Assembly (NCBI RefSeq): GCF_000170755.1
Contig: NZ_ABCK01000007.1
Span: 248,001 to 312,000 of the forward strand
DNA from: Lentisphaera araneosa HTCC2155
Lineage (GTDB): Bacteria; Verrucomicrobiota; Lentisphaeria; Lentisphaerales; Lentisphaeraceae
Reading direction: 5' to 3'
Length of the DNA stretch: 64,000 nt
The position numbers were made by a program, and so were the translations under genes. Shown piece after piece: positions 1 to 64,000 of this stretch (its first letter is position 1; each line of letters begins with the position of its first letter). The notes under the pieces were generated by a model that did not search any database, was not told where the DNA came from, and saw only the letters and a list, made by a program, of their open reading frames with translations.

Positions 1-1
1 A

Positions 2-2005
2 ATGACCTTAGCCATGCAGACCGCCGAAGCTCAAGGGGCTGTTAAAACATCGTTAGGAGCAGTGAAATTCAAAGCAATTTCCGTATCGGGCCAGAATCTC
101 AATTTAGTAAAATTCACTCTTGCGGGCGATGAGCAAATTAGCATTAAACATTTTGCCATTCCCGGCATCACCACTTCTAAGCTCAGAAATGGTATCAAAG
201 ATATCAGTGGTGCACCGACTCACACAATCAGTGATTATAGTAATCCCAAATGGGCGCAAGGAATTGCTAAAACAGTTGAGAAATATAAGCCTGGGGCAGA
301 AGTCCTCAATGATTCCAATGGAGTGCAGTCTCGCCTTGTTCCACTCAAAAAGGGCAAAGCTTATTCATTGACTTGGCAACTAAAGAAGCTTTCCGAAAAA
401 AAATACCTTTTAGCTTGGCGCACGGATTACACGCGTGAAAATTTAAAGGCTAAAGCTCAGAAAGTTTGGGCAGGAAAAAATGCCCAAGCCTTATCACAAT
501 CATTAGAGAAATCTTATGAAGATTACTTTGTGGATCACGCAAAGTGGTGGAAGAATTATTCTCAACGTTCCAATATTTCCCTGCCTGATAAGAAACTCGA
601 AGCTTATTACAAATGGCAGCTCTACAAAGTCGCCTCCGCAACGCGTCAAGGCAAGCTTCCCATCGACCTCATGGGGCCCTGGTTTCGAGCAACCAATTGG
701 CCGAAGATCTGGGCGAACCTCAATGTTCAGCTCACTTACCTTCCCATGGCCGTTGCTAACCAAGGGTCGATTGGCGACACACTCTTTCAATTCATCGATA
801 ATAATCCACAAATCTTTATTCAGCCTGCAGGTAAATACAAGAGTGATTCGGCAACTCATGCCCGTGCGATTAGTCCTTATGAGCCAGGGGGATTCAGTTG
901 GGAATACGGCAATTTTCTTTGGACCCTACATAATTATTGGCATTTCCTCAGAGTTTATCCCGACGATAAAAGAACTGTAGAGAAGTTTTATCCCATGCTC
1001 AAGCGCGGCATTAATTTTGTTCTTCATCACTGTCGCACAGATGAGCAAGGCTTTATTCATACGCCCAAAGATATCTCGCCAGAATATGAGATGAATCGAG
1101 TTTTTCCTAAAGAAGAAGACACAACGTATAACTTAGAATTCTTGCGTTGGGCACTGCGAACTGCTGTACATATTAATCACAAATTTCAGCTCAATGATGC
1201 CGATGGTGAACGTTACGAGAAAGTGGTAGAAAAACTTGTTCAGCCCCATCTCGATAAAGAAACGGGCATTATGATCGCTAATGGAGTGAAGCTGGAAAAA
1301 GCACACCGTCACTACTCACACCTTGTGGGGCTCTATCCTCTCAAGCAAATGCGTTTAGATGAGCCCAATAAATTTGCTTTAGCTAAAAAATCTGTTGATT
1401 ACTGGATCAATCTACCCATTCTGAATAATTGGAGTTATAAAGGTTATAGTCGCACAGGTGCAGCCTCGATGTATTCCATGCTTGGCGATGGTGATGAAGC
1501 CTATAAGCAAATGCAAATCTTGCTCGATACTTATGGCTCGGCTAACACCATGTATATCGAGTCTGGACCAGTGATTGAGACGCCGATTTCGGCCGCTGCA
1601 TCCATTCACGAAATGCTTTTTCAAGCTTGGTCACATGACTTCAACAAAGATCACATCAAGCTCTTCACGGGAATCCCCAAGGCTTGGAAAGATGTGAGTT
1701 TCAAAGACCTCAAAGCCGAAGGGGGCTACACCCTTAGCGCACTTCGCGAAAACGGAGCTGTGAAGAGCTTTCAGATAAAAGCCTCTACAGAGCGTTTTCT
1801 CATCGTCAACCCTGGACTAAGTCAAGCATTCTCTTTGCAGAGTTCTGTAAGAGGTGAAATCAAAAGCCTTCAAGAAAAAGGTCAGCACATCTTAAAACTC
1901 AAAAGCAAAGCCGGTGAGACTCTCACTTACGGCGACAGCTCTGAGCTAGGAAAATCAGTCCTCGGCAACAAAGGTGAAAGCTCTTATCACTTTGGCCTGA
2001 ATTAA
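2..2005 (+). CDS. GH95-type glycoside hydrolase (alpha-L-fucosidase family), 5' truncated by window edge
   Basis: The reading frame is open from the first bases of the window, so the 667 residues seen are probably the C-terminal part of a longer protein; GH95 enzymes are usually 750-900 residues, with an N-terminal beta-sandwich. The (alpha/alpha)6-barrel is recognisable: a W-A-N-L-N-V-Q-L segment near residues 237-245 corresponds to the GH95 N-x-N substrate-binding motif, D-I-S-P-E-Y-E near 357-363 sits where the catalytic Glu lies, and H-R-H-Y-S-H-L-x-x-L-Y-P (about 435-446) is the GH95 signature before the catalytic Asp region. A C-terminal beta domain follows. Known family members remove alpha-1,2-fucose or related L-galactose residues from glycans; the exact substrate here is inferred only. 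It heads a stretch of sulfatases, which suggests attack on a sulfated fucose-containing polysaccharide. The true start is not visible. Confidence 0.8.
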   Translation: MTLAMQTAEAQGAVKTSLGAVKFKAISVSGQNLNLVKFTLAGDEQISIKHFAIPGITTSKLRNGIKDISGAPTHTISDYSNPKWAQGIAKTVEKYKPGAEVLNDSNGVQSRLVPLKKGKAYSLTWQLKKLSEKKYLLAWRTDYTRENLKAKAQKVWAGKNAQALSQSLEKSYEDYFVDHAKWWKNYSQRSNISLPDKKLEAYYKWQLYKVASATRQGKLPIDLMGPWFRATNWPKIWANLNVQLTYLPMAVANQGSIGDTLFQFIDNNPQIFIQPAGKYKSDSATHARAISPYEPGGFSWEYGNFLWTLHNYWHFLRVYPDDKRTVEKFYPMLKRGINFVLHHCRTDEQGFIHTPKDISPEYEMNRVFPKEEDTTYNLEFLRWALRTAVHINHKFQLNDADGERYEKVVEKLVQPHLDKETGIMIANGVKLEKAHRHYSHLVGLYPLKQMRLDEPNKFALAKKSVDYWINLPILNNWSYKGYSRTGAASMYSMLGDGDEAYKQMQILLDTYGSANTMYIESGPVIETPISAAASIHEMLFQAWSHDFNKDHIKLFTGIPKAWKDVSFKDLKAEGGYTLSALRENGAVKSFQIKASTERFLIVNPGLSQAFSLQSSVRGEIKSLQEKGQHILKLKSKAGETLTYGDSSELGKSVLGNKGESSYHFGLN

Positions 2006-2025
2006 TACCTTAAGCATTAGTCATC

Positions 2026-2097
2026 AGTGGTCAGATCGTTCGCTACACTCCCTGCAGATAAAAGCTGGGAGCCCCGCATTCCATGCGGAACTTATAT
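2026..2097. repeat. Family B interspersed repeat, copy 1
   Basis: This copy follows the GH95 stop codon. It contains the shared string GATAAAAGCTGGGAGCCCC followed by a hairpin CCGCAT-TCC-ATGCGG (2074-2088). It closely matches the 82-bp tandem unit at 4.7-4.9 kb, starting from AGTGGTCAG and ending in GGAACTTATA. There is no coding potential of its own. Confidence 0.85.
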
Positions 2098-2169
2098 CGA
2101 AGTCATCAGTACCATGCATTTTCAGATCGTTAGCTCATTTCATTCGCTGCCGTCAGGGCAATTGGTTAA

Positions 2170-2970
2170 TTATTTTGTAGTGAAATTTGATTTTTTACGG
2201 AACTTGAAATCAATTTCTGCCCAGACAGGTTTATGATCTGAGAGGGGAGGCTGCAATTCAATAATTTCCGCTTTACTTGCTTTGGCACTTTTAGATTTGT
2301 AGAAAATATGGTCGATGACACCTTCCTTTAAACCAGATTTAGGATTATTCGGATTCCAAGTAAATGCTTTCTCAAGGTTCATGTTTAAATCTTTCCAGCA
2401 AGCATGGAAGCCAGCTTCCTGCAAGCGTGTGAGTGCCGGGCTCTCAATTTTGTCGTTAAAATCACCCAAGACAATAATGTTTTTCTTTTTTTCTTTACTG
2501 AGGTATTTTTCACGAAGCCTATCGATATGGCTTTTTAAATTTCGGGCTTGACATACATGAAGTGAATACAGCCTTATTTTGACGCCACGTATTTCTGTGT
2601 CGGCGTAGACGGCAGAAGCAGGATTCCATGCGTGTTCTCCTTGTAATGCTACTTCTTCAGTGTTTTTCAGTGGGGTGCGGCTCAGTATAGATTTATATTT
2701 ATCTTTATGATTGGCGGATGAGATTTTCCCCACATAAACATATTTCATGCCTAAAACTTTACCGACCCGAGCAGTCCAGTCCCCATTGGGGACTTCATTA
2801 AAGCCTATCATGTCCAAATTATAAGGCCTGAACATTGCGCCTATTTGCTCAGGGCTTCCCGAAAGTCCATATAATACATTGTAAGCGGCGACGCGTACTT
2901 GGGCATTAAGTGATTGTGAGATTAAAAAGCTTGTAGTTAGTATAAATAAAAATAGTGATAATTTTTTCAT
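2170..2970 (-). CDS. Secreted endonuclease/exonuclease/phosphatase-fold protein
   Basis: The protein has 266 residues with an N-terminal hydrophobic signal peptide (about residues 1-23, ending S-L-N-A). The EEP (DNase I-like) fold is shown by N-E-V-P-N-G-D-W (metal-binding Glu), V-L-G-D-F-N-D in the middle and the C-terminal S-D-H-K-P-V-W motif with the catalytic His. The family includes secreted nucleases, phosphodiesterases and sphingomyelinase-like enzymes, so the substrate cannot be assigned. The gene is transcribed opposite to its neighbours and its 3' end abuts repeat copy 1. Codon use is like the flanks. Confidence is high for the fold and low for the substrate. Confidence 0.8.
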   Translation of the reverse strand: MKKLSLFLFILTTSFLISQSLNAQVRVAAYNVLYGLSGSPEQIGAMFRPYNLDMIGFNEVPNGDWTARVGKVLGMKYVYVGKISSANHKDKYKSILSRTPLKNTEEVALQGEHAWNPASAVYADTEIRGVKIRLYSLHVCQARNLKSHIDRLREKYLSKEKKKNIIVLGDFNDKIESPALTRLQEAGFHACWKDLNMNLEKAFTWNPNNPKSGLKEGVIDHIFYKSKSAKASKAEIIELQPPLSDHKPVWAEIDFKFRKKSNFTTK

Positions 2971-3066
2971 TTGCGCACCTATGTTGATGATTTAATATTA
3001 GGTACGGACCTACAGAGTGTTTTTAAACACAAGAGACTTATGAACTTGCGGTTTTTTGTAAAGCAA

Positions 3067-3082
3067 GGAGTTTGGTAACTCC
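3067..3082. repeat. Isolated hairpin in the 2971-3287 gap
   Basis: GGAGTT-TGGT-AACTCC forms a 6-bp stem with a 4-base loop and is preceded by CAA. It resembles the CAAGGA...TGCC...TCCTTG hairpins of family A but with loop TGGT, so it may be a diverged member. No T-tract follows on either strand, so it is not an obvious terminator. Confidence 0.5.
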
Positions 3083-3104
3083 AACGAAGAGGGAGGAAAC
3101 ACAG

Positions 3105-3210
3105 TAATCAGTTGGTCTCGCTTTCAGATCTTTCGCAAGCTCACTGCAGATCGGCTTTCGGCCTGCAGATAAAAGCTGGGAGTCCCGCATTCTATGCGGA
3201 AATTGACTCA
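3105..3210. repeat. Family B interspersed repeat, copy 2 (diverged)
   Basis: This copy lies upstream of the first sulfatase. It carries CTGCAGATAAAAGCTGGGAG, then CCGCAT-TCT-ATGCGG (3185-3199): the hairpin stem is unchanged while the loop differs by one base from other copies. An extra CTGCAGATCGGCTTTCGG segment duplicates the CTGCAGAT start. It ends in GGAAATTGACTCA, related to the GGAATTTGACTCGA tail of the copies at 4.9 and 12.3 kb. Confidence 0.8.
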
Positions 3211-3287
3211 GTAGGCATTATTTTTAGCTTTGATGTCATAGAGTGTTTTTAGCCTGCGTATTACTGAGAAACAAGCGAAGGAACTCT

Positions 3288-4685
3288 ATGAAGCAATTTA
3301 TTTTATTATTACTGATGTCATGTTTTGCGATGAGCGCAGAAAAGACCAATATTATACTCATTTTTGCCGATGATATGCATTATGGCGCACTTGGGGTCAC
3401 CGGCTCGGTGTTGACTAAGGCTAAGACTCCGGCAATTGATTCAATATTTAATGAAGGGGTACATTTTCCCAATGGCTATGCGAGTCATGCCACGTGTGCG
3501 CCGAGTCGTGCGGGTTTATTGACGGGTAGGTATCAGGCACGTTTTGATTTGGAGACTTTGCCAGGGGGGACAGCGGATCGCAAAAAGACTGGTTATGGCG
3601 TAAAAACTTCCGAGATTATGATTCCCGCACTAATGAAAAAAGGGGGGTATCAAACCTGTGCTATTGGTAAATGGCACTTGGGCTCCAGTGAAGAATTTCA
3701 ACCCAATGCTCGTGGTTTTGATCATTGGTTTGGCTATCGCGGTTCCTGCGGTTTTTATCAATTTAAGAGCCAAGTGCAATCTGCAAAGAAAGGCCAAGAA
3801 CTTAAGCCCTTGCCAAGTGGCGAGGATCCTAATCTCGATGTGGTCCGCAATGGTGAGAGCGTGCGTCTGGAAGGTTACCTCACAGATCACTTCTCGGATG
3901 AGGCAGCGAATTGGATTAAAGAGAATAAAGAAAGGCCATTTTTTATGTACTTTGCCCCTTACAATGTTCATGCTCCGGATACCGTTCCCAACAAATATAT
4001 TCCCAAAGGCGGAACTGCCCACGATGGCGTGATTGCGGCCTTGGATGCCTCAGTACAAACTATTCTGGATGCGCTCAAAGAAGCGGGCATAGCTGATAAT
4101 ACCCTCGTCGTTTTCAGTAATGATAACGGTGGTAAAAAGGATTACAGTAAAACTTTCAAAGGCAATAAGGCGACTTTCTACGAGGGTGGCATTCGCGTGC
4201 CTTTTGCCATGCGTTGGCCCAAGGGGATTGAGGCGGGTTCAAAATACAATGGTGTGGTTTCAACTCTAGATTTATTGCCAACTTTTGCGGCCCTCGCAAA
4301 AGTCGATTTACCGAGTGACCGCGTCTACGATGGACAAAACCTTTTGCCCGTAATTAAGGACTCCGCAAAAGATCAGCGTCAAGCGCATTTTTGGCGCAAC
4401 GGAGCTTGGAGAACGGCGCGTGTGGGTGATTGGAAACTCGTTTGGCAAGTGGATCGCAAGAAGCAGAAAGCCTTGCTCAATAAGCTTGGTATTAAGCATG
4501 TGAAGGGGCGCGGTGTGACTTACGCCGAGCGTGCGGATGAACTCTTTTTAGAACCCGAACTCTATAACTTGGCGAATGATCCCAAAGAGGAAAGTAACTT
4601 AGCGCAATCGAACCCTGAAAAACTCCAGGAAATGGTGAAGATCTATAAGGATTGGGAAGCAAGCATCCCCAAGTGGAGAGAGTAG
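3288..4685 (+). CDS. Secreted sulfatase (S1 type), 465 aa
   Basis: The start is the ATG at 3288, which gives a signal peptide (M-K-Q-F-I-L-L-L-L...) and has AAGGAA about 7 bases upstream; the GTG at 3243 would add a 15-residue extension in front of the signal. The formylglycine motif C-A-P-S-R-A-G-L-L-T-G-R has its Cys at residue 70. The N-terminal metal site is F-A-D-D-M, and F-S-N-D-N-G-G near residue 280 supplies the C-side metal ligands. The mature enzyme would be periplasmic or secreted and hydrolyse sulfate esters on glycans after Cys-to-formylglycine conversion; no maturase is present in the window. It resembles the 10848 and 12469 sulfatases (x-P-S-R-A-G motif and exo-type length). 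The preferred sugar cannot be read from sequence. Confidence 0.92.
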   Translation: MKQFILLLLMSCFAMSAEKTNIILIFADDMHYGALGVTGSVLTKAKTPAIDSIFNEGVHFPNGYASHATCAPSRAGLLTGRYQARFDLETLPGGTADRKKTGYGVKTSEIMIPALMKKGGYQTCAIGKWHLGSSEEFQPNARGFDHWFGYRGSCGFYQFKSQVQSAKKGQELKPLPSGEDPNLDVVRNGESVRLEGYLTDHFSDEAANWIKENKERPFFMYFAPYNVHAPDTVPNKYIPKGGTAHDGVIAALDASVQTILDALKEAGIADNTLVVFSNDNGGKKDYSKTFKGNKATFYEGGIRVPFAMRWPKGIEAGSKYNGVVSTLDLLPTFAALAKVDLPSDRVYDGQNLLPVIKDSAKDQRQAHFWRNGAWRTARVGDWKLVWQVDRKKQKALLNKLGIKHVKGRGVTYAERADELFLEPELYNLANDPKEESNLAQSNPEKLQEMVKIYKDWEASIPKWRE

Positions 4686-4689
4686 AGAA

Positions 4690-4951
4690 GTGGTGAGTAC
4701 GCTCACTACAGATAAAAGCTGGGAGCCCCGCATTCCATGCGGAACTTATAAGGAAGTGGTCAGTTGTCAGGTCGTTCGCTACGCTCACTGCAGATAAAAG
4801 CTGGGAGCCCCGCATTCCATGCGGAACTTATAAGGAAGTGGTCAGTTGTCAGGTCGTTCGCTACGCTCACTGCAGATAAAAGCTGGGAGCCCCGCATTCC
4901 ATGCGGAATTTGACTCGATAGTTGATATTTAGAAGTCCTTTGAATGCCGAG
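4690..4951. repeat. Three tandem 82-bp family B repeat units plus tail
   Basis: GATAAAAGCTGGGAGCCCC begins at 4711, 4793 and 4875, an exact 82-bp period. Each unit carries CCGCAT-TCC-ATGCGG (4728-4742, 4810-4824, 4892-4906). The last unit continues into a tail (GGAATTTGACTCGA to GAATGCCGAG) that recurs almost unchanged after the sulfatase at 10848. The array fills the gap between two sulfatase genes (4686-5032). It has no CRISPR-like spacers: the sequence between hairpins is itself repeated. Confidence 0.92.
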
Positions 4952-5032
4952 TAGGAGCTCAGCGGTTCGAACAAATTTAAAAGCCGAGCACGAACTTGGT
5001 GGTGAAATATAATATTGAAAAGGAAATTGAAG

Positions 5033-6601
5033 ATGAAGTGGATAGTTAGTTTTTTGTTTGTGCTTATGAGTGTCTCGGCTCAGGAAAAAATGAACGTGGT
5101 TTTACTTACGGTAGATGATATGAATGCGGATTCACTGGGAGCTTTTGGATGCCCAGTGGAGGGGACGTCTCCTCAATTTGATGCTTTTGCGGCCGATGCG
5201 ATGCGTTTTAATTATGCTCATGTGCATGCGACGAGTTGTATCCCCTCACGCAATATTATCAGTAGTGGCAAATATCTCTATAATAGTGGACTCGAGGGTT
5301 TTTATCAGTTGCCCAAAGATCAGGTGACTTTTAGAACTTTACCGGAAGTTCTTCAGGCTAATGGTTATTTCACGATGATTCGCGGTAAGGCCCACCACTC
5401 CTACCCTTATGTGCCCTACAAACGAGCGTTTGATATCATTTTTGATGATGAACTGAAAGAGAAGAAACTCAATATTCGTCAGCCAAAAACTTTTTATGAT
5501 TACACGAAAAAGGGTGTGGAAGCAGCGAAGGAAGCCGATAAGCCTTTCTTTTATTCGATGGATATCCACGATCCGCACACGCCGTATTATGGTTTAATCA
5601 AGAAGAAGTTGACGCCTGGCTTGAATAAGGAAGATGAAAGCAATCCGCCGAGCCGAATTTTTAAAGCAGAGGAAATTGTGATTCCGGGATTTTTGCCCCA
5701 AACTGAGAAAGTTCGTTTAGAAATGGCGGCGTATTACTCAACGGTGAGACGCGCGGATGATTCCATTGGCAATGTGATCCAAGCTTTGAAAGATTCAGGT
5801 GTCTATGATGAGACGATTATTATTTTCCTTTCGGATCACGGCCTTCCCGAGCCCTTTGGGAAAACGACAAATTATTACAATGGTTCCCACACACCATTGA
5901 CTGTGCGCTGGCCCGGTCGAACAAAGGTAGGTTCAGTGGATAATGATCACATGATTGGTTCAGTTGATATTTACCCTTCTGTTTTAGAAATGTTGGGAAT
6001 TAAACAGGAAACGGGTCTCGACGGACGCTCTTTTGCATCCATCCTCAAAGGTGATAAACAAGATGATCGCGATTATGTGTTGACCATGTATGAAGAAAAT
6101 GTGGGCGGTAATCGTCAGCCCACACGTTCGATTATTACCAAAGATTTCGGCTATATTTATAACTTGTGGTCGGATGGGGAACGCAAATTTGCTTCAGCAA
6201 CAAAGGGGACCTTGGCCTATAAAGAGATGGATCGTTTGGCTAAAGAAGGAAATGCCCATTGGAAGGCGCGCTTAGATCTTTATAATCACCGTAAGCCTGA
6301 AGAGCTGTACAATTACCATCTCGATCCCCATGCACTAAAAGATTTGAGTGAGAGTCCTGAATATGCGGTCAAAATGCAGGAGCTACGCCAAGCCTTGGCT
6401 CAGGCGATGAAAGCGAGTGGGGATCCTCTCTATAGCTTATTCAAGGAGCGTGAGAATGAAGAGCTGATTCAAGCTCATTTAAAAAAGGTTGACGGCGAAT
6501 CTGACGTACGAAAACGCGATGCTGCTTATTCTCGAAGTGGAAGAGCCAAAGCTGACAAAAAGAAGAAACAGCCAAGTAAAACTAAGAAAAACAAAAAGTA
6601 A
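5033..6601 (+). CDS. Secreted sulfatase, 522 aa
   Basis: The ATG at 5033 is chosen because AAGGAA ends 8 bases before it and translation then opens with a signal peptide (M-K-W-I-V-S-F-L-F...S-A-Q); the upstream TTG at 5015 overlaps the ribosome-binding site. The formylglycine motif is C-I-P-S-R-N-I-I-S-S-G-K with Cys69; the usual T-G is S-G here. Metal-site residues are seen in T-V-D-D-M and L-S-D-H-G. The D-H-G-L ending and a long C-terminal part resemble the iduronate/choline-type sulfatase branch more than the neighbouring A-G-type enzymes; this is a by-eye judgement. The last 40 residues are Lys-rich (K-K-K-K-Q...K-K-N-K-K), a tail also seen on the sulfatases at 9355 and 12469, which might bind acidic glycans. 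Confidence 0.9.
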   Translation: MKWIVSFLFVLMSVSAQEKMNVVLLTVDDMNADSLGAFGCPVEGTSPQFDAFAADAMRFNYAHVHATSCIPSRNIISSGKYLYNSGLEGFYQLPKDQVTFRTLPEVLQANGYFTMIRGKAHHSYPYVPYKRAFDIIFDDELKEKKLNIRQPKTFYDYTKKGVEAAKEADKPFFYSMDIHDPHTPYYGLIKKKLTPGLNKEDESNPPSRIFKAEEIVIPGFLPQTEKVRLEMAAYYSTVRRADDSIGNVIQALKDSGVYDETIIIFLSDHGLPEPFGKTTNYYNGSHTPLTVRWPGRTKVGSVDNDHMIGSVDIYPSVLEMLGIKQETGLDGRSFASILKGDKQDDRDYVLTMYEENVGGNRQPTRSIITKDFGYIYNLWSDGERKFASATKGTLAYKEMDRLAKEGNAHWKARLDLYNHRKPEELYNYHLDPHALKDLSESPEYAVKMQELRQALAQAMKASGDPLYSLFKERENEELIQAHLKKVDGESDVRKRDAAYSRSGRAKADKKKKQPSKTKKNKK

Positions 6602-6677
6602 ATTTCCTCCCTACTGGCAAATGACTTTTAGACTGTATACAATTGACTAAGGTGTACTTACTCAACGATAAGGTTCT

Positions 6678-8588
6678 ATGACGAAAGATGCGCAGTCAGT
6701 TTTTGATGAGATGATCCCAGATTTAGTTTCTGGGATCAAGGATTTGGATGAAAGTATTCCCGATGTTTATCCCCTGTGTGACGAGATAGCCGAAGCTTCA
6801 GAACGCTATGAGAATGGCGAGGCTTTAGGCGAAGGGGGCATGAAGAATATACGTGATTCACTTGATAAACTCACAGGGCGTCATGTGGCGATGGCTAAGC
6901 TTAAGGGTAGTCATGATCCGGAAATCATGGAAAGCTTTTTTAAGGAAGCCCGTTTAACGGCGCGTTTGGAGCACCCCAATATCGTGCCACTTTATGATAT
7001 GGGCTACGATGAAAAGGGCGAGCCTTTTTTTGTGATGAAAAAGTTGGGGGGCAGAAACCTCAGCGACTTGATTGCGGAGTTCGCAAAAGAAAAAGATTAT
7101 AAATCACTGATGCCCCGGATCATCGATATTATGATGAAAGTTTGTGATGCCATGTCCTACGCGCATTCCCGTGGGGTGATTCATTTGGATTTAAAACCCG
7201 ATAATATTCGTATTGGCGATTTTGGTGAAGTCCTCATCTGTGACTGGGGGCTTGCTAAGACTCTTGGTGATGCCGATTACGACTTAGAGGATGACCTCTT
7301 GCCAGAAAATTTTAATACAGCGACACTAAGTGGAGTTGTGAAGGGCTCGCCAGGGTATATGGCGCCTGAGCAGGTTGATAAGAAAAAAGGTGATAAGGAT
7401 CAGCGAACTGATGTCTATGCATTAGGGGCGATCCTCTACGAAATGCTTTGCTTTGAAGTGCCCAATAAAGGCGAGACGATTCGTGAAAGCCTGCTCATGA
7501 CTGTGAATGGAGAACATAAGAAGCCCTCACAAGTACTCGCTTCAGTGCCCGTAAGTTTAGAAGCCATTAGTTTAAAGGCTCTCGCGCTCAAAGCGGACGA
7601 TCGTTATCACACGGTACAAGAACTCCGCAATGATTTATTTAAGTGGCTGGGGGGATTTGCAACCAGTGCCGAAGAAATTGGTTTTTTCGGTAACCTGAAA
7701 CTCTTTGTCTTGCGCCATAAATTAGCCAGTATATTTACGCTAATTCTATTGATCTTAGCTTTGGTCTTTACTCAGCGTTTGAGTGTAGAAAAGCAGTTGG
7801 CAGTCGAGGCCTTAGAACTTTATACGCAAGAGCAGAAGCAAAAAGAGCTTTTTGGTAAAGAAGCGGCGCCGCGTTTAGTTGGACTGGCATCGGGAGCCCT
7901 TAAAAAAAATGATTTTGAAACGGCCAAAGAAATGATTTTACTAGCTGTGGAGGCCGATCCAAATTTTGATCATGCTTGGGATACAAAGGCACGTATAGAT
8001 TTTATTCATGCGGACTTGGCAGAAGCAAAGAAATCGCTAGAGAAGTCGGATAAAGAGCCACAGCACCAAGCCGTAAGAGATTTAGAAACGTTTTTAGCTC
8101 AACGCGATTCAAAATCGCCAGATGTGCTTACTTTGGATGATTTTGAAGTTCTTGCTAAAAGAACTCGCTCCAGGTACGATGTGGTGAGTGCGATCAGCGC
8201 CAATATGGACCAGTTTAATTTAGAGGAAAAGATTAAATTAGTAGGCCTGCTACTCTACATAAAAAATGGCGCTAAAGAGTTCAAGTTGGCTTATGAATTG
8301 AAAGGAGAAGAACTCCACGTCGATCTTTCTGGAAATCAAGGTCTGCGCAATATTGATGCCCTGCAGTACTTGCCTGTGACGCATTTGAATTTGAGCCGCA
8401 ATCGTGAATTGAAAACTCATGAATTATATAAGAATCATTTATTAGAAGTCGATTTTTCGAGGACAAACTTTAGTGACTGGAAAGCGCTTTTTAGAATTTC
8501 TGAGCTACGGAAAATCACTATAAGTAAAGGCATGCAAGCCAATCTTCCCGAAGTTCCCAAAAGGATTAAATTGGAAATAATTAAGTAG
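6678..8588 (+). CDS. Membrane Ser/Thr protein kinase with TPR-like and LRR-like C-terminus, 636 aa
   Basis: A short N-terminal region precedes a Hanks-type kinase domain (about 45-335). The Gly-rich loop reads G-E-G-G-M-K, the ATP-binding Lys lies in V-A-M-A-K, the catalytic loop is H-L-D-L-K-P-D-N (about 169-176) with Leu instead of Arg in HRD, and the metal motif is D-W-G (about 189) instead of DFG. S-P-G-Y-M-A-P-E-Q follows. One membrane helix lies near 350-366. The outer part has a TPR-like helix pair (about 395-460) and a C-terminal segment with leucine-rich-repeat-like strands (I-D-A-L-Q-Y-L-P-V-T-H-L-N-L-S). The kinase at 52.2-54.3 kb is a clear paralogue with the same order. It sits between sulfatases, suggesting a role in glycan-related signalling; this is inference. 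Confidence 0.9.
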   Translation: MTKDAQSVFDEMIPDLVSGIKDLDESIPDVYPLCDEIAEASERYENGEALGEGGMKNIRDSLDKLTGRHVAMAKLKGSHDPEIMESFFKEARLTARLEHPNIVPLYDMGYDEKGEPFFVMKKLGGRNLSDLIAEFAKEKDYKSLMPRIIDIMMKVCDAMSYAHSRGVIHLDLKPDNIRIGDFGEVLICDWGLAKTLGDADYDLEDDLLPENFNTATLSGVVKGSPGYMAPEQVDKKKGDKDQRTDVYALGAILYEMLCFEVPNKGETIRESLLMTVNGEHKKPSQVLASVPVSLEAISLKALALKADDRYHTVQELRNDLFKWLGGFATSAEEIGFFGNLKLFVLRHKLASIFTLILLILALVFTQRLSVEKQLAVEALELYTQEQKQKELFGKEAAPRLVGLASGALKKNDFETAKEMILLAVEADPNFDHAWDTKARIDFIHADLAEAKKSLEKSDKEPQHQAVRDLETFLAQRDSKSPDVLTLDDFEVLAKRTRSRYDVVSAISANMDQFNLEEKIKLVGLLLYIKNGAKEFKLAYELKGEELHVDLSGNQGLRNIDALQYLPVTHLNLSRNRELKTHELYKNHLLEVDFSRTNFSDWKALFRISELRKITISKGMQANLPEVPKRIKLEIIK

Positions 8589-8651
8589 TTGCTGTCATCC
8601 TCTTTATTTAGCTCTCGTATGACTTAGTAAATCAAATGAAAGAGATGAGAA

Positions 8652-9338
8652 ATGAAAAAATTTACTTTAATAGAATTACTCGTGGTGGTGGCGATTATTG
8701 GGGTGTTGGCTTCTTTGCTTTTACCCGTGCTAGGAAAGACGAGGGAAGCCGCCAGACGAACTCAATGTGTGAATAATCAAAGGAATCATTCGACGGCAAT
8801 GTTTATGTACTTCGATGATAACGAGCAGTCTCATCCAGCAGATAAGATTCAAGACTCTGCGGCGAGTGGTAATACTCGTCGTGGTAGCAATTGGTTCGGT
8901 AAAGCAGGGACGCAAAATGCAAGCATTACAGTAGCGATGCGCCCGCTTAATCAATATTTACAAAAGCAAAGTGAAACGGGTGAGATGCCTGTCGCGAAAT
9001 GTCCTTCAGATCATCAAGATATGGATGAATATACAAAATGGGGTTCCTCCTATTACCGCAATAAAGAAGCGGCGATGCAAGATAGTTCTGACGGGGATTC
9101 ACCCTCCTTGAAAATCACTGACATTATCAATCCATCAAAGCTAGTGTTACACGGTGAATTGGGTGGGATTTGGTCAATATCCAATGCAAATCGAGCACAG
9201 CTAGATAAGTTTTATACCCATACGGATTTGGGTGATACACGTTGGGTTTTGCAGTTCTCAGATGGGCATGTTGCCAATACTTACGTCATCCCTGGTGATG
9301 AGGGGTCAGCAGGGAATTATCTTTGGTTTAATGAATAA
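8652..9338 (+). CDS. Pseudopilin-like protein with type IV pilin/T2SS N-terminal methylation motif, 228 aa
   Basis: The N-terminus M-K-K-F-T-L-I-E-L-L-V-V-V-A-I-I-G-V-L is a class III prepilin signal with the conserved Glu at mature position +5, followed by the long hydrophobic helix. The residue before Phe is Lys rather than the Gly normally required by prepilin peptidase. The remainder has the layout of the DUF1559-like pseudopilins abundant in PVC bacteria, with D-G-H near the C-terminus. A 16-base gap separates it from the next sulfatase, so they are probably co-transcribed. Its role (secretion pseudopilus or cell-surface fibre) is not shown. GAGATGAGAA upstream of the ATG can serve as ribosome-binding site. 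Confidence 0.88.
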   Translation: MKKFTLIELLVVVAIIGVLASLLLPVLGKTREAARRTQCVNNQRNHSTAMFMYFDDNEQSHPADKIQDSAASGNTRRGSNWFGKAGTQNASITVAMRPLNQYLQKQSETGEMPVAKCPSDHQDMDEYTKWGSSYYRNKEAAMQDSSDGDSPSLKITDIINPSKLVLHGELGGIWSISNANRAQLDKFYTHTDLGDTRWVLQFSDGHVANTYVIPGDEGSAGNYLWFNE

Positions 9339-9354
9339 GGAAACAGGTGAAAAA

Positions 9355-10851
9355 ATGAAATTATTATATTACATATTGACAGTATCAATGAGCTTGGGGC
9401 TCTGGGCTGATGAACGGCCGAATATCGTTTTGATCATGGCCGACGACATGGGGCGCGAAACAGTGGGAGCTCATGGGGGCTTGGATTACTCGACGCCCGT
9501 TCTCGACAAAATTGGTTCAGAGGGCCTGACTTTCGATCACTGTTATTCCTTGCCCATTTGTACGCCATCCCGAGTCAAAATCATGACGGGTCAGTATGGC
9601 TTTCGCAATTATCGCCAATTTGGTCTCTTGCCCTCGAGCGAAGTGACTTTTGGCAATGCCTTACAAAAGGCTGGTTATGCGACCTGCATAACGGGCAAGT
9701 GGCAGCTCGGTGGCGATCATCAGCAAATATTGAATTTTGGTTGGGATGAGTACTGTTTAACAAATGGAGTGAAGCCGAAGAATCCCCAAGACAAGCCTCT
9801 AATTCAGGGGCGCGAACGTTACTGGCAAACTGCCAATGTCATTGCCAATGGCAAGTATTATAAACCCCGTTGCCATTTTTATGGGCCGGACATGGTTAAT
9901 GAATATGCTTGCGATTTTATTAAGCGTAAAAAAGACAAGCCCTTTTTCCTGTACTACCCAATGATTCTCCCTCACTCACCCTGGGCACCAACACCTCATT
10001 CGAAAGATGGTGATAAGAGCGGTGCTAAAGTTTCTGAAGTACGCTTTTTTAAAGATAATATCGAGTACATTGATCATCTCGTAGGCAATGTGGTGAAAGC
10101 ATTGGAAGAGAGTGGTCAGCGCGATAATACCCTATTGATTTTTACAGGAGATAATGGCTCGGGTTACCCCGTTCCAGTGACGCGTTCCAATGAAAATATG
10201 AAACGCATTGTTTCCCTCAAAGGTTGGGGAGATTATGATGAAATCATTGTGGAAGCTGGAGAGAAATCACCAAAAAGTTCAAAAGGGATTCAAGAAGGTC
10301 CCATCACTCGAACAAGTTATGGAGAAATCCCTGGGCGTAAAAATTTGATGTTGCGAGATGGAACAGGTGTGCCTTGTGTGATGCAATGGCCAAAGTACAG
10401 CGCTCAGTATAATGAACACAAGCTAGATGATCTCATCGATTTTTCCGATTTTTTTGCGACCTTCGCAGAACTTGCGGGAGTGAAAGGTCAGTTTGAAAAT
10501 GATGGCATCTCCTTTGCCTCGCGTTTAAAGGGTGAAGGCAAGAATTCTCGTGAGTTTGTTTTCTGTCATTATTGGAAGTCGGGCCGTGATCCACGAGGTG
10601 CGCGTGATGCGATTCACAACGGCAAATATAAGATCTATAATAACGGTGACTTTTTTGACTTGGAGAAAGATCCGGATGAGAAAAAAGCGCTCAAAATCAC
10701 TGAGATGAATGAAGGGCAATTAAAAGCTCGTGCCGAATTGATGAATGCTTATTATCAATTGCGTGGGATGAATTTACCGGCGACGGAAGTTTCTGATAAA
10801 GCAGCCCCATCAAAGAAGAAAAAGAAAAACTCAAAGAAGAAAAAAGCATGA
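9355..10851 (+). CDS. Secreted sulfatase, 498 aa
   Basis: The start is the ATG at 9355, which gives M-K-L-L-Y-Y-I-L-T-V-S-M-S-L-G-L-W-A as signal peptide; the longer frame from 9232 lies inside the pseudopilin gene and is not used. The formylglycine motif is C-T-P-S-R-V-K-I-M-T-G-Q with Cys69. N-terminal metal ligands are in M-A-D-D-M and the C-side ligands in F-T-G-D-N-G-S. The protein ends in a Lys-rich tail (K-K-K-K-K-N-S-K-K-K-K-A). It follows the pseudopilin after 16 bases and overlaps the next sulfatase by four bases (ATGA), so this is a translationally coupled operon. An insertion after the D-N-G motif (about residues 275-325) distinguishes it from its neighbours; the substrate is unknown. 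Confidence 0.92.
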   Translation: MKLLYYILTVSMSLGLWADERPNIVLIMADDMGRETVGAHGGLDYSTPVLDKIGSEGLTFDHCYSLPICTPSRVKIMTGQYGFRNYRQFGLLPSSEVTFGNALQKAGYATCITGKWQLGGDHQQILNFGWDEYCLTNGVKPKNPQDKPLIQGRERYWQTANVIANGKYYKPRCHFYGPDMVNEYACDFIKRKKDKPFFLYYPMILPHSPWAPTPHSKDGDKSGAKVSEVRFFKDNIEYIDHLVGNVVKALEESGQRDNTLLIFTGDNGSGYPVPVTRSNENMKRIVSLKGWGDYDEIIVEAGEKSPKSSKGIQEGPITRTSYGEIPGRKNLMLRDGTGVPCVMQWPKYSAQYNEHKLDDLIDFSDFFATFAELAGVKGQFENDGISFASRLKGEGKNSREFVFCHYWKSGRDPRGARDAIHNGKYKIYNNGDFFDLEKDPDEKKALKITEMNEGQLKARAELMNAYYQLRGMNLPATEVSDKAAPSKKKKKNSKKKKA

Positions 10852-12188
10852 AGTTTTTATTCAGTTTGATGGGCTTTGTCGCCCTGCTTAGGGCAGCTGA
10901 CAAGCCCAATATAGTTCTCGTCTTTGCAGATGATATGGGCTGGGGTGATGTGGCTTATCATGGGGTGGAAGATGCTCAGACACCCGCCATTGATGCAATT
11001 GCAAAAGGGGGCGTTTGGTTTGAGCAGGGTTATGCGGCGGCATCCGTTTGTGGGCCTTCTCGAGCCGGGATTTTGACGGGACGTTATCAGCAACTCTTCG
11101 GTGTGGTGACCAATGGCGATGCCGACAAGGGCATTCCCAAGAGTCAAAAAAATATCGCTGAGTTACTGAAGCCCGCGGGTTATAAATCAGGGGCTTTTGG
11201 CAAATGGCATTTGGGTAGTAAGAAGGGTCAATTTCCCAATGATCGTGGCTTTGATACTTTCTATGGTTTCCATTTTGGAGCTCATGATTATTACCGAGCA
11301 GATAAAAAATTAAACAAAAAGAAAAAGGGCTACGCACCCATTTACTTCAATCAAGACATTGTGGATTACAAAGAAGGCGATTACCTAACTGAAAAGATCA
11401 CTGATCATGCCGTGGAGTTCATAGAAGAGAATAAAGATCAGCCCTTTTTCATGTATGTGGCTTATAACTCAGTACATTCCCCCTGGCAAGTGCCCGATGA
11501 ATATTTAGCGAGAATCCCAGAGTCAGTTCCAGCGTATCGTCGACTCTTTTTAGCGATGGTTTTAGCCATGGATGATGGCGTGGGAAGAATACGCGCTAAA
11601 CTCAAGGAACTCAACTTAGATGAGAATACGATTTTTGTCTTCACTACCGATAATGGCAGTCCTAAAATTGGTAACAAAAAGCCAAATGAAGGTCAATACC
11701 GCATGTCAATGAGTCAGGGCTTTCGAGGTTATAAAGGCGATACTTATGAGGGCGGAATTCGCGTACCTTTTTGTATGAGCTGGCCGAAGAAAATTAAATC
11801 GGGGAATAAGTTTGAAGCTCCAGTGATTGCTTATGACTTAGCACCTACTTTTTTAAGTGCTGCAAGTTTGGAGTACAGCACAAAGCAGTTTAGTGGCAAG
11901 GATCTGCTTCCTTATCTTGAAGATGAACAAAAAGGTCGGCCCCACGAAACCTTATTTTGGCATCGCCATAGTGGATTAGATGATTATGCCGTTCGTCACG
12001 GTGATTGGAAACTGACCTACAATGACCAAGAAGGGACGAGTAAAGACTTTTTGAAAAAGGTCCACCTAAAGCTCTTTAACCTTAAGCAAGATCCCTACGA
12101 AAAAAAAGATCTCGCGGATTCCATGCCCGAAAAACTTCAGCAGCTTAAACAACTCTATTTTAATTGGCATGAGACACATGCGAAGTAG
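10848..12188 (+). CDS. Secreted sulfatase, 446 aa
   Basis: The ATG at 10848 overlaps the stop of the preceding sulfatase (ATGA), so translation is likely coupled. A signal peptide occupies residues 1-17. The formylglycine motif is C-G-P-S-R-A-G-I-L-T-G-R with Cys68; F-A-D-D-M-G-W-G-D and T-T-D-N-G-S complete the metal centre. The compact length and the Y-E-G-G-I-R-V-P-F block are typical of exo-acting S1 sulfatases. It is close in sequence to the enzyme at 12469, so the two may be recent paralogues. A family B repeat follows the stop codon. Confidence 0.93.
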   Translation: MKFLFSLMGFVALLRAADKPNIVLVFADDMGWGDVAYHGVEDAQTPAIDAIAKGGVWFEQGYAAASVCGPSRAGILTGRYQQLFGVVTNGDADKGIPKSQKNIAELLKPAGYKSGAFGKWHLGSKKGQFPNDRGFDTFYGFHFGAHDYYRADKKLNKKKKGYAPIYFNQDIVDYKEGDYLTEKITDHAVEFIEENKDQPFFMYVAYNSVHSPWQVPDEYLARIPESVPAYRRLFLAMVLAMDDGVGRIRAKLKELNLDENTIFVFTTDNGSPKIGNKKPNEGQYRMSMSQGFRGYKGDTYEGGIRVPFCMSWPKKIKSGNKFEAPVIAYDLAPTFLSAASLEYSTKQFSGKDLLPYLEDEQKGRPHETLFWHRHSGLDDYAVRHGDWKLTYNDQEGTSKDFLKKVHLKLFNLKQDPYEKKDLADSMPEKLQQLKQLYFNWHETHAK

Positions 12189-12235
12189 CAAGCCGTTCAT
12201 TTGTTGCAGAGTTGTCATCTGAGTCGATCGGGCTT

Positions 12236-12321
12236 CGCCCTGCAGATAAAAGCTGGGAGCCCCGCATTCCATGCGGAATTTGACTCGAGAGTTGACATTT
12301 AGAAGTCGTTTGAATGCCGAG
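12236..12321. repeat. Family B interspersed repeat, copy 6 with tail
   Basis: TGCAGATAAAAGCTGGGAGC leads into CCGCAT-TCC-ATGCGG (12262-12276) and then the tail GGAATTTGACTCGA...GAATGCCGAG. That tail matches the end of the 4.7-4.95 kb array with only a few substitutions. It lies in the 12189-12468 gap between two sulfatases, where nothing else was recognised. Confidence 0.88.
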
Positions 12322-12468
12322 CTCCCAGGGAAAACATAGTATGGCTTTAGCGTGTGAGATCAGAATAATGACTTAGGGTGGGAAGTAAGAAAATAATGAG
12401 TGAGTCGTCATATAATAAAAAGCAGGGGCGTAGTACCTTAAAATAGAATTTATAAAGGATACGATTTA

Positions 12469-13866
12469 ATGAGAAATCTTGCTCTGCAGTTTTTATGTTT
12501 TGTACTTGCTTCACTGAGTGCGAGCGCCGCAAAACCCAATATCATTGTTATTTTAGCGGACGATTTGGGTTATGGTGATGTGAGTTATCATGGTACTTTA
12601 AAAGAGACCACGACGCCGCATATTGACTCCATTGCTCAAAGTGGTGCTTGGTTTCAAAATGGCTACTCGGCGGCACCCGTTTGTGGGCCCTCACGTGCGG
12701 GCTTATTGTCGGGGCGTTATCAGCAGCGTTTTGGCTATTATGATAATATCGGTCCCTTTACTTTAAATAAAGATGTGGAAGCGGGCTTGCCACTGAGTCA
12801 AAAATTGATTCCTGAAATCCTTGTGAAAGAGGGCTATGCGACGGGCATGGTGGGGAAATGGCACGATGGCGATCAACACAAGTTTTGGCCTTATAATCGT
12901 GGTTTTCAAGAGTTCTATGGCTTCAATAATGGCGCGATTAATAACTGGGTTCTCAAAGGCGAAAATCATACCGTGGATGAATGGGGAGCCGTCCACCGTG
13001 AGAATAAGCGCGTTGAAAATAGCGGAGAATACATGACCGAAGCTTTTGGTCGCGAAGCGGTCGAGTTTATCGATCGCCATAAAACCGAGCCTTTCTTCCT
13101 CTACCTCTCCTTTAATGCGGTTCACGGTCCACTTCAGGCACCCAAATCATACACCAATCAATTCAAACATATCAAACCTGAAAACCGTGCCCTTTGTTTG
13201 GCCATGCTAAAATCAATGGATGATAATATTGGTTTGGTACTCGAAAAACTTCGTAAGGAAGGTCTCGAGGAAAATACAATTATCTTCTTTACTTCGGATA
13301 ATGGTGGTAAACTCAAGGGGAATTATTCTTTTAATGGTAAGTACCGTGGAGAGAAAAACACGGTCTTTGACGGTGGGCTCCACGTTCCCTATGCAGTGCA
13401 ATGGAAAGCACAAATTCCCGCACAAACAAAAGCCTTAGAAGCTCCAGTGCACTCCATCGATTTAGCCCACACAATTTTCGCCGCTGCGGGCGTTGAAATC
13501 AAGGATGAATATAAGTTAGATGGTCGCAATCTTCTTCCCTACTTAAAGAATCAATCTGATTTTGATGACCGAAACCTCTATTGGGCGAATAACGCAAATA
13601 TTGCCATCCGAGATAATAAGTGGAAGTACCTTAAGCAAGCAGGTAAAACTTACCTCTTTAATTTAGAAGAAGATCCCTATGAGTCGAACAACCTCGTGAG
13701 TCAGTATCCCGAAAAAGCTCAAGATATGCAAAAACGTCACGATGCTTGGCAAGCAAATAATGCACCACAACTCTTCGGCTGGAATCCCAATAATTGCAAA
13801 TATAATGCAGGTTATCGCGGCAGAATGGGCGGTGAACACGGGAAGAATAAGAAGCGCAAAAAATAA
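12469..13866 (+). CDS. Secreted sulfatase, 465 aa
   Basis: The ATG at 12469 opens a signal peptide (L-A-S-L-S-A-S-A-A). The formylglycine motif is C-G-P-S-R-A-G-L-L-S-G-R with Cys72. L-A-D-D-L-G-Y-G-D and T-S-D-N-G-G contribute metal ligands, and the V-F-D-G-G-L-H-V-P-Y block follows. The C-terminus is Lys/Arg-rich (K-N-K-K-R-K-K). AAAGGATACG lies about 7 bases upstream as a ribosome-binding site. It has its own 280-base upstream gap with a repeat, so it is probably transcribed separately from the 8652-12188 operon. Confidence 0.93.
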   Translation: MRNLALQFLCFVLASLSASAAKPNIIVILADDLGYGDVSYHGTLKETTTPHIDSIAQSGAWFQNGYSAAPVCGPSRAGLLSGRYQQRFGYYDNIGPFTLNKDVEAGLPLSQKLIPEILVKEGYATGMVGKWHDGDQHKFWPYNRGFQEFYGFNNGAINNWVLKGENHTVDEWGAVHRENKRVENSGEYMTEAFGREAVEFIDRHKTEPFFLYLSFNAVHGPLQAPKSYTNQFKHIKPENRALCLAMLKSMDDNIGLVLEKLRKEGLEENTIIFFTSDNGGKLKGNYSFNGKYRGEKNTVFDGGLHVPYAVQWKAQIPAQTKALEAPVHSIDLAHTIFAAAGVEIKDEYKLDGRNLLPYLKNQSDFDDRNLYWANNANIAIRDNKWKYLKQAGKTYLFNLEEDPYESNNLVSQYPEKAQDMQKRHDAWQANNAPQLFGWNPNNCKYNAGYRGRMGGEHGKNKKRKK

Positions 13867-13898
13867 GAGGGGTATCGGGAGGTATTCTCATATTGTGG

Positions 13899-14064
13899 TA
13901 CTCGGGGGCAGCCCCGCACGCTGTGAGGGTTGCCACCCTCAACTGGCGGATGGTTTAAGGAGAGGTTTATGAGTATAAAATTACCAGTGATTTCTGATAT
14001 GGTGTTACTCGGGGGCAGCCCCGAACGCTGTGAGGGTTGCCACCCTCAACTGGCGGATGGTTTA
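13899..14064. repeat. Pair of 59-bp direct repeats with TGCC-loop hairpins
   Basis: TACTCGGGGGCAGCCCCG...GGCGGATGGTTTA occurs at 13899-13957 and 14006-14064, 107 bp apart, with one clear substitution. Each copy contains TGAGGGT-TGCC-ACCCTCA (13924-13941; 14031-14048), a 7-bp stem with a TGCC loop, and a short GGGG-CAG-CCCC hairpin. The pair lies between a convergent sulfatase and sigma-factor gene. Confidence 0.88.
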
Positions 14065-14092
14065 GAGATTAAGTGCGGGTGCTTTGCACAGG

Positions 14093-14152
14093 AGAGGGGC
14101 GCTGTCCCCCTCGAGCTCCCCTAGCAAGGACTTGCCAGTCCTTGACCAGGCA
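14093..14152. repeat. Family A hairpin repeat, copy at 14.1 kb
   Basis: Two hairpins lie in tandem. The first is GAGAGGGGCGCTGTCCCCCTC. The second is CAAGGACT-TGCC-AGTCCTTG (14125-14144), with an 8-bp stem and TGCC loop, followed by ACCAGGCA. Related copies occur at 57.5 kb and 59.4 kb with changed stems and the same TGCC. No T-tract is present, so it is not a standard terminator, although it lies just past the 3' end of the sigma-factor gene. Confidence 0.85.
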
Positions 14153-14161
14153 TTCAAGTTT

Positions 14162-14770
14162 TTAACTCAGTTCTCTTTTGAGGCGAGCGACTTCGTCTTT
14201 GAGCTTGGTCATGACGCGTTTTTTATAAACCGCAATGGTGTTAGCAGGAATATCGAGTTCCTCACCCAATTGCTTGGGGAGTGAGCCTGCTGCGAGGCGT
14301 TTAAAGATGGAAATAATCTTTTCAGAGAAGCTCGGAGCAATATTTTCGAGGGCCATATTATAGATATAGTTTTCCCATTCTTTTTCGGCAATTTCTTCGA
14401 TTTGATGTTCGCTAATTTGCTTGCCCAAGTCCCATAGTTCAGAATGACTTGCTTGGTCTTGGAGTTCCGTTTTTCGACTTTGCTTCCGACAGAAGTCACG
14501 AACCGTGTTTTTAGTGACTAAATAAAGCCAGGAACGGAAACGAGAAGTCTTGTCGTAGTCGAATTCGGGAAGCTTATTCCAAAGTTTAAAGAGTACTGCT
14601 TGGGTAATTTCTTCTGCATCGTGATGACGAAGATTGAGGCGCCGAGCAATGATATAGATGAAATGACGATAATAAAAGACAAATTCCTCCCACGACTTCT
14701 CGTCGTGCTGCAGGCGCACGCGCTCAAGTAGAGTGGCACGTGTCATGTGTTGTGGATTGTCTTTGTTCAT
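14162..14770 (-). CDS. ECF-family RNA polymerase sigma factor, 202 aa
   Basis: Region 2 is visible at about residues 20-95: W-E-E-F-V-F-Y-Y-R-H-F-I-Y then D-A-E-E-I-T-Q-A-V-L-F-K-L-W and the core-binding/-10 segment F-R-S-W-L-Y-L-V-T-K-N-T-V-R-D. Region 4 is at about 145-198, with L-P-K-Q-L-G-E-E-L-D-I-P-A-N-T-I-A-V-Y as the helix-turn-helix. AAGGG lies 6 bases before the ATG. It resembles the ECF groups expanded in PVC bacteria that lack an adjacent classical anti-sigma gene. A 44-residue membrane peptide is encoded 88 bases upstream on the same strand and might be part of its control; that is inference. Confidence 0.88.
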   Translation of the reverse strand: MNKDNPQHMTRATLLERVRLQHDEKSWEEFVFYYRHFIYIIARRLNLRHHDAEEITQAVLFKLWNKLPEFDYDKTSRFRSWLYLVTKNTVRDFCRKQSRKTELQDQASHSELWDLGKQISEHQIEEIAEKEWENYIYNMALENIAPSFSEKIISIFKRLAAGSLPKQLGEELDIPANTIAVYKKRVMTKLKDEVARLKRELS

Positions 14771-14858
14771 TCATTACCCTTGTTGTAAACTACACTACGT
14801 CTACAAGTGGATTTAGTTTACAAATAAGCCATCTACCTATCATTTTTATTCATTATTT

Positions 14859-14993
14859 TTATGAAATTGCTCGCGTTAGGTAGTAATAAAAGGGTAATAG
14901 ACTGACGAGCAATAGCATCAGTAAAGTGACAATGACTAAGCTAGAATTTTTACTTCTCTTTTCAGTATGGGGCAATTGAACAATAGTTTTCAT
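14859..14993 (-). CDS. Small single-pass membrane peptide, 44 aa
   Basis: This short frame lies upstream of the sigma-factor gene. ATG at 14993 is preceded by GGAGAGACTT, a good ribosome-binding site. The product has a polar, basic N-terminus (M-K-T-I-V-Q-L-P-H-T-E-K-R-S-K-N) followed by one strong hydrophobic helix (S-L-V-I-V-T-L-L-M-L-L-L-V-S-L-L-P-F) and a short Y-Y-Y-L-T-R-A-I-S end. No family is recognised. The good start site and clean helix favour a real gene over chance, but length alone limits confidence. It could act as a membrane tether or regulator for the sigma factor. Confidence 0.55.
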   Translation of the reverse strand: MKTIVQLPHTEKRSKNSSLVIVTLLMLLLVSLLPFYYYLTRAIS

Positions 14994-15072
14994 AAGTCTC
15001 TCCGGTTTCGATTAATGTAAACAGGAGGGGCTCAGAAATCAAGTTTAATCTGTAAGCGAGAGCGACGAAGGT

Positions 15073-16839
15073 TTAGTCGAGGTGTCTTTTAGTGTACTCA
15101 GGGTAATTATCGCCCAAGTAATTTTTTAAAGACTTTATAGGCGAATTAGGGAGGTCGACGAGGATAAGACCATCTAGGGTGCCTCCAAATTCTTCATCAA
15201 TGGAGAAGGAAGAAAAGGTGCCGCCCATCTTCATGTAGTGCTTGATGAGAGGGGGGATATCCTTGCCATCAGCTTCTAAATGTTTAATCAGAGAAGAGAG
15301 TTCCTCTGGATTGGAAACTTGAAGTCTGCGGCAGAGTGAATACGCTTCTTTACTCAATTTAAGAGATTTGCGTTTATCGCAAGGCTCAAGTTTATACTCA
15401 TCTTTCACTAGTGAACTGGCAATAACAGCTCGTGAGAGTGGTGAGTAGAGTGAGCTAACAGATACACCACCGAAGAGGTAGCGGTAGCTTGGGTTTCTCA
15501 TTATCCAAGTCCCGATTCCTTTCCAAAGAAGAAGTAAAGAGAATGGTTTACGTTGATATTCTGGACGTACAAAAGAGCGCCCAAGTTCAACAGCATTTTT
15601 GTGTTTTGCGATAAAGTTATCTGTATAACGATAAAATTTGGATGTGTAGAGTTTTTTGATGCCACCCTTATCCACAAGCTTGTCGACAAGCCCCATGCGA
15701 TAAGCGCCAACTACTTCTTTTTCTACGCGATTCCACATGAAGAGTTGATAGTAATGTTTATCAAACTTGTCTATATCACATGAGAATCCACTGCCTTCTC
15801 CTGCTTGACGGAAAGTGATTTCACGCAGGCGACCAATTTCCAACATTGTTTGAGGCATTTGCTTCATGGTGGCGCAATAGACCTCGATATCTTTGTAGCT
15901 TAAGAGGTGGCAATCAGCGGGGAGAGATTCAATTTCTTTATTGAGTTTCTCTCTATCAATTTCTTGAATGATTGGTTCCTGATCAGTATTGCTATAATCA
16001 AAATCCTTATTCTTATTAACTTTCTCCCCCAGAAGAAGAGTTTGAAGGCGTAGGTAATTGATGCCACGATCATCGTCATCCCAACGCTTGATTGAACTTG
16101 GGGGGATGGGTTTACCGATGCTGATAGTGACTTTGCGCCCTTTTTTGGCAAATTCTCTTGGAAGAAGTGCCGTACGAAAGGCGGGGTGAACAGCTCCCAT
16201 AGCGTTAAAAAGTAGGCTGTTACGTCCGGAGAAGTGCATGGTCACTACTGTGGCACCAGTCATTTTGGCAATGCGGAAAATTCCTGGGTTCCAATCGTCA
16301 TCACTAACGCTGCCATACTGAGGTTTAAAATTGGCCACTGAACCTGCGGGGAAGACAGCGAGAAGTCCGCCCTTTTTCAGCCACTTGATTGAATCCATAA
16401 GTGGTTTGCGGTTTTGATCGCTACCCTTAGAGAAGGCGTCGACAAAAAAACAGTCTTGGTTAAAGTGATCAATCTGTGAAATGAATTTGTTGGCAAGAGC
16501 TTTTATATCGGGGCGAAGATCTTTGAGGATGCCCATGAGCATCATTCCATCTATGCCACCGTAAGGATGGTTGGCGACAATCATTACCGGCCCATCTTTA
16601 GGGATATTGGCGATTTGTTCTTTTTTAACTTTTACGGTGAGATTAATTTTTTCGAAGAAGCTTTCGACAAATTTTTTGGTTTCTTTGACATGCCTAGTTT
16701 GTTGATAAATATCATTGAGCTTATCAATACTCAGAACTTTATTAAAAACGGGAGCCGTTAAACTGAGAAGTTTATTTTGCTCTTTGTCGAGAAGAGATTC
16801 GATACCGATTTTCACATTATCTTTTTCAGCCTTAATCAC
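15073..16839 (-). CDS. Bifunctional acyltransferase, OlsF-like (PlsC-type plus GNAT/OlsB-type), 588 aa
   Basis: The N-terminal half (about 60-280) is a glycerolipid acyltransferase-like domain: N-H-P-Y-G-G-I-D near residues 91-98 replaces the classical NHxxxxD spacing, and F-P-A-G-S-V occurs near 180. The C-terminal half (about 330-530) has the OlsB/haemolysin-type acyl-ACP-dependent N-acyltransferase features R-L-R-E-I-T-F-R-Q-A-G-E-G and E-L-G-R-S-F-V-R-P-E-Y-Q. This order matches OlsF, which makes ornithine or other aminolipids in one polypeptide; the head-group amino acid cannot be read here. The start is GTG at 16839 with GAGGA 6-7 bases upstream. It would act at the inner membrane. Confidence 0.75.
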   Translation of the reverse strand: MIKAEKDNVKIGIESLLDKEQNKLLSLTAPVFNKVLSIDKLNDIYQQTRHVKETKKFVESFFEKINLTVKVKKEQIANIPKDGPVMIVANHPYGGIDGMMLMGILKDLRPDIKALANKFISQIDHFNQDCFFVDAFSKGSDQNRKPLMDSIKWLKKGGLLAVFPAGSVANFKPQYGSVSDDDWNPGIFRIAKMTGATVVTMHFSGRNSLLFNAMGAVHPAFRTALLPREFAKKGRKVTISIGKPIPPSSIKRWDDDDRGINYLRLQTLLLGEKVNKNKDFDYSNTDQEPIIQEIDREKLNKEIESLPADCHLLSYKDIEVYCATMKQMPQTMLEIGRLREITFRQAGEGSGFSCDIDKFDKHYYQLFMWNRVEKEVVGAYRMGLVDKLVDKGGIKKLYTSKFYRYTDNFIAKHKNAVELGRSFVRPEYQRKPFSLLLLWKGIGTWIMRNPSYRYLFGGVSVSSLYSPLSRAVIASSLVKDEYKLEPCDKRKSLKLSKEAYSLCRRLQVSNPEELSSLIKHLEADGKDIPPLIKHYMKMGGTFSSFSIDEEFGGTLDGLILVDLPNSPIKSLKNYLGDNYPEYTKRHLD

Positions 16840-17577
16840 AAAAAATCCTCATTTGTTTAGTGGAGATCATTTCTCCGAATTCCTGTTTATTGATTATAAT
16901 TAAAAGGAGTGAGGTTAATTTTTTGTGAGTGCATTATTAAAAATAAGAAGCTTAAAAAGGCCTTATGTTAGGAGATCTTTAAACTTGTTAAGCTCGTGTT
17001 GTGACTCTCTGTTCAAAATGTAAAAATAAGTAAATTCTTGTTAAGAAATGAGTTGAGAATTCAACCATTTTATTTCAAAATTTAACCAATATAATGCTCG
17101 GATTATTTATCCAAGTTATAGTTATTCAATACTTTATGTTAAATGACACTGGAATTTGTAGTCCAGTTTTTTGTTTTGACTTGGAGTTTATCTTAAGGTA
17201 TGGTTACTTTTGTACAAATATGTACCTTTATCTACGTGTACAACTTTACTTGAACGCCATTTTTTTCCAGTTATCCATAGGACCATACGTACGAAAATGA
17301 CGAGCCAGCTTTTTCCAGATATGGTCTCTACTCAGTTTTTCTCAAAGCCCTTGGGAGCCTTTGGGCACTTCTTAAATTGACTATGGGTTAGTTATGTTCA
17401 AAGAGTTTTATAAAAAAGTATTTTCCCTTAGAAGGCTTGAATAATTGATTAAATTTTTGTTTTTCGTCTGAAAGTGTATGTCAGTGTGTTGTGAGCTGAT
17501 TTTTGATTCTTTTTAGCCTCTGTGTGGACGATCGCTTTAGAGGCTTTAGGATGAGGAGAATTAATTAGGAATACTCC
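16840..17577. other. 738-base gap, no gene recognised
   Basis: This AT-rich stretch lies between divergent genes. The 17094-17300 reading frame is hydrophobic/aromatic, without a good ribosome-binding site or family resemblance, and is treated as chance. Several GTAC-containing inverted motifs occur near 17209-17290 (for example GTAC-AAATAT-GTAC). Nothing could be assigned; a small RNA cannot be excluded. Confidence 0.5.
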
Positions 17578-18036
17578 ATGACTCATAATGATGTTTTACG
17601 TCGTCTGCGTTTCACGCTCAATATAAATAATGAGGCAATTATCGAGCTTTGTGAAAAAGGTGGTCGCACAGTAAGCGAGCAAGTCCTCGATCAGTACCTG
17701 AAGCGAGAAGATGATGAGGATTATGTAGAGTGTTCAGCGAAGGACTGTGAAGCCTTTCTCGATGGCGTCATTCTTTGGAAGCGTGGACCTAGAGATGGCG
17801 ATGCGCCAAAGAAGAAGCTGAAGTTTGATAACAATATGATTTTGCGCAAGTTGCGTATTGCTTTTGAATTGCGTGATACGGATATGTTAAAGGTTTTAGA
17901 CCTTGCAGATATGCCAATTTCGAAGTCTGAGCTCAGCGCTTTCTTTCGCAATGAAAAACATCGAAATTACATGGAAGTGCAAAGCCAGCTTTTACGTCGT
18001 TTTATGGTCGGTTTGGACAAGTATTTACGTCAATAG
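17578..18036 (+). CDS. DUF1456 (YehS-like) protein, 152 aa
   Basis: It consists of two copies of a roughly 65-residue helical module, each starting N-D/N-M-(V/I)-L-R-(R/K)-L-R-x-(T/A)-F and continuing through a short helix set to a F-L/F-F region, which is the DUF1456 arrangement of E. coli YehS. AGGAATACTCC precedes the ATG. No enzymatic residues are evident and the family function is unknown. It is followed by a strong bidirectional terminator shared with guaA. Confidence 0.82.
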   Translation: MTHNDVLRRLRFTLNINNEAIIELCEKGGRTVSEQVLDQYLKREDDEDYVECSAKDCEAFLDGVILWKRGPRDGDAPKKKLKFDNNMILRKLRIAFELRDTDMLKVLDLADMPISKSELSAFFRNEKHRNYMEVQSQLLRRFMVGLDKYLRQ

Positions 18037-18051
18037 AGTATGAGTTACAAT

Positions 18052-18081
18052 AAAAAAGCAGCCCGAGTGAGCTGCTTTTTT
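18052..18081. terminator. Bidirectional intrinsic terminator
   Basis: AAAAAAGCAGC-CCGAGTGA-GCTGCTTTTTT: the GC-containing stem is flanked by A and T tracts, so it works for the rightward DUF1456 gene and the leftward guaA gene. Confidence 0.9.
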
Positions 18082-18103
18082 GTGGCCTATGGATGAAAAG
18101 GAT

Positions 18104-19900
18104 TTACTCCCACTCAATGGTTCCTGGAGGCTTGTTGGTAACGTCGTAGAAGACGCCTTCAAGTTCGGCCTTTTTGCGAATTTCGCTAATCATCTCTGAG
18201 AGTTGGTTTTGCGGAATGCGCGAAAAGCTTGCCGTCATCGCTTCAGTAGAGTTGATGGGGCGGAGAACGAGTGATTCACCATTAAGTGTGCGACCCACTG
18301 GGAGGAGAGCTACTGGCATTTGCCAGATATCTTCGTAGAGGCCTTTATCGAAAAGGTAATCAGTAACAACTTGGTCAGCTTCACGGAGGCGGTCGAGACG
18401 CTCTTTATTAGTGTCGCATTTGTGAAGTAAGATTTCGCCACTCCAGTCATCGCCACCAGCATTGTAGATTACGCGGTTAACTTCAGGAAAGCGGTTGGTG
18501 AGTGAAGTTGAAATTTCCTCGAGTGTTTCCCAATCGGCTTTGCCGCTGATGAGGCAAGGGTGAGCATATGTGCGGGCATCGCCTTGAACACCGACCGACT
18601 TTACTGGAAGGATGCGACCCGTGACCTTGTACTTTTCTAAGAAAGTGTTGATGCGAGCTTCGGCTTCTGAGTAATCTTCACTACCTTCTGAGTCGGAGCA
18701 GAGGAGGCGAACGCCGAGTCCTGGTCCGGGGAAGGGGTGACGCCAAACGAGTTTGTGTGGGAGGCCAAGGAGTTCACCGAGTTCACGAACTTCATCTTTG
18801 TAGAGTTCTGCGAGTGGCTCGATCACTTTGCCTTGATTAATGAGTTCCTGAATGCGGTCAACGCGATTGTGGTGCGTTTTGATGAGGTGTGAGTTTTCTG
18901 TTCCGCCGGACTCAATTGTGTCGGGGTAGATTGTGCCTTGGCCGAGTAGCCAGCTATCGTCCACGAGATCGGATTCTTCGACAGCTTCACACTTCACGTC
19001 GAGGAAAGTATCGCCAATAATGACGCGTTTAGCTTGTGGTTCACTGACGCCTGCAAGGTTTTTGAGGAAAGTATCGCCTGCGTCAACAACGTGGAAATTA
19101 GAGAAGCCCGCTTGTTTGAGTTCTTCTTTAACCCATGCCGATTCGTCTTTGCGCATGAGGCCGTTGTCAACATGAAGTCCGTAGACGTTTTCGTCGCCTA
19201 AGGCTTTGTTGAGTAGGGCGAATGCTACATTTGAGTCAACACCGCCGCTTACGAGTAAGAAAACTTTTTTACCGGCGTTTTCATGACGAATATTGTCAAT
19301 GCTTTGCTGCATGAAGGCTTTGATGTCCCATTCGAAACTGCAGCCACATTGTTTGAGGAAGTTCTTCATGAGCTTCAATCCGTTCTCAGAGTGGGTGACC
19401 TCTGGGTGGAATTGTAAGCCAAAAATTTTCTTCTCGAGATTTTGAACGGATGCTACTGGGCAATCGGGAGTGGCGGCGGTGATTTCGAAACCAGCAGGGA
19501 TTTCTGCCACTGAATCACCGTGACTCATCCACATAACTTCAGAATCACCGAGGCCTTCGTAGAGGGGGGATTCGAAAGATTTTGCGACGCGCGCAATACC
19601 GTACTCTTTAACTTCGCCTGGTTTTACTTGTCCGCCAAGTGTTTGGCAGATGAGTTGGTGGCCATAGCAAATGCCCAAGATTGGACCATTGAAGTTGAGT
19701 ATATCTTTGTTGAATGAGGGAGAGTTTTCAGCATAAACACTCGAAGGGCCGCCAGAAAAAATGAGACCCTTGTATGAGCTGAGAGTACTGAGTTCAGCAG
19801 TAGGGGAAACGATTTCTGAGTAAACACCCATTCGACGTACGCGGTTGGCGATAAGGTGAGCGTATTGTCCACCAAAATCCAAGACACCGATTTTATCCAT
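18104..19900 (-). CDS. guaA: GMP synthase (glutamine-hydrolysing), long form, 598 aa
   Basis: It converts XMP, ATP and glutamine to GMP. The class I amidotransferase domain has nucleophile Cys78 in G-I-C-Y-G-H-Q and the His-x-Glu pair in H-P-E-V-T-H-S. The ATP pyrophosphatase domain has the S-G-G-V-D-S loop near residue 219, and the end K-P-P-G-T-I-E-W-E is the family signature. At 598 residues it is about 70 longer than E. coli GuaA: after H-P-F-P-G-P-G-L-G-V-R-L there is an insertion containing S-V-G-V-Q-G-D-A-R-T-Y and a second dimerisation-like unit, matching the human-type enzyme rather than the short bacterial form. It is transcribed alone, ending at the shared terminator at 18052-18081. 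Confidence 0.95.
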   Translation of the reverse strand: MDKIGVLDFGGQYAHLIANRVRRMGVYSEIVSPTAELSTLSSYKGLIFSGGPSSVYAENSPSFNKDILNFNGPILGICYGHQLICQTLGGQVKPGEVKEYGIARVAKSFESPLYEGLGDSEVMWMSHGDSVAEIPAGFEITAATPDCPVASVQNLEKKIFGLQFHPEVTHSENGLKLMKNFLKQCGCSFEWDIKAFMQQSIDNIRHENAGKKVFLLVSGGVDSNVAFALLNKALGDENVYGLHVDNGLMRKDESAWVKEELKQAGFSNFHVVDAGDTFLKNLAGVSEPQAKRVIIGDTFLDVKCEAVEESDLVDDSWLLGQGTIYPDTIESGGTENSHLIKTHHNRVDRIQELINQGKVIEPLAELYKDEVRELGELLGLPHKLVWRHPFPGPGLGVRLLCSDSEGSEDYSEAEARINTFLEKYKVTGRILPVKSVGVQGDARTYAHPCLISGKADWETLEEISTSLTNRFPEVNRVIYNAGGDDWSGEILLHKCDTNKERLDRLREADQVVTDYLFDKGLYEDIWQMPVALLPVGRTLNGESLVLRPINSTEAMTASFSRIPQNQLSEMISEIRKKAELEGVFYDVTNKPPGTIEWE

Positions 19901-20007
19901 TGTCGTTATTCCAGATAGTTAAAAATTAAGAAAGGGGAAGGTAGTGCGCATGCACTTAAATACAAGCTATTTGGAAGAGCGAATAGAGGCTAAAAAGCGA
20001 AAGGTTT

Positions 20008-21003
20008 TTAGGGGCTAATTTCTTGCTGGCTTAGGCAGTGGATGGCGCCGCCTTCGAGGATGAATATTCTACAATCAATGGGAATTATCTTTTTGTTGGG
20101 GAAGCAGTTCTGAATAATGTTTTGAGCGCGTAAATCATTTTCTTTCTGATCAAAGGATGGGATGAAGACAGCCTTGTTTGAGATTAAGAAATTCGTATAA
20201 GAAGCAGGCAGGATTTCGCCTTCGTGGAAGATGGGGTCGGGGAGCGGAAGCTCGAGGATTTCGAGTCCTTCGCCATTGGGGGTTCGGAATTTCTCTAGCT
20301 CTTTTAGGTTTGCTTGGAGCTGTGTATAGTTTGGGTTCGTGGCGTCGCAAGTGCAAGTTAGTATGCCTCTTTCTTTAAAGAAGCGCGTGATATTATCAAT
20401 GTGCCCATCCGTATCATCATTGATGAGTCCGTCATCTAAGATAATGAGTTCATCTAGGCCGTAGTGAGTTTTTATGGCCTGCGTCACGTCTGCTTGTTGC
20501 TCGGCTGGATTGCGATTGATGTTGTGGATGACGCTCTTGGTGGTGATGCCGAGTCCTGCTCCGTTGGTGTCGATGGCGCCCCCCTCAAAATTGAACTTGC
20601 TTTTTGTGAGTTGCAGAGAGGAGTGGTCAGCTATTTGCTGAGCTACGGCATTGTCATTTACGAAGTCCGCAAACTTCCCGCCCCAAGCGTTAAACTGCCA
20701 GCTTAAAAGTTGTGTTTGATCGCTTTGGCTGTAAGTGAAAATTGGTCCGTAATCACGGATCCAGACGTCATCGGTTTTGATATCAATGAGGGTGATGTTG
20801 TCTCTTGTGCTTAAATGTGCTAGCGCTTGGTCTTGATGGGATTTTTCACAGAGGATTTTGACGGCTGTGTGTGGCGCAATGGTTTCTACGAGCTTTGCGA
20901 ACTCCGCAAAAATATGCGGTCGTGAATTTGGCCAAAGTTTTTCTGAACAGGGCCAAGCAAGATAAATGGCGGATTGAGGATGCCATTCGGCGGGCATGCT
21001 CAT
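20008..21003 (-). CDS. aguA: Agmatine deiminase, 331 aa
   Basis: This is a peptidyl-arginine-deiminase fold enzyme that turns agmatine into N-carbamoylputrescine. Visible features are the N-terminal M-P-A-E-W-H-P-Q and A-W-P, the W-I-R-D-Y-G-P segment, D-T-D-G-H-I-D-N near 210, and the C-terminal catalytic block E-G-G-A-I-H-C-L-S-Q-Q with Cys near 322. Its start overlaps the stop of the upstream N-carbamoylputrescine amidase gene by four bases, so both steps to putrescine are coupled in one operon. Confidence 0.93.
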   Translation of the reverse strand: MSMPAEWHPQSAIYLAWPCSEKLWPNSRPHIFAEFAKLVETIAPHTAVKILCEKSHQDQALAHLSTRDNITLIDIKTDDVWIRDYGPIFTYSQSDQTQLLSWQFNAWGGKFADFVNDNAVAQQIADHSSLQLTKSKFNFEGGAIDTNGAGLGITTKSVIHNINRNPAEQQADVTQAIKTHYGLDELIILDDGLINDDTDGHIDNITRFFKERGILTCTCDATNPNYTQLQANLKELEKFRTPNGEGLEILELPLPDPIFHEGEILPASYTNFLISNKAVFIPSFDQKENDLRAQNIIQNCFPNKKIIPIDCRIFILEGGAIHCLSQQEISP

Positions 21004-21866
21004 TTTTCAATCGCTCTGAGTTTGAGTTGATCGTAGGCGTCGATGCGACGGTCGCGAAAGAAGGGCCAGATTTGGCGATGTTCGCGAAGTTGTTTTAGGT
21101 CGAGATCGGCAAAAAGGATTTCTTCTTCATTTGAACTAGCTTGGGCAAGTGTTTGACCATAAAAATCTGAGATGAAAGATTGACCCCAAAACTGAATGGG
21201 TTCTTCAATGCCGACACGATTGACAGCGGCGTAGTAACAGCCGTTGGCAACTGCGTGTCCCAGTTGAACTTGTGTCCAAGAATGAGCTTGTTGAGCTCCG
21301 TGTTCTTCTTTTTCGTCGGGCAGCCAGCCAATAGCAGTTGGAACAAGAATGATTTCGGCGCCGGCTAAGCATGCGAGGCGGGCTGTCTCGGGGAACCATT
21401 GATCCCAGCAGATGATGAGTGATATTTTACCGAATTGGGTTTCGAAGACGGGGACGCCTAAATTGCCGGGAGTGAAGTAGAATTTTTCTTCAAAATAAGG
21501 ATCTTGGGGGATGTGTAATTTTCGGTATTTACCTAGGTAAGTCCCATCGGCATCAATTATCACTGAAGTGTTGTAGTAGACTCCGTTGAGAGCTTCTTCA
21601 AAGAATGAGAGTGCGAGTACGACGCCATGGTTTTTAGCGCATTGTTGAAAGTCTGCTAAGAGTTCTTGGTCAATTTTTTGTGCGTATTGAAAGTGTTCGG
21701 TATTTTGCTCACGACAAAAGTAGTTGCTCAAGAAAAGTTCTTGCGTACAAATGATGTTGGCTCCACTTTTCGCGGCATCCGCAATGAGTTTGAGGTGCTG
21801 TTTTTTGTTGGCTTCGGGTGAGCCGTAGTCGCGACTTTGGAGGAGGGCTAATTTAGGCATGGTCAA
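21000..21866 (-). CDS. aguB: N-carbamoylputrescine amidase, 288 aa
   Basis: This nitrilase-superfamily enzyme would hydrolyse N-carbamoylputrescine to putrescine, CO2 and ammonia. The catalytic triad is visible: Glu43 in C-T-Q-E-L-F, Lys116 in K-Y-R-K-L-H-I-P and Cys153 in I-C-W-D-Q-W-F-P-E. The Y-F-C-R-E-Q and H-S-W-T-Q-V-Q-L-G-H-A-V-A-N-G segments are typical of the plant/bacterial AguB branch. It lies 6 bases after a 179-residue unknown gene and overlaps aguA by four bases. Confidence 0.94.
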   Translation of the reverse strand: MTMPKLALLQSRDYGSPEANKKQHLKLIADAAKSGANIICTQELFLSNYFCREQNTEHFQYAQKIDQELLADFQQCAKNHGVVLALSFFEEALNGVYYNTSVIIDADGTYLGKYRKLHIPQDPYFEEKFYFTPGNLGVPVFETQFGKISLIICWDQWFPETARLACLAGAEIILVPTAIGWLPDEKEEHGAQQAHSWTQVQLGHAVANGCYYAAVNRVGIEEPIQFWGQSFISDFYGQTLAQASSNEEEILFADLDLKQLREHRQIWPFFRDRRIDAYDQLKLRAIEK

Positions 21867-21872
21867 GTTTGT

Positions 21873-22412
21873 TTAGCAGCGCAGTTTTGGGCCAGTTTCG
21901 ATGGTGATGCTTTCTTTGTCTCTGACGCGATCTGTGAGTTCAGTGATGAGTTCTTGGGAAGGGAGGAAAAAGCAGCCTTCAACTTGGCCTTCAAATTCGT
22001 AAGCTTCAGTGCAAGGAGTGAGTTCTTTTTTTTCATCAAGGATTAAGTAGACAGATCCGTTAAAATCAGGTTCGCTTGCGGAGATCGTTTCGCTGGATTC
22101 AAGACGTTCTTTTGATGAGTCCGAGACGTCAATACATTCGCTTTTTATGGCAAATGGCGCAATTGCCTCTTCGAATTCTGAGCTGCTTTCTGTGAGGGTG
22201 ATAAAATCGGCAGAAAAACTCGGCATCAGTTGTGAGGGCATTTGTCCGCTGCTGAGTTCAGACCATGTGTAGCGATCAAAGGCAATATAAGCTTGTTTGG
22301 TGTCGAGTTTGGCGAGTGCGTCGGCAAAGGCTGGGATATCATCCGTTGCTAATTTCCAGAGGCTGAGTTTTGGGGCGTAAAAATTTTGAAATTGTTGGTC
22401 TTGCTGAGTCAT
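21873..22412 (-). CDS. Unrecognised 179-aa protein heading the agmatine operon
   Basis: There is no signal peptide or membrane segment. The sequence is acidic with a Ser/Glu-rich central part (about 85-130) and alternates short beta-like segments (A-Y-I-A-F-D-R-Y-T-W, G-S-V-Y-L-I-L-D-E). It ends K-L-R-C. No family was recognised. It is the first gene of the putative operon with aguB (6-base gap) and aguA, so a role linked to agmatine or polyamine metabolism is possible but is context inference only. A TATAAT (minus strand, 22458-22463) lies about 45 bases upstream. Confidence 0.65.
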   Translation of the reverse strand: MTQQDQQFQNFYAPKLSLWKLATDDIPAFADALAKLDTKQAYIAFDRYTWSELSSGQMPSQLMPSFSADFITLTESSSEFEEAIAPFAIKSECIDVSDSSKERLESSETISASEPDFNGSVYLILDEKKELTPCTEAYEFEGQVEGCFFLPSQELITELTDRVRDKESITIETGPKLRC

Positions 22413-22457
22413 ATTAAAAAAGTGTTGAGTTACTTAATAAAAGAGTTTGTCTTACAT

Positions 22458-22463
22458 ATTATA
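22458..22463 (-). promoter_or_regulatory. Candidate -10 box for the 179-aa/aguB/aguA operon
   Basis: A perfect TATAAT on the minus strand lies 49 bases before the ATG at 22412. No convincing TTGACA is seen 17 bases further upstream, so support is the -10 element alone. Confidence 0.4.
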
Positions 22464-22526
22464 GGGGTTTGCAAAAAAGTCCTTTTAGATTAACGTATTC
22501 ACTAGTTTTTTAAACCTGTATTACGC

Positions 22527-22551
22527 AAGGGGGTTTCTTAACCCCCTTTTT
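22527..22551 (+). terminator. Terminator-like hairpin in the nusA leader
   Basis: AAGGGGGTT-TCTT-AACCCCCTTTTT: a 9-bp GC-rich stem followed by T residues on the plus strand. The gene to its left runs the other way, so no plus-strand gene ends here; the hairpin sits about 45 bases before the nusA start and could attenuate nusA-infB. Confidence 0.75.
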
Positions 22552-22594
22552 GTATGGTTAGATTTATGAATAATTGAATGTTAGGAATTGGAAT

Positions 22595-23836
22595 ATGAAT
22601 AGTGAACTTGTTGCAATGGTTGAATACCTTGAGCAGGAAAAAGCCATCGATAAGGCAATCCTTTTCGACCTCATTGAAGATGCAATGGCATCGGTCTACG
22701 AGAAAGAGGTTGGTGAAGAATCAGAGATCAAGGTTGAGATTAATCGCCGTACGGGTGATGTGACAATTATTGCTGATGTAGTTATCGCTGAAGAAGTTTT
22801 TGACAAGCGTCATGAAATTGACTTGGCTTCAGCTCAAAAAGAATACGGTGATGAAGTAGCTATTGGCGACACAGTCAAGTGGACGCTTCAGCAAGATCAA
22901 ATGAGCCGCATTGCAGCTCAGAATACACGTCAAGCAATTATGCAACGCCTTCGTACTTTCGAAAAAGAGCGCGTTGTTGAAGAGTATTCAGATATGGTTG
23001 GTGAACTTATCTCAGGTACAGTTCGTCACTTTGAAAAGAACGAGCTTATTGTTGACTTCGGTCGTGCCCAAGGTGGCTTAGGTAAAATGGATCGCGTACC
23101 TCGCGAACGTTTTGATAATGGCGACCACATCACAGCACTTCTTAAAGAGATTGATGAACGCAAATCGGGTCCAAGTATTGTTCTTTCTAGAACGGACGCG
23201 AAACTTGTAACTAAGCTTTTTGAACGCGAAGTGACAGAGATCACAAATGGTCTTGTAGAAATCAAAGCTGTAGCACGTAAGGCGGGTTTCCGTACTAAGA
23301 TTGCTGTAGCTTCAGATTCACTTGATCCAGTAGGTGCCTGTATCGGTATCCGCGGTTCACGAGTAAAAACGATCTGCCAAGAACTCAACAACGAAAAGCT
23401 CGATATCATCGGTTACAGCGAAGATGAAGAAGAGTACGTTCGTGAAGCTTTCAAACCTAATCCAATTGAAGAAGTTGAGATCGACCAAGATGGCCGCCTC
23501 ATTAAACTTCTCGTAAGCGAAGAATCCTACAAGTCAATTGTGGGTCGTGATGGTGAAAATATTCGCCTTACAGAAGAGCTTATGGACTGGGATATCGAAG
23601 TGGAAAAATATGTTTACGATACAGAGATTACTTTTGACGAACATATCCAAGAAGCTTATCAGACAATGATGAAGCTCCCCAATATGGATGAAGGCAAAGC
23701 ACGCATGATGATTGATGGCGGCTACCTTTCACTCGAGGGCGTTTCTGAAGCGTCGACAGATGATTTGGTTGAAGCTGGAATTGAAGCTGACCACGCCACT
23801 GAAATTATAGAATACGCAAAATCAAGACTCCAATAG
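22595..23836 (+). CDS. nusA: Transcription termination/antitermination factor NusA, 413 aa
   Basis: The ATG at 22595 (M-N-S-E-L-V-A-M-V-E-Y-L) is chosen over the TTG at 22574 because AGGAATTGG precedes it and NusA proteins start here. Domains in order are the N-terminal RNA-polymerase-binding domain (1-125), S1 (about 130-200; G-T-V-R-H-F-E-K-N), KH1 (about 225-290; D-P-V-G-A-C-I-G-I-R-G-S-R-V) and KH2 (about 295-345; I-V-G-R-D-G-E-N-I-R-L). A single helix-hairpin-helix-like C-terminal segment replaces the two acidic repeats of the E. coli protein. It binds RNA polymerase and controls pausing and termination. infB follows after 15 bases; rimP, usually just upstream, is absent. Confidence 0.95.
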   Translation: MNSELVAMVEYLEQEKAIDKAILFDLIEDAMASVYEKEVGEESEIKVEINRRTGDVTIIADVVIAEEVFDKRHEIDLASAQKEYGDEVAIGDTVKWTLQQDQMSRIAAQNTRQAIMQRLRTFEKERVVEEYSDMVGELISGTVRHFEKNELIVDFGRAQGGLGKMDRVPRERFDNGDHITALLKEIDERKSGPSIVLSRTDAKLVTKLFEREVTEITNGLVEIKAVARKAGFRTKIAVASDSLDPVGACIGIRGSRVKTICQELNNEKLDIIGYSEDEEEYVREAFKPNPIEEVEIDQDGRLIKLLVSEESYKSIVGRDGENIRLTEELMDWDIEVEKYVYDTEITFDEHIQEAYQTMMKLPNMDEGKARMMIDGGYLSLEGVSEASTDDLVEAGIEADHATEIIEYAKSRLQ

Positions 23837-23851
23837 GAGGTTTAAGTAATT

Positions 23852-25903
23852 ATGGCAAATCAAAGACAAAGACCCCAAGGCGGTCGCCCAGGCGGCGGTC
23901 GTAGAGGCGCAACTCGTAAGAAAGGCGGAAAAGTTACGCTTAAAAAGACTGAGGTCATTTTAGACGAAAAATGTGTATTGGCGATTGCTCGTCGCTTACA
24001 CTTAGCTCCAGAAAGTGTTCTTAACTTTTTAGCTGACCAAGGTTTTGACGACCTGACTTTAGAATCAATTCTCGAAGATGATTACATCGAAATCGTAGAA
24101 GAGCACAAAGATGAAATGGAGCATCGCGATCCGAACGAGATCCACATGAAGCCCCCATTCATCGTTAAAGATGTTGCAGAAGCTATTGGTGAAAAACCAA
24201 ACGTGGTTGTGAGTGAGCTCATGAAAATGCGCGTTTTCGCTTCTATCACGCAGTCAATTGCTGCAGACAAATGTGAAGCACTCCTTAAATCACGAGGCTT
24301 AAAACTCGTTGCTGACAAGAGAGAGAAAAAAGAAGAATCAAAGCCAGTTGTTAAGCTCTCTGAGCCTGAGCAACCAGAAGATAAAGAAGCTGATCGCGTT
24401 GCACGTCCTCCAATAGTGGCGGTGATGGGTCACGTTGACCACGGTAAAACTTCGCTCCTCGATGCTCTTAGAGACACGAACGTTGTAGCTGGTGAAGCTG
24501 GCGCAATTACTCAGCACACAGGTGCGAGTATGGTTGAGCGCAAAGGCATGAAAGTGACGTTTCTCGATACACCTGGTCACTCAGCTTTCTCTGCTATGAG
24601 ACAGCGCGGTGCCGATGTCACTGATATTTGTATCTTGATCGTTGCGGCCGATGATGGCGTTAACGCTCAGACAAAAGAAGCTTTAAAAATCATTATGGAT
24701 TCTGAACGTCCATTGATTATTGCGATTAATAAAATGGACTTGCCAACGGCTAATCCAGATCGCGTTTTCACTGAATTACAGAACCTCGGTATTCTTACAG
24801 AAGAATGGGGTGGTGATTATGGTGTCGTTAAAATTTCTGCAAAAACGGGCGATGGCCTCGATGAACTCATCGAGCGTATTCACTTAGAATCAGAACTTAA
24901 CGAGCTCCAAGGTAATCCACGTCTTCCAGGAAGTTTTGTGGTTGTTGAATCTGAGCTTGAACAGGGTATGGGTGCAACGGCGAATGTCGTTATTAAAAAT
25001 GGTACACTTAAGCCAGGCGATGCTGTTATCTGTGGGGAGTTCTATGGTAAAGTGAAAGCTTTGGTTGACAGCAACGGTAAAAGACTCAAAAAAGCAGGGC
25101 CATCTGACGCGGTGAAACTTCTCGGTCTTAATGGACCTCCTGAAGTTGGAGCAAAAGGTCTAACTTGTAAGAATGAACGTGAAGCTAAGGTTTTTGCTGA
25201 TGAACGTGTACACGCACTACGTCAAGAAAAGCTCGTTAAGCCGCGTGTTACTTCTCTCGAAGATCTGCTTAGTCAAGTTAACGAAGAAGAGAAAAAAGTT
25301 TATAAAGTACTCATTAAATCTGATACTCGTGGTACGGGTGAAGCTATTGAGTCTGAGCTTAGAGCGATTGAATCTGAAAAGATTAATCTCGAAGTGATTA
25401 CAAATGCTGTTGGTTCAATTAGTAATGCCGACGTTCAGCAAGCTTCTGCTGCAGGCGCTGAAATTATTGGTTTCCACTCACGTGTAAATCCTGGCATCAA
25501 TAAAGTTGCGAAGCAAGTAAATGTTGAGATCAAACTTTACTCACTGATTTATGAACTCATTGACGAAGCTCGCGAATGCATGACGGGTCTCCTCGATAAG
25601 ACTCACAAAGAACAAGCCGTTGGTAAAGCTGAGATTCTTCAAGTATTCTTGGCTCACCAAGGTAAGATTTGTGGTTCAGTTGTTCGTGATGGCAAAGTGA
25701 AGCTCGGTGCGCACTGTCGTGTACATCGCGGTGAAGACCTCATTTATACTGGTACAATCAAATCTTTACGTCGTTTCCGTGACAACGTAAAAGAAGTTGC
25801 TAATGGTGTTGAATGCGGTATCCTTCTGGATAACTTCAACGACTTTGAAGTCGGTGACCAGATCGAAGTATTTGATTACGTCGAAGTGGCTGACACACTT
25901 TAA
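23852..25903 (+). CDS. infB: Translation initiation factor IF-2, 683 aa
   Basis: This GTPase delivers initiator tRNA to the 30S subunit. The G1 motif G-H-V-D-H-G-K-T is near residues 192-199, D-T-P-G-H (G3) is near 239 and N-K-M-D (G4) near 293. The N-terminal part before the GTPase is short, with a basic Gly/Arg-rich start (R-P-G-G-G-R-R-G) and two IF-2N-like modules; E. coli IF-2 is about 200 residues longer. TAGGAGG precedes the ATG. It is co-transcribed with nusA and ends at the terminator at 25912-25942. Confidence 0.96.
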   Translation: MANQRQRPQGGRPGGGRRGATRKKGGKVTLKKTEVILDEKCVLAIARRLHLAPESVLNFLADQGFDDLTLESILEDDYIEIVEEHKDEMEHRDPNEIHMKPPFIVKDVAEAIGEKPNVVVSELMKMRVFASITQSIAADKCEALLKSRGLKLVADKREKKEESKPVVKLSEPEQPEDKEADRVARPPIVAVMGHVDHGKTSLLDALRDTNVVAGEAGAITQHTGASMVERKGMKVTFLDTPGHSAFSAMRQRGADVTDICILIVAADDGVNAQTKEALKIIMDSERPLIIAINKMDLPTANPDRVFTELQNLGILTEEWGGDYGVVKISAKTGDGLDELIERIHLESELNELQGNPRLPGSFVVVESELEQGMGATANVVIKNGTLKPGDAVICGEFYGKVKALVDSNGKRLKKAGPSDAVKLLGLNGPPEVGAKGLTCKNEREAKVFADERVHALRQEKLVKPRVTSLEDLLSQVNEEEKKVYKVLIKSDTRGTGEAIESELRAIESEKINLEVITNAVGSISNADVQQASAAGAEIIGFHSRVNPGINKVAKQVNVEIKLYSLIYELIDEARECMTGLLDKTHKEQAVGKAEILQVFLAHQGKICGSVVRDGKVKLGAHCRVHRGEDLIYTGTIKSLRRFRDNVKEVANGVECGILLDNFNDFEVGDQIEVFDYVEVADTL

Positions 25904-25911
25904 CTAATTTG

Positions 25912-25942
25912 ACTGCCGTAGCTTTTGTTGCGGCAGTTTTTA
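25912..25942 (+). terminator. Intrinsic terminator after infB
   Basis: ACTGCCG...CGGCAGT forms a 7-bp stem with a 12-base loop followed by TTTT. It closes the nusA-infB unit, 15 bases before the next gene. Confidence 0.82.
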
Positions 25943-25956
25943 TTTAAGGATTGAAA

Positions 25957-26457
25957 ATGAGAATTTTACTATTCAGCCTGATGCTGTTTTCATTGATTTC
26001 GTGCTCGACTGATATTCATAATTATGAAGAAAAGAAGTTGTCGTCGACGCTACAGAATATGTTTCCTGATGGGGTGACTTATGCAGATGGTGATGAAGTT
26101 GATTTGCGCGTTTTACAAGATAAAACCTTAGCGCTTTATTTTACCTCCAGTAATAATCCACAGTCACCTGAGTTTGAAAGCTTACTTAGAGATATGGCTA
26201 TAAAATACGACTATCGTTTAAGCGTGGTCGTTGTGAATTCAGGTCCAGATTATGAGGAGTTTGCCGAATATATGGACAAGTATGGCTCTGATTTTTTTAT
26301 TGTATCAGATAAGCGCAGTAAAACATTGACTTCTAAGTATAAAATTGTGAAGACTCCGACGCTTATTATTTATGGGATGAATGGAGAGTTAATTGAAGAA
26401 GATGGTGTGGAATCACTCGTTAATAACTATCCAAGAATTGTACCTGATTGGGAATGA
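25957..26457 (+). CDS. Thioredoxin-fold lipoprotein lacking the CxxC motif, 166 aa
   Basis: The ATG at 25957 with AAGGA upstream gives a lipoprotein signal ending L-I-S-C-S, so the mature protein would be lipid-anchored. The body follows the nucleoredoxin/TlpA-like pattern: L-A-L-Y-F-T-S-S, then N-N-P-Q-S-P-E-F where the active W-C-x-x-C would lie, and the cis-proline loop I-V-K-T-P-T-L-I-I-Y-G. Both redox cysteines are missing, so it cannot be a normal thiol oxidoreductase. Its stop overlaps the start of the cyclophilin lipoprotein gene, implying coupled synthesis and possibly an accessory role in envelope protein folding. Confidence 0.75.
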   Translation: MRILLFSLMLFSLISCSTDIHNYEEKKLSSTLQNMFPDGVTYADGDEVDLRVLQDKTLALYFTSSNNPQSPEFESLLRDMAIKYDYRLSVVVVNSGPDYEEFAEYMDKYGSDFFIVSDKRSKTLTSKYKIVKTPTLIIYGMNGELIEEDGVESLVNNYPRIVPDWE

Positions 26458-27104
26458 TGATGAAATTATTTAAACTCTTAGTGTTAGCTCTGTTTATTGT
26501 TGGCTGCCAAAGTTCAGATAGCTCAAAAGAGACTCAAGCTGAAATGACTCCAGTGCCGAATAAGCCCTCCAAGCCATATAGTCATCCAGTTGTTAAAATC
26601 ACTAGCTCTAAAGGTGTAATGATTGCTGAGCTTTATGAAGACAAATCACCAAATACGGTAGCGAACTTTGTGAGTTTAACTGAAAGTGGTTTTTATAACG
26701 ATATGCATTTTCACCGTGTTATTCGTGGTTTTATGGCTCAGGGTGGATGTCCTTATTCTCGCAGTAATGACAAGACACGAAAACGTCCAGGGACTGGTGG
26801 TCCAGGTTATAGTTTCAATAACGAAACACACCCCCAGTTGCGCCATTCGCAAAAAGGGATTCTATCCATGGCGAATTCGGGCCCACATACCAATGGCAGT
26901 CAGTTTTTCATTCTCTTCAAAGAGTCGAGTTTTTTAAACGGGAGCTATAATGTGTTTGGTCGGGTTATTGAAGGTTTAGATGTTTTAGATAAAATTGAAG
27001 CAATTGGTGCCCAGCGTGATGGCTTCCCACTCAAAGAAAAAGTGACTTTTTCAGTTGAGTTGCTACAAAAAAATGATCACCTCTACAAAGTAAAAAAGAA
27101 CTAA
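26454..27104 (+). CDS. Cyclophilin-type peptidyl-prolyl isomerase lipoprotein, 216 aa
   Basis: Three consecutive ATG codons (26454, 26457, 26460) overlap the previous stop; the first is taken. The lipobox I-V-G-C indicates a lipid-anchored periplasmic protein. The cyclophilin domain (about 45-205) has F-H-R-V-I-R-G-F-M-A-Q-G-G, G-P-G-Y-S-F-N-N-E and S-Q-F-F-I-L-F, i.e. the catalytic Arg and substrate-pocket residues. It has a cytoplasmic paralogue immediately downstream. AGCTCAAAAG...K-P-Y-S-H-P forms a short linker after the lipobox. Confidence 0.9.
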   Translation: MMMKLFKLLVLALFIVGCQSSDSSKETQAEMTPVPNKPSKPYSHPVVKITSSKGVMIAELYEDKSPNTVANFVSLTESGFYNDMHFHRVIRGFMAQGGCPYSRSNDKTRKRPGTGGPGYSFNNETHPQLRHSQKGILSMANSGPHTNGSQFFILFKESSFLNGSYNVFGRVIEGLDVLDKIEAIGAQRDGFPLKEKVTFSVELLQKNDHLYKVKKN

Positions 27105-27131
27105 AAGTAAGAAAAAATTAAGGAAGAGATT

Positions 27132-27659
27132 ATGTCCAATCCTCGCGTTAAAATCATTACCGACAAGGGTACAATGATCGCTGAGCTTTTCGAAGATAAA
27201 GCTCCAAATACAGTTGCTAACATGATTGAGTTAGCTGAATCTGGGTTCTATAAAGATTTACGTTTCCATCGCATATTGAAGGGCTTTATGGCTCAGGGTG
27301 GATGCCCAAATACGAAGAAAGATGCAGAATCTGGTTCGCCTGGTACTGGTGGTCCTGGTTACACATTTGATAATGAGCATCACCCAGAAGCTAAGCACGA
27401 CGCACGTGGTATTCTTTCTATGGCTAATGCTGGACCTAATACGAATGGCAGTCAGTTCTTCGTTTGCTTTGGTGCAACGCCATTCTTAGATGGTGGCTAC
27501 AGTGTGTTTGGTCAAGTCGTTGAAGGTCTCGAAGTGATCGATGCTCTCGAAGCAGTTGGTTCTGCTCAGGATCCGATCCCACCATCAGAAAAAGTTTACT
27601 TCTCAATTGAAGTTGAATCCAAAGGCGATAAAGACTACAAAGTTAGCAAAAACGGCTAA
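27132..27659 (+). CDS. Cyclophilin-type peptidyl-prolyl cis-trans isomerase, cytoplasmic, 175 aa
   Basis: There is no signal peptide. Catalytic and pocket residues lie in F-H-R-I-L-K-G-F-M-A-Q-G-G and G-S-Q-F-F-V-C-F, with F-G-Q-V-V-E-G-L near the end. It is closely similar to the preceding lipoprotein cyclophilin, suggesting a local duplication with one copy re-targeted. AGGAAGAG precedes the ATG. The metallophosphoesterase ATG follows directly after its TAA. Confidence 0.93.
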   Translation: MSNPRVKIITDKGTMIAELFEDKAPNTVANMIELAESGFYKDLRFHRILKGFMAQGGCPNTKKDAESGSPGTGGPGYTFDNEHHPEAKHDARGILSMANAGPNTNGSQFFVCFGATPFLDGGYSVFGQVVEGLEVIDALEAVGSAQDPIPPSEKVYFSIEVESKGDKDYKVSKNG

Positions 27660-28520
27660 ATGGATCAAAGTAGTCTTGAAGTTCGCAAGTTACGCGAAGT
27701 TAAACAAGCTAAGTCAGGTGACTCACTCAAAAAACGTTTGATCACCCAGTTTGTCAAGCTTAGCGGTATTGGCTCAAAAGGGCTTAAAAATGCTCTCGAT
27801 CTTCAAGTTCGCAATTATAATTGGCGCTTTCCTAATCTTCCCAAAGAAGTAGAAGGAATGCGCCTTTTGCATTTAAGCGACACACACTTAGACGGGGTGC
27901 CAGGTCTCCTCGAAAATCTTCTTCAAAAGTTGGATGAACTCGAATATGACTTAGTAGTTTGGACGGGCGATTTTCGCTATGACAAGGGAGATTTTGATGC
28001 TCAGGTACTTGAGCCAACCTTCATATTAGCAAAGTACTTATTAAAGCGTAGTCGAGTTTTGGCCGTGCCAGGCAATCACGATTGCACACAAACTTTGCAG
28101 AGTTTAGAAACTTTAGGCATCGAAGTTCTATTGAATTCCGGAATGGAGTATAAGTCCGGCTTTTATATTGCTGGGGTCGACGACCCACATTATTATCGGA
28201 CCGATGATTTAAGTTTATCCTTGAAGGATAGGAAAGGGGAGGACTTCACCCTCCTTCTCGCACATAGTCCTGAGATCGTTCATGAAGCGGGAAACAGGGA
28301 AATAGATTTTTATTTGTGTGGTCATACACATGGTGGGCAAGTTTGCTTTCCATACTTGGGGCACATTTATTGGGGAGCCCGCTGTGCGCGAAAGTACGCC
28401 AGTGGCAAGTTTGAATATGCTAAGATGCAGGGTTACACTCATCGAGGTACGGGGTCTTCGAATTCTCCCATTCGTTTTAATTGTCCCCCAGAAATAGTTA
28501 TTCATCAATTAGGAGGATGA
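27660..28520 (+). CDS. Calcineurin-like metallophosphoesterase, YkuE-type, 286 aa
   Basis: The metal-binding blocks are all present: L-S-D-T-H-L-D (about 70), W-T-G-D-F (about 101), P-G-N-H-D (about 137) and G-H-T-H-G-G-Q (about 221). The layout, with the active domain after a basic N-terminal helix, resembles YkuE and the LpxG-type UDP-2,3-diacylglucosamine hydrolases that replace LpxH in some bacteria. A lipid A role is possible but not shown. The gene begins at the base following the cyclophilin stop codon and ends one base before the next start, so it is embedded in the operon. Confidence 0.88.
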   Translation: MDQSSLEVRKLREVKQAKSGDSLKKRLITQFVKLSGIGSKGLKNALDLQVRNYNWRFPNLPKEVEGMRLLHLSDTHLDGVPGLLENLLQKLDELEYDLVVWTGDFRYDKGDFDAQVLEPTFILAKYLLKRSRVLAVPGNHDCTQTLQSLETLGIEVLLNSGMEYKSGFYIAGVDDPHYYRTDDLSLSLKDRKGEDFTLLLAHSPEIVHEAGNREIDFYLCGHTHGGQVCFPYLGHIYWGARCARKYASGKFEYAKMQGYTHRGTGSSNSPIRFNCPPEIVIHQLGG

Positions 28521-28521
28521 A

Positions 28522-29652
28522 ATGAAGTTATTATTTAATATTTATATTTTGCTGTTTAGTGTCGTTAATGCCGCGGAAATCGAATCGCTTTTTAAAGATC
28601 CCAATACGGCAACACTAGCGTCGTCTCAGTTTGTTGATAGCAATAAAGATTTTGTCTGGAAAGGAGATAACAAGCGAGTCGCCATTTCTAAAAGCTCTAG
28701 TGTAATGGGGTATAATGCTTATGAATCCTTGGCCTATTTTACTGCAAAGGGGAAGTTAGTACGATTGGATAGCTGGATCTATAACAAAGGTGATCAAGGG
28801 GAGAAAAGTAGTGATGAATTCGAGAAAATTTATAAAGATTTATTGAATAAGTTAAGTGCCCATTTTGGGGTAAAGCCAAAAAGGTTTGCCAAAGACGGAG
28901 CCACCCGAGGCTTAGCTTACAGTTTTATGATCACTCAAAAATACGAAGTCCGTTTGCTTATAGGCCACGACAAAAAGAAAAAGCCGAGTTATCTAAGCTT
29001 GGTTATGAGAAACTATGCCACTAGTGATCGTGTGAATTCCGAAACAAAGACCAAAGCTTTTATAAAAAAGACTTCGACGGGGGATGTGTATATTGATATG
29101 ATCCCGATGATTGATCAGGGTGAAAAAGGTTATTGTGTTCCTGCAACTTTAACGAGAATTGGTCAGCATTATGGTGTGGATGTGAGTATGCATGAGCTCG
29201 CTATGGTGGCTCATTCAAGTAGTGAGGGTGGCACGAGTCTAAGGCAAGCGATGGATGCGGTTAAAAAAGGTAGAATTGCGCTGAGTATTCGAGATATCAA
29301 AGTCAATTATTATGATCAAATCCCCTACAGGGTGACAGCAAATGAGGTGAAAGCGTGGGCACGTGAGATCGAAGACAAAAATCGCGATATGGCTCGATTT
29401 GAAAAAGAAGTTATCAAACGGATAGATCGCGGTCGAATGATTGCTTGGTCGATGATGGCGGGCGCCTTTCCTGAAAAAGGAGTCCTAGAAGGCAAAATGG
29501 GTGGACATATGCGTATGATCATAGGTTACAATTCAAAGACTCGCGAGATCCTTTATTCTGATTCCTGGGGGAAAGGGCACGAAATTAAACGCTGGCCCCT
29601 AAAGTATGCTTATCTAGTGACAACACGTCTCTATGATGTAGTTCCTAAGTGA
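28522..29652 (+). CDS. Secreted C39-like papain-fold cysteine peptidase, 376 aa
   Basis: A signal peptide (1-17, ending V-N-A-A) precedes an N-terminal domain without recognised homology (about 20-185). The C-terminal part carries a papain-like triad arrangement: Cys205 in G-Y-C-V-P-A, His329 in G-G-H-M-R-M-I-I-G-Y and Asp347 in Y-S-D-S-W-G. This resembles peptidase C39-type double-glycine or general bacteriocin-processing folds, but no ABC transporter is fused or adjacent, so the substrate is unknown. GGAGG precedes the ATG by 3-4 bases. It is the last gene of the compact cyclophilin operon. Confidence 0.75.
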   Translation: MKLLFNIYILLFSVVNAAEIESLFKDPNTATLASSQFVDSNKDFVWKGDNKRVAISKSSSVMGYNAYESLAYFTAKGKLVRLDSWIYNKGDQGEKSSDEFEKIYKDLLNKLSAHFGVKPKRFAKDGATRGLAYSFMITQKYEVRLLIGHDKKKKPSYLSLVMRNYATSDRVNSETKTKAFIKKTSTGDVYIDMIPMIDQGEKGYCVPATLTRIGQHYGVDVSMHELAMVAHSSSEGGTSLRQAMDAVKKGRIALSIRDIKVNYYDQIPYRVTANEVKAWAREIEDKNRDMARFEKEVIKRIDRGRMIAWSMMAGAFPEKGVLEGKMGGHMRMIIGYNSKTREILYSDSWGKGHEIKRWPLKYAYLVTTRLYDVVPK

Positions 29653-29762
29653 TTCTGAGTAAAAGATAGCTATAAATCCATTTTTTCACCTTAGAAATTA
29701 TGGACTTCAAAATTAGCAGGCTTAAATTTGAGTATCATATTATTTATTTTAGGAGTTTGTCT

Positions 29763-31604
29763 ATGAAGAAGTTTTTGCCAATTTTTAGTTTGGCTGTTGT
29801 CCTACTACAATCATGTAGTTCACAATACAGCGAATGGGAAAAGCCCTTACCGGAAGGTGAAATTGTTCCTGGTGTAGAGTTAACACCTGACCCCATTGAG
29901 CGTGCCAACCGCGTGAGTTATTACGTAGATGATAAGTTGATGAACTACATTATTGAACCAGCTTCGGACGGTTATCGTTATGTTGTGCCAGAAACTGGAC
30001 GAACTGGTATTAACAATTTCTTTGATAATATTCTCTTCCCTAGAAACTTTATCAATAACCTCCTCCAAGCTGATTGGGATGGTTTAGGTAGGACTACTGA
30101 CCGCTTTATTCTTAATACAACTATTGGTATTCTTGGTTTCCGTGATGTTGCTGCAGACAAATATAATCTAAAAGCGGCGAAACAAGACACAGGTAAGACT
30201 TTTGCTAAATGGGGATGGGAAAATAATTTCTATCTTTATATACCCCTCTTAGGTCCAAGTTCAGATCGTGATTTAGTTGGTAAAGTAGGTGACTATTTTA
30301 TGAACCCACTCAATTACGATAAAGACGCAAAGATACTCAATTACTTCTTGATCTTTAACCGAGCGACTTTCTTTACGGATGCCTACCGCGCTTTAAATGA
30401 AACTCAGTACGACCCTTATGACTTACGTCGTTTGATCTACTCTGTGACGCGTCGTTACAATACAGATCCAATCAGTTTCCAAGGTGAAGATTCACCTGCA
30501 ACACAAACTTTAAGAGCTGTTTACTTGCAGCCACGTGAAAAAGATTTTGAAGACTGGAAAGAAGAAGGTGAGCTTCAGGTAGCCAGCACTGGCGAAACCA
30601 TTAATTATAACTACTGGTTACAAAATAAACCAGCGCCACTCATGTACGTGATTCCAGGTCTTGGCTCACATAGAAGTTCTGGTCAGCCAATGTTCCTCGC
30701 AGAGATGGCTTACATGAAGGGTTATAATGTTGTGACTTTCTCGAATCTCATGAATTTTGAGCCAGTGCTCAAATCTAAAGAAGGTACGTACCCTGGATAT
30801 ACACCAAAAGATGTTAAGAATATCAAAAAGTTCATGTCAGCAATTGATGCGGATCTTGAAAAGAATTACGTAGGTCAATTTGGTGATAGATCTGTTATGG
30901 GTGTATCGCTCGGGGCATACTACCTGCTCAACTTAGCCGCAAGTGAAACCGAAGAAGATGCTTTAAAATTCAATAAATATATTGCGATTGATTCTCCGCT
31001 AGATCTTCTTTATGGTCTTAAACAACTCGACAAATCATATAATGCACCGCTTGCTCTAGAGACACAAGAAGAGAGAGAAAGATTTGTTCTTGGTACTCTA
31101 ACAAAAGTCGCTGCGATCCTCGCAAATGGCCAAAAAATAGAACACAATCAAAATATGCCATTTACAGATGCTGAAGCCAACTATTTAATAGGTTTAAGTT
31201 TCCGCAAAACACTTCGTGATATGCTCTTTATTAGTGCCTACCAAGAAGAAATCATGGCCAATAATGAGTTCACACCAAAGAATGGTCTCTACGATACACT
31301 AAGTCAGTACTCATGGGAAGATTATTATAAGAATTTTGTTATGCCTAAATTATTAGAGACAGGCTTAAGTGAAGAGCAAGTTGCTAAAGATGTAAGCCTC
31401 AAGTCACTCACAGATAAGCTTAAAGCTAATGATCGCATTTTTGTGTTTACTAACAAAAACGATTTCTTAAATGAAGCAGGAAGTGATGAGTGGGTAAAAT
31501 CAACTTTTGGTGACCGCGCAAAAGTATTTGAAGATGGTGGTCACTTAGGTGATCTTATCACAGATAAAGTGAGATCTGAAATTGTTGAAGTTTTAGAAAA
31601 ATAA
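29763..31604 (+). CDS. MlaA (VacJ) lipoprotein fused to an alpha/beta hydrolase, 613 aa
   Basis: The ATG at 29763 has AGGAG 7 bases upstream and opens a lipoprotein signal with Cys18 (L-Q-S-C-S); the ATG at 29700 lacks both. Residues about 40-240 are MlaA: D-P-I-E-R-A-N-R, P-E-T-G-R-T-G-I-N-N-F-F-D-N, N-T-T-I-G-I-L-G-F-R-D-V-A and P-L-L-G-P-S-S-D-R-D. Residues about 300-613 are an alpha/beta hydrolase with Ser382 in G-V-S-L-G, Asp567 in N-K-N-D-F and His594 in G-G-H-L. MlaA removes mislocalised phospholipid from the outer leaflet of the outer membrane; fusion to a putative lipase would couple extraction to cleavage. It ends at a strong terminator. Confidence 0.85.
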   Translation: MKKFLPIFSLAVVLLQSCSSQYSEWEKPLPEGEIVPGVELTPDPIERANRVSYYVDDKLMNYIIEPASDGYRYVVPETGRTGINNFFDNILFPRNFINNLLQADWDGLGRTTDRFILNTTIGILGFRDVAADKYNLKAAKQDTGKTFAKWGWENNFYLYIPLLGPSSDRDLVGKVGDYFMNPLNYDKDAKILNYFLIFNRATFFTDAYRALNETQYDPYDLRRLIYSVTRRYNTDPISFQGEDSPATQTLRAVYLQPREKDFEDWKEEGELQVASTGETINYNYWLQNKPAPLMYVIPGLGSHRSSGQPMFLAEMAYMKGYNVVTFSNLMNFEPVLKSKEGTYPGYTPKDVKNIKKFMSAIDADLEKNYVGQFGDRSVMGVSLGAYYLLNLAASETEEDALKFNKYIAIDSPLDLLYGLKQLDKSYNAPLALETQEERERFVLGTLTKVAAILANGQKIEHNQNMPFTDAEANYLIGLSFRKTLRDMLFISAYQEEIMANNEFTPKNGLYDTLSQYSWEDYYKNFVMPKLLETGLSEEQVAKDVSLKSLTDKLKANDRIFVFTNKNDFLNEAGSDEWVKSTFGDRAKVFEDGGHLGDLITDKVRSEIVEVLEK

Positions 31605-31620
31605 TTCTCACATAAAGATT

Positions 31621-31648
31621 AAAAAAAGCCCTTTCGAGGGCTTTTTTT
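31621..31648 (+). terminator. Intrinsic terminator after the MlaA-hydrolase gene
   Basis: AAAAAAAGCCC-TTTCGA-GGGCTTTTTTT: GC stem with flanking A/T tracts, 17 bases past the stop codon. Confidence 0.9.
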
Positions 31649-31761
31649 ATGTCTGGATCAAATTCAAAGGAGGTACAAAAGTAAAAGTGTCTTCCAAAAT
31701 TATTGCTAATTACTTTCCAAGGAACTTTATTAAAATACGGGTTTAAATAAAGGGCACTTTT

Positions 31762-32535
31762 ATGGGTTTATTACAAAGATTAGGTGAGTCAATTGCCGGT
31801 TATTTGGCTCGTGAAAGACCGAGGGGTATGTATGTGGCGACCTCTAACCCTGAGTTGCTCAAGAAAAATCTAAAACCAGGTGATGTCCTCTTAGTGGAAG
31901 GGAGTAGTCGCTTTAGCTCAGCTATTAAGTATATCACACAGTCCACATGGTCTCATTCAGCGATCTATGTGGGTGATTGTGGCCTAGAAGCTGAAGGTGA
32001 AGAGAAGGCGGTTCTTATTGAAGCGGACGTTGTTGAAGGTGTACGAGCTGTGCCCATTAGTCAATACACTTCTTTTCATACACGGATCTGCCGTCCTGTA
32101 GGTATTACTCCTGATGAATTAAAAGATCTAATCCAGTTTCTAATTGATCGTTTAGGTTATCAGTACGATTTGAAGAATATATTTGATTTAGCCAGATATT
32201 TTCTGCATCCACCACCCATTCCAACAAAGTGGCGTCGCCAATTATTAGCACTTGGTAGTGGAGATCCCACACGAGCCATTTGTTCTTCTTTAATTGCGAT
32301 GGCTTTTCAGTCAGTTAAATATCCCATCTTGCCAGAGCGGTTACAACCATGTGAGGAAGATGATGAATGTCGTGAGCTCTATCACATACGGCATCATAGC
32401 CTCTTTGCGCCACGGGACTTTGATGTTTCACCATATTTTGAAATAGTTAAGCCAACGATATATCAAGATTTTGATCCGCATCAATTACTTTGGGCAACTG
32501 ACGAAGAGTTGCGTAAGATGGAATTGCGTTTTTAG
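31762..32535 (+). CDS. YiiX/YebB-like permuted papain-fold (NlpC/P60 superfamily) protein, 257 aa
   Basis: The permuted order is visible: His65 in W-S-H-S-A-I-Y-V-G comes first, then a conserved acidic I-E-A-D-V-V-E-G-V segment, then the nucleophile Cys174 in A-I-C-S-S-L-I-A. The opening L-K-P-G-D-V-L-L-V-E-G is typical of the YiiX/YaeF group, proposed amidases or lipid/peptide hydrolases. No signal peptide is present; residues 5-20 are amphipathic and might contact membrane. The 3' end overlaps the convergent SurA-like gene by four bases. Confidence 0.8.
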   Translation: MGLLQRLGESIAGYLARERPRGMYVATSNPELLKKNLKPGDVLLVEGSSRFSSAIKYITQSTWSHSAIYVGDCGLEAEGEEKAVLIEADVVEGVRAVPISQYTSFHTRICRPVGITPDELKDLIQFLIDRLGYQYDLKNIFDLARYFLHPPPIPTKWRRQLLALGSGDPTRAICSSLIAMAFQSVKYPILPERLQPCEEDDECRELYHIRHHSLFAPRDFDVSPYFEIVKPTIYQDFDPHQLLWATDEELRKMELRF

Positions 32536-33485
32536 GGTTGGATGAAGTTTTTGAAGCCTTTGAGTTCGAGGTGTTGCTTAATTTCAATCTTGAGTTGCTT
32601 GTTGACCTGATGGCTTTTGAGTGAATTTATAATCTTTTCTTTAACTTTTTCAAAAGCTAATAGTTTAGCATCAACTTTACTTGTGGGTTTGCAAAGAAGT
32701 GGGCCTATTGGACTGTTAATCATATAGATTTGATGTATTTGAGCATCTCCTCTCATGACAGCGAAATCTGATTCGTGGAGTTTAGTTTCACTGATAAATT
32801 GTTCTGGTAAGGGCGTAAAGGAGATCCCCTTCTGTTGTAAAATTTTCTCAAAACTCAAGCCTTGCGCTAATAAACGGTTAATCGACTGAACGTCAGAAGA
32901 AGTAAGGGCGTTTTCGATTTTATATGAATTAAACTTTAAACCAGCTGCTTGAGTGAAAGTGTTTTTATTCTCATGGTAATAAAGCATGGCTTCAGCTTCA
33001 CCAATGAGATAGTTTTTGAACAATTTTTTTCGGTAGTTTTGGACGCTTTGTTTTTCGTAAATGATCCTAATGATTTCTTCTTTGCTGAGGTTTAAAACAC
33101 TTAATTCTTCAATGAGTTTAGAGAGGCTTAAGCGATTGGAATAAGCATCATAAAATTTCCGTGCTTCATCCATATCAGCTGCGCAGCCTGCATTTCTACT
33201 GAGCTCATAAAGAGCTTTAAAAGAGAAGTATTGCTCCAAGGAATTACGGATAAAGCTTTTGACGGTTTGAGCATCGCTAGGAGCACCGACATAATAGGCG
33301 AGATATTGTTTAATGATTTGTAAACTCTGATTTTTGTCATACTGAATGTCATCGTATTGAATACATACTTGAGGAAGCAGGGAGGTGTTTAGTTCTTCTA
33401 GAGTAACTTTTTTGACTTGGCTTGTAAGACTGAGCTTGATTACGCAGAGGAAGCTCAAAAATAGGAATTTACTTAGTTTGGTCAT
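32532..33485 (-). CDS. Exported SurA/PpiC-like folding protein, 317 aa
   Basis: A signal sequence spans residues 1-22. The rest is mostly helical with S-L-Q-I-I-K-Q-Y-L and Y-Y-H-E-N-K-N-T-F-T near the centre, the pattern of SurA-type chaperones preceding a parvulin domain. The parvulin-like part (about 180-270) is weak: S-I-N-R-L-L-A-Q-G-L-S-F-E-K-I and I-N-S-P-I-G-P-L resemble it but catalytic residues are not clearly conserved. It lies 9 bases downstream of the FHA-MoxR gene and is the last gene in that operon. Confidence 0.55.
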   Translation of the reverse strand: MTKLSKFLFLSFLCVIKLSLTSQVKKVTLEELNTSLLPQVCIQYDDIQYDKNQSLQIIKQYLAYYVGAPSDAQTVKSFIRNSLEQYFSFKALYELSRNAGCAADMDEARKFYDAYSNRLSLSKLIEELSVLNLSKEEIIRIIYEKQSVQNYRKKLFKNYLIGEAEAMLYYHENKNTFTQAAGLKFNSYKIENALTSSDVQSINRLLAQGLSFEKILQQKGISFTPLPEQFISETKLHESDFAVMRGDAQIHQIYMINSPIGPLLCKPTSKVDAKLLAFEKVKEKIINSLKSHQVNKQLKIEIKQHLELKGFKNFIQP

Positions 33486-33494
33486 GAAATGAAA

Positions 33495-34784
33495 TTAGAC
33501 AAATTGAGGTATTTCCGGCTCTGGGATAAGGCTTAGTAATTTGTGGACTAAATCATCTTCACTCATGCGAGTCGCTTGAGCTTTGAAGCTTGGTGAAATA
33601 CGGTGTCGTAATACCGGGATGGCACATTTTTTGATATCGTCACAAGTTGTGAAACTTCGGCCTTCCATAGCGGCAAAAGCCTTAGCACCTCGAATGAGGT
33701 ATTGGCCCGCACGTGGACCGGCACCATATTCGATGAGTTCATTGAGCTCCTCAGGACAGTCTTTCGTTCCAGGGCGGGTAGCTCGGGTGAGAGCTGTGAC
33801 ATAGGAAATGACGAGGGGTGAGGTTTCGACTCGTTCAATAGCTTTCCTGAAGCGAATGATATCGCTGGCCTGAAAGATTTGCTTAAGGTGAACAGAACTA
33901 GGTGAACAAGTCCGACGTAAGATTTCTTCTTCTTCAGTTGGACTTGGATAATCAATATTGATATTGAACATAAAGCGGTCGAGTTGAGCCTCTGGAAGGA
34001 TATAAGTTCCCTCTTGTTCTACCGGATTTCGCGTAGCCATCACAATGAAAGGCGATGGCAATTGGAGAGTTTTTTCACCGACTGTCACTTGCTTCTCTTG
34101 CATGGCCTCAAGTAATGCCGCTTGAGTTTTTGGCGGCGTTCGGTTGATTTCATCCGCTAAAAGTAGCTGTGTAAAAATAGGACCTTTAACAAATTTGAAG
34201 GAACGTCTGCCTTGTTCATCTTCATCGAGAATAGTTGTGCCGGTGATATCAGTAGGCATGAGATCGGGAGTGAACTGAATGCGTTTAAAGTCGAGATTAA
34301 GAACTTTAGAGATAGAATTGACTGTGATTGTTTTGGCTAAGCCAGGAACACCCGTTAGTAGACAGTGGCCCCCACCGAAGATACCTGCTAAGATTTGCGC
34401 AACAACATCGTCTTGGCCCACAATAATTTTCTTGATTTCATTGCGCAAAATGGGAATGCGATTCGAGAAGTCAGTCAAAGTATTTTTAATATCTGAACCG
34501 CTGATAAATCGAACGAGAATGTCACCGATAAGAAATGTGTCTTGATCTTCGATTTTAATTTGTTTGTGTTTATTACCGTGGACTTTAATGCCATTGGTAC
34601 TGTCACAGTCCGAGAGTGTTAATTCACCGCTTCTGAGGTCGAGGGAAGCATGGATTTTGGAAATCGAAGGGTGAGGGATACAGATGTCGGTGCTGGTGTC
34701 ACGACCAATAAACTGAATGCCTTCATTGAGTGGGACTGTCAGGCCTGGTTCAGGACCTTCAATAATTATTAAATGAGCGCTCAT
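33495..34784 (-). CDS. FHA domain fused to MoxR-type AAA+ ATPase, 429 aa
   Basis: Residues 1-95 form an FHA domain: F-I-G-R-D (phosphothreonine-binding Arg), P-S-I-S-K-I-H-A-S and D-S-T-N-G. Residues about 115-425 form a MoxR ATPase: Walker A in G-V-P-G-L-A-K-T, Walker B L-L-A-D-E-I-N-R, sensor T-R-N-P-V-E-Q-E-G and the L-D-R-F-M-F block. MoxR proteins act as chaperones for assembly of enzyme complexes, often with von Willebrand factor A partners; none is found here. The start ATG overlaps the upstream TAA by one base (TAATG), so it is coupled to the kinase-like membrane protein. Confidence 0.92.
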   Translation of the reverse strand: MSAHLIIIEGPEPGLTVPLNEGIQFIGRDTSTDICIPHPSISKIHASLDLRSGELTLSDCDSTNGIKVHGNKHKQIKIEDQDTFLIGDILVRFISGSDIKNTLTDFSNRIPILRNEIKKIIVGQDDVVAQILAGIFGGGHCLLTGVPGLAKTITVNSISKVLNLDFKRIQFTPDLMPTDITGTTILDEDEQGRRSFKFVKGPIFTQLLLADEINRTPPKTQAALLEAMQEKQVTVGEKTLQLPSPFIVMATRNPVEQEGTYILPEAQLDRFMFNINIDYPSPTEEEEILRRTCSPSSVHLKQIFQASDIIRFRKAIERVETSPLVISYVTALTRATRPGTKDCPEELNELIEYGAGPRAGQYLIRGAKAFAAMEGRSFTTCDDIKKCAIPVLRHRISPSFKAQATRMSEDDLVHKLLSLIPEPEIPQFV

Positions 34785-36607
34785 TATATCTCCATCGAAC
34801 TTTGCTTCATAAGTGATTCACGTACTTTGACGCTCCGTTGGATAAATTCCAGTAATTTCTGATCCTTTGGATCTTTCACTTGTTCACTAAATACTTTAAA
34901 CAGTTCATTTAGTTTATGCTTGTAGCAATAGAGTGCCATATTGAGTTTTTTTCTTTTGTTAGCAGGGAGGCTAGAGATGAATAGGTCTGCGAGTTGTTCC
35001 GCATTAAAAAATGTGTAAGAAGCTTGTGAACCATCATCTAAATCAAAGCCGAACGGCGTAACTTTTTTTACCGTTTTGTACTGGGGGAAATGACGCGCTA
35101 AAAAAGTTGTAGATTTTGCTAAATCCTGCTGCTTAATGGTGTCATAGAAAAGCTGATATTCCGCTTTTGCGTACAGTTGCTCACAACGTAAAAGGTGTAG
35201 TAAATCTTGGTTTTCAACTTTGTCTTCGGATTCCTTGGCGAGATCGTGAATCGCCCTTAAGTTTTTTAAAGGTTTGAGCAAGCGATTTTGATATTCTTCA
35301 TTAATATTTTTGAGGATGGGTAATTCCTGTTCAACAAAAACTTTTTTCTTGAGGTCTCTCTTCTTATTCTGAATCTTTTTGAAGGATATCGAACCTAAAT
35401 AATTATCGAATTCACGCTTTTTATTGTGTTCTGGATAATGTTTGTCGATGTTAGCAATGATTTTCTCGGCGCGATCATAGTCCTCGTTTTCCATCGAACG
35501 TTGAAGCTCTTGCAGGGCTTTAGTGAAAATTTGACTTAATGAGTTTTCCAATTCAAAAGTGAAATTTTGAAAATCGGCATCGTTTTTGTAAAAGAGACGA
35601 GAAAGTTGCTGACGTTTTTTTGCGCGATCCGCAAAGCCCATTTCAGCAAGGTTAATAATCGCCTGCTGTTCATTTTTCAGAGCGCGCTCATCAAAGGCTT
35701 TCTTAGGAGTAACTTTCCTTTCCCTTTCTACTTGGAGGCTGATGGGGTCATAAATGTCTCCTAGCCAATCGCTATTAAAGAATTTATCTTTAAAAACAAA
35801 TGCCAAGATGAATAAGGAAAGAAAAATAGAGAAAGAAATTTTCATAAGCTTTCTTTGTTTTTCTTTACGAATGAATTCCGTTTCAATATCTCTTAGAGTG
35901 AGTTGACAATTGAGTGGATCTTGTTTAATAGCGTTAAAGAGTTGTTGCAGGAGTGGGGAAAGTTTGTGTTGGATTTTGAACTCAACTGGTTTAGCTTTGC
36001 CACAGACTAGATAAAGGAAAAGGCGGTTTCTGAAATAGAAAAACTGTTCCTTTGAACTCAATTTCGAAGGAGGGCATATATCAAGTAAATCAGCATCATT
36101 TTTGTCGATGATCAATTGATGAATCGGGCAAGCACCAGGAGTGCGCAGCTTGATAAACGACTCGTGCCTATTTTTAATGAAGCGCAGAGCGGGAATAAGG
36201 GGGTTTAAGTTCTCATTTTTTTCGAGCTCTTCTTGGGTGCTTTCTAAAGTTTGAAAAATGAGTTCAAAATCCTGCGAGGAATGACTTTCTTGTGAAAAAC
36301 CAAATTGTGGGATGAGCGCGCGACTATCCAGTTGCCTATAACAAATGATTGAGTATTTGTCATGACGGGCGTAAGCAGCATGATTGAGATAAAATGGACC
36401 TTTAGCTTTGGCAGATTTTTTAACTTTATCATCAAAGCGATCAAGCATGGCAGCATTAGCTTCGCTACGAATGTAGAGCTGTAACTCAAGATTCACCCCT
36501 TCGAGGTTTTTGACCAAGGCGACAAGGTGTTGGCTGCCCTCATCTAATATTTTTAAGAGCTGAAATTTATGGTGCTCTAAAATATATAAATGAGGACTAT
36601 CTGGCAT
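34784..36607 (-). CDS. Kinase-like (probably pseudokinase) membrane protein with coiled-coil exterior, 607 aa
   Basis: Residues about 8-45 (H-K-F-Q-L-L-K-I-L-D-E-G-S-Q) resemble the Gly-rich N-lobe of Hanks kinases, and about 215-250 (L-S-P-L-L-Q-Q-L-F-N-A-I-K-Q-D-P) resemble the end of a kinase C-lobe. No HRD, DFG or VAIK lysine is evident, so if the fold is right the domain is catalytically dead. One membrane helix (F-S-I-F-L-S-L-F-I-L-A-F-V-F) lies near 262-276. The outer 320 residues are charged and helical. It begins the coupled unit with the FHA-MoxR gene. No family is recognised with certainty. Confidence 0.6.
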   Translation of the reverse strand: MPDSPHLYILEHHKFQLLKILDEGSQHLVALVKNLEGVNLELQLYIRSEANAAMLDRFDDKVKKSAKAKGPFYLNHAAYARHDKYSIICYRQLDSRALIPQFGFSQESHSSQDFELIFQTLESTQEELEKNENLNPLIPALRFIKNRHESFIKLRTPGACPIHQLIIDKNDADLLDICPPSKLSSKEQFFYFRNRLFLYLVCGKAKPVEFKIQHKLSPLLQQLFNAIKQDPLNCQLTLRDIETEFIRKEKQRKLMKISFSIFLSLFILAFVFKDKFFNSDWLGDIYDPISLQVERERKVTPKKAFDERALKNEQQAIINLAEMGFADRAKKRQQLSRLFYKNDADFQNFTFELENSLSQIFTKALQELQRSMENEDYDRAEKIIANIDKHYPEHNKKREFDNYLGSISFKKIQNKKRDLKKKVFVEQELPILKNINEEYQNRLLKPLKNLRAIHDLAKESEDKVENQDLLHLLRCEQLYAKAEYQLFYDTIKQQDLAKSTTFLARHFPQYKTVKKVTPFGFDLDDGSQASYTFFNAEQLADLFISSLPANKRKKLNMALYCYKHKLNELFKVFSEQVKDPKDQKLLEFIQRSVKVRESLMKQSSMEI

Positions 36608-36624
36608 AGTTATTCCGACTTTTC

Positions 36625-37215
36625 TTAGGGGTAAAGGCGAACTTCGTTCCAGTTCACAGATGTGTCAGGGGTGAAGACCTGGCGTTCATGCAGGCGGAAG
36701 TCGCGTTTTTGCCAAAATTCGATTTTGCTCGGAACAATGCGGAAGCCCGACCAGAAATCTGGTCGTGGAACTTTGCTCGTCGCAAACTTTAAGCCATATT
36801 TGACGACCCGCTTTTTAAAATCCATTTTCTGTTCAATTTCAGTAGATTGTTTACTCGCCCAGGCACCGATTTGGCTTTGTTTGGCACGCGTGGCGAAATA
36901 AGCATCGGCTTCTTGGTCAGAAACTTGCTCCGCACGGCCTTCAACACGGATTTGCTTGGAGATATTATGCCACATGAAGTTGATGCAGACTTGGGGGTTA
37001 TTTTGGATCTCGCGAGATTTTCTACTTGTTAAGTTGGTATAGAAAACGAAGCCTCTTTCATCAAAAGCTTTGAGCAAGACAACTCGTGAAGATGGGAAGC
37101 CATTTTCATTAACTGTAGAAAGCGTCATCGCAGTAGGTTCGGGGTGGCCTTTTTGAGTTGTGGCATCTAGATCTTTTTGAAAGCGTTCAATGAGTTCGCT
37201 AATGGGGATAGACAT
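36625..37215 (-). CDS. pdxH: Pyridoxamine/pyridoxine 5'-phosphate oxidase, 196 aa
   Basis: This FMN enzyme makes pyridoxal 5'-phosphate. Family blocks are R-V-V-L-L-K-A-F-D-E-R-G-F-V-F-Y-T-N (about 44-61), S-R-K-S-R-E-I, W-A-S-K-Q-S and the C-terminal R-L-H-E-R...W-N-E-V-R-L-Y-P. The length is slightly below E. coli PdxH (218), lacking the N-terminal extension. It lies 17 bases before the kinase-like gene and 40 bases after hemB. Confidence 0.95.
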   Translation of the reverse strand: MSIPISELIERFQKDLDATTQKGHPEPTAMTLSTVNENGFPSSRVVLLKAFDERGFVFYTNLTSRKSREIQNNPQVCINFMWHNISKQIRVEGRAEQVSDQEADAYFATRAKQSQIGAWASKQSTEIEQKMDFKKRVVKYGLKFATSKVPRPDFWSGFRIVPSKIEFWQKRDFRLHERQVFTPDTSVNWNEVRLYP

Positions 37216-37255
37216 GGTGTTACCTTAAAAAATTATATACTATTACTATGCAAAG

Positions 37256-38242
37256 CTATGCTTCTTTTTGCCATGTCGCAAATTCTTTGGCGTGATAGCT
37301 AAGAATTATATCTGCACCAGCGCGCTTGAAAGACATCAAAGTTTCGCAAACAGAGCTACGGTAATCCAACCAACCCTTTTCAGCTGCCGCCTGTAACATA
37401 GCGTATTCACCTGACACATTATAGACCGCAATAGGGAGTTGTGAGCTTTGTGAGAGTGACTGAACCACATCTAAATAGGGGAGGCCCGGTTTAACCATGA
37501 TCATATCAGCACCTTCGGCGGTGTCCAATTCGGCTTCTCGTAGAGCTTCACGTGTATTAGCAGGGTTCATTTGGTAAGTTTTTTTATCGCCTGCTTTTGG
37601 TGCTGAGTCGAGTGCGTCACGGAAAGGGCCATAAAAAGCTGAGGCATATTTTGCTGTGTACGCAAGAATACCAACATTCGCAAAGCCTGCTTGATCAAGG
37701 ACGTCTCGAATCACCGCAACACGACCGTCCATCATGTCCGAGGGAGCAATAATGTCAGCGCCTGCTTCAGCTTGGGCAACGGCCATTTTGGCAAGTATGG
37801 GCAAAGTGATATCATTGATGATTTCACCGTTTTCCACAAAGCCGTCATGGCCATCTGAGCTATAAGGATCCATGGCAACGTCACAAATTGTCAGCATGTC
37901 AGGGCAGGTTTGCTTCACTGTTTGGATAGCGCGCTGAAATAAGCCTTGGGGATTAGTGGATTCAGTTGCGACTGAATCTTTCAGATCATCATTGATTGCG
38001 GGAAAGAGTGCCACGGCTTTAATTCCGAGTTCCCATAATTCAGCGACTTCAGCTGCTAATTTATCGAGAGAAAAACGATAGATATTTGGCATTGAAGGAA
38101 CTTCAATTTTCTGACCTTCGCCTTCAATGACAAAGAGGGGCATGATGAGGTCGTCAACCGTGACTTGGTTTTCTTGAACTAAACTACGGATGGATGAGTT
38201 GACGCGGTTTCTACGCGGGCGTATGGGGAGCTTATAAGACAT
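37256..38242 (-). CDS. hemB: Porphobilinogen synthase (delta-aminolevulinate dehydratase), 328 aa
   Basis: It condenses two 5-aminolevulinate molecules in haem synthesis. The Schiff-base lysine lies in M-V-K-P-G-L-P-Y-L-D and the second active-site lysine in Y-T-A-K-Y-A-S-A-F-Y-G-P-F. The metal segment reads D-V-A-M-D-P-Y-S-S-D-G-H-D-G with Asp/Ala where zinc-type enzymes have cysteines, so this is the magnesium-dependent form. It is in the leftward operon, 15 bases after the dCMP deaminase gene. Confidence 0.96.
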   Translation of the reverse strand: MSYKLPIRPRRNRVNSSIRSLVQENQVTVDDLIMPLFVIEGEGQKIEVPSMPNIYRFSLDKLAAEVAELWELGIKAVALFPAINDDLKDSVATESTNPQGLFQRAIQTVKQTCPDMLTICDVAMDPYSSDGHDGFVENGEIINDITLPILAKMAVAQAEAGADIIAPSDMMDGRVAVIRDVLDQAGFANVGILAYTAKYASAFYGPFRDALDSAPKAGDKKTYQMNPANTREALREAELDTAEGADMIMVKPGLPYLDVVQSLSQSSQLPIAVYNVSGEYAMLQAAAEKGWLDYRSSVCETLMSFKRAGADIILSYHAKEFATWQKEA

Positions 38243-38257
38243 GATAAAATCCTAGAT

Positions 38258-38713
38258 TTATTCGACGGGACGCAGGGTGACCCCTGCTTCATTTAAAAGT
38301 TGTGAAGATGTTGAGTCAATGCTATAACGTTGATGGAAAATGACTTCGTGTATTCCAGCATTAATAATCATTTTGGCACAGAGTAAACAGGGTGAGTATG
38401 TGGTGTAGATCGAGGCACCATTAATCGAAATGCCATGGCATGCGGCTTGAACGATAGAATTCTCCTCGGCATGACAGCAGAGGCATTCATCTAGGCCGTG
38501 TCCCGAAGCGACATCAGAGTTACAGCGTGGGCAACCACCATCATCACAGTTTTTCACGCCGCGTGGAGTGCCATTGTAGCCAGTTGAGATGACGCGTTTA
38601 TCTTTGACGATGACGGCTGCAACATGACGGCGCGAGCAGCTGCTGCGTTCCGCAGCTACATGTGCGATATTCATGAAGTATTGATCCCAAGACGGGCGTT
38701 CTTTGTTGCTCAT
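38258..38713 (-). CDS. dCMP deaminase family protein, 151 aa
   Basis: This zinc-dependent cytidine deaminase-fold enzyme would convert dCMP to dUMP for thymidylate synthesis. The zinc and catalytic residues are in C-H-A-E-E-N-S and P-C-L-L-C-A-K. Extra cysteines (C-D-D-G-G-C-P-R-C and C-L-C-C) form the second zinc site seen in ComEB-type proteins. The gene follows the DUF721 gene by 10 bases and precedes hemB by 15. Confidence 0.93.
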   Translation of the reverse strand: MSNKERPSWDQYFMNIAHVAAERSSCSRRHVAAVIVKDKRVISTGYNGTPRGVKNCDDGGCPRCNSDVASGHGLDECLCCHAEENSIVQAACHGISINGASIYTTYSPCLLCAKMIINAGIHEVIFHQRYSIDSTSSQLLNEAGVTLRPVE

Positions 38714-38723
38714 GTATTTACCT

Positions 38724-39161
38724 TTAAGTTTTTGCGGTCACAAAAATGATACTTTTAACCTGACCGGGAAAGCGTTGTTGAAGACGCATCAGTAATTCTC
38801 GAGAATAATAGCTTCTGAGCGAGTAAGTGTAGGTGGAATTATCGCCTTCGATAATCATCGCACCATCAGGGCGTAGAAACTTGGGGCGAGAATGTTCGAC
38901 GAGTGGCCCGCTTACATATTGATCCCACTCTTCTTGTAGGATGCGTGCAGGGTTGTTGAGTTTTTTTTCGAATTTATTAACGATGTTATTGAGTGAGCCC
39001 TGGATAGGAGCAGAATCATTGCGGATGAGATGCGAGGCTTCGGAGGGGCCAAAAGCTGAACCAAAAAAATCGATAAGCGACTGTTCGCGTTGGCGTTCTT
39101 TCCAACCCAACTTACGCATTTCACCTGTGCGCCAGTTATGCTCTTCTTTTAGTTCATCCAT
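38724..39161 (-). CDS. DUF721 (DciA-like) protein, 145 aa
   Basis: The segment from about residue 60 (W-D-Q-Y-V-S-G-P-L-V-E-H-S-R-P) through I-I-E-G-D-N-S-T-Y-T-Y-S-L and L-L-M-R-L-Q-Q-R-F matches the DUF721 core. Some members (DciA) help load the replicative helicase. The N-terminal 55 residues are charged and unmatched. It starts the run DUF721-dCMP deaminase-hemB-pdxH-kinase-like-FHA-MoxR-SurA-like, all leftward with gaps of 40 bases or less. Confidence 0.78.
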   Translation of the reverse strand: MDELKEEHNWRTGEMRKLGWKERQREQSLIDFFGSAFGPSEASHLIRNDSAPIQGSLNNIVNKFEKKLNNPARILQEEWDQYVSGPLVEHSRPKFLRPDGAMIIEGDNSTYTYSLRSYYSRELLMRLQQRFPGQVKSIIFVTAKT

Positions 39162-39247
39162 TAAAGTTTGACTCGATTAGTTTTAGTAAAAAGTTAATTC
39201 AAAACTAGCATTTTTCTCTAAAGAATACAGCACGAACAGAATTAAAC

Positions 39248-40714
39248 TTACTCACTACTAATAGCAAAAGAGCAGGGCTGGCCGTCTTCGGCGACAAATT
39301 CTAAGTGATATTTGATGAAATCCAGCTGAGCTTCGGCTTTGTGCGAAACATAGAGAATGGTCATGTCGGTTTCTTTAGCGAGAAAGGAGACTGTATTCAT
39401 GAGAGCGGTGCGGTTGCGTTTATCGAGGCCTTGACAGGGCTCATCCAAAATTAAAATATTGGGCGACTTAACCATCGCACGAGCGAGCAGTACACTGCGT
39501 CGTTCGCCATAGGAAAGGTTTTCGAAGGAAATATCTTCTAAGTCTTTGAGCCCTAAAGTTTGCATCCAATCACGGGCAATTTGTAAATGGCTGGCATCCG
39601 CTTCTCGGTAGAGTCCGATTGAATCAAAAAAGCCAGAAACCACCACGTCGAGGGCAAAAATATTTTGGTGATACTCGAGTTGGAGTTCAGTCGTCACAAT
39701 ACCAATGCGTTTTTTGATGTCCCAAATAGATTCACCACTTCCGCGCTTACGACCAAATAAATAGAAGTCCTTGCCATAGCCTTGGGGATTATCTGCTGAA
39801 ATAAGTGAGAGCAAGGTCGTTTTTCCGGCACCATTGGGGCCAGAGATGCACCAATGCTCTCCTGCGTTCACGGACCAAGTGAGTTGATTAATCACGGTTT
39901 TCTCTCCGTAGACAACTGAGAGGTCTTTCATGCGGATAATTTCAGTGCCTTTTTCAATGATTTCTGGACTGGTGTATGAGTCAGGCAAAGTTGTTGGTAT
40001 GGGGGGAGGTTCTTTGAAAAGTCGCTCAAACTCACGCGAACTTTCTACGCGTGAGCGCGGTCCAGAACTCATAATCTGGCATTTATCTAAGCACAAAAGG
40101 TGGGTGCATTTTTCAGGGATTTGATCACTATCTTGAACACAGTTGATGATTTGTGTGGAGCCGGGCAGTGCATTGATAATAGCGCCGATTTGAACTTTGG
40201 CTTTTTTGTCTAAGCCCTCGAAAATACCATCGAGAATAAGGATTTGCGGATTCCGCACTAAGGCACGCAGGATATGCGCTTTACGCATTTCTCCGTTCGA
40301 GATGAATTTAATGCCTGTTTCGAGAAAATTATCAAGTTTGAATTGCGTGATTAAATCTTGGTCGAGTTCATAGCGATCTTCGCAAATGAATTCTTTTACT
40401 GAGCGACCTTTATCAAAGCCACCCTCGATGAATTCGGAGTCGTCATTCCAAGCTTCATAATCGAGACTTTCTTGGACAGCAGAGAAGGAAACTTCCTGGA
40501 TTTTCTCGGGATTAATGAAAAATTCAATTTCCTTTCCTTGGTACCTTTGTGTGAGCAGTCCAACGAGTAGAGATTTTCCTGAACCATTGGGCCCAATAAT
40601 TGTCCAATGTTCATGAGTTTTCAGTTCCCAGGAAAAGTTTTCTAGGAGGCGTTTTTGACGGAGTACAAGTTGAGCGTTTTCTAATTTTATTAAACAGCTT
40701 TTAATATTTGTCAT
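39248..40714 (-). CDS. Double-ABC ATPase, ModF/PhrA-like, 488 aa
   Basis: Two nucleotide-binding domains lie in one chain. The first has G-P-N-G-S-G-K-S (about 41-48) with a degenerate signature (S-N-G-E-M-R-K) and Walker B I-L-I-L-D-G. The second has G-P-N-G-A-G-K-T (about 292), signature L-S-Y-G-E-R-R and I-L-I-L-D-E-P. No membrane part is present. The arrangement matches ModF-type soluble ABC proteins of uncertain function rather than a transporter subunit. Its start lies 14 bases inside the end of pckA and no strong ribosome-binding site is visible. Confidence 0.85.
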   Translation of the reverse strand: MTNIKSCLIKLENAQLVLRQKRLLENFSWELKTHEHWTIIGPNGSGKSLLVGLLTQRYQGKEIEFFINPEKIQEVSFSAVQESLDYEAWNDDSEFIEGGFDKGRSVKEFICEDRYELDQDLITQFKLDNFLETGIKFISNGEMRKAHILRALVRNPQILILDGIFEGLDKKAKVQIGAIINALPGSTQIINCVQDSDQIPEKCTHLLCLDKCQIMSSGPRSRVESSREFERLFKEPPPIPTTLPDSYTSPEIIEKGTEIIRMKDLSVVYGEKTVINQLTWSVNAGEHWCISGPNGAGKTTLLSLISADNPQGYGKDFYLFGRKRGSGESIWDIKKRIGIVTTELQLEYHQNIFALDVVVSGFFDSIGLYREADASHLQIARDWMQTLGLKDLEDISFENLSYGERRSVLLARAMVKSPNILILDEPCQGLDKRNRTALMNTVSFLAKETDMTILYVSHKAEAQLDFIKYHLEFVAEDGQPCSFAISSE

Positions 40715-42212
40715 GGTTGTCTTTAAACAATTGGGCTAGCTTAGCCGCCTCCTCTCTATAGTGTTGCACATTATCCCAAGCTAATTCTGGATGAATGACT
40801 TCATTTGGAACACCTTCGATAGCATTAGGGACTTCAAGACCAAATGATTGATCAGTAAAGTAACCGTTTTTTTCAATTGAACCATCTAAAACTGCGTCAA
40901 TGATTTTTCGAGTTAAGGGCAAACTAATTCTTTCACCAACTCCATAAGGTCCGCCAATCCAGCCTGTGTTCACTAAGTAGACACGAGACTCATGTTGATC
41001 AATTTTTTTACCTAAAATTTCGGCGTAACGACGAGGGTGTAGAGTGAGAAAGGGTCCACCAAAACATGGAGAAAAATCGGGACGAGGTTCGGTAACGCCC
41101 AACTCGGTTCCCGCAACTTTAGCCGTATAGCCTAAGATGAAGTACTCCATCGCCTGTTCTCGATTTAAACGTGAGATAGGAGGCACAACGCCAAAGGCAT
41201 CGCAACAAAGATAAATAATGACTTCGGGGTGGTTGCCACGGCTCACAGGAGAAACGCGATTATCGATGTGTTCGATGGGGTAGGAGACACGCGTGTTTTT
41301 TGTTTTGGAATCATCATCAAAGTCAATACTTTTGTCTTCTCGAATAACCACATTCTCTAAAAGGGCATTTTCTTGAATGGCGCCATAGATATCGGGTTCA
41401 AATTCTGGATTGAGGCGAATTGTTTTGGCGTAACAGCCACCTTCGAAGTTGAAAACGCCTTCATCATCCCAGCCGTGCTCATCATCACCAATGAGTTCGC
41501 GTTTGGGGTCAGTCGATAAAGTGGTTTTTCCTGTGCCTGAAAGACCGAAGAAGAGGGCGGTGTGGCCTTCTTTGTCCATGTTGGCTGAGCAATGCATGGA
41601 GAGGACACCTTTTTGAGGGAGCAGGTAATGCATGACAGAGAATATACCTTTTTTCATTTCCCCGCCATACCAAGTTCCTCCAATGATGGCCATTTTCTCT
41701 TCGATGTTAAAAATGACAAATACAGGAGAGTTTAAGCCGAGCTCTTCGTAGTCATCTGCCGTGATCTTACAGGCATTAATAATGGTGAATTCTGGCGTAA
41801 AATTCTGGAGTTCGTCATCACTGGGACGAATGAACATATTTTTACAGAAATGTGATTGCCACGCAATTTCGGAAATGATTCTAACTGATAGGCGGTTGCT
41901 ATTATCCACGGCGCCTGCAAAACAATCTGTGAGGTAAATGTCTTTGTTCTCGTAGTGTTCCAGGGCACGTTTTTTTAGCGTATCCCATGTGCTTAGTGGG
42001 ACTTCTTGGTTGACGGGCCCCACCCATAAATCATCCGTGGGAGTAAAGAATTTATCCTTAGGCGAGCGTCCCGTGAATTTACCTGTGTCAACGGTGTAGG
42101 CACCAAGCGTAGTGACCTCACCTTCGTGATTGTTGATTTCGTGTTCACGGAGCTCTTGATAAGAGAGGTTTCGATAGATGTTTTTGGGTTCAAAACCCAA
42201 TTCGATTTGCAT
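40701..42212 (-). CDS. pckA: Phosphoenolpyruvate carboxykinase (ATP), 503 aa
   Basis: It interconverts oxaloacetate and phosphoenolpyruvate in gluconeogenesis. The P-loop is G-L-S-G-T-G-K-T-T-L-S, preceded by the metal/active-site segment G-T-W-Y-G-G-E-M-K-K and followed by D-D-E-H-G-W-D. F-T-G-R-S-P-K-D-K-F near the N-terminus binds oxaloacetate. The length is slightly under E. coli (540). AAGGAG lies a few bases before the ATG. A gluconeogenic enzyme fits growth on amino acids or small acids alongside polysaccharides. Confidence 0.96.
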   Translation of the reverse strand: MQIELGFEPKNIYRNLSYQELREHEINNHEGEVTTLGAYTVDTGKFTGRSPKDKFFTPTDDLWVGPVNQEVPLSTWDTLKKRALEHYENKDIYLTDCFAGAVDNSNRLSVRIISEIAWQSHFCKNMFIRPSDDELQNFTPEFTIINACKITADDYEELGLNSPVFVIFNIEEKMAIIGGTWYGGEMKKGIFSVMHYLLPQKGVLSMHCSANMDKEGHTALFFGLSGTGKTTLSTDPKRELIGDDEHGWDDEGVFNFEGGCYAKTIRLNPEFEPDIYGAIQENALLENVVIREDKSIDFDDDSKTKNTRVSYPIEHIDNRVSPVSRGNHPEVIIYLCCDAFGVVPPISRLNREQAMEYFILGYTAKVAGTELGVTEPRPDFSPCFGGPFLTLHPRRYAEILGKKIDQHESRVYLVNTGWIGGPYGVGERISLPLTRKIIDAVLDGSIEKNGYFTDQSFGLEVPNAIEGVPNEVIHPELAWDNVQHYREEAAKLAQLFKDNHDKY

Positions 42213-42360
42213 GACAGTCTCCTTGTTTGCAGGCTAATCAAACTTATGAGTTGAGTCTTATAAAAACAAGGCTAATTATGCTACTTAGAGTAAAAAGTAT
42301 AATTTTTGCTTTTTTATCGAATAATATTGGGTGTTGAGAATAATTATAAGGGCGTAAACA

Positions 42361-42507
42361 ATGAAATATTTTTTAATAAAAGTTGCTATGGCGGCATCAA
42401 TAATTACAATGATCTCAATATTGATGAGTTGTAATTCAAGTTGTGGTGGTTGTTCAAAGTCTTGTAGTCAATCAGTGGTGAAAACTAACTCAGTAGAGAA
42501 TCAGTAA
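42361..42507 (+). CDS. Small Cys-rich lipoprotein, 48 aa
   Basis: ATG at 42361 has AAGGG about 9 bases upstream. The hydrophobic start (V-A-M-A-A-S-I-I-T-M-I-S-I) leads to a lipobox I-L-M-S-C, then a mature tail S-C-G-G-C-S-K-S-C-S-Q-S-V with three more Cys. The frame stops 18 bases before a strong terminator, as a real transcript would. No family is recognised; it may be a lipid-anchored peptide with disulfide or metal-binding potential. Confidence 0.7.
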   Translation: MKYFLIKVAMAASIITMISILMSCNSSCGGCSKSCSQSVVKTNSVENQ

Positions 42508-42525
42508 GAACCACTCACTATGGAC

Positions 42526-42566
42526 AAAAAGAAGGCTGAATCAAAATGATTCAGCCTTCTTTTTTT
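42526..42566. terminator. Bidirectional intrinsic terminator
   Basis: AAAAAGAAGGCTGAATC-AAAAT-GATTCAGCCTTCTTTTTTT: a perfect 17-bp stem with A/T tracts. It serves the small lipoprotein gene and the leftward isomerase gene. Confidence 0.95.
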
Positions 42567-42579
42567 GCGAGTGGTGAGT

Positions 42580-43422
42580 TTACTTGATTAGTTCGCGCGT
42601 GAAGTCAAGAGACTTTTTAGCGAGGTCAAGTTTGTCGCCGAAGAGTGGACGCCAACGGTTTGCGCCTTCACGAAGACCTTCAACATCATCGGCAAAAGCT
42701 TCGATCACAATATTGCCATCATAGTTTTTGAGTGATTTGACTGCTTTCTTTGTCGCTTCCCAATCCACTAAACCTTCACCAAGAATACCACGGTGGCTCT
42801 CGGAGAAGTGCAGGTGATTAAAGAAAGAACCACTTTCGTCAAAGGCACCTTGGATAGAGTATTCTTCGATGTGAGCATGGTGAGTGTCGTAAAGAATTCC
42901 AATATTAGGTTCATCTACAAGTTTACAGTAATCCATCGAGTCTTTGGCACAGTTGAGAAGAATGATTTCGAAACGGTTGAGGAATTCTACACCAATGTGA
43001 ACGCCTTTTGGAGCAGCATATTGGCAGGCTTCTTTCAGTAAAGAGGCAGAACGTTTGAATGATTCTTCCATCGAATCCTCAAGTTCAAATTGCTTATGAG
43101 CCGCATAGACTGGACCAATCAAAGTTTTTGAACCGAGGATTTCAGCTTTATCAATATTATCTTTGAGTTTCGCTAAACCTTTGGCGCGAACTTCAGGGTC
43201 GCTAGACATGGGATCTTCATCAGGAGCCACAAAAGTTGATGCAGAAGCCATGAGGCCAAGGCGATCAAGTTCAGCTTTCATTTTGCGATAATGATCATAG
43301 TCGCCATCCATCACGGGGATTTCGACGCCATCATAACCCATGTTTTTTAATTCTTCGAAAAGGTAAAATTGATCTTCGCTGACAAAAGTTGTCCAGAGAA
43401 GAAAATTGAGTGAGACTTTCAT
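42580..43422 (-). CDS. Sugar phosphate isomerase/epimerase, tagatose-3-epimerase-like TIM barrel, 280 aa
   Basis: The AP-endonuclease-2-like barrel is shown by the N-terminal V-S-L-N-F-L-L-W and the four metal ligands typical of ketose 3-epimerases: Glu in V-E-F-L-N-R-F-E, Asp in Y-D-T-H-H-A-H-I, His in H-L-H-F-S-E-S-H-R-G and Glu in I-V-I-E-A-F. These enzymes epimerise ketoses (psicose, tagatose) or related sugars; the substrate is not determined. The gene stands alone between a shared terminator and a divergent gap. The ThuA gene upstream is a common partner of this family in sugar loci. Confidence 0.86.
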   Translation of the reverse strand: MKVSLNFLLWTTFVSEDQFYLFEELKNMGYDGVEIPVMDGDYDHYRKMKAELDRLGLMASASTFVAPDEDPMSSDPEVRAKGLAKLKDNIDKAEILGSKTLIGPVYAAHKQFELEDSMEESFKRSASLLKEACQYAAPKGVHIGVEFLNRFEIILLNCAKDSMDYCKLVDEPNIGILYDTHHAHIEEYSIQGAFDESGSFFNHLHFSESHRGILGEGLVDWEATKKAVKSLKNYDGNIVIEAFADDVEGLREGANRWRPLFGDKLDLAKKSLDFTRELIK

Positions 43423-43503
43423 TTGAGTCCTTACTTGATTAAGAAATTATTTAAGTTAACAACAATGTATTCGTGTTTGTGAATGAATATTGCGCTATTT
43501 ACA

Positions 43504-43530
43504 CAAAAAAACCGACCCTAAGGCCGGTTC
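43504..43530 (-). terminator. Terminator after the ThuA gene
   Basis: On the minus strand AACCGGCC-TTAG-GGTCGGTT followed by TTTTT; one mismatch in an 8-bp stem. It lies 18 bases past the stop at 43548. Confidence 0.82.
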
Positions 43531-43547
43531 GCAACAAAAAAGTTAAA

Positions 43548-44348
43548 TTATTTTACCATATAGTTAACGGCGTCTTTGAGAAGACCTTGGAATTCAGCTT
43601 GGTTCCATTCGCCGATATCGTGACCGAGAGAAAGACCGATAACTTTACTTTTCCCTTGGGGAACTTCCCACATGACGATCGCTTTAGCTTCTTTTTTTCC
43701 TTGTTTTTGAATGCCATTGAGAAGAGGCTTTACCTCTTTAGTCACGTAAAAGTTATTGTAGAGTTCGGCTTTAGTTGTCGTGTAGCCCTCTGCTTTAAGT
43801 GATTTAGTGGCATCGTGATCGCAGCATTTTTCTACTTTAATGGGAGCTTTAGGGCCGTGCTTAGTAGATGCTACACCAGTGAAGTCACCCCAAATTGGGA
43901 ATTCTTTACCTGGGTGAGCTTTTTCCCATTTTTCTTTAAGACCATTTTTAATCGTCGCCTTGCCTTGTTCTTTGCCTTTGAAAGTCGCCCAAAAACTATG
44001 CATTGAACAGTGAATAACCATAGCCGGCACACCTTTCTCTCTAGTTTGAGCAATGACATTGGCGGCAGCTTCTAAGTCTTCGGATTTTGCAAAGCAGAAG
44101 TTGTAAACGACTGCATCATAACCTTCAGTGAGTTTTGGGTCGCGCAGTTTAAGGATTTGTGGATCGTGATCACCTGTTGAAACCGAGAGTTCCCATCCAG
44201 CTTCTTTAGCAACTTTGATAAAAACCTCTTTTTGAGGCGCATATTTATGCCATCTGCCCGGCTCATGAGTGAAATAAAGGATTTTCTTTGCATCAGCAAG
44301 AGTTGAGATGCTCATAAGAGCGAGGGCGAGTAGGATATATTTTTTCAT
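43548..44348 (-). CDS. Secreted ThuA-like domain protein, 266 aa
   Basis: A signal peptide (1-20, ending L-A-D-A) is followed by a ThuA fold, a class I glutamine-amidotransferase-like Rossmann domain found in sugar-utilisation loci. Typical segments are I-L-Y-F-T-H-E-P-G-R-W-H, Y-D-A-V-V-Y-N-F-C-F, M-V-I-H-C-S-M-H-S-F-W and V-I-G-L-S-L-G-H-D. The Cys-nucleophile of true amidotransferases is not expected in ThuA. Its reaction is unknown; some relatives oxidise or process disaccharide derivatives. GGAGAAC precedes the ATG. A 9-bp inverted repeat lies 25-62 bases upstream. Confidence 0.85.
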   Translation of the reverse strand: MKKYILLALALMSISTLADAKKILYFTHEPGRWHKYAPQKEVFIKVAKEAGWELSVSTGDHDPQILKLRDPKLTEGYDAVVYNFCFAKSEDLEAAANVIAQTREKGVPAMVIHCSMHSFWATFKGKEQGKATIKNGLKEKWEKAHPGKEFPIWGDFTGVASTKHGPKAPIKVEKCCDHDATKSLKAEGYTTTKAELYNNFYVTKEVKPLLNGIQKQGKKEAKAIVMWEVPQGKSKVIGLSLGHDIGEWNQAEFQGLLKDAVNYMVK

Positions 44349-44372
44349 GGGTTCTCCATAGGGGGTTATTAA

Positions 44373-44410
44373 ATTGTTTTCAAAACTGTACTAGTGCTAA
44401 CGAAAACAAT
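44373..44410. promoter_or_regulatory. Inverted repeat upstream of the ThuA gene
   Basis: ATTGTTTTC at 44373-44381 is the exact inverse of GAAAACAAT at 44402-44410, with 20 bases between that contain the palindrome ACTAGT. It lies in the gap between gdhA and the ThuA gene, where a regulator could bind. No T-tract fits a terminator. Confidence 0.45.
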
Positions 44411-44444
44411 CTCAACACATGGAGATGACATTTTTTGATTTTTT

Positions 44445-45797
44445 TTAGGTCACACCATAAGCAAGCATGGTGTCGGCTATTTTTGAGAAGGCGGCAATAT
44501 TGGCACCTTTGACATAATCAGTGTAATCATCTGTTTCACCATATCGCACACATTTTCGATGAATGTTTTGCATGATCCCCAATAGTTTTTGATCCACTTC
44601 CTCGGCACTCCAGTGAATACGCATCGAGTTTTGAGTCATTTCTAAGCCGGAAACTGCGACGCCACCTGCATTCGCAGCTTTGCCTGGAACAAAGATGACT
44701 TTCGCAGCTTGGATAACATCGATAGCTTCTTTTGTTGATGGCATATTAGCTCCTTCACAAACCGCTTGGCAAGCATTGCTGACCAAGTTTTTTGCATCAT
44801 TTTCTTCAAGTTCATTTTGTGTCGCACAGGGAAAAGAGAGATCAGCGGGGATAGCCCATGGACGTTTTCCTTCTAAGTATTCTGCTTTTGGAAATTGTTT
44901 TGTGTATTCAGAAATACGACCGCGACGTACATTCTTAAGCTCTTTGATCCATGTGAGTTTTTCTTCATTGATACCTTCAGCATCATAAATGGTGCCGCCG
45001 GAATCTGACATAGTGAGAACTTTAGCGCCCAGTTGAATCAATTTCTCTGCACAGAACTGAGCCACATTACCTGCCCCTGAGACTAAACATGTTTTGCGAT
45101 CCAAATCATCTCCCGCATGTGAGAGAGCCTCTCGCATCATATAAACACAGCCATAGCCAGTGGCTTCAGGACGCATCAACGATCCACCATAATCAAAACC
45201 TTTACCCGTAATCGCTCCCGTGTGGCGATTATTGAGTCGTTTGAATTGACCATAGAGATAGCCTATTTCACGAGCACCAACTCCGATGTCACCCGCAGGG
45301 ATATCAATGTCAGCACCAATATGGCGTGTGAGTTCGGTCATGAATGATTGACAAAAGCGCATGACTTCGCGATCAGACTTGCCTTTCGGGTTGAAGTTGG
45401 CACCACCTTTACCTCCGCCAAGAGGAAGGGTGGTGAGACTATTTTTGAAAATTTGTTCGAAACCGAGGAATTTGAGGATACTTAAACTAACAGACGGGTG
45501 AAAGCGGAGTCCCCCTTTATAGGGTCCAATGCAATTGCTGAATTGAACACGATAACCGCGGTTGACTCGCAAGTTACCAAGGTCATCTTCCCAACAGACT
45601 CGGAAAATGATGATTCTATCGGGTTCGGTCAGACGTTCTAAAACTCGCCCCACTCGATATTTATCATGATCGAGAATAAAAGGCATGAGGCTTATCGCAA
45701 CTTCCTCTACAGCTTGATGGAATTCCAATTCACCTGGATTTCGCTTGATGAGACCTTGCATGAAATGTTTGAGTTCGGCATTAGATTGATTACTCAT
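44445..45797 (-). CDS. gdhA: Glutamate dehydrogenase, hexameric type, 450 aa
   Basis: It interconverts 2-oxoglutarate plus ammonia and glutamate. The substrate region G-P-Y-K-G-G-L-R-F-H-P and L-P-L-G-G-G-K-G-G carry the binding and catalytic lysines; P-A-G-D-I-G-V-G-A-R-E-I-G-Y follows with the catalytic Asp. The Rossmann domain shows G-A-G-N-V-A-Q-F (G-x-G-N-V). The length and motifs match the small hexameric NADP-type enzymes of E. coli kind; cofactor preference is inferred from that. AGGAGACCCCC lies before the ATG. Confidence 0.96.
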   Translation of the reverse strand: MSNQSNAELKHFMQGLIKRNPGELEFHQAVEEVAISLMPFILDHDKYRVGRVLERLTEPDRIIIFRVCWEDDLGNLRVNRGYRVQFSNCIGPYKGGLRFHPSVSLSILKFLGFEQIFKNSLTTLPLGGGKGGANFNPKGKSDREVMRFCQSFMTELTRHIGADIDIPAGDIGVGAREIGYLYGQFKRLNNRHTGAITGKGFDYGGSLMRPEATGYGCVYMMREALSHAGDDLDRKTCLVSGAGNVAQFCAEKLIQLGAKVLTMSDSGGTIYDAEGINEEKLTWIKELKNVRRGRISEYTKQFPKAEYLEGKRPWAIPADLSFPCATQNELEENDAKNLVSNACQAVCEGANMPSTKEAIDVIQAAKVIFVPGKAANAGGVAVSGLEMTQNSMRIHWSAEEVDQKLLGIMQNIHRKCVRYGETDDYTDYVKGANIAAFSKIADTMLAYGVT

Positions 45798-45889
45798 CTG
45801 GGGGTCTCCTAAATTTATGATTTAGGCAAATATATGCGTTGAGGTGATGAAACCCAATTTTCCCGTCGATCACTTCACATTAGGTAATT

Positions 45890-46987
45890 TCATTTTTTAA
45901 AAAGGGGACGAAGGTCTTGTTCGAGACTTACTGCAGGAGGTTTTGGCCAAGAGGAAGGGTGATCTGCGGGTTCGTAGGAGCCAGCGTGACTAAACCACAA
46001 GCTAAAATAAGACCGGTAAGAGTGAATAACCATACGATCAAAACCATCGAATTGTGCAAGCTTCTTTTCAAAATCCTGCATGGTGGCTTCGAAACTCCCT
46101 GCACTGCCATCAAAGCGACTTTTCTCTTCTAAGATTTGCTCAAACCAAGTTTCCATTGAAGCATCATAATTAAAGTGACTGAGATCATCAGTCTCAAAAC
46201 CGATGGAGGCTTTTTTCTTTACTTCCGATGCATATTGACAGACCGCTTCAGACCAACGGTAAGCTACAGTTGGATTATCGTTGTAAGCCATTAAAGCCAC
46301 ATGATCTATCGTATCTAAGATGTGTTTGTAGAATTTTTTATTTGTTCCTTTCCAGTTTAAATCCTCTCGAATATAAGAGGGTTTAAGAGTTTGAGAGAAG
46401 ATTAATTTCGGAGCCACATTATCTACATGCTCTTGCCCAACCGTGAGAAATTGTATTAAATCATGCCAGTTCTCGGACTTATTGGGTTCTTGGTCTGATT
46501 GAATCCCCGCAAACTTTGCGTCAGGGAATTTTTTATTGAATGCTGCAATGCAGTCAATAATATGTTTGATGCCCTCAATTCCAGGTTTTACTTTTTCGGG
46601 TGAATCGTTGATGTAGTACATGGCCCAAACTTGAATGCCCTTTTTATTGGCTTTGCGAATCAAATTGGCGAGTTGTTTTTCATGTTGAAGTTGTCCATCG
46701 ATGAATTGTGACTTAGACCAATGCCAAGAACCAATGTAGAGGTAGAGCACGCGGATGGATTTATTGTGCGCGAAATCGAGCAGTAAATCATGACAGTTCT
46801 TATAGTTTTGATTCCAACGGGTATCTTTTTTTTCTCCATCCCACATTTTTTGTTTTGTGGGGGACCATACCCAAAGCGCTCTTTTGTTGGGGGTGTCAAA
46901 CTGCTGCCAAGCTTCAGTAGAAGCTTCACCGCCAATAAGATTTATAGTGAGTGCTAATATTAGGTATATCTTTAAAATTTTATTCAT
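45890..46987 (-). CDS. Secreted TIM-barrel-like protein, possibly a glycosidase, 365 aa
   Basis: A signal peptide spans 1-20 (I-N-L-I-G-G-E-A). The pattern R-A-L-W-V-W-S-P near the N-terminus, V-L-Y-L-Y-I-G-S-W-H-W, I-Q-V-W-A-M-Y-Y-I, F-A-G-I-Q-S-D-Q-E-P and V-A-L-M-A-Y-N-D is the strand order of a (beta/alpha)8 barrel, with Asp/Glu in S-D-Q-E-P and the Tyr-Asn motif as possible active residues, similar in style to GH18 or related families. No family can be named with confidence. The gene is single between gdhA and a secreted repeat protein. Confidence 0.6.
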   Translation of the reverse strand: MNKILKIYLILALTINLIGGEASTEAWQQFDTPNKRALWVWSPTKQKMWDGEKKDTRWNQNYKNCHDLLLDFAHNKSIRVLYLYIGSWHWSKSQFIDGQLQHEKQLANLIRKANKKGIQVWAMYYINDSPEKVKPGIEGIKHIIDCIAAFNKKFPDAKFAGIQSDQEPNKSENWHDLIQFLTVGQEHVDNVAPKLIFSQTLKPSYIREDLNWKGTNKKFYKHILDTIDHVALMAYNDNPTVAYRWSEAVCQYASEVKKKASIGFETDDLSHFNYDASMETWFEQILEEKSRFDGSAGSFEATMQDFEKKLAQFDGFDRMVIHSYRSYFSLWFSHAGSYEPADHPSSWPKPPAVSLEQDLRPLFKK

Positions 46988-47066
46988 TGCTATGCCTTTA
47001 TAAACGTCTTCTTGAATATGAATGAACTTTAAAGCTTTTGTAGAAATTCCTTAGATATTATAATGT

Positions 47067-47099
47067 AAAAAAACTCCCCGCTGTTTACGCAACGAGGAG
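47067..47099 (-). terminator. Terminator after the charged-repeat protein gene
   Basis: On the minus strand CTCCTCGTTG-CGTAAA-CAGCGGGGAG with a 10-bp stem (two G-T pairs) followed by TTTTTTT; it lies 23 bases past the stop at 47122. Confidence 0.92.
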
Positions 47100-47121
47100 C
47101 CCGAGGACAGTTCTTATAATT

Positions 47122-47730
47122 TTAGTTCGAAGCTTGAGCTCTTGATAGGACGTAAGCTTTTTTCTCTTCGATTGATTTACCTTCCATGCCTTTACGGAAA
47201 GCTTCGTGCTTAGCTCTCATTTCATCTTTGAAAGCCTGACGTTCTTCTTCGGGTAAGTTTTTCATTTTTTCACGCATGGCATCTTTTTTTGCTTCGAAGG
47301 CTTCTTTGACCATCTTGCGTTCTTCTTCACTCATAGTATCCATCACTTGGCGACGTTCATCGTGACGTTGCTTCATTTTGGCTTTGATTTCTTCACGTTC
47401 TGATTCTGACATGCTTTCCCACTGGGCTTTCATAGCTTCGTGTTCCATTTTCTTTCCGCTATGTTTTTCGCGCATTTCCTTTTTAAAAGCTTCGCGTTCT
47501 TCTTCGGACATGTCTTTCATTTTTTCTTTCATGGCTTCGCGACGCTCTTCGTGATCCCCGTGTTTACCGCGAGGACCTTTTTCACCACGCTCACCTTTTT
47601 CGCCTTTTTTGCAGCTTTCGCATTTGCCTTTTTTCTCTTTACCTTCACGCGCAGTTTTTTCATTAGCATCGAAAGCTGAAGTCGAGAGGATAAAACCCAT
47701 GCTCATCATAATTGTAAGGAATTTTTTCAT
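47122..47730 (-). CDS. Secreted protein with CxxC, short collagen-like run and charged helical repeats, 202 aa
   Basis: The signal peptide is 1-19 (T-S-A-F). Next is C-E-S-C, then five G-x-y triplets (G-E-K-G-E-R-G-E-K-G-P-R-G-K-H), then repeats of about 35 residues built on (M/L)-S-E-E-E-R-(E/K)-x-(F/V)-K, four to five in number and nearly all Glu/Lys/Arg/Met. The protein should be an extended charged helix outside the inner membrane. Some features recall Spy/CpxP-type periplasmic proteins, but the LTxxQ signature is absent. It has its own terminator. No family is assigned. Confidence 0.65.
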   Translation of the reverse strand: MKKFLTIMMSMGFILSTSAFDANEKTAREGKEKKGKCESCKKGEKGERGEKGPRGKHGDHEERREAMKEKMKDMSEEEREAFKKEMREKHSGKKMEHEAMKAQWESMSESEREEIKAKMKQRHDERRQVMDTMSEEERKMVKEAFEAKKDAMREKMKNLPEEERQAFKDEMRAKHEAFRKGMEGKSIEEKKAYVLSRAQASN

Positions 47731-47929
47731 TGTAGTTCTCCGTGTTTTATTAAGTTTTTGTTGTTGCTTAACTACTAATTCGGGGAGTTTTCATACTTTC
47801 TTACACGGATTGATAAAAAAATTAAAAAATAATTGTTTATATTTAACGAGAACTGAACTGATTTAAATAAACGAGAAAGATTATTAGATGTATTGTTCTA
47901 TTAATTAGAGTAGCTAATTAGGATTTATT

Positions 47930-49684
47930 ATGAGTCAAGAAAGAGTTAACAAGAGTCAAGTCTTATCGATGCAAGAAATGAGCCGCCGCCACTTTATGAA
48001 GTTGGGTATGGCGGGCATGGGAGCCATGAGCCTAGGAGTTTCTGGGAAGGAAGAAACTCAAAAAGGTTTTACCGCTTTTGAAGAATTGCCGGCGCGACAA
48101 GCTTCCGGTTTGCGTTTAGCGCAAGGCTTTGTTTATAAAAATTTATGCGCATTTGGTGACCCCTTAAAAGCGGGTCTAGAAAGTTATGATCCAAAAAAAC
48201 TAAGTGCAGAAGAGCAAAAAAATCGCTTTGGTGGAGCTTGTGATTTTCTTCATGTTTTTGAGCAGAGTGCCGATGAAGCCATTATTTGCATTAATAATGA
48301 ATTCCCTGAACATGGTCAGCACCCAGATAGTAAAGAACGAAAAAAAGCAGCCTATCATTCTGTGGGAGTTTCGGTAGCGGCTATCAAGCGTGATAAAGAT
48401 AAGAATTGGGAAGTTAATCTATCCTCGCCTTATAGTAGAAGGATCACGCCGGAGACAAAAGCGGTGATTACGGGGCCCGCAGCGGGCCATGAGAGAATGA
48501 AATCTAAAGCGAGTCCTGATGGCATCGTTTCTGCAGGGACTCTAGGTAATTGCGCGGGGGGTTATACGCCTTGGGGGACTTATTTGACCGCTGAAGAAAA
48601 TGTTCAAGGGTACTTTTCAGGAGAGATCAAAGGTCATAAAGAAGAGCCAAACTTCAAGCGCTTTGGGATGAATAAGAAAGGGAACTTTTTTGCAGGGATT
48701 GATCCTCGTTTTGATTTAGATAGTGAATATCAATCAGCCCTGCACTTTGGTTTGGTAGTTGAAATCGACCCGCTCAAGCCCAATGAGCCGATGAAAAAGC
48801 ACTCTATGTTGGGCCGTTGTAAACATGAATGCGCCAAGGTTCGTGTACGTAAAGATGGCTATGTGGAGGTCTACACTAGTGATGATCAAGGCTTCGAATA
48901 CATATATAAATTTGTTTCGGCAAAAAAATATAAAGAAGGCGATCGCGACTATAATAAAAGCTTATTAGAGAGTGGCGTTCTGCATGTTGCGAAGTTCGCA
49001 GAAGATGGCACGATGAAGTGGTTGCCGATGGTGCATGGCCAGGGGCCTTTGACCGAAAAAAATGGTTTCCGTTCTCAAGCCGATGTACAAATTGATTCCC
49101 GAAAAGCGGCCGACTTATTAGAAGCGACGCCCATGGATCGACCCGAGGATATTGATATCAATCCTAAAACGGGGAATATCTTTTTCTTCATGACCGGTAA
49201 CCGTGGTCGTAGTGCGAGTAAATTAAATGCAGCTAATAAAGTGGAACAAGGTGCGGGGCATATTATTGAACTGAATGATCAAGGCGACGGGGGTGAATGG
49301 AGCTTCTTTGTCATTTGTGGTAAGTTCAGCGGTGATCCTGCGTACTCAAGCTTCTCTAAAGAGACGACTTTACAAGGTTGTTTTGTTTACCCGGACAATG
49401 GAGCTTTTGATCTCAATGGTGAATTGTGGGTATGTTCTGATGGTTACAGTTTTCCTGGTTTTACTGACGGTATGTGGCATTGTCAAAAGACTGAGGGGGG
49501 AGCACTTTCTAAACGTTTTGCGACACCTCCAAAAGCCGCTGAATTTACGGGCCCTTATTTTATGAAAAATGGTAAGGAGCTTTTTCTTTCAGTACAACAT
49601 CCGGCGACAAATCCATCGGGCAGTTTTCCGGACTTTAATCATTTACCAGCGCGTAGCGCAGTGGTGGTGATCAGCAGAAGTTAA
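47930..49684 (+). CDS. Tat-exported PhoX-like (DUF839) protein, 584 aa
   Basis: The N-terminus M-S-R-R-H-F-M-K-L-G-M-A-G is a twin-arginine signal, placed after a 17-residue leader. PhoX-family segments include A-G-T-L-G-N-C-A-G-G-Y-T-P-W-G-T-Y-L-T-A-E-E, L-G-R-C-K-H-E-C-A, Y-T-S-D-D-Q-G-F-E-Y-I-Y-K and R-P-E-D-I-D-I-N-P. PhoX enzymes are calcium/iron-dependent alkaline phosphatases; the E-x-N at T-A-E-E-N and D-G matches the metal site region. Folding in the cytoplasm with cofactor before export fits Tat. The gene overlaps the convergent isomerase gene by four bases at its 3' end. Confidence 0.85.
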   Translation: MSQERVNKSQVLSMQEMSRRHFMKLGMAGMGAMSLGVSGKEETQKGFTAFEELPARQASGLRLAQGFVYKNLCAFGDPLKAGLESYDPKKLSAEEQKNRFGGACDFLHVFEQSADEAIICINNEFPEHGQHPDSKERKKAAYHSVGVSVAAIKRDKDKNWEVNLSSPYSRRITPETKAVITGPAAGHERMKSKASPDGIVSAGTLGNCAGGYTPWGTYLTAEENVQGYFSGEIKGHKEEPNFKRFGMNKKGNFFAGIDPRFDLDSEYQSALHFGLVVEIDPLKPNEPMKKHSMLGRCKHECAKVRVRKDGYVEVYTSDDQGFEYIYKFVSAKKYKEGDRDYNKSLLESGVLHVAKFAEDGTMKWLPMVHGQGPLTEKNGFRSQADVQIDSRKAADLLEATPMDRPEDIDINPKTGNIFFFMTGNRGRSASKLNAANKVEQGAGHIIELNDQGDGGEWSFFVICGKFSGDPAYSSFSKETTLQGCFVYPDNGAFDLNGELWVCSDGYSFPGFTDGMWHCQKTEGGALSKRFATPPKAAEFTGPYFMKNGKELFLSVQHPATNPSGSFPDFNHLPARSAVVVISRS

Positions 49685-50580
49685 ACGCGGGGGGAGCAAA
49701 CTTCAAAAGCTTGTTGAAGTCCTTTGTATGGATCAGTTGTAGGCAGGAACTCGTGAGTTACGTAGCCTTTGTACATATTGTCCTTAAGAGCTTTTATCAC
49801 GGCGGGGTAGTTGATTTCCTGCTGGTCATTTAATTCATTTCTACCGGGGCATCCGGCGGTATGGATATGTCCGATAATGTCGATGTTATTGTTTATTCGA
49901 GTGATTAAATCACCCTGCATCACTTGGACGTGATAGATATCGAAGAGCAGTTTAAAATTATCTGAATTGAAGTGGCGAATGATTTCTCCGCAGTACTCAA
50001 CGGTATCTCCAGCAAAACCTGGATGACCTTTCATTTTTTCAGTCACTCGTGAGTTCAAAATTTCCATTTGGATAGTGATGCCCTGTTTCTCAGCATAAGG
50101 AAGAATTTTTTCGTAGGCTTTAATACAATTCTTAATGCCATCTTTTGGCGAAACTTTACCTCCACCATTGGGACTGCTATCATGGTAGCCGACAAAGGTA
50201 ATGACAGAGGGGAAGCCAAACTTTTTGCAGAGGTCAATACGCTCTTTTAGTTTGGCAATGTTGGCATCGTGAAAATTTATATGATTCATGCCTTTAGTGA
50301 AGGGGTGCGAGGTGCTCAGTGAGCATTCAAGGCCAGCATCTTTGAGTTTCTGCCAGTGCTTGGGGTCGACTAATTCAATTCCTTGACAATTTAGTTTATT
50401 TGCAACTTCAATCATCTGATCAATTGACCAAATATTCCTATAGGGCCAGTAACAAAAGGATTTTTTAAAAGGATAATGATCTTGATTTTTAACTTGGCTT
50501 GAGAGGCATGAACTTGAAGCGAGTCCTGCAACTACGCCAGTTAAAAGTGAGCGGCGATCTATTTTTTCTTGACTCCCCAT
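49681..50580 (-). CDS. Exported hydroxypyruvate-isomerase-like TIM barrel, 299 aa
   Basis: The start D-R-R-S-L-L-T-G-V-V-A-G-L-A-S-S-S-C looks like a Tat-style leader with a possible lipobox Cys. The barrel has metal-ligand candidates Glu in Q-M-E-I-L-N-S-R, Asp in L-L-F-D-I-Y-H-V-Q, His in G-H-I-H-T-A-G and Glu in T-H-E-F, the Hyi/xylose-isomerase-like set. Export is unusual for a sugar isomerase but common in PVC bacteria. The start lies 22 bases inside the end of the upstream sulfatase gene, so both are likely on one transcript. Confidence 0.82.
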   Translation of the reverse strand: MGSQEKIDRRSLLTGVVAGLASSSCLSSQVKNQDHYPFKKSFCYWPYRNIWSIDQMIEVANKLNCQGIELVDPKHWQKLKDAGLECSLSTSHPFTKGMNHINFHDANIAKLKERIDLCKKFGFPSVITFVGYHDSSPNGGGKVSPKDGIKNCIKAYEKILPYAEKQGITIQMEILNSRVTEKMKGHPGFAGDTVEYCGEIIRHFNSDNFKLLFDIYHVQVMQGDLITRINNNIDIIGHIHTAGCPGRNELNDQQEINYPAVIKALKDNMYKGYVTHEFLPTTDPYKGLQQAFEVCSPRV

Positions 50581-52109
50581 TTTAGGTACGAATTTTCCTT
50601 TTCAAGATGTTTGAATTGCTGAATGACTTCCTCATCGGAAGGTACTTTCAGTTGTATTCGCTGCTGAGAGAGTTTCTTGCGCATGTTTTGTAAAATACTT
50701 TTAAATTCCGGGTCTGAGGCGCGGTTAATATTTTCTTCAGGGTCATTTTTTCGATCATAGAGTTCCCACTCATCGGTGGTATAAAAATGAATAAGTTTGT
50801 AGCGACCATCGGTGACACCGCAGTGTTTTTGCACCAAGTGCCAGTCGGGGTAACCATAGTAATGATAATAAAAGCTCTCTCGCCAGTTTTCAGGCTGTTG
50901 TCCTTTCATGATGGGGAGAAGGCTGGCCCCCTGCATCTCTGCAGGTACTTTGACTCCGGCAACTTCTAGAAAAGTCTGAGCAAAATCAAGGTTAGATGTA
51001 ATGTGAGAATCAACTGAACCAGCTTTGATTTTTCCAGGCCAACGCATCACGAGTGGAGTGCGCAGGGCTTCTTCATACATGAAGCGTTTATCGAACCAAC
51101 CATGCTCACCGAGGAAGAATCCTTGATCTGAAGAGTAAATAAGCAGGGTGTTTTCTGCGAGGCCACTTTCATCGAGGTAGTTGAGGACTTCTCCAATTGA
51201 GTCATCAATTGATTGGACACAGCGAACGTAGTCGCGGATATAGCGCTGATAATTCCATGAGCGCAAAGCTTTCCCACTCAGCTTAGCTTTTGCGAAGGCC
51301 GCATTCTCCTCGTCATAAGCCTTATGCCAATTTGCGAGGTCCGCACCATCCAAGTATTTCGGAGGTGTGAGTTTTAAGTCGCCAGGATTCATGGAGTCTT
51401 TAATCATCATATCTTGTTTTTTGACATGACTCGCCTTGCCTTGATAATCGGTATGGAGGTTGGCGGGCTTGGGGAACTTCTTATCTTTAAAGGCATTCAT
51501 GTATTTTGGGGAAGGAAGCCAGGCGCGGTGGGGAGCTTTATGTTGCATCATCAGCATAAAGGGTTTGTTGGGGTCGCGTTGATTCTTTAGCCATTCCATA
51601 TTGAGCTTGGTGATGACCTCTGTTGTGTAGCCGCGGTGCTTAGTGGGCTCTCCATTACGGTTCATGACGGGGTGATAGTACTTGCCTTGTCCCCCATACC
51701 CCGTGATAACTTCAAAGTGATCAAAACCCGTGGGCAGACTCGCAAGGTGCCATTTGCCAATGACCGCAGTTTGATAACCCGCTTGGCGAAGCAATTTCGG
51801 GAAAGTGATTTGCCTGCCATCGAAGTACATATCATTTTTATAAAAGCCATTGAGATGAGAGTATTTACCGGTAAGGATAGTGGCTCGGCTGGGGCCACAA
51901 ATGGCGTTGGTCACGAGACATCGGTCGAAGCGAATTCCTTCACTCGCGATGCGATCAATATTTGGGGTTGAATTAATTATTGAACCGTAGCTTCCTACAG
52001 CTTGAGTTGCGTGATCATCCGAAAATATAAAGAGGATGTTGGGCAGAGCTGCGAGGGCACTTAGCGAGACGCTAAGCAAGAGGAATATTGTAGAGAGTTT
52101 TGTCATCAT
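50559..52109 (-). CDS. Secreted sulfatase, 516 aa
   Basis: The signal peptide is 1-21 (A-L-A-A). The formylglycine motif is C-G-P-S-R-A-T-I-L-T-G-K with Cys71; F-S-D-D-H and Y-S-S-D-Q-G complete the metal site, where D-D-H and D-Q-G mark the choline/glucosamine-6-sulfatase-like branch. K-W-H-L follows the usual pattern. The C-terminus has a coiled-coil-like stretch. It is co-transcribed with the isomerase-like gene; a kinase gene lies just upstream on the same strand. Confidence 0.93.
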   Translation of the reverse strand: MMTKLSTIFLLLSVSLSALAALPNILFIFSDDHATQAVGSYGSIINSTPNIDRIASEGIRFDRCLVTNAICGPSRATILTGKYSHLNGFYKNDMYFDGRQITFPKLLRQAGYQTAVIGKWHLASLPTGFDHFEVITGYGGQGKYYHPVMNRNGEPTKHRGYTTEVITKLNMEWLKNQRDPNKPFMLMMQHKAPHRAWLPSPKYMNAFKDKKFPKPANLHTDYQGKASHVKKQDMMIKDSMNPGDLKLTPPKYLDGADLANWHKAYDEENAAFAKAKLSGKALRSWNYQRYIRDYVRCVQSIDDSIGEVLNYLDESGLAENTLLIYSSDQGFFLGEHGWFDKRFMYEEALRTPLVMRWPGKIKAGSVDSHITSNLDFAQTFLEVAGVKVPAEMQGASLLPIMKGQQPENWRESFYYHYYGYPDWHLVQKHCGVTDGRYKLIHFYTTDEWELYDRKNDPEENINRASDPEFKSILQNMRKKLSQQRIQLKVPSDEEVIQQFKHLEKENSYLKWGVKKK

Positions 52110-52171
52110 GTATACCGAATTGAGTTCATCTTTGTAGTAATGAATAAGCTCTAGGAAGCAAAATGTGACAG

Positions 52172-54334
52172 CTAATCCACAAAAATGAGTTCAAGTTCCT
52201 GAGGTTTTTGAGATTGAATTCTATTGAGGATAGCCTCATTAAATGTATAGCGAGATAAGTAAACCGTACGCAAACTTTTGATTCCCTCGAGATAGCGTAA
52301 GTCTGACCACTTATTATTGAGGTGAATCACTTCGAGAGGTGCCGTGGAAATGTGCCTCAGGTTACGAACATTCGTTTTCCAAATGTTGATGTCCTTAATC
52401 GCTTTGCCTTCAAGTGGTAGGATGTCGTGTACATGTGTAAAACTTATATTGAGCTTTTCTATGGGCATCTGTGCAGTGGCGAGGATGTCGTCAATGTCGG
52501 TATTAGAAGCATCGAGTTCCGAGATTGGCAGGTTGTTAAGAGCCGTAATATCATAAATGCCTTTGCTACCGGCAATAGAGAGAGCAAAGGTTCCTCCTAG
52601 GTTCTCACTTAAGTCAAATTTAAAGTTGGCGACACTCATTTCTTTGAGGTGAGCCCGAGCAAATTTCCAGCGTTGCTCTTCTGGGTAGATGTAAGTAGCG
52701 AGGGAGAGGAAATGGTGGCGTAGTCTTTGGTGACGCTTGAGGGTCTTCATATCTTTTAAAATTTTGGTAAAAGTCGATGAGGTAACGAAATTGTCGTAAG
52801 TTTCTTTTTGAGCTTCGATGCAAAATTTGCGAAGCCATTCAGTTTCTAAAGGTCCTTGATAGTTATTGAGCTCTTCGAGTGCTTGAGAGAATTTGTGAAA
52901 ACCAAAAAGATAGAGCGCGTAATAATAACGAGCTTCCATGAGCTGGGGATCAGAGAGTAGCGATTTTTCGACAAGTTCTAATGAGTGCTGGTAGCTACTT
53001 TTTTGATATTCTTTACGGGCAAAATCGAGTAAGTGAATAGCTGTTTGCTTACGAATCTCCATACTGCGTGCATCAGCTCTTTCGGCTTTAAACTGGGCGG
53101 CTTCAGCATTTTTACGAGCGACTTTTTCTTGCCCTTCGGCACGGCGGGCCATTTGTTCAGCTGCAATAGCGGCCTCCCGTTCATCTTTGAGACTTTCCAT
53201 AAAGCTTGCGGTGATAATAACGATGAGAAAGACTGATCCAGCAATGAGTGCACATACTTCTTTGTGACGTTTGAAGAGGAGTTTTAAGAGCGTGAAGAAA
53301 CCAGCGCCTTCTGCTTCGGTTGCAAAACCTTGTAGGAAAGCTTTGACTTCTTTAGATAATTCATTCACAGTTTGGTAGCGATCATTCGGATCCAAAGTCA
53401 TGGCTTTGATGGTCACAGCATTCATACTGCGCGATATTTCTCGCTCGGGGCTGCGATTGATCGGTGGGGTGATTTGGCCTTTAAGGGTTTTAGCCACTAT
53501 TTCCTTTAAATTTGAGCCTTCGATTGAGCGCTTGAGTGTGAGGATTGAATAGAGGATTGCCCCAAGGCAGTAGATGTCAGTTGTATATGATCGAGCACCC
53601 ACAGAGCTAGTAATTTGTTCGGGAGCCATGTAGCCAGGACTCCCTTTGAGGATGCCGTCTTGAGTCAGTTCAATCGAATCGTTTTTTAAGTTATCTAATT
53701 CGGGATCATCTAAAACTTCGTCTCCAGTATTCTGTAATTGTCGAGCTAAGCCCCAATCACAAAGCAATACCTCACCATATTCATTGACTTGGATATTCGC
53801 CGGTTTGAGGTCGAGGTGTAAAACGTTTTTTGAGTGAGCAAAAGCCACCGCGTCGCAAATCTTAAGAAATATGTTGAGTAATTCGACCCGAGGATAGAGT
53901 TTTTCGTACTGGGAATTTCCTGCTTTAAGCTGATCGAGGATGTCCTGTAAGTTTTCGCCGTGCAATAACTTCATGGTAAAAAAAGGTTCGATCTCGTCTT
54001 CTATGCCGATGTCGTGAACAGGAACGATATTCGGGTGTTCGAGTGAAGCCGTTATGCGGGCTTCGCGAATAAAGTTTTTAACGGTTTCTTGGTCAGCAGA
54101 ATTTTTCATGATGGCCTTGGCCACGCTGCGCTTGGTCAGCCCATCATAGGTATCGAAAATGTATTTCATACCTCCTTCGTTGACAGTGCTATTGACTTCA
54201 TAGCGTTCGTCTCCGATTTCAAGTTCTTCCAAAAGGCGTAGGTATTCTTGCTCATGTTCATTAAACGCGGCGTCAAAATGATCCATCAAATGAGGAATCA
54301 TTTCAGGAGTTTTATCCAAGTTTTTTTCGTCCAT
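52172..54334 (-). CDS. Membrane Ser/Thr protein kinase with LRR-like C-terminus, 720 aa
   Basis: The ATG at 54334 is preferred to the TTG at 54370, which only adds 12 residues. The N-terminal kinase (about 45-345) has N-E-G-G-M-K, Lys in V-A-K-A-I-M-K, H-L-D-L-K-P-A-N (about 171-178), D-W-G (about 193) and S-P-G-Y-M-A-P-E-Q. A membrane helix is near 362-381, then a charged coiled coil rich in Ala/Glu/Arg, a TPR-like region and LRR-like strands (I-S-E-L-D-A-S-N-T-D-I-D-D-I, I-E-K-L-N-I-S-F-T). It is a paralogue of the 6678 kinase. Its location next to a sulfatase/isomerase pair repeats the kinase-sulfatase association. Confidence 0.92.
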   Translation of the reverse strand: MDEKNLDKTPEMIPHLMDHFDAAFNEHEQEYLRLLEELEIGDERYEVNSTVNEGGMKYIFDTYDGLTKRSVAKAIMKNSADQETVKNFIREARITASLEHPNIVPVHDIGIEDEIEPFFTMKLLHGENLQDILDQLKAGNSQYEKLYPRVELLNIFLKICDAVAFAHSKNVLHLDLKPANIQVNEYGEVLLCDWGLARQLQNTGDEVLDDPELDNLKNDSIELTQDGILKGSPGYMAPEQITSSVGARSYTTDIYCLGAILYSILTLKRSIEGSNLKEIVAKTLKGQITPPINRSPEREISRSMNAVTIKAMTLDPNDRYQTVNELSKEVKAFLQGFATEAEGAGFFTLLKLLFKRHKEVCALIAGSVFLIVIITASFMESLKDEREAAIAAEQMARRAEGQEKVARKNAEAAQFKAERADARSMEIRKQTAIHLLDFARKEYQKSSYQHSLELVEKSLLSDPQLMEARYYYALYLFGFHKFSQALEELNNYQGPLETEWLRKFCIEAQKETYDNFVTSSTFTKILKDMKTLKRHQRLRHHFLSLATYIYPEEQRWKFARAHLKEMSVANFKFDLSENLGGTFALSIAGSKGIYDITALNNLPISELDASNTDIDDILATAQMPIEKLNISFTHVHDILPLEGKAIKDINIWKTNVRNLRHISTAPLEVIHLNNKWSDLRYLEGIKSLRTVYLSRYTFNEAILNRIQSQKPQELELIFVD

Positions 54335-54537
54335 GAAAATGCCTAAATCGTTTCTTTGCGAGCAGCACAATATAAGCGCTCTAAGCCATTATAGGAGAAC
54401 TTTTCGGTGATTTCGTACAATAAATGAGAATCTTTAAATGGAATTTTACTGCGCTTGTCAAATAAGGTTTTGCAGGACGATATAAAGAGTAAGACTCAAA
54501 AAGGATTTGGGTGAAATAAATTATTAGGAAGATAGTG

Positions 54538-54825
54538 ATGAAAAAAGTATTAGTTTGGCTCTTGTGTTTAAGCTTTGTGAGCCCCTTGTTGGCCAAAGAA
54601 GAAAAAGTTGAATTGAGTAAGCTCGAACTTCAAGGGACTTTTAAAAAGGTGCCCTACGGCACCCTATTTATTGATGAAAAAGGTGAAGAGTTTATGCTCC
54701 TGAAAAAACCTTTGGAAGAAGTAAAAACCGCACTCGACGACGAAGTCAGTATGACAGTTAAAGTGAAACAGGGCGAGAACCGCCGTCAAATTGTTTACAT
54801 CGCGAGCTTTGAAGTCGTCGAGTAA
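54538..54825 (+). CDS. Small exported protein, 95 aa, unrecognised
   Basis: The ATG at 54538 opens a signal peptide M-K-K-V-L-V-W-L-L-C-L-S-F-V-S-P-L-L-A. The mature part (about 75 residues) is charged with alternating beta-like segments (Y-G-T-L-F-I-D-E, V-S-M-T-V-K-V-K-Q) like a small beta-barrel or OB-type fold. No family is recognised. It ends three bases before the convergent glycerophosphodiesterase gene. Confidence 0.7.
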   Translation: MKKVLVWLLCLSFVSPLLAKEEKVELSKLELQGTFKKVPYGTLFIDEKGEEFMLLKKPLEEVKTALDDEVSMTVKVKQGENRRQIVYIASFEVVE

Positions 54826-54828
54826 AGT

Positions 54829-55620
54829 TTAAGGTTTTGAGATTGAATGGGGAATATCGGTGGTAATTGAATCAACGCCCCATTCAATAAACTTTTTCGC
54901 CTGGCGAGCATCATTAATTGTCCAGACATGGCAATCAGTGCCTTGATTTTGGAGTGTTTGAATCATCTCAGTATTTAAATGATTGTGGGAAGTACTAAGG
55001 CCATCAATTTTATAATCCTTCAAGGTTTTTAAAACCGAGTCAAAACTCGGGCTGGGCTTGCCTCTTTTCTTTTTGATATTGCACAGCCATGAGGTGTAGA
55101 TATGGGGAGCATGCTTTTTGACGTCCAGAAGGATTTTTTCTTTAAAGCTGATTATGGCAATTTGTTCAGGTTTCAAAGAGCTGTTGTTGAGAGCTTTTAT
55201 AATGGGTTCAAGGGTTTCTGGCCCTGACTTGATTTCGATAAAAATCTTTTTCCCCTTTGGAATAGAGGCAAAGACTTCCTCAATTGTCGGGATCTTTGTG
55301 CCCTTAAATTGTTTGCCCTTAAAGGAACCCACATCGAGTTTTTGTAATTCACTCAAAGTCGATTTAGCCACGATTAAATTTTTCCCAGCAGTTCTTTTTG
55401 TATTTTGATCGTGAATGCAGACCACATGACCATCTTTTGTGAGTCGAAAGTCAGCTTCTATGGCATCGGCATCGTGCTTCCAGGCTAAGTCAAAAGCAGG
55501 GAGAGTATTTTCTGGTGCTTGCTTGGAAGCCCCACGGTGAGCCACAACAAAAGTCTCTGCAAACAGAGGGGAAGAGATGAGTAGGGCGAGAGTTATGAGA
55601 AATGATGATTTACTTATCAT
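54829..55620 (-). CDS. Glycerophosphodiester phosphodiesterase, periplasmic, 263 aa
   Basis: The signal peptide is 1-21 (P-L-F-A). GDPD motifs are H-R-G-A-S-K-Q-A-P-E-N-T (about 28-39), E-A-D-F-R-L-T-K-D and H-D metal residues, and I-E-I-K near 125. It would hydrolyse deacylated phospholipids to glycerol 3-phosphate and an alcohol, supplying carbon and phosphate alongside the PhoX-like enzyme. The end lies three bases from the convergent small gene. Confidence 0.93.
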   Translation of the reverse strand: MISKSSFLITLALLISSPLFAETFVVAHRGASKQAPENTLPAFDLAWKHDADAIEADFRLTKDGHVVCIHDQNTKRTAGKNLIVAKSTLSELQKLDVGSFKGKQFKGTKIPTIEEVFASIPKGKKIFIEIKSGPETLEPIIKALNNSSLKPEQIAIISFKEKILLDVKKHAPHIYTSWLCNIKKKRGKPSPSFDSVLKTLKDYKIDGLSTSHNHLNTEMIQTLQNQGTDCHVWTINDARQAKKFIEWGVDSITTDIPHSISKP

Positions 55621-55966
55621 ATGAATGGGCTTTCGTTAAAAAGATTAAAGGATGCTGCTTCCTGTTACTGAGGGCAGTTAAAATAGTTTCGTGTTTTAAA
55701 CATCCGTCTATTAAACAAGAAGATTAATTTTTTGCTACATAGATCTAGGTCCTCTCTGAATAAGTTAAGTGTAATGGCTCTGACTCAAGAGCAACAGCTG
55801 ACTGAGATTCATTTGTTTTGTAATAATATTTATGGACTTGTCAAAAAAGTCTTTTTGTCTTGCGTATGTCTTTGTAAGAAAGTTGTGAGCTTGCCGGCCT
55901 TTGAGTCAGTAGCTAAGGCGAGCAGCACATATTTATCAATTAGATTTAAAAGGATATTTTGCAATA
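55621..55966. other. 346-base gap, no gene accepted
   Basis: The AT-rich gap sits between divergent genes. A frame from 55774 (M-A-L-T-Q-E-Q-Q-L-T-E-I-H) looks protein-like for some 20 residues but then turns Cys/Val/Lys-rich and runs on into the sulfatase gene in the wrong frame; it could be a short decayed remnant. AAAGGAT upstream of 55967 is the sulfatase ribosome-binding site. Confidence 0.45.
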
Positions 55967-57484
55967 ATGAAGTTTTTTATCACGATAATTTTCAGTTTTA
56001 TTTACCTTGCTCAAGCAGCAGAGAAACCCAACTTCTTATTCATTTTAGTCGACGATCAATCACCCTTTGATTTGAAAATTTACGATAAAAAATCTCCCCT
56101 CGACACGCCGACTTTGGATCGTTTAGCTTCACAGGGCATGGTTTTTGATGCTGCTCATCACATGGGTTCGAATCAGGGGGCGGTATGTAATCCTTCAAGA
56201 CACATGATTATGTCGGGCCGCAATGTGTGGAATCTTCCTCACGGAGCCATTCGTAAGCTTCCTGCTTCAGCTGATCGTCAAACTCGTGAGCAGATGTGTC
56301 CGTCAAATTTAGCAGAGTATACTTTGCCAGCAGTTTTTAACCGAGCGGGTTACATTACCATGCGAACCTGCAAGCAAGGCAATAGCTACCCCGCGGCCAA
56401 TGTAAGGTTCACAATTCGTCACGATGCGACTAAGCGTGGCGGAACAGCGGAGTCGGGCAGTGCTTGGCATGGTGATCAGGTGATGAATTTTCTCAATGAG
56501 CGGGAAACACAAACTACGAAGAAACCGTTTTTGATTTATTATGGTTTCTCTCATCCCCATGATGATCGCGAGGGTACGCCTGAGTTATTGAAAAAGTATG
56601 GTGCGATAAATCATCGTGATAAGAATAATCCACCATTACTCAATCCGGAATTGCCAACGCCAAAATTGCCCTATAACTACTTGAGTCGGCACCCCTTCCC
56701 TCATGGTCACCCCGGTCTTCGCGATGAAGTGAGTGCCCCAGGGATTTGGCATCATCGCGATGAGGCGACGATTCGCAATGAGCTCGGTCGCGAGTACGCC
56801 TGTAGTGAAAATATTGATATTCAAATTGATCGGGTACTGAAAAAATTAGAGTCTATGGGGGAGTTAGACAACACCTATATCATTTACACTTCTGATCATG
56901 GTATAGCCATTGGTCGCCATGGTTTGCAAGGTAAGCAAAATCTCTATGAACATACTTTTCGCGTGCCCTTCATCGTCAAAGGTCCAGGTATTCCAGCGGG
57001 CAAACGCGTCAAAGGAAATATCTATCTCACAGATATCTTGAGCACGCTCTGTGATTTAGCAGGAATTGCCATTCCAGAATCCAATCAAGGAAAGTCTTTC
57101 AAGAAGGTCTTGGAAGCAAAGCAGGATACAGTGAGAGAGACTGTATTTGGCGTTTACGCAGGCGGAACTAAGCCGGGTATGCGCTGCGTCAAAAAGGGCG
57201 ATTGGAAACTGATCAAGTACGACACCCTCGAAGGGAAAGTGCGGAAGACGCAACTCTTTAATTTAGCGGAAAATCCCGATGAATTACTCAGTGAACATCA
57301 TCAGGGTGAAATCATTGCCTTGACGGGAAATCAGCCTCAAGCAAAGCAAGTCAACCTCGCCAATGAGCCTCAATATGCAGCAAAATTAAAAGAAATGGAA
57401 GCGCTCTTATTAGATCAGATGCGCAAGCACCAAGATCCCTATCGCCTGTGGAACCAACCAGACGAAGGCTTAGTTAGAAAGTAA
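55967..57484 (+). CDS. Secreted sulfatase, 505 aa
   Basis: The signal peptide is 1-18 (L-A-Q-A-A). The formylglycine motif is C-N-P-S-R-H-M-I-M-S-G-R with Cys74. Metal-site segments are L-V-D-D-Q and Y-T-S-D-H-G. An insertion near residues 205-260 with H-P-F-P-H-G-H-P-G separates it from the A-G-type enzymes. Its 3' end (about 25 codons, L-L-D-Q-M-R-K-H-Q-D-P-Y-R-L-W-N-Q) is duplicated as a broken copy at 59266-59343, on the far side of the HipBST genes. Confidence 0.93.
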   Translation: MKFFITIIFSFIYLAQAAEKPNFLFILVDDQSPFDLKIYDKKSPLDTPTLDRLASQGMVFDAAHHMGSNQGAVCNPSRHMIMSGRNVWNLPHGAIRKLPASADRQTREQMCPSNLAEYTLPAVFNRAGYITMRTCKQGNSYPAANVRFTIRHDATKRGGTAESGSAWHGDQVMNFLNERETQTTKKPFLIYYGFSHPHDDREGTPELLKKYGAINHRDKNNPPLLNPELPTPKLPYNYLSRHPFPHGHPGLRDEVSAPGIWHHRDEATIRNELGREYACSENIDIQIDRVLKKLESMGELDNTYIIYTSDHGIAIGRHGLQGKQNLYEHTFRVPFIVKGPGIPAGKRVKGNIYLTDILSTLCDLAGIAIPESNQGKSFKKVLEAKQDTVRETVFGVYAGGTKPGMRCVKKGDWKLIKYDTLEGKVRKTQLFNLAENPDELLSEHHQGEIIALTGNQPQAKQVNLANEPQYAAKLKEMEALLLDQMRKHQDPYRLWNQPDEGLVRK

Positions 57485-57506
57485 TTAGATGCTATCTAAA
57501 CAAGAG

Positions 57507-57560
57507 GAATAGTCTTGCTTCGAGCTCCGCTGCAAGGAATGCCTTTCCTTGATCAGGCGC
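57507..57560. repeat. Family A hairpin repeat, copy at 57.5 kb
   Basis: TTCGAGCTCCGCTG precedes CAAGGAA-TGCCT-TTCCTTG (57533-57551), followed by ATCAGGCG. Compared with the 14.1 kb and 59.4 kb copies the stem is altered on both arms while TGCC remains. It lies directly after the sulfatase and before the HipBST operators. Confidence 0.8.
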
Positions 57561-57597
57561 TTAGCTATGGTCGCGATTCTAATACGATATCCGATGT

Positions 57598-57627
57598 ATA
57601 TTTTTACTGCTATTGCGGTAAAAATAT
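57598..57627. promoter_or_regulatory. Candidate HipB operator O1
   Basis: ATATTTTTACTGC-TATT-GCGGTAAAAATAT: 13-bp arms with one G-T-type mismatch. The core is TTTACTGC-N4-GCGGTAAA. The centre is at 57612.5. Confidence 0.7.
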
Positions 57628-57667
57628 GTTATTTTGATTGAGATTTTTAAAGACTCCCTCTTTAAAC

Positions 57668-57701
57668 TCAATATTTTACTGTTTAAACAGTAAAATATTG
57701 A
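57668..57701. promoter_or_regulatory. Candidate HipB operator O2 (perfect 34-bp palindrome)
   Basis: An uninterrupted palindrome with half-site TCAATATTTTACTGTTT. The core is TTTACTGT-TTAA-ACAGTAAA, with the same 8-4-8 design as O1 and O3. The centre is at 57684.5, 72 bp from O1. Confidence 0.75.
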
Positions 57702-57747
57702 TGTTTTATATATTTTCTATTGGTAATAATGTGGTCACCAGTATTTA

Positions 57748-57765
57748 TTACTGCAAAAGCAGTAA
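57748..57765. promoter_or_regulatory. Candidate HipB operator O3
   Basis: TTACTGC-AAAA-GCAGTAA, a perfect 7-bp inverted repeat (core 8-4-8 when flanking A/T are counted). The centre is at 57756.5, again 72 bp from O2. It lies 15 bases before the hipB ATG and next to its ribosome-binding site, so bound repressor would block expression. Confidence 0.75.
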
Positions 57766-57779
57766 TTTGGAGTATTTTT

Positions 57780-58010
57780 ATGGATTACATGAAAAAAATA
57801 TCTTTAATGGTAAAAGAACATCGTAAAGCCATAGGCTTGACACAACTGGAACTTGCTAATATTGCTGGTGTCGGTAAGACGAGTGTTTTTGATATAGAGA
57901 AAGCTAAGCAAAGCATTCGTTTTGATAATTTAGTTAAAGTACTCGAGGCATTAAATATAAAAATTGAATTAACGAGTTCCTATGAAGGCATTAATAATGA
58001 GAAGGCTTGA
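57780..58010 (+). CDS. hipB: HipB-like HTH antitoxin/repressor, 76 aa
   Basis: The ATG at 57780 has TTGGAG 8 bases upstream; starts further left would run through operator O3. The XRE/Cro-type helix-turn-helix is clear: K-A-I-G-L-T-Q-L-E-L-A-N-I-A-G-V-G, then T-S-V-F-D-I-E-K-A-K and F-D-N-L-V-K-V-L-E-A-L-N-I. Length and sequence match HipB of hipBA and hipBST operons, which represses its own promoter. hipS begins inside its last codons. Confidence 0.88.
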   Translation: MDYMKKISLMVKEHRKAIGLTQLELANIAGVGKTSVFDIEKAKQSIRFDNLVKVLEALNIKIELTSSYEGINNEKA

Positions 58011-58308
58011 GGTTTCCTTACACGGGGAGCTTGCTGGACACTTAAGTGAGTTTAATTCAAGTACTTATTTATTTGAATATTTAAGTGATTATAAAGGGCC
58101 ACCTATCTCACGAACGATGCCATGTTCTGTTATTAGATATAAATTTGACCAGTTCCCCCCTTTTTTTGATGGTCTTTTGCCAGAAGGAGCTCAATTAGAG
58201 TATTTGTTAAAGAGTATGAAGATTGATGCGCATGATTATCTCTCTCAATTAATTGCCATTGGGGATGATTTTGTCGGTGCGATTTCGATAAAGGAATTAT
58301 CTGAATGA
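57997..58308 (+). CDS. hipS: HipS-like protein (separate HipA N-terminal subdomain), 103 aa
   Basis: The ATG at 57997 is preferred (GAAGG 9 bases upstream; M-R-R-L-E-V-S-L-H-G-E-L-A-G) over 57982. The fold is the N-subdomain 1 of HipA: V-S-L-H-G-E-L-A-G-H-L, F-P-P-F-F-D-G-L-L-P-E-G and A-I-G-D-D-F-V-G-A-I-S-I. In the HipBST systems this domain is a separate protein and is the antitoxin that counteracts the kinase HipT. It overlaps hipB by 14 bases and hipT by four, so the three are co-translated. Symbol given by synteny and domain match. Confidence 0.85.
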   Translation: MRRLEVSLHGELAGHLSEFNSSTYLFEYLSDYKGPPISRTMPCSVIRYKFDQFPPFFDGLLPEGAQLEYLLKSMKIDAHDYLSQLIAIGDDFVGAISIKELSE

Positions 58309-59249
58309 GTCGCTGTTTGATTTCTATGGAGAATTGTAGATCGGGGGAATATACAGAGAAGTCTTTAAGGCGCTTAAATCCCAAACTTCGTCATTTAAAT
58401 GTATTAAATTATAATCAAAACGAGCAATTGCGTATTAGTCGTGATCAGGTTGATAAAATTTCCATTCAAGGTGTACAACCTAAGTATAGTGTCAAACTAA
58501 GTGTGAGTACAGAGTCTTTTGAATTAGTTGAAAAGTACGGGACATTTATCCTGAAACCGCAAAATCCGGAATGGCAAGAATTTCCCGAAAATGAAGCTTT
58601 TACAATGTATATGGCGGGGTTGTATGGCATTGATGTGCCATTAAGTGGTCTGATTAGATGTTCAGATCACTCTCTATCCTATTTCATCAAGAGATTTGAT
58701 CGTATAGGAAGAAACAAAAAATTACACGTGGAAGATTTTTCTCAGTTGGCAGAGTTGAGCAGAAAAACTAAGTATAATTACAGTCTTGAAAAACTGATTA
58801 AATTAATAGAGATTTACTGCACTTTTCCTAAAATTGAGTTGGCAAAACTCTTTCGTATATTCTTGTTTAACTTTTGCTTTGGTAATGAAGATATGCATCT
58901 GAAAAATTATTCAATTATTACGAATGCTAAAGGTTTTGTGCAACTGTCACCTTGCTATGATTTATTAAATACTGTTGCAGTATACAGGTTCTATAATAAA
59001 GATTTTAAAGACATTGAACAGAGTGCCTTGTCACTGAATGGTAAACGAAAAAAAATAGGGCTAGCAGACTTTAAGACTTTAGCCGAAAAAATGTCTCTTC
59101 AGCCTAAGATCATTGATCAGGCATATAAAGATTTAGGACATCTTTTAAAGCAAGCAGAAAATTTATTAACTTTATCATTTATGTCGGAGGAGATGCAGAC
59201 TTCGTATAGAGAAGTTCTCGCTAAACATTCAAAAATTCTTTTCGCTTAA
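58305..59249 (+). CDS. hipT: HipT-like Ser/Thr kinase toxin, 314 aa
   Basis: This is HipA without its first subdomain. The loop S-I-Q-G-V-Q-P-K (53-60) corresponds to the autophosphorylated Gly-rich loop of HipA/HipT. Lys84 in F-I-L-K-P-Q binds ATP; the catalytic block is G-N-E-D-M-H-L-K-N with Asp196; the metal Asp219 is in P-C-Y-D-L-L-N-T. E. coli HipT phosphorylates tryptophanyl-tRNA synthetase and stops translation; the target here is inferred only. The E. coli protein has S-x-S in the loop (Ser57, Ser59); here the second Ser position is Gln55. All catalytic residues are intact, so the toxin should be active. Confidence 0.88.
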   Translation: MSRCLISMENCRSGEYTEKSLRRLNPKLRHLNVLNYNQNEQLRISRDQVDKISIQGVQPKYSVKLSVSTESFELVEKYGTFILKPQNPEWQEFPENEAFTMYMAGLYGIDVPLSGLIRCSDHSLSYFIKRFDRIGRNKKLHVEDFSQLAELSRKTKYNYSLEKLIKLIEIYCTFPKIELAKLFRIFLFNFCFGNEDMHLKNYSIITNAKGFVQLSPCYDLLNTVAVYRFYNKDFKDIEQSALSLNGKRKKIGLADFKTLAEKMSLQPKIIDQAYKDLGHLLKQAENLLTLSFMSEEMQTSYREVLAKHSKILFA

Positions 59250-59265
59250 TTATGGGAGTTTGGCA

Positions 59266-59343
59266 GCACCCTTATTAGATCAGTTGCTCAAGCACCAAGA
59301 TCCCTACCGCCTGTGGAACCAAGCTGACGGGGGGCTTAGTTAA
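59266..59343 (+). pseudogene. Orphan fragment of a sulfatase C-terminus
   Basis: Twenty-five codons A-P-L-L-D-Q-L-L-K-H-Q-D-P-Y-R-L-W-N-Q-A closely copy the end of the sulfatase at 55967-57484, with about six substitutions and one extra G near the end in some 75 bp. There is no start codon or upstream coding sequence; the hipT gene lies just before it. It is the remnant of a duplicated or replaced second sulfatase gene. Confidence 0.85.
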
Positions 59344-59375
59344 CGATTACCCACAGGCATGATGCGACCCATACG

Positions 59376-59437
59376 AGAAGGACGCTGTCCCTCTCGAGCT
59401 CTCCCTGCAAGGATTTGCCAATCCTTGACCAGGCAGC
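59376..59437. repeat. Family A hairpin repeat, copy at 59.4 kb
   Basis: GAGAAGGACGCTGTCCCTCTC is followed by CTCCCTG and CAAGGATT-TGCC-AATCCTTG (59408-59427), then ACCAGGCA. Both hairpins match the 14.1 kb copy with paired changes on the two arms (ACT/AGT to ATT/AAT). Together with the 57.5 kb copy it brackets the HipBST genes. Confidence 0.88.
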
Positions 59438-59534
59438 TAGGGAGGTTTGGCTCCGCTTTATGAACAATCATGAAATAATTTAAAACCTTTATCCAATCTC
59501 ATGCATCTTTAAGGTCTGAGTAGAAGACGTGTAT

Positions 59535-60593
59535 TTATTTCAGTAATTCTTCCATGGCTTTGCCCATGGCGAGGCCGACGTTCATATAAGTTTTGGCATT
59601 GCCGCCGTAGTGGCTATTTGAGGCGCCGCCCATGCTGAGCGGGTGAGTGTAGACGGTTTTTACATCGCCTTTGAATGTTGGGTTTTTCTCTAGGGCAAAC
59701 ATGGCGTCAAGAATCAATTTCTCATTGCCCTTAGCTGTTTCTTTTTTGGTTTGGCCGAGAGTAGCCACGACCATTTTGGCTTTTGGACTATTAAAGTCCT
59801 TGCGCAAGGCTTTAAACAAGTTTACAAGATTCTGTTCATACTTGATCGCGTGACCCGTGTTATAGCGATCTTTATCTCCCTGCCACCAAAAGAAGCCGGC
59901 GACTTCGTAGCTCTTAGCCCCTGGGTAATACTTGTCGAGATTATTGAGAACGTTTTTTGCCCGTGCAATATCTCCGTCGTACTGAACGCCGGCTTTCCAA
60001 TTAATGGCTTTGGCTTGCGTACCTTTTTCCCATCGATCGGGGCTTTGGCCATAGCCAGCATAAACGTAGGTCTTCATTTGCTTAGATTTCTTGTCTTTAT
60101 CTTCGAATACGTAGGAGGGGCTCCCCGGAGGCAGTAAATCCCAGCCCAAACTACGGTTGCCAATACAACTTTTGAGGATTAAAACCGGTTCGCCATACAA
60201 GTTGCCCATGTAATGACCGATGCCGATTTCCGGGCCGATTTTACCTTTGTTTATGGTCATGAATTCATTTTTCTTGACGCCGCCTCTACTCTGAGGTCCT
60301 CCACTGCCCATGGTGAATACATTGCGAACGTCCTGGCGAGTGATCCAACGGCCTTTTGCATCCTGTAAAAATGGATAGAGACCTTCATTTTTTACTGCGT
60401 AATCCAGGCAACCATCCTTCCCCCCGGAGATTTTGCCAAAGCCGAGCATATTCGATTGGCCCATGAGAATAAAAACTTTGACTGGTTTAGACATGTTGGC
60501 AGGCTTTGTGTTCGCGCCCACTTTATCTTCAGCCATAAGGCTGAAAGAGTGGAGTAATAAGAAACTAAATATGGCAGTTATAATTTTTGGCAT
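59535..60593 (-). CDS. Secreted sialate O-acetylesterase-like SGNH hydrolase, 352 aa
   Basis: The signal peptide is 1-21. Catalytic Ser lies in M-G-Q-S-N-M-L-G-F-G, the SASA/CE6-type motif; G-P-E-I-G-I-G-H-Y follows and W-W-Q-G-D-K-D-R-Y marks the family. The C-terminal S-H-Y-G-G holds the likely His. Family members remove acetyl groups from sialic acid or xylan; the substrate is unknown. It fits the sulfatase-rich glycan-degrading context. The gene is transcribed leftward, towards the sulfatase remnant. Confidence 0.86.
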   Translation of the reverse strand: MPKIITAIFSFLLLHSFSLMAEDKVGANTKPANMSKPVKVFILMGQSNMLGFGKISGGKDGCLDYAVKNEGLYPFLQDAKGRWITRQDVRNVFTMGSGGPQSRGGVKKNEFMTINKGKIGPEIGIGHYMGNLYGEPVLILKSCIGNRSLGWDLLPPGSPSYVFEDKDKKSKQMKTYVYAGYGQSPDRWEKGTQAKAINWKAGVQYDGDIARAKNVLNNLDKYYPGAKSYEVAGFFWWQGDKDRYNTGHAIKYEQNLVNLFKALRKDFNSPKAKMVVATLGQTKKETAKGNEKLILDAMFALEKNPTFKGDVKTVYTHPLSMGGASNSHYGGNAKTYMNVGLAMGKAMEELLK

Positions 60594-60683
60594 TGTGGGT
60601 CCTTTATCGCTGTAATTTGATATATTATTGTTTAATAAAGAATTACGAAGCTTGGATTAAAATATTTTAATTTTTAAAGAATT

Positions 60684-60712
60684 TTGACACCATTTTAACG
60701 AATATATTATAT
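60684..60712 (+). promoter_or_regulatory. Promoter-like TTGACA/TTATAT pair
   Basis: TTGACA at 60684-60689 is followed after 17 bases by TTATAT (60707-60712). It points right into the repeat block at 60.77-61.1 kb, where no gene on that strand is recognised, so it may drive an untranslated RNA or be chance in AT-rich DNA. Confidence 0.35.
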
Positions 60713-60768
60713 GATATGAGCAATGTCTGCCAATTTTTCGAGTGTGGTGCTGCGACGATAATATGTGT

Positions 60769-61102
60769 CATGGTTTCACCATGAGAATTGATTTTCACAT
60801 TATGTTCCGTGGTGTTTGCATCCCAGGCTAGCACGTTTCATGGCTTTGCCATTATTTCGAATTGAAGATAAATCAATCCCGTTGGGATGGCAGGTATTAG
60901 CCCCAGGTGTGAACGTGGGGCATAAATGATTTAATCAAAACCGTGTGCCTTTAGGTACACTACATTCCAGGCTAGTACGTATCATGGTTTCACCATGTAA
61001 AACGAACCTCGAAGGGATGGCAGGTATTAGCCCCAGGTGTGAACGTGGGGCATAAATGATTTAATCAAAACCGTGTGCCTTTAGGTACACGCCCCCCCCT
61101 AA
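60769..61102. repeat. Family C repeat block with identical 77-bp copies
   Basis: A 77-bp unit from GGGATGGCAGGTATTAG to AGGTACAC is identical at 60884-60960 and 61014-61090 (period 130). It contains GCCCCA...TGGGGC and GTGTGCC-TTTA-GGTACAC hairpins. Before each copy is CCAGGCTAG(C/T)ACGT(T/A)TCATGG, with hairpins CATGGT-TTC-ACCATG at 60769 and 60983 and a compensated ATGGC-TTT-GCCAT at 60840. The block fills most of 60594-61120 and cuts into a gene remnant at its right end. Confidence 0.88.
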
Positions 61103-61119
61103 GATATGTATTATGGTTC

Positions 61120-61333
61120 TACAAAAATAGTAGAGGTATAAAACGACGCCCATGTGGCAACTGTACCAAAACTGTTTGTAGTCAAAGCCAACGACGATGC
61201 GATTGTCGGGTTGTAGGTAATAGGTGGTGTAGTTCGCCGTTTGCTGAGCACGCTGAAGCATGGCTGGGTCGTTGCTAGCTTCCGCTAATTGCTTAAGCAT
61301 GGAGGCCCAGTTAAGGCTGTGTTTAGGAATGAC
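61120..61333 (-). pseudogene. Gene remnant truncated by the family C repeat
   Basis: The frame following a TAA at 61334-61336 reads H-S-L-N-W-A-S-M-L-K-Q-L-A-E-A, then V-V-G-F-D-Y-K-Q-F-W-Y-S-C-H-M-G-V-V. This looks like real protein (helices, aromatic motif) of (alpha/alpha)-barrel type, but it lacks a start and its 3' end runs into repeat DNA. The source family is not named. Confidence 0.6.
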
Positions 61334-61350
61334 TTAGTTTTATCTGTATA

Positions 61351-64000
61351 TTACAAAGACGAACTGCATTCATCGAGAAGTTGCAGGATGCTGTTGAAGG
61401 GGATACCTGAATGGGTTTTGAGGCCAATTTCGCAACTGCGACTTGTGGAGTAGCCTTTGTCACATCCTTGAGCTTGTGTACGGATTTCTTGGAGGGATGA
61501 TTCATTGAGTTCGGGGTGAGAAAAACCTCTGTCACCAGCAAAACCACAGCAAGCGATCTCTTCCACGGATTTAACCTTCTTGCTACAGGCTTGAGCAATT
61601 TTGCTAAGGGCATGAGATTCGCCGGCTTTTTGTTGGCTACAAACAGAGAAGGTCAGTAAGGGCATTTGAGTTTTTTGGATATTTAATAAATCGAGTTTAT
61701 CGGCAAAAAAACTCGCAGCATCTAAAATCCTTAATTGATCTGTGAGTGTATTCAGCATATGAAAACTACAGGGAGAATTATCGCAGACGATGGGGATGTT
61801 GCCTTGTTCAGATAAATCTAATAAGGATTCTTGAAGTTCAATGAGTTTAATTGCTGCCGCATCATTAAAGCCTTTGCTCTCGTAGGGCATGCCACAGCAG
61901 AGTTGCTTTTGATTAGGGGGCATCAAAACCTGGTAGCCTGCTTTATCGAGTAAAGACAGAATACTGTTCGGCGTGCTCTTGCCAGATTCTGGAGCTAAAA
62001 CAGAATTCAGACATGAACTAAAATAAATGACTTTAGGTCCATCTCCAGTAGGCAGTTCTAAGCTTTCATTTTTGGCGGCTTTGGGGTATTTACCTGTGGG
62101 TGAGGCTAATTTGAGTCCTGTCTTGATCAAGGATTTACTCAAAGCAAAGTTGTTGGCACTAAATTTGGCTACTGAACGAGTCAAGGTGCTGTGTTGCGAA
62201 GTGCGCAATTGCTTAATAAGTTTACCTGTATCTATATCGACGGGGCATTTGGTGGCACACATGCCATCGGCAGCACAGGTATCATTAGCTTGATATTGGA
62301 ACTCACTTAGCCAAGGTTTTATACCTACTCCGGCATTTTCCTGACGTTTGATTTCTCGCCAAACGGCAATGCGTTGACGTGGAGATAAGGTGAGGTCCTT
62401 GGAGGGGCAGGCCGACTCGCAAAAGCCACATTCAATACATTGATCAACGAGTTCATCTGCGGGCGGAATCGGTTTGAGGTTCTCGAGATGAAGTTTAGGA
62501 TTTTCGGAAATGATGACTTCGGGATTAAGAATTGACTTAGGGTCAAAAAGCTTTTTGATTCTTTTCATTAATGCATAAGCTTTTACACCCCATTCAAGCT
62601 CCATGAATGGAGCCATGTTACGGCCTGTTCCGTGTTCGGCTTTGAGTGAGCCGTCGTATTTTTCACAAACTAAATCAGCCAGTTCATCCATAAAAGCAGA
62701 GTAACGTAAAACCTCTTTTTGTTCATTGAAGCTTTGGGTAAAAACAAAGTGTAGATTGCCCTCTAGGGCATGACCGAAGATAATAGCTTTAGAGTAGTTA
62801 TATTTGAGTAATAGTTTCTGAAGGTCTAAAGTTGCGGGAGCCAATTGATCGAGAGGGAAGCAGACGTCTTCAATAATAACACTCGTACCTTTGTCGCGAT
62901 TAGCGCCTACAATGGGGAAAAGCCCCTTGCGGATCTTCCATAAATTAGCGTAAGTCTGCATTTCTTTGGTGAACTGATAATCGAGTTCATAGGAACTGAG
63001 GCATTGATTGACTGCCGTGGTTTTCTCACTCAAAGCATTTTGTGATGAAGCTCTCACGTCAACTAAAAGAGCAACCATACCTGATTCAATTATGTTTGGT
63101 ACAGCTGGGACATCAGTCATGCAACGCAAAGAAGCTTCATCCATAAGTTCGACGGCATCTACTGAAACCTGTTTTAGCTCGGTGCAGGCAAGGCAGGCTT
63201 GTTCAATACTGTTAAAAATAACGAGAGCACATGATTTGTATGGAGGGTCAATGACTGTGTTATAAGTGATTTCAGATATAAACGTTAAAGTTCCTTCAGA
63301 ACCAATGATGAGGTGAAGCAGGATGTCGAGCGGGTCTTCGAAGTCAATGAAACTATTGAGGCCGTAGCCACTGGTGTTTTTGATTTTGTATTTGCGTTTA
63401 ATTGTTTCGTGTAATTGCGGGTCTTCTATGATTTCTTGACGGATAGTAGAAAGTTCTTTTAGTAGAGCTGCCTTACGTATTTTAAAATCGTGTACAGATT
63501 TAGGGTCACGACTATCTAGAAGTGTTCCATCAGCGAGAATAAGTCTAAGTCCGGCTAGAGTTTGATAAGAATTCTGCGAAGTTCCACAACACATGCCACT
63601 GGCATTATTGGCAGCGATTCCACCAATCATGGCAGAATCAATTGACGCGGGATCGGGGCCGATTTTACGCCCGTAGGGCTTTAAGATTTGATTGGCTCTG
63701 GCACCAATAATTCCAGGCTGAAGTCGAATGATTTCTCCATTTTGTTCAATCGTATAATCGTGCCAGTCATGGCCAAGTTTAACGAGTACCGAATCGGTGA
63801 CGGCTTGTCCTGATAAGCTCGTTCCAGCAGTTCGAAATGTGAGTGGCGTTTTGGTTTTATGAGCTTCTTTAAGCAAGGTTTGAATATCAGTTTCATCGGC
63901 TGCTTTTACGACGAGCTTTGGGATTAAACGATAAAAGCTGGCATCAGTTCCGTGAGCTAAAAGTTGAAGTGGGCTATCGATGAGTCGCGTCGGACAAATC
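61351..64000 (-). CDS. FAD-linked oxidase with 4Fe-4S and CCG domains (YdiJ/D-2-hydroxyacid dehydrogenase type), 5' end outside the window
   Basis: The frame stays open to the right edge (codons from 63999), so more than 880 residues are visible and the start is missing. An FAD-binding PCMH-type domain (F-R-T-A-G-T-S-L-S-G and I-G-P-D-P-A-S-I) is followed by the FAD-oxidase C-terminal domain, then two cysteine clusters C-I-E-C-G-F-C-E-S-A-C-P and C-A-A-D-G-M-C-A-T-K-C-P, then two CCG motifs (C-C-G-M-P-Y, C-C-G-F-A-G-D). This architecture is that of YdiJ and related respiratory D-lactate/D-2-hydroxyglutarate dehydrogenases, which pass electrons to quinone. The precise substrate is unknown. Confidence 0.88.
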   Translation of the reverse strand, partial: ICPTRLIDSPLQLLAHGTDASFYRLIPKLVVKAADETDIQTLLKEAHKTKTPLTFRTAGTSLSGQAVTDSVLVKLGHDWHDYTIEQNGEIIRLQPGIIGARANQILKPYGRKIGPDPASIDSAMIGGIAANNASGMCCGTSQNSYQTLAGLRLILADGTLLDSRDPKSVHDFKIRKAALLKELSTIRQEIIEDPQLHETIKRKYKIKNTSGYGLNSFIDFEDPLDILLHLIIGSEGTLTFISEITYNTVIDPPYKSCALVIFNSIEQACLACTELKQVSVDAVELMDEASLRCMTDVPAVPNIIESGMVALLVDVRASSQNALSEKTTAVNQCLSSYELDYQFTKEMQTYANLWKIRKGLFPIVGANRDKGTSVIIEDVCFPLDQLAPATLDLQKLLLKYNYSKAIIFGHALEGNLHFVFTQSFNEQKEVLRYSAFMDELADLVCEKYDGSLKAEHGTGRNMAPFMELEWGVKAYALMKRIKKLFDPKSILNPEVIISENPKLHLENLKPIPPADELVDQCIECGFCESACPSKDLTLSPRQRIAVWREIKRQENAGVGIKPWLSEFQYQANDTCAADGMCATKCPVDIDTGKLIKQLRTSQHSTLTRSVAKFSANNFALSKSLIKTGLKLASPTGKYPKAAKNESLELPTGDGPKVIYFSSCLNSVLAPESGKSTPNSILSLLDKAGYQVLMPPNQKQLCCGMPYESKGFNDAAAIKLIELQESLLDLSEQGNIPIVCDNSPCSFHMLNTLTDQLRILDAASFFADKLDLLNIQKTQMPLLTFSVCSQQKAGESHALSKIAQACSKKVKSVEEIACCGFAGDRGFSHPELNESSLQEIRTQAQGCDKGYSTSRSCEIGLKTHSGIPFNSILQLLDECSSSL

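Follow-up and report, generated by a model that had tools for sequence, protein, structure and literature searches.

A fused MlaA-MlaY lipoprotein in Lentisphaera araneosa, recurrent in Lentisphaeria, with a probable role in extracting and degrading misplaced phospholipids

The fusion gene and its surroundings

The window analyzed in this study is a stretch of 64,000 nucleotides from Lentisphaera araneosa HTCC2155 (contig NZ_ABCK01000007.1), and it contains at 29763..31604, on the forward strand, a single open frame without interruption, which ORF analysis and profile searches identify as the coding sequence of an MlaA-MlaY (MlaZ-MlaY) fusion lipoprotein of 613 aa. Translation from 29763 gives an N terminus with the features of a lipoprotein signal, MKKFLPIFSLAVVLLQSC, in which we predict a signal peptide (29763..29816, +) ending at a lipid-modified Cys18 (LQS-C), whereas translation from an alternative ATG at 29700 would place 21 extra residues before this signal. 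The start at 29763, already chosen in the original prediction, is the better one, because a Shine-Dalgarno sequence, AGGAG, is found 7 bases 5' of its ATG (29751..29755, +) and the lipoprotein signal begins there. A cysteine occurs at the matching place in most of the relatives with a short interdomain linker, and a few of them resemble SPase I substrates; by analogy with MlaYZ, we infer that the fusion lipoprotein resides in the outer membrane. A broken or misassembled double gene was also considered and is ruled out, since the fusion is present at 83 to 89% identity in two congeners.

As for the neighboring genes, the fusion is followed at 31762-32532 by a gene for a permuted papain-like YaeF/YiiX (C92) protein (PF05708). 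Upstream, at 26448-27656, two tandem cyclophilin-type prolyl isomerases, the first of which has a lipoprotein-like signal, come behind infB and a thioredoxin-like lipoprotein.

Domain composition and catalytic residues

The N-terminal 240 residues of the protein had been described as a clear MlaA, and the profile search agrees, with PF04333 matching residues 43 to 232 (29889..30458, +) at an E value of 2e-52 and a score of 178 bits versus a curated cut-off of 25. A short linker of about 5 residues (about residues 238 to 242; 30474..30488, +), which measures 5 to 8 aa among the short-linker relatives, separates the MlaA match from that of an MlaY-type alpha/beta-hydrolase domain, assigned by profiles and homology to residues about 243 to 613 (30489..31601, +). 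Searched alone, the C-terminal half of the window's fusion gave no Pfam match; among 32 aligned relatives, Abhydrolase_1 matches 16 (best E value, 2.3e-9) and Abhydrolase_6 matches 13. Moreover, the profile of the C-terminal domain retrieved weak matches from the PDB, mainly to alpha/beta hydrolases (best E value, 0.0097). An AlphaFold2 model of the fusion, computed with an alignment made up solely of its 89% identical relative, had a pLDDT of 30.8 and no usable fold. The hydrolase fold proposed earlier for the C-terminal half is therefore supported by profiles and by the published family.

The candidate triad Ser382-Asp567-His594 could be confirmed in the sequence and in the conserved columns of the alignment. 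In particular, Ser382 (30906..30908, +) is aligned as the nucleophile in a G-V-S-L-G elbow, Asp567 (31461..31463, +) as the triad acid, and His594 (31542..31544, +) as the triad base, with the serine and the histidine conserved in 52/52 aligned domains and the aspartate in 51/52. The sole exception is the MlaY of Fusobacterium (L036:4725-6041), where a glutamate replaces the aspartate. The residues G299, D350, G380, G384, G592, and G596 are invariant in the same 52 domains; G299 belongs to a P-G-L-G-S-H motif (residues 298 to 303; 30654..30671, +), which probably forms the oxyanion-hole loop. A large stretch, from about residue 413 to about residue 560, lies between Ser382 and Asp567.

The P. 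aeruginosa residues opposite S382, D567, and H594 are numbers 282, 483, and 510 of a stop-to-stop frame, and subtraction of the 95 codons ahead of the annotated start (locus 4740) gives 187, 388, and 415. The published triad of P. aeruginosa MlaY is Ser187, Asp388, and His415 (PMC11977310), so that the three residues of the window coincide exactly with those of MlaY (PA3238).

Homology to MlaY and comparison with the MlaYZ pair

A tblastn search of a plasmid collection, with the C-terminal part of the fusion as the query, returned matches in P. aeruginosa, Skermanella, and Fusobacterium, for most records with a best E value between 3e-16 and 6e-20; the match to P. aeruginosa PA3238/MlaY (E value, 6e-20) covers 85% of the query, and the identity between the hydrolase domain of the fusion and Pseudomonas MlaY is about 25%. 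An annotated VacJ/MlaA gene directly follows the MlaY homologue in P. aeruginosa and Skermanella, and in the Fusobacterium record, which comes without a gene table, the next frame encodes an MlaA lipoprotein. Judging by how the genes are arranged and by the numbering of the triad, the P. aeruginosa records would correspond to the PA3238-PA3239 locus. Two of these, filed as plasmids (pPALO11, L037; pHOU1-1, L033), carry an mlaYZ region of chromosomal appearance; the mlaY of pPALO11 is unannotated, has its matches split over two frames, and looks broken. On the basis of homology, which the profile searches and the MlaY tree also support, and of the triad, we identify the C-terminal domain of the fusion as MlaY.

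In P. aeruginosa, MlaZ (PA3239), a paralogue of MlaA, and MlaY (PA3238), a periplasmic phospholipase, are separate neighbors (PMC11131202, PMC11977310, PMC12569750). According to a published proposal, MlaZ removes misplaced phospholipid from the outer leaflet and delivers it to MlaY, which degrades it (PMC11131202, PMC12569750); both articles trace this proposal back to Guest et al. (2023, PNAS 120:e2302546120). MlaY has been described as a lipase, and less cardiolipin is degraded in mlaY and mlaZ mutants (PMC11977310). The statement in the original prediction that no characterized example was known consequently does not hold, since MlaZ-MlaY of P. aeruginosa is proposed to work exactly in this manner; by contrast, the coupling of extraction to degradation that it put forward is supported as the likely logic of the fusion.

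The two systems share an MlaA-family protein, a homologous alpha/beta-hydrolase lipase with an identical triad, and the proposed logic of extracting and then degrading. They differ in that Pseudomonas has two genes, in the order MlaY-MlaZ, and Lentisphaera one chain, in the order MlaA-MlaY. Furthermore, P. aeruginosa has, beside MlaZ, a separate canonical MlaA encoded elsewhere in its genome (PMC11131202), whereas the genome studied here has the fusion as its single MlaA. It follows that the principle of extraction and digestion was already known from MlaYZ and that, as far as we checked, the single-chain arrangement is new.

The rest of the Mla system in the genome

The search for the remaining mla genes, as suggested in the original prediction, detected MlaE and MlaD and did not detect MlaC. 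The fusion is the sole MlaA match in the 6.02-Mb genome. A cluster of MlaE, ATPase, and MlaD-type genes, with no MlaC within it, is located on contig 42 (L050:5876-8532), and a protein of 884 residues encoded on contig 11 (L051:2364-5015) carries several MlaD (MCE) domains and resembles the tunnels of the LetB/PqiB type in its make-up. No match to PF05494 (MlaC) was obtained in the genome by a search that was positive in the E. coli and Caulobacter controls; judged from this one profile and from a draft that is about 97% complete, MlaC is likely absent. No MlaC was found in the five other genomes of the family that were searched. Likewise, PldA (PF02253) was not detected in the genome, with E. 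coli as the positive control.

Compared to the canonical Mla system of E. coli (MlaA-MlaC-MlaFEDB), this genome has the MlaA module in common, as well as MlaE and MlaD-type genes at other loci, and differs in having no detected MlaC and a lipase fused behind the MlaA core. PldA also removes misplaced phospholipid by hydrolysis; however, it is an outer-membrane beta-barrel of a family different from that of the MlaY lipase and, unlike the fusion, it was not found in this genome.

Distribution of the fusion and of its partners

The fusion recurs widely in the 388 genomes of the phylum, as the original prediction had proposed to verify: full-length fusions occur in the genus of the window, in its family, and across numerous further families of the class; the nearest named relative, that of Lentisphaera marina, is 89% identical over its full length. 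A survey of 149 class genomes, tallied manually from the profile-search tables and considering strong matches for MlaY, found MlaY in 106 genomes, MlaA in 117, and MlaC in 15. Both MlaA and MlaY are encoded in 105 of these genomes. In eight of the 105 (G040, G052, G055, G132, G198, G214, G219, and G279), the MlaA gene is directly followed by a separate MlaY gene, and in the others the two form a single frame, with a few frames interrupted by contig ends or a frameshift. The fusion is therefore the standard arrangement in Lentisphaeria.

MlaC is present in 11 of the 12 class genomes that have MlaA without MlaY, and there the two genes nearly always adjoin where the sequences were read. Conversely, MlaC occurs in 2 of the 106 MlaY genomes, G410 and G411, in each of which contamination reaches 9% and MlaA is matched twice. 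The table of MlaY against MlaC (2, 104, 13, 30) gives a Fisher p value of 1.5e-6, which, the genomes being related, serves to describe the pattern and not to test it. The choice between MlaC and MlaY as a partner is nearly exclusive in the class.

Outside the class, fusions were found in three genomes (G173, G216, and G244), and these (L006/L052 of G173, L009 of G216, and L008 of G244) cluster with the Lentisphaera-type ones. The MlaA tree pairs the fusion of G173 with that of G236, a genome of the window's family, with a support of 99/93, and for this reason it suggests gene transfer of the fusion between classes. G173 also has a canonical MlaC-MlaA pair in addition to its fusion, much as in P. 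aeruginosa. In G236 (L054:4900-5658), the fusion lies tail to tail with an orphan gene for an MlaF-like ABC ATPase, with no MlaE or MlaD directly adjoining.

Types of fusion and their possible origins

Two types of fusion could be distinguished by the region between the MlaA and MlaY matches. The short-linker type occurs in the genus and family of the window and in several other families, and the long-linker type, with 28 to 69 mostly hydrophilic residues, in others. The MlaY proteins of the split pairs start with a signal peptide of their own. In a tree of 67 MlaA domains, the short-linker and the long-linker fusions each have a clade of their own (100/98 in both cases), and that of the long-linker fusions is nested within the split pairs (joint clade, 100/97). 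In the MlaY tree, the split pairs come out as sister to the long-linker fusions. We accordingly favor two independent fusions as the simplest reading; a single early fusion followed by one split would fit the MlaY tree equally well. A single origin had been indicated by a first tree, which included the best-scoring fusions only and, being biased in its sampling, was replaced by the 67-domain tree. One genome, G117, has two diverged long-linker fusions (L079 and L080), and the branch of L080 is long in both trees.

The MlaZ proteins of Pseudomonas, Skermanella, and Fusobacterium stand beside E. coli MlaA, among the MlaC-partnered proteins, in a part of the tree where deep support is uneven and the E. 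coli row is long. With the same uneven deep support, the MlaA half of the fusion does not group with P. aeruginosa MlaZ, and the MlaY-partnered MlaA proteins do not form one clade; the two halves may thus have been re-paired. Since there is no single MlaY-partnered clade that includes Pseudomonas MlaZ, the name MlaZ denotes, for the MlaA half of the fusion, a role and not a descent.

Among the papers searched, none contained both MlaA and Lentisphaer; a review on MlaA (PMC11131202) is without the words "fused" and "fusion," and other searches of titles and abstracts gave no relevant fused MlaA. In the papers searched, which did not include Guest et al. (2023), we found no description of the fusion or its spread, of a probable double origin, or of a class-wide alternation between MlaC and MlaY that is nearly exclusive; as far as could be checked, these findings are new, as is a genome with the fusion as its only MlaA and with neither MlaC nor PldA detected.

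Proposed mechanism and alternative explanations

We consider it likely that the fusion is a single-chain MlaZ-MlaY pathway, in which extraction would be followed by direct hand-over to the lipase. The MlaA module, a lipoprotein, would be seated in the outer membrane, where its channel would take up phospholipid misplaced in the outer leaflet; the lipid would then be handed, at the periplasmic face, to the tethered MlaY lipase rather than to MlaC for return to the inner membrane. The Ser382-Asp567-His594 triad would cleave the acyl chains, and the fatty acid and lysophospholipid released into the periplasm would be recycled. Enzyme activity, location, direction of lipid flow, and direct hand-over are all transferred to the fusion from MlaYZ by analogy.

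In E. coli, the MlaA tail (residues 227 to 251) recruits MlaC, which docks where the channel opens to the periplasm (PMC10719372, PMC10245069). The lipase domain of the fusion begins at about the place where E. coli MlaA has this tail, and therefore it would hang where MlaC docks, a placement that is suggestive of direct hand-over. The further idea that the lipase has replaced an MlaC-binding tail is weakened by the fact that the MlaC-partnered MlaA proteins of Lentisphaeria likewise have no E. coli-like tail.

It is also possible to hypothesize that the hydrolase domain is an acyltransferase, which would move an acyl chain from the extracted phospholipid to an acceptor (a lipoprotein, LPS, or another lipid) instead of water. 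Acyltransferases occur among the alpha/beta hydrolases, and a cap or an acceptor site could lie within the large stretch from about residue 413 to about residue 560. Nevertheless, loss of MlaY lowers cardiolipin degradation and MlaY has been described as a lipase (PMC11977310), and no acceptor-specific feature was found; we regard this explanation as unlikely. Another view would see in the MlaA half a mere outer-membrane anchor and docking site for a lipase acting on food or foreign-cell lipids that reach the periplasm. Lentisphaera is a marine heterotroph, and MlaA modules can specialize, as illustrated by P. aeruginosa, which has both MlaA and MlaZ; however, the full MlaA core has been kept, with PF04333 above the cut-off in 117 genomes of the class, and a channel module of 190 residues, conserved over such distances, would be needless for a simple anchor, which makes this view very improbable.

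The MlaE and MlaD-type genes in the genome could instead indicate that the fusion still feeds an MlaC-independent transport to an MlaFED-like complex, with the hydrolase only editing or checking the lipid. Against this stand the failure to find MlaC in the genome itself and in the five others searched in the family and the observation that the genomes with MlaC mostly have a lipase-free MlaA, and we give this possibility hardly any weight.

Implications

Within the literature searched, the passage of lipid from MlaZ to MlaY in Pseudomonas has the status of a proposal, and a natural fusion that has probably arisen twice provides independent evidence that MlaZ and MlaY act as a unit. Moreover, a single chain in which the channel is tethered to the enzyme is convenient for structural work and for the question of the direction in which MlaA moves lipid, given that placing a lipase on the periplasmic side is most sensible if lipid flows inward from the outer leaflet. 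For most Lentisphaeria, we tentatively suggest, with confidence just short of even, that the entire MlaA route has been rewired from the return of phospholipid through MlaC to its destruction on the spot, and that, because the extractor appears to have been fused to a lipase twice independently, degradation, and not retrograde transport, may be the main means by which outer-membrane asymmetry is kept up, with the MlaFED-like complexes serving another purpose.
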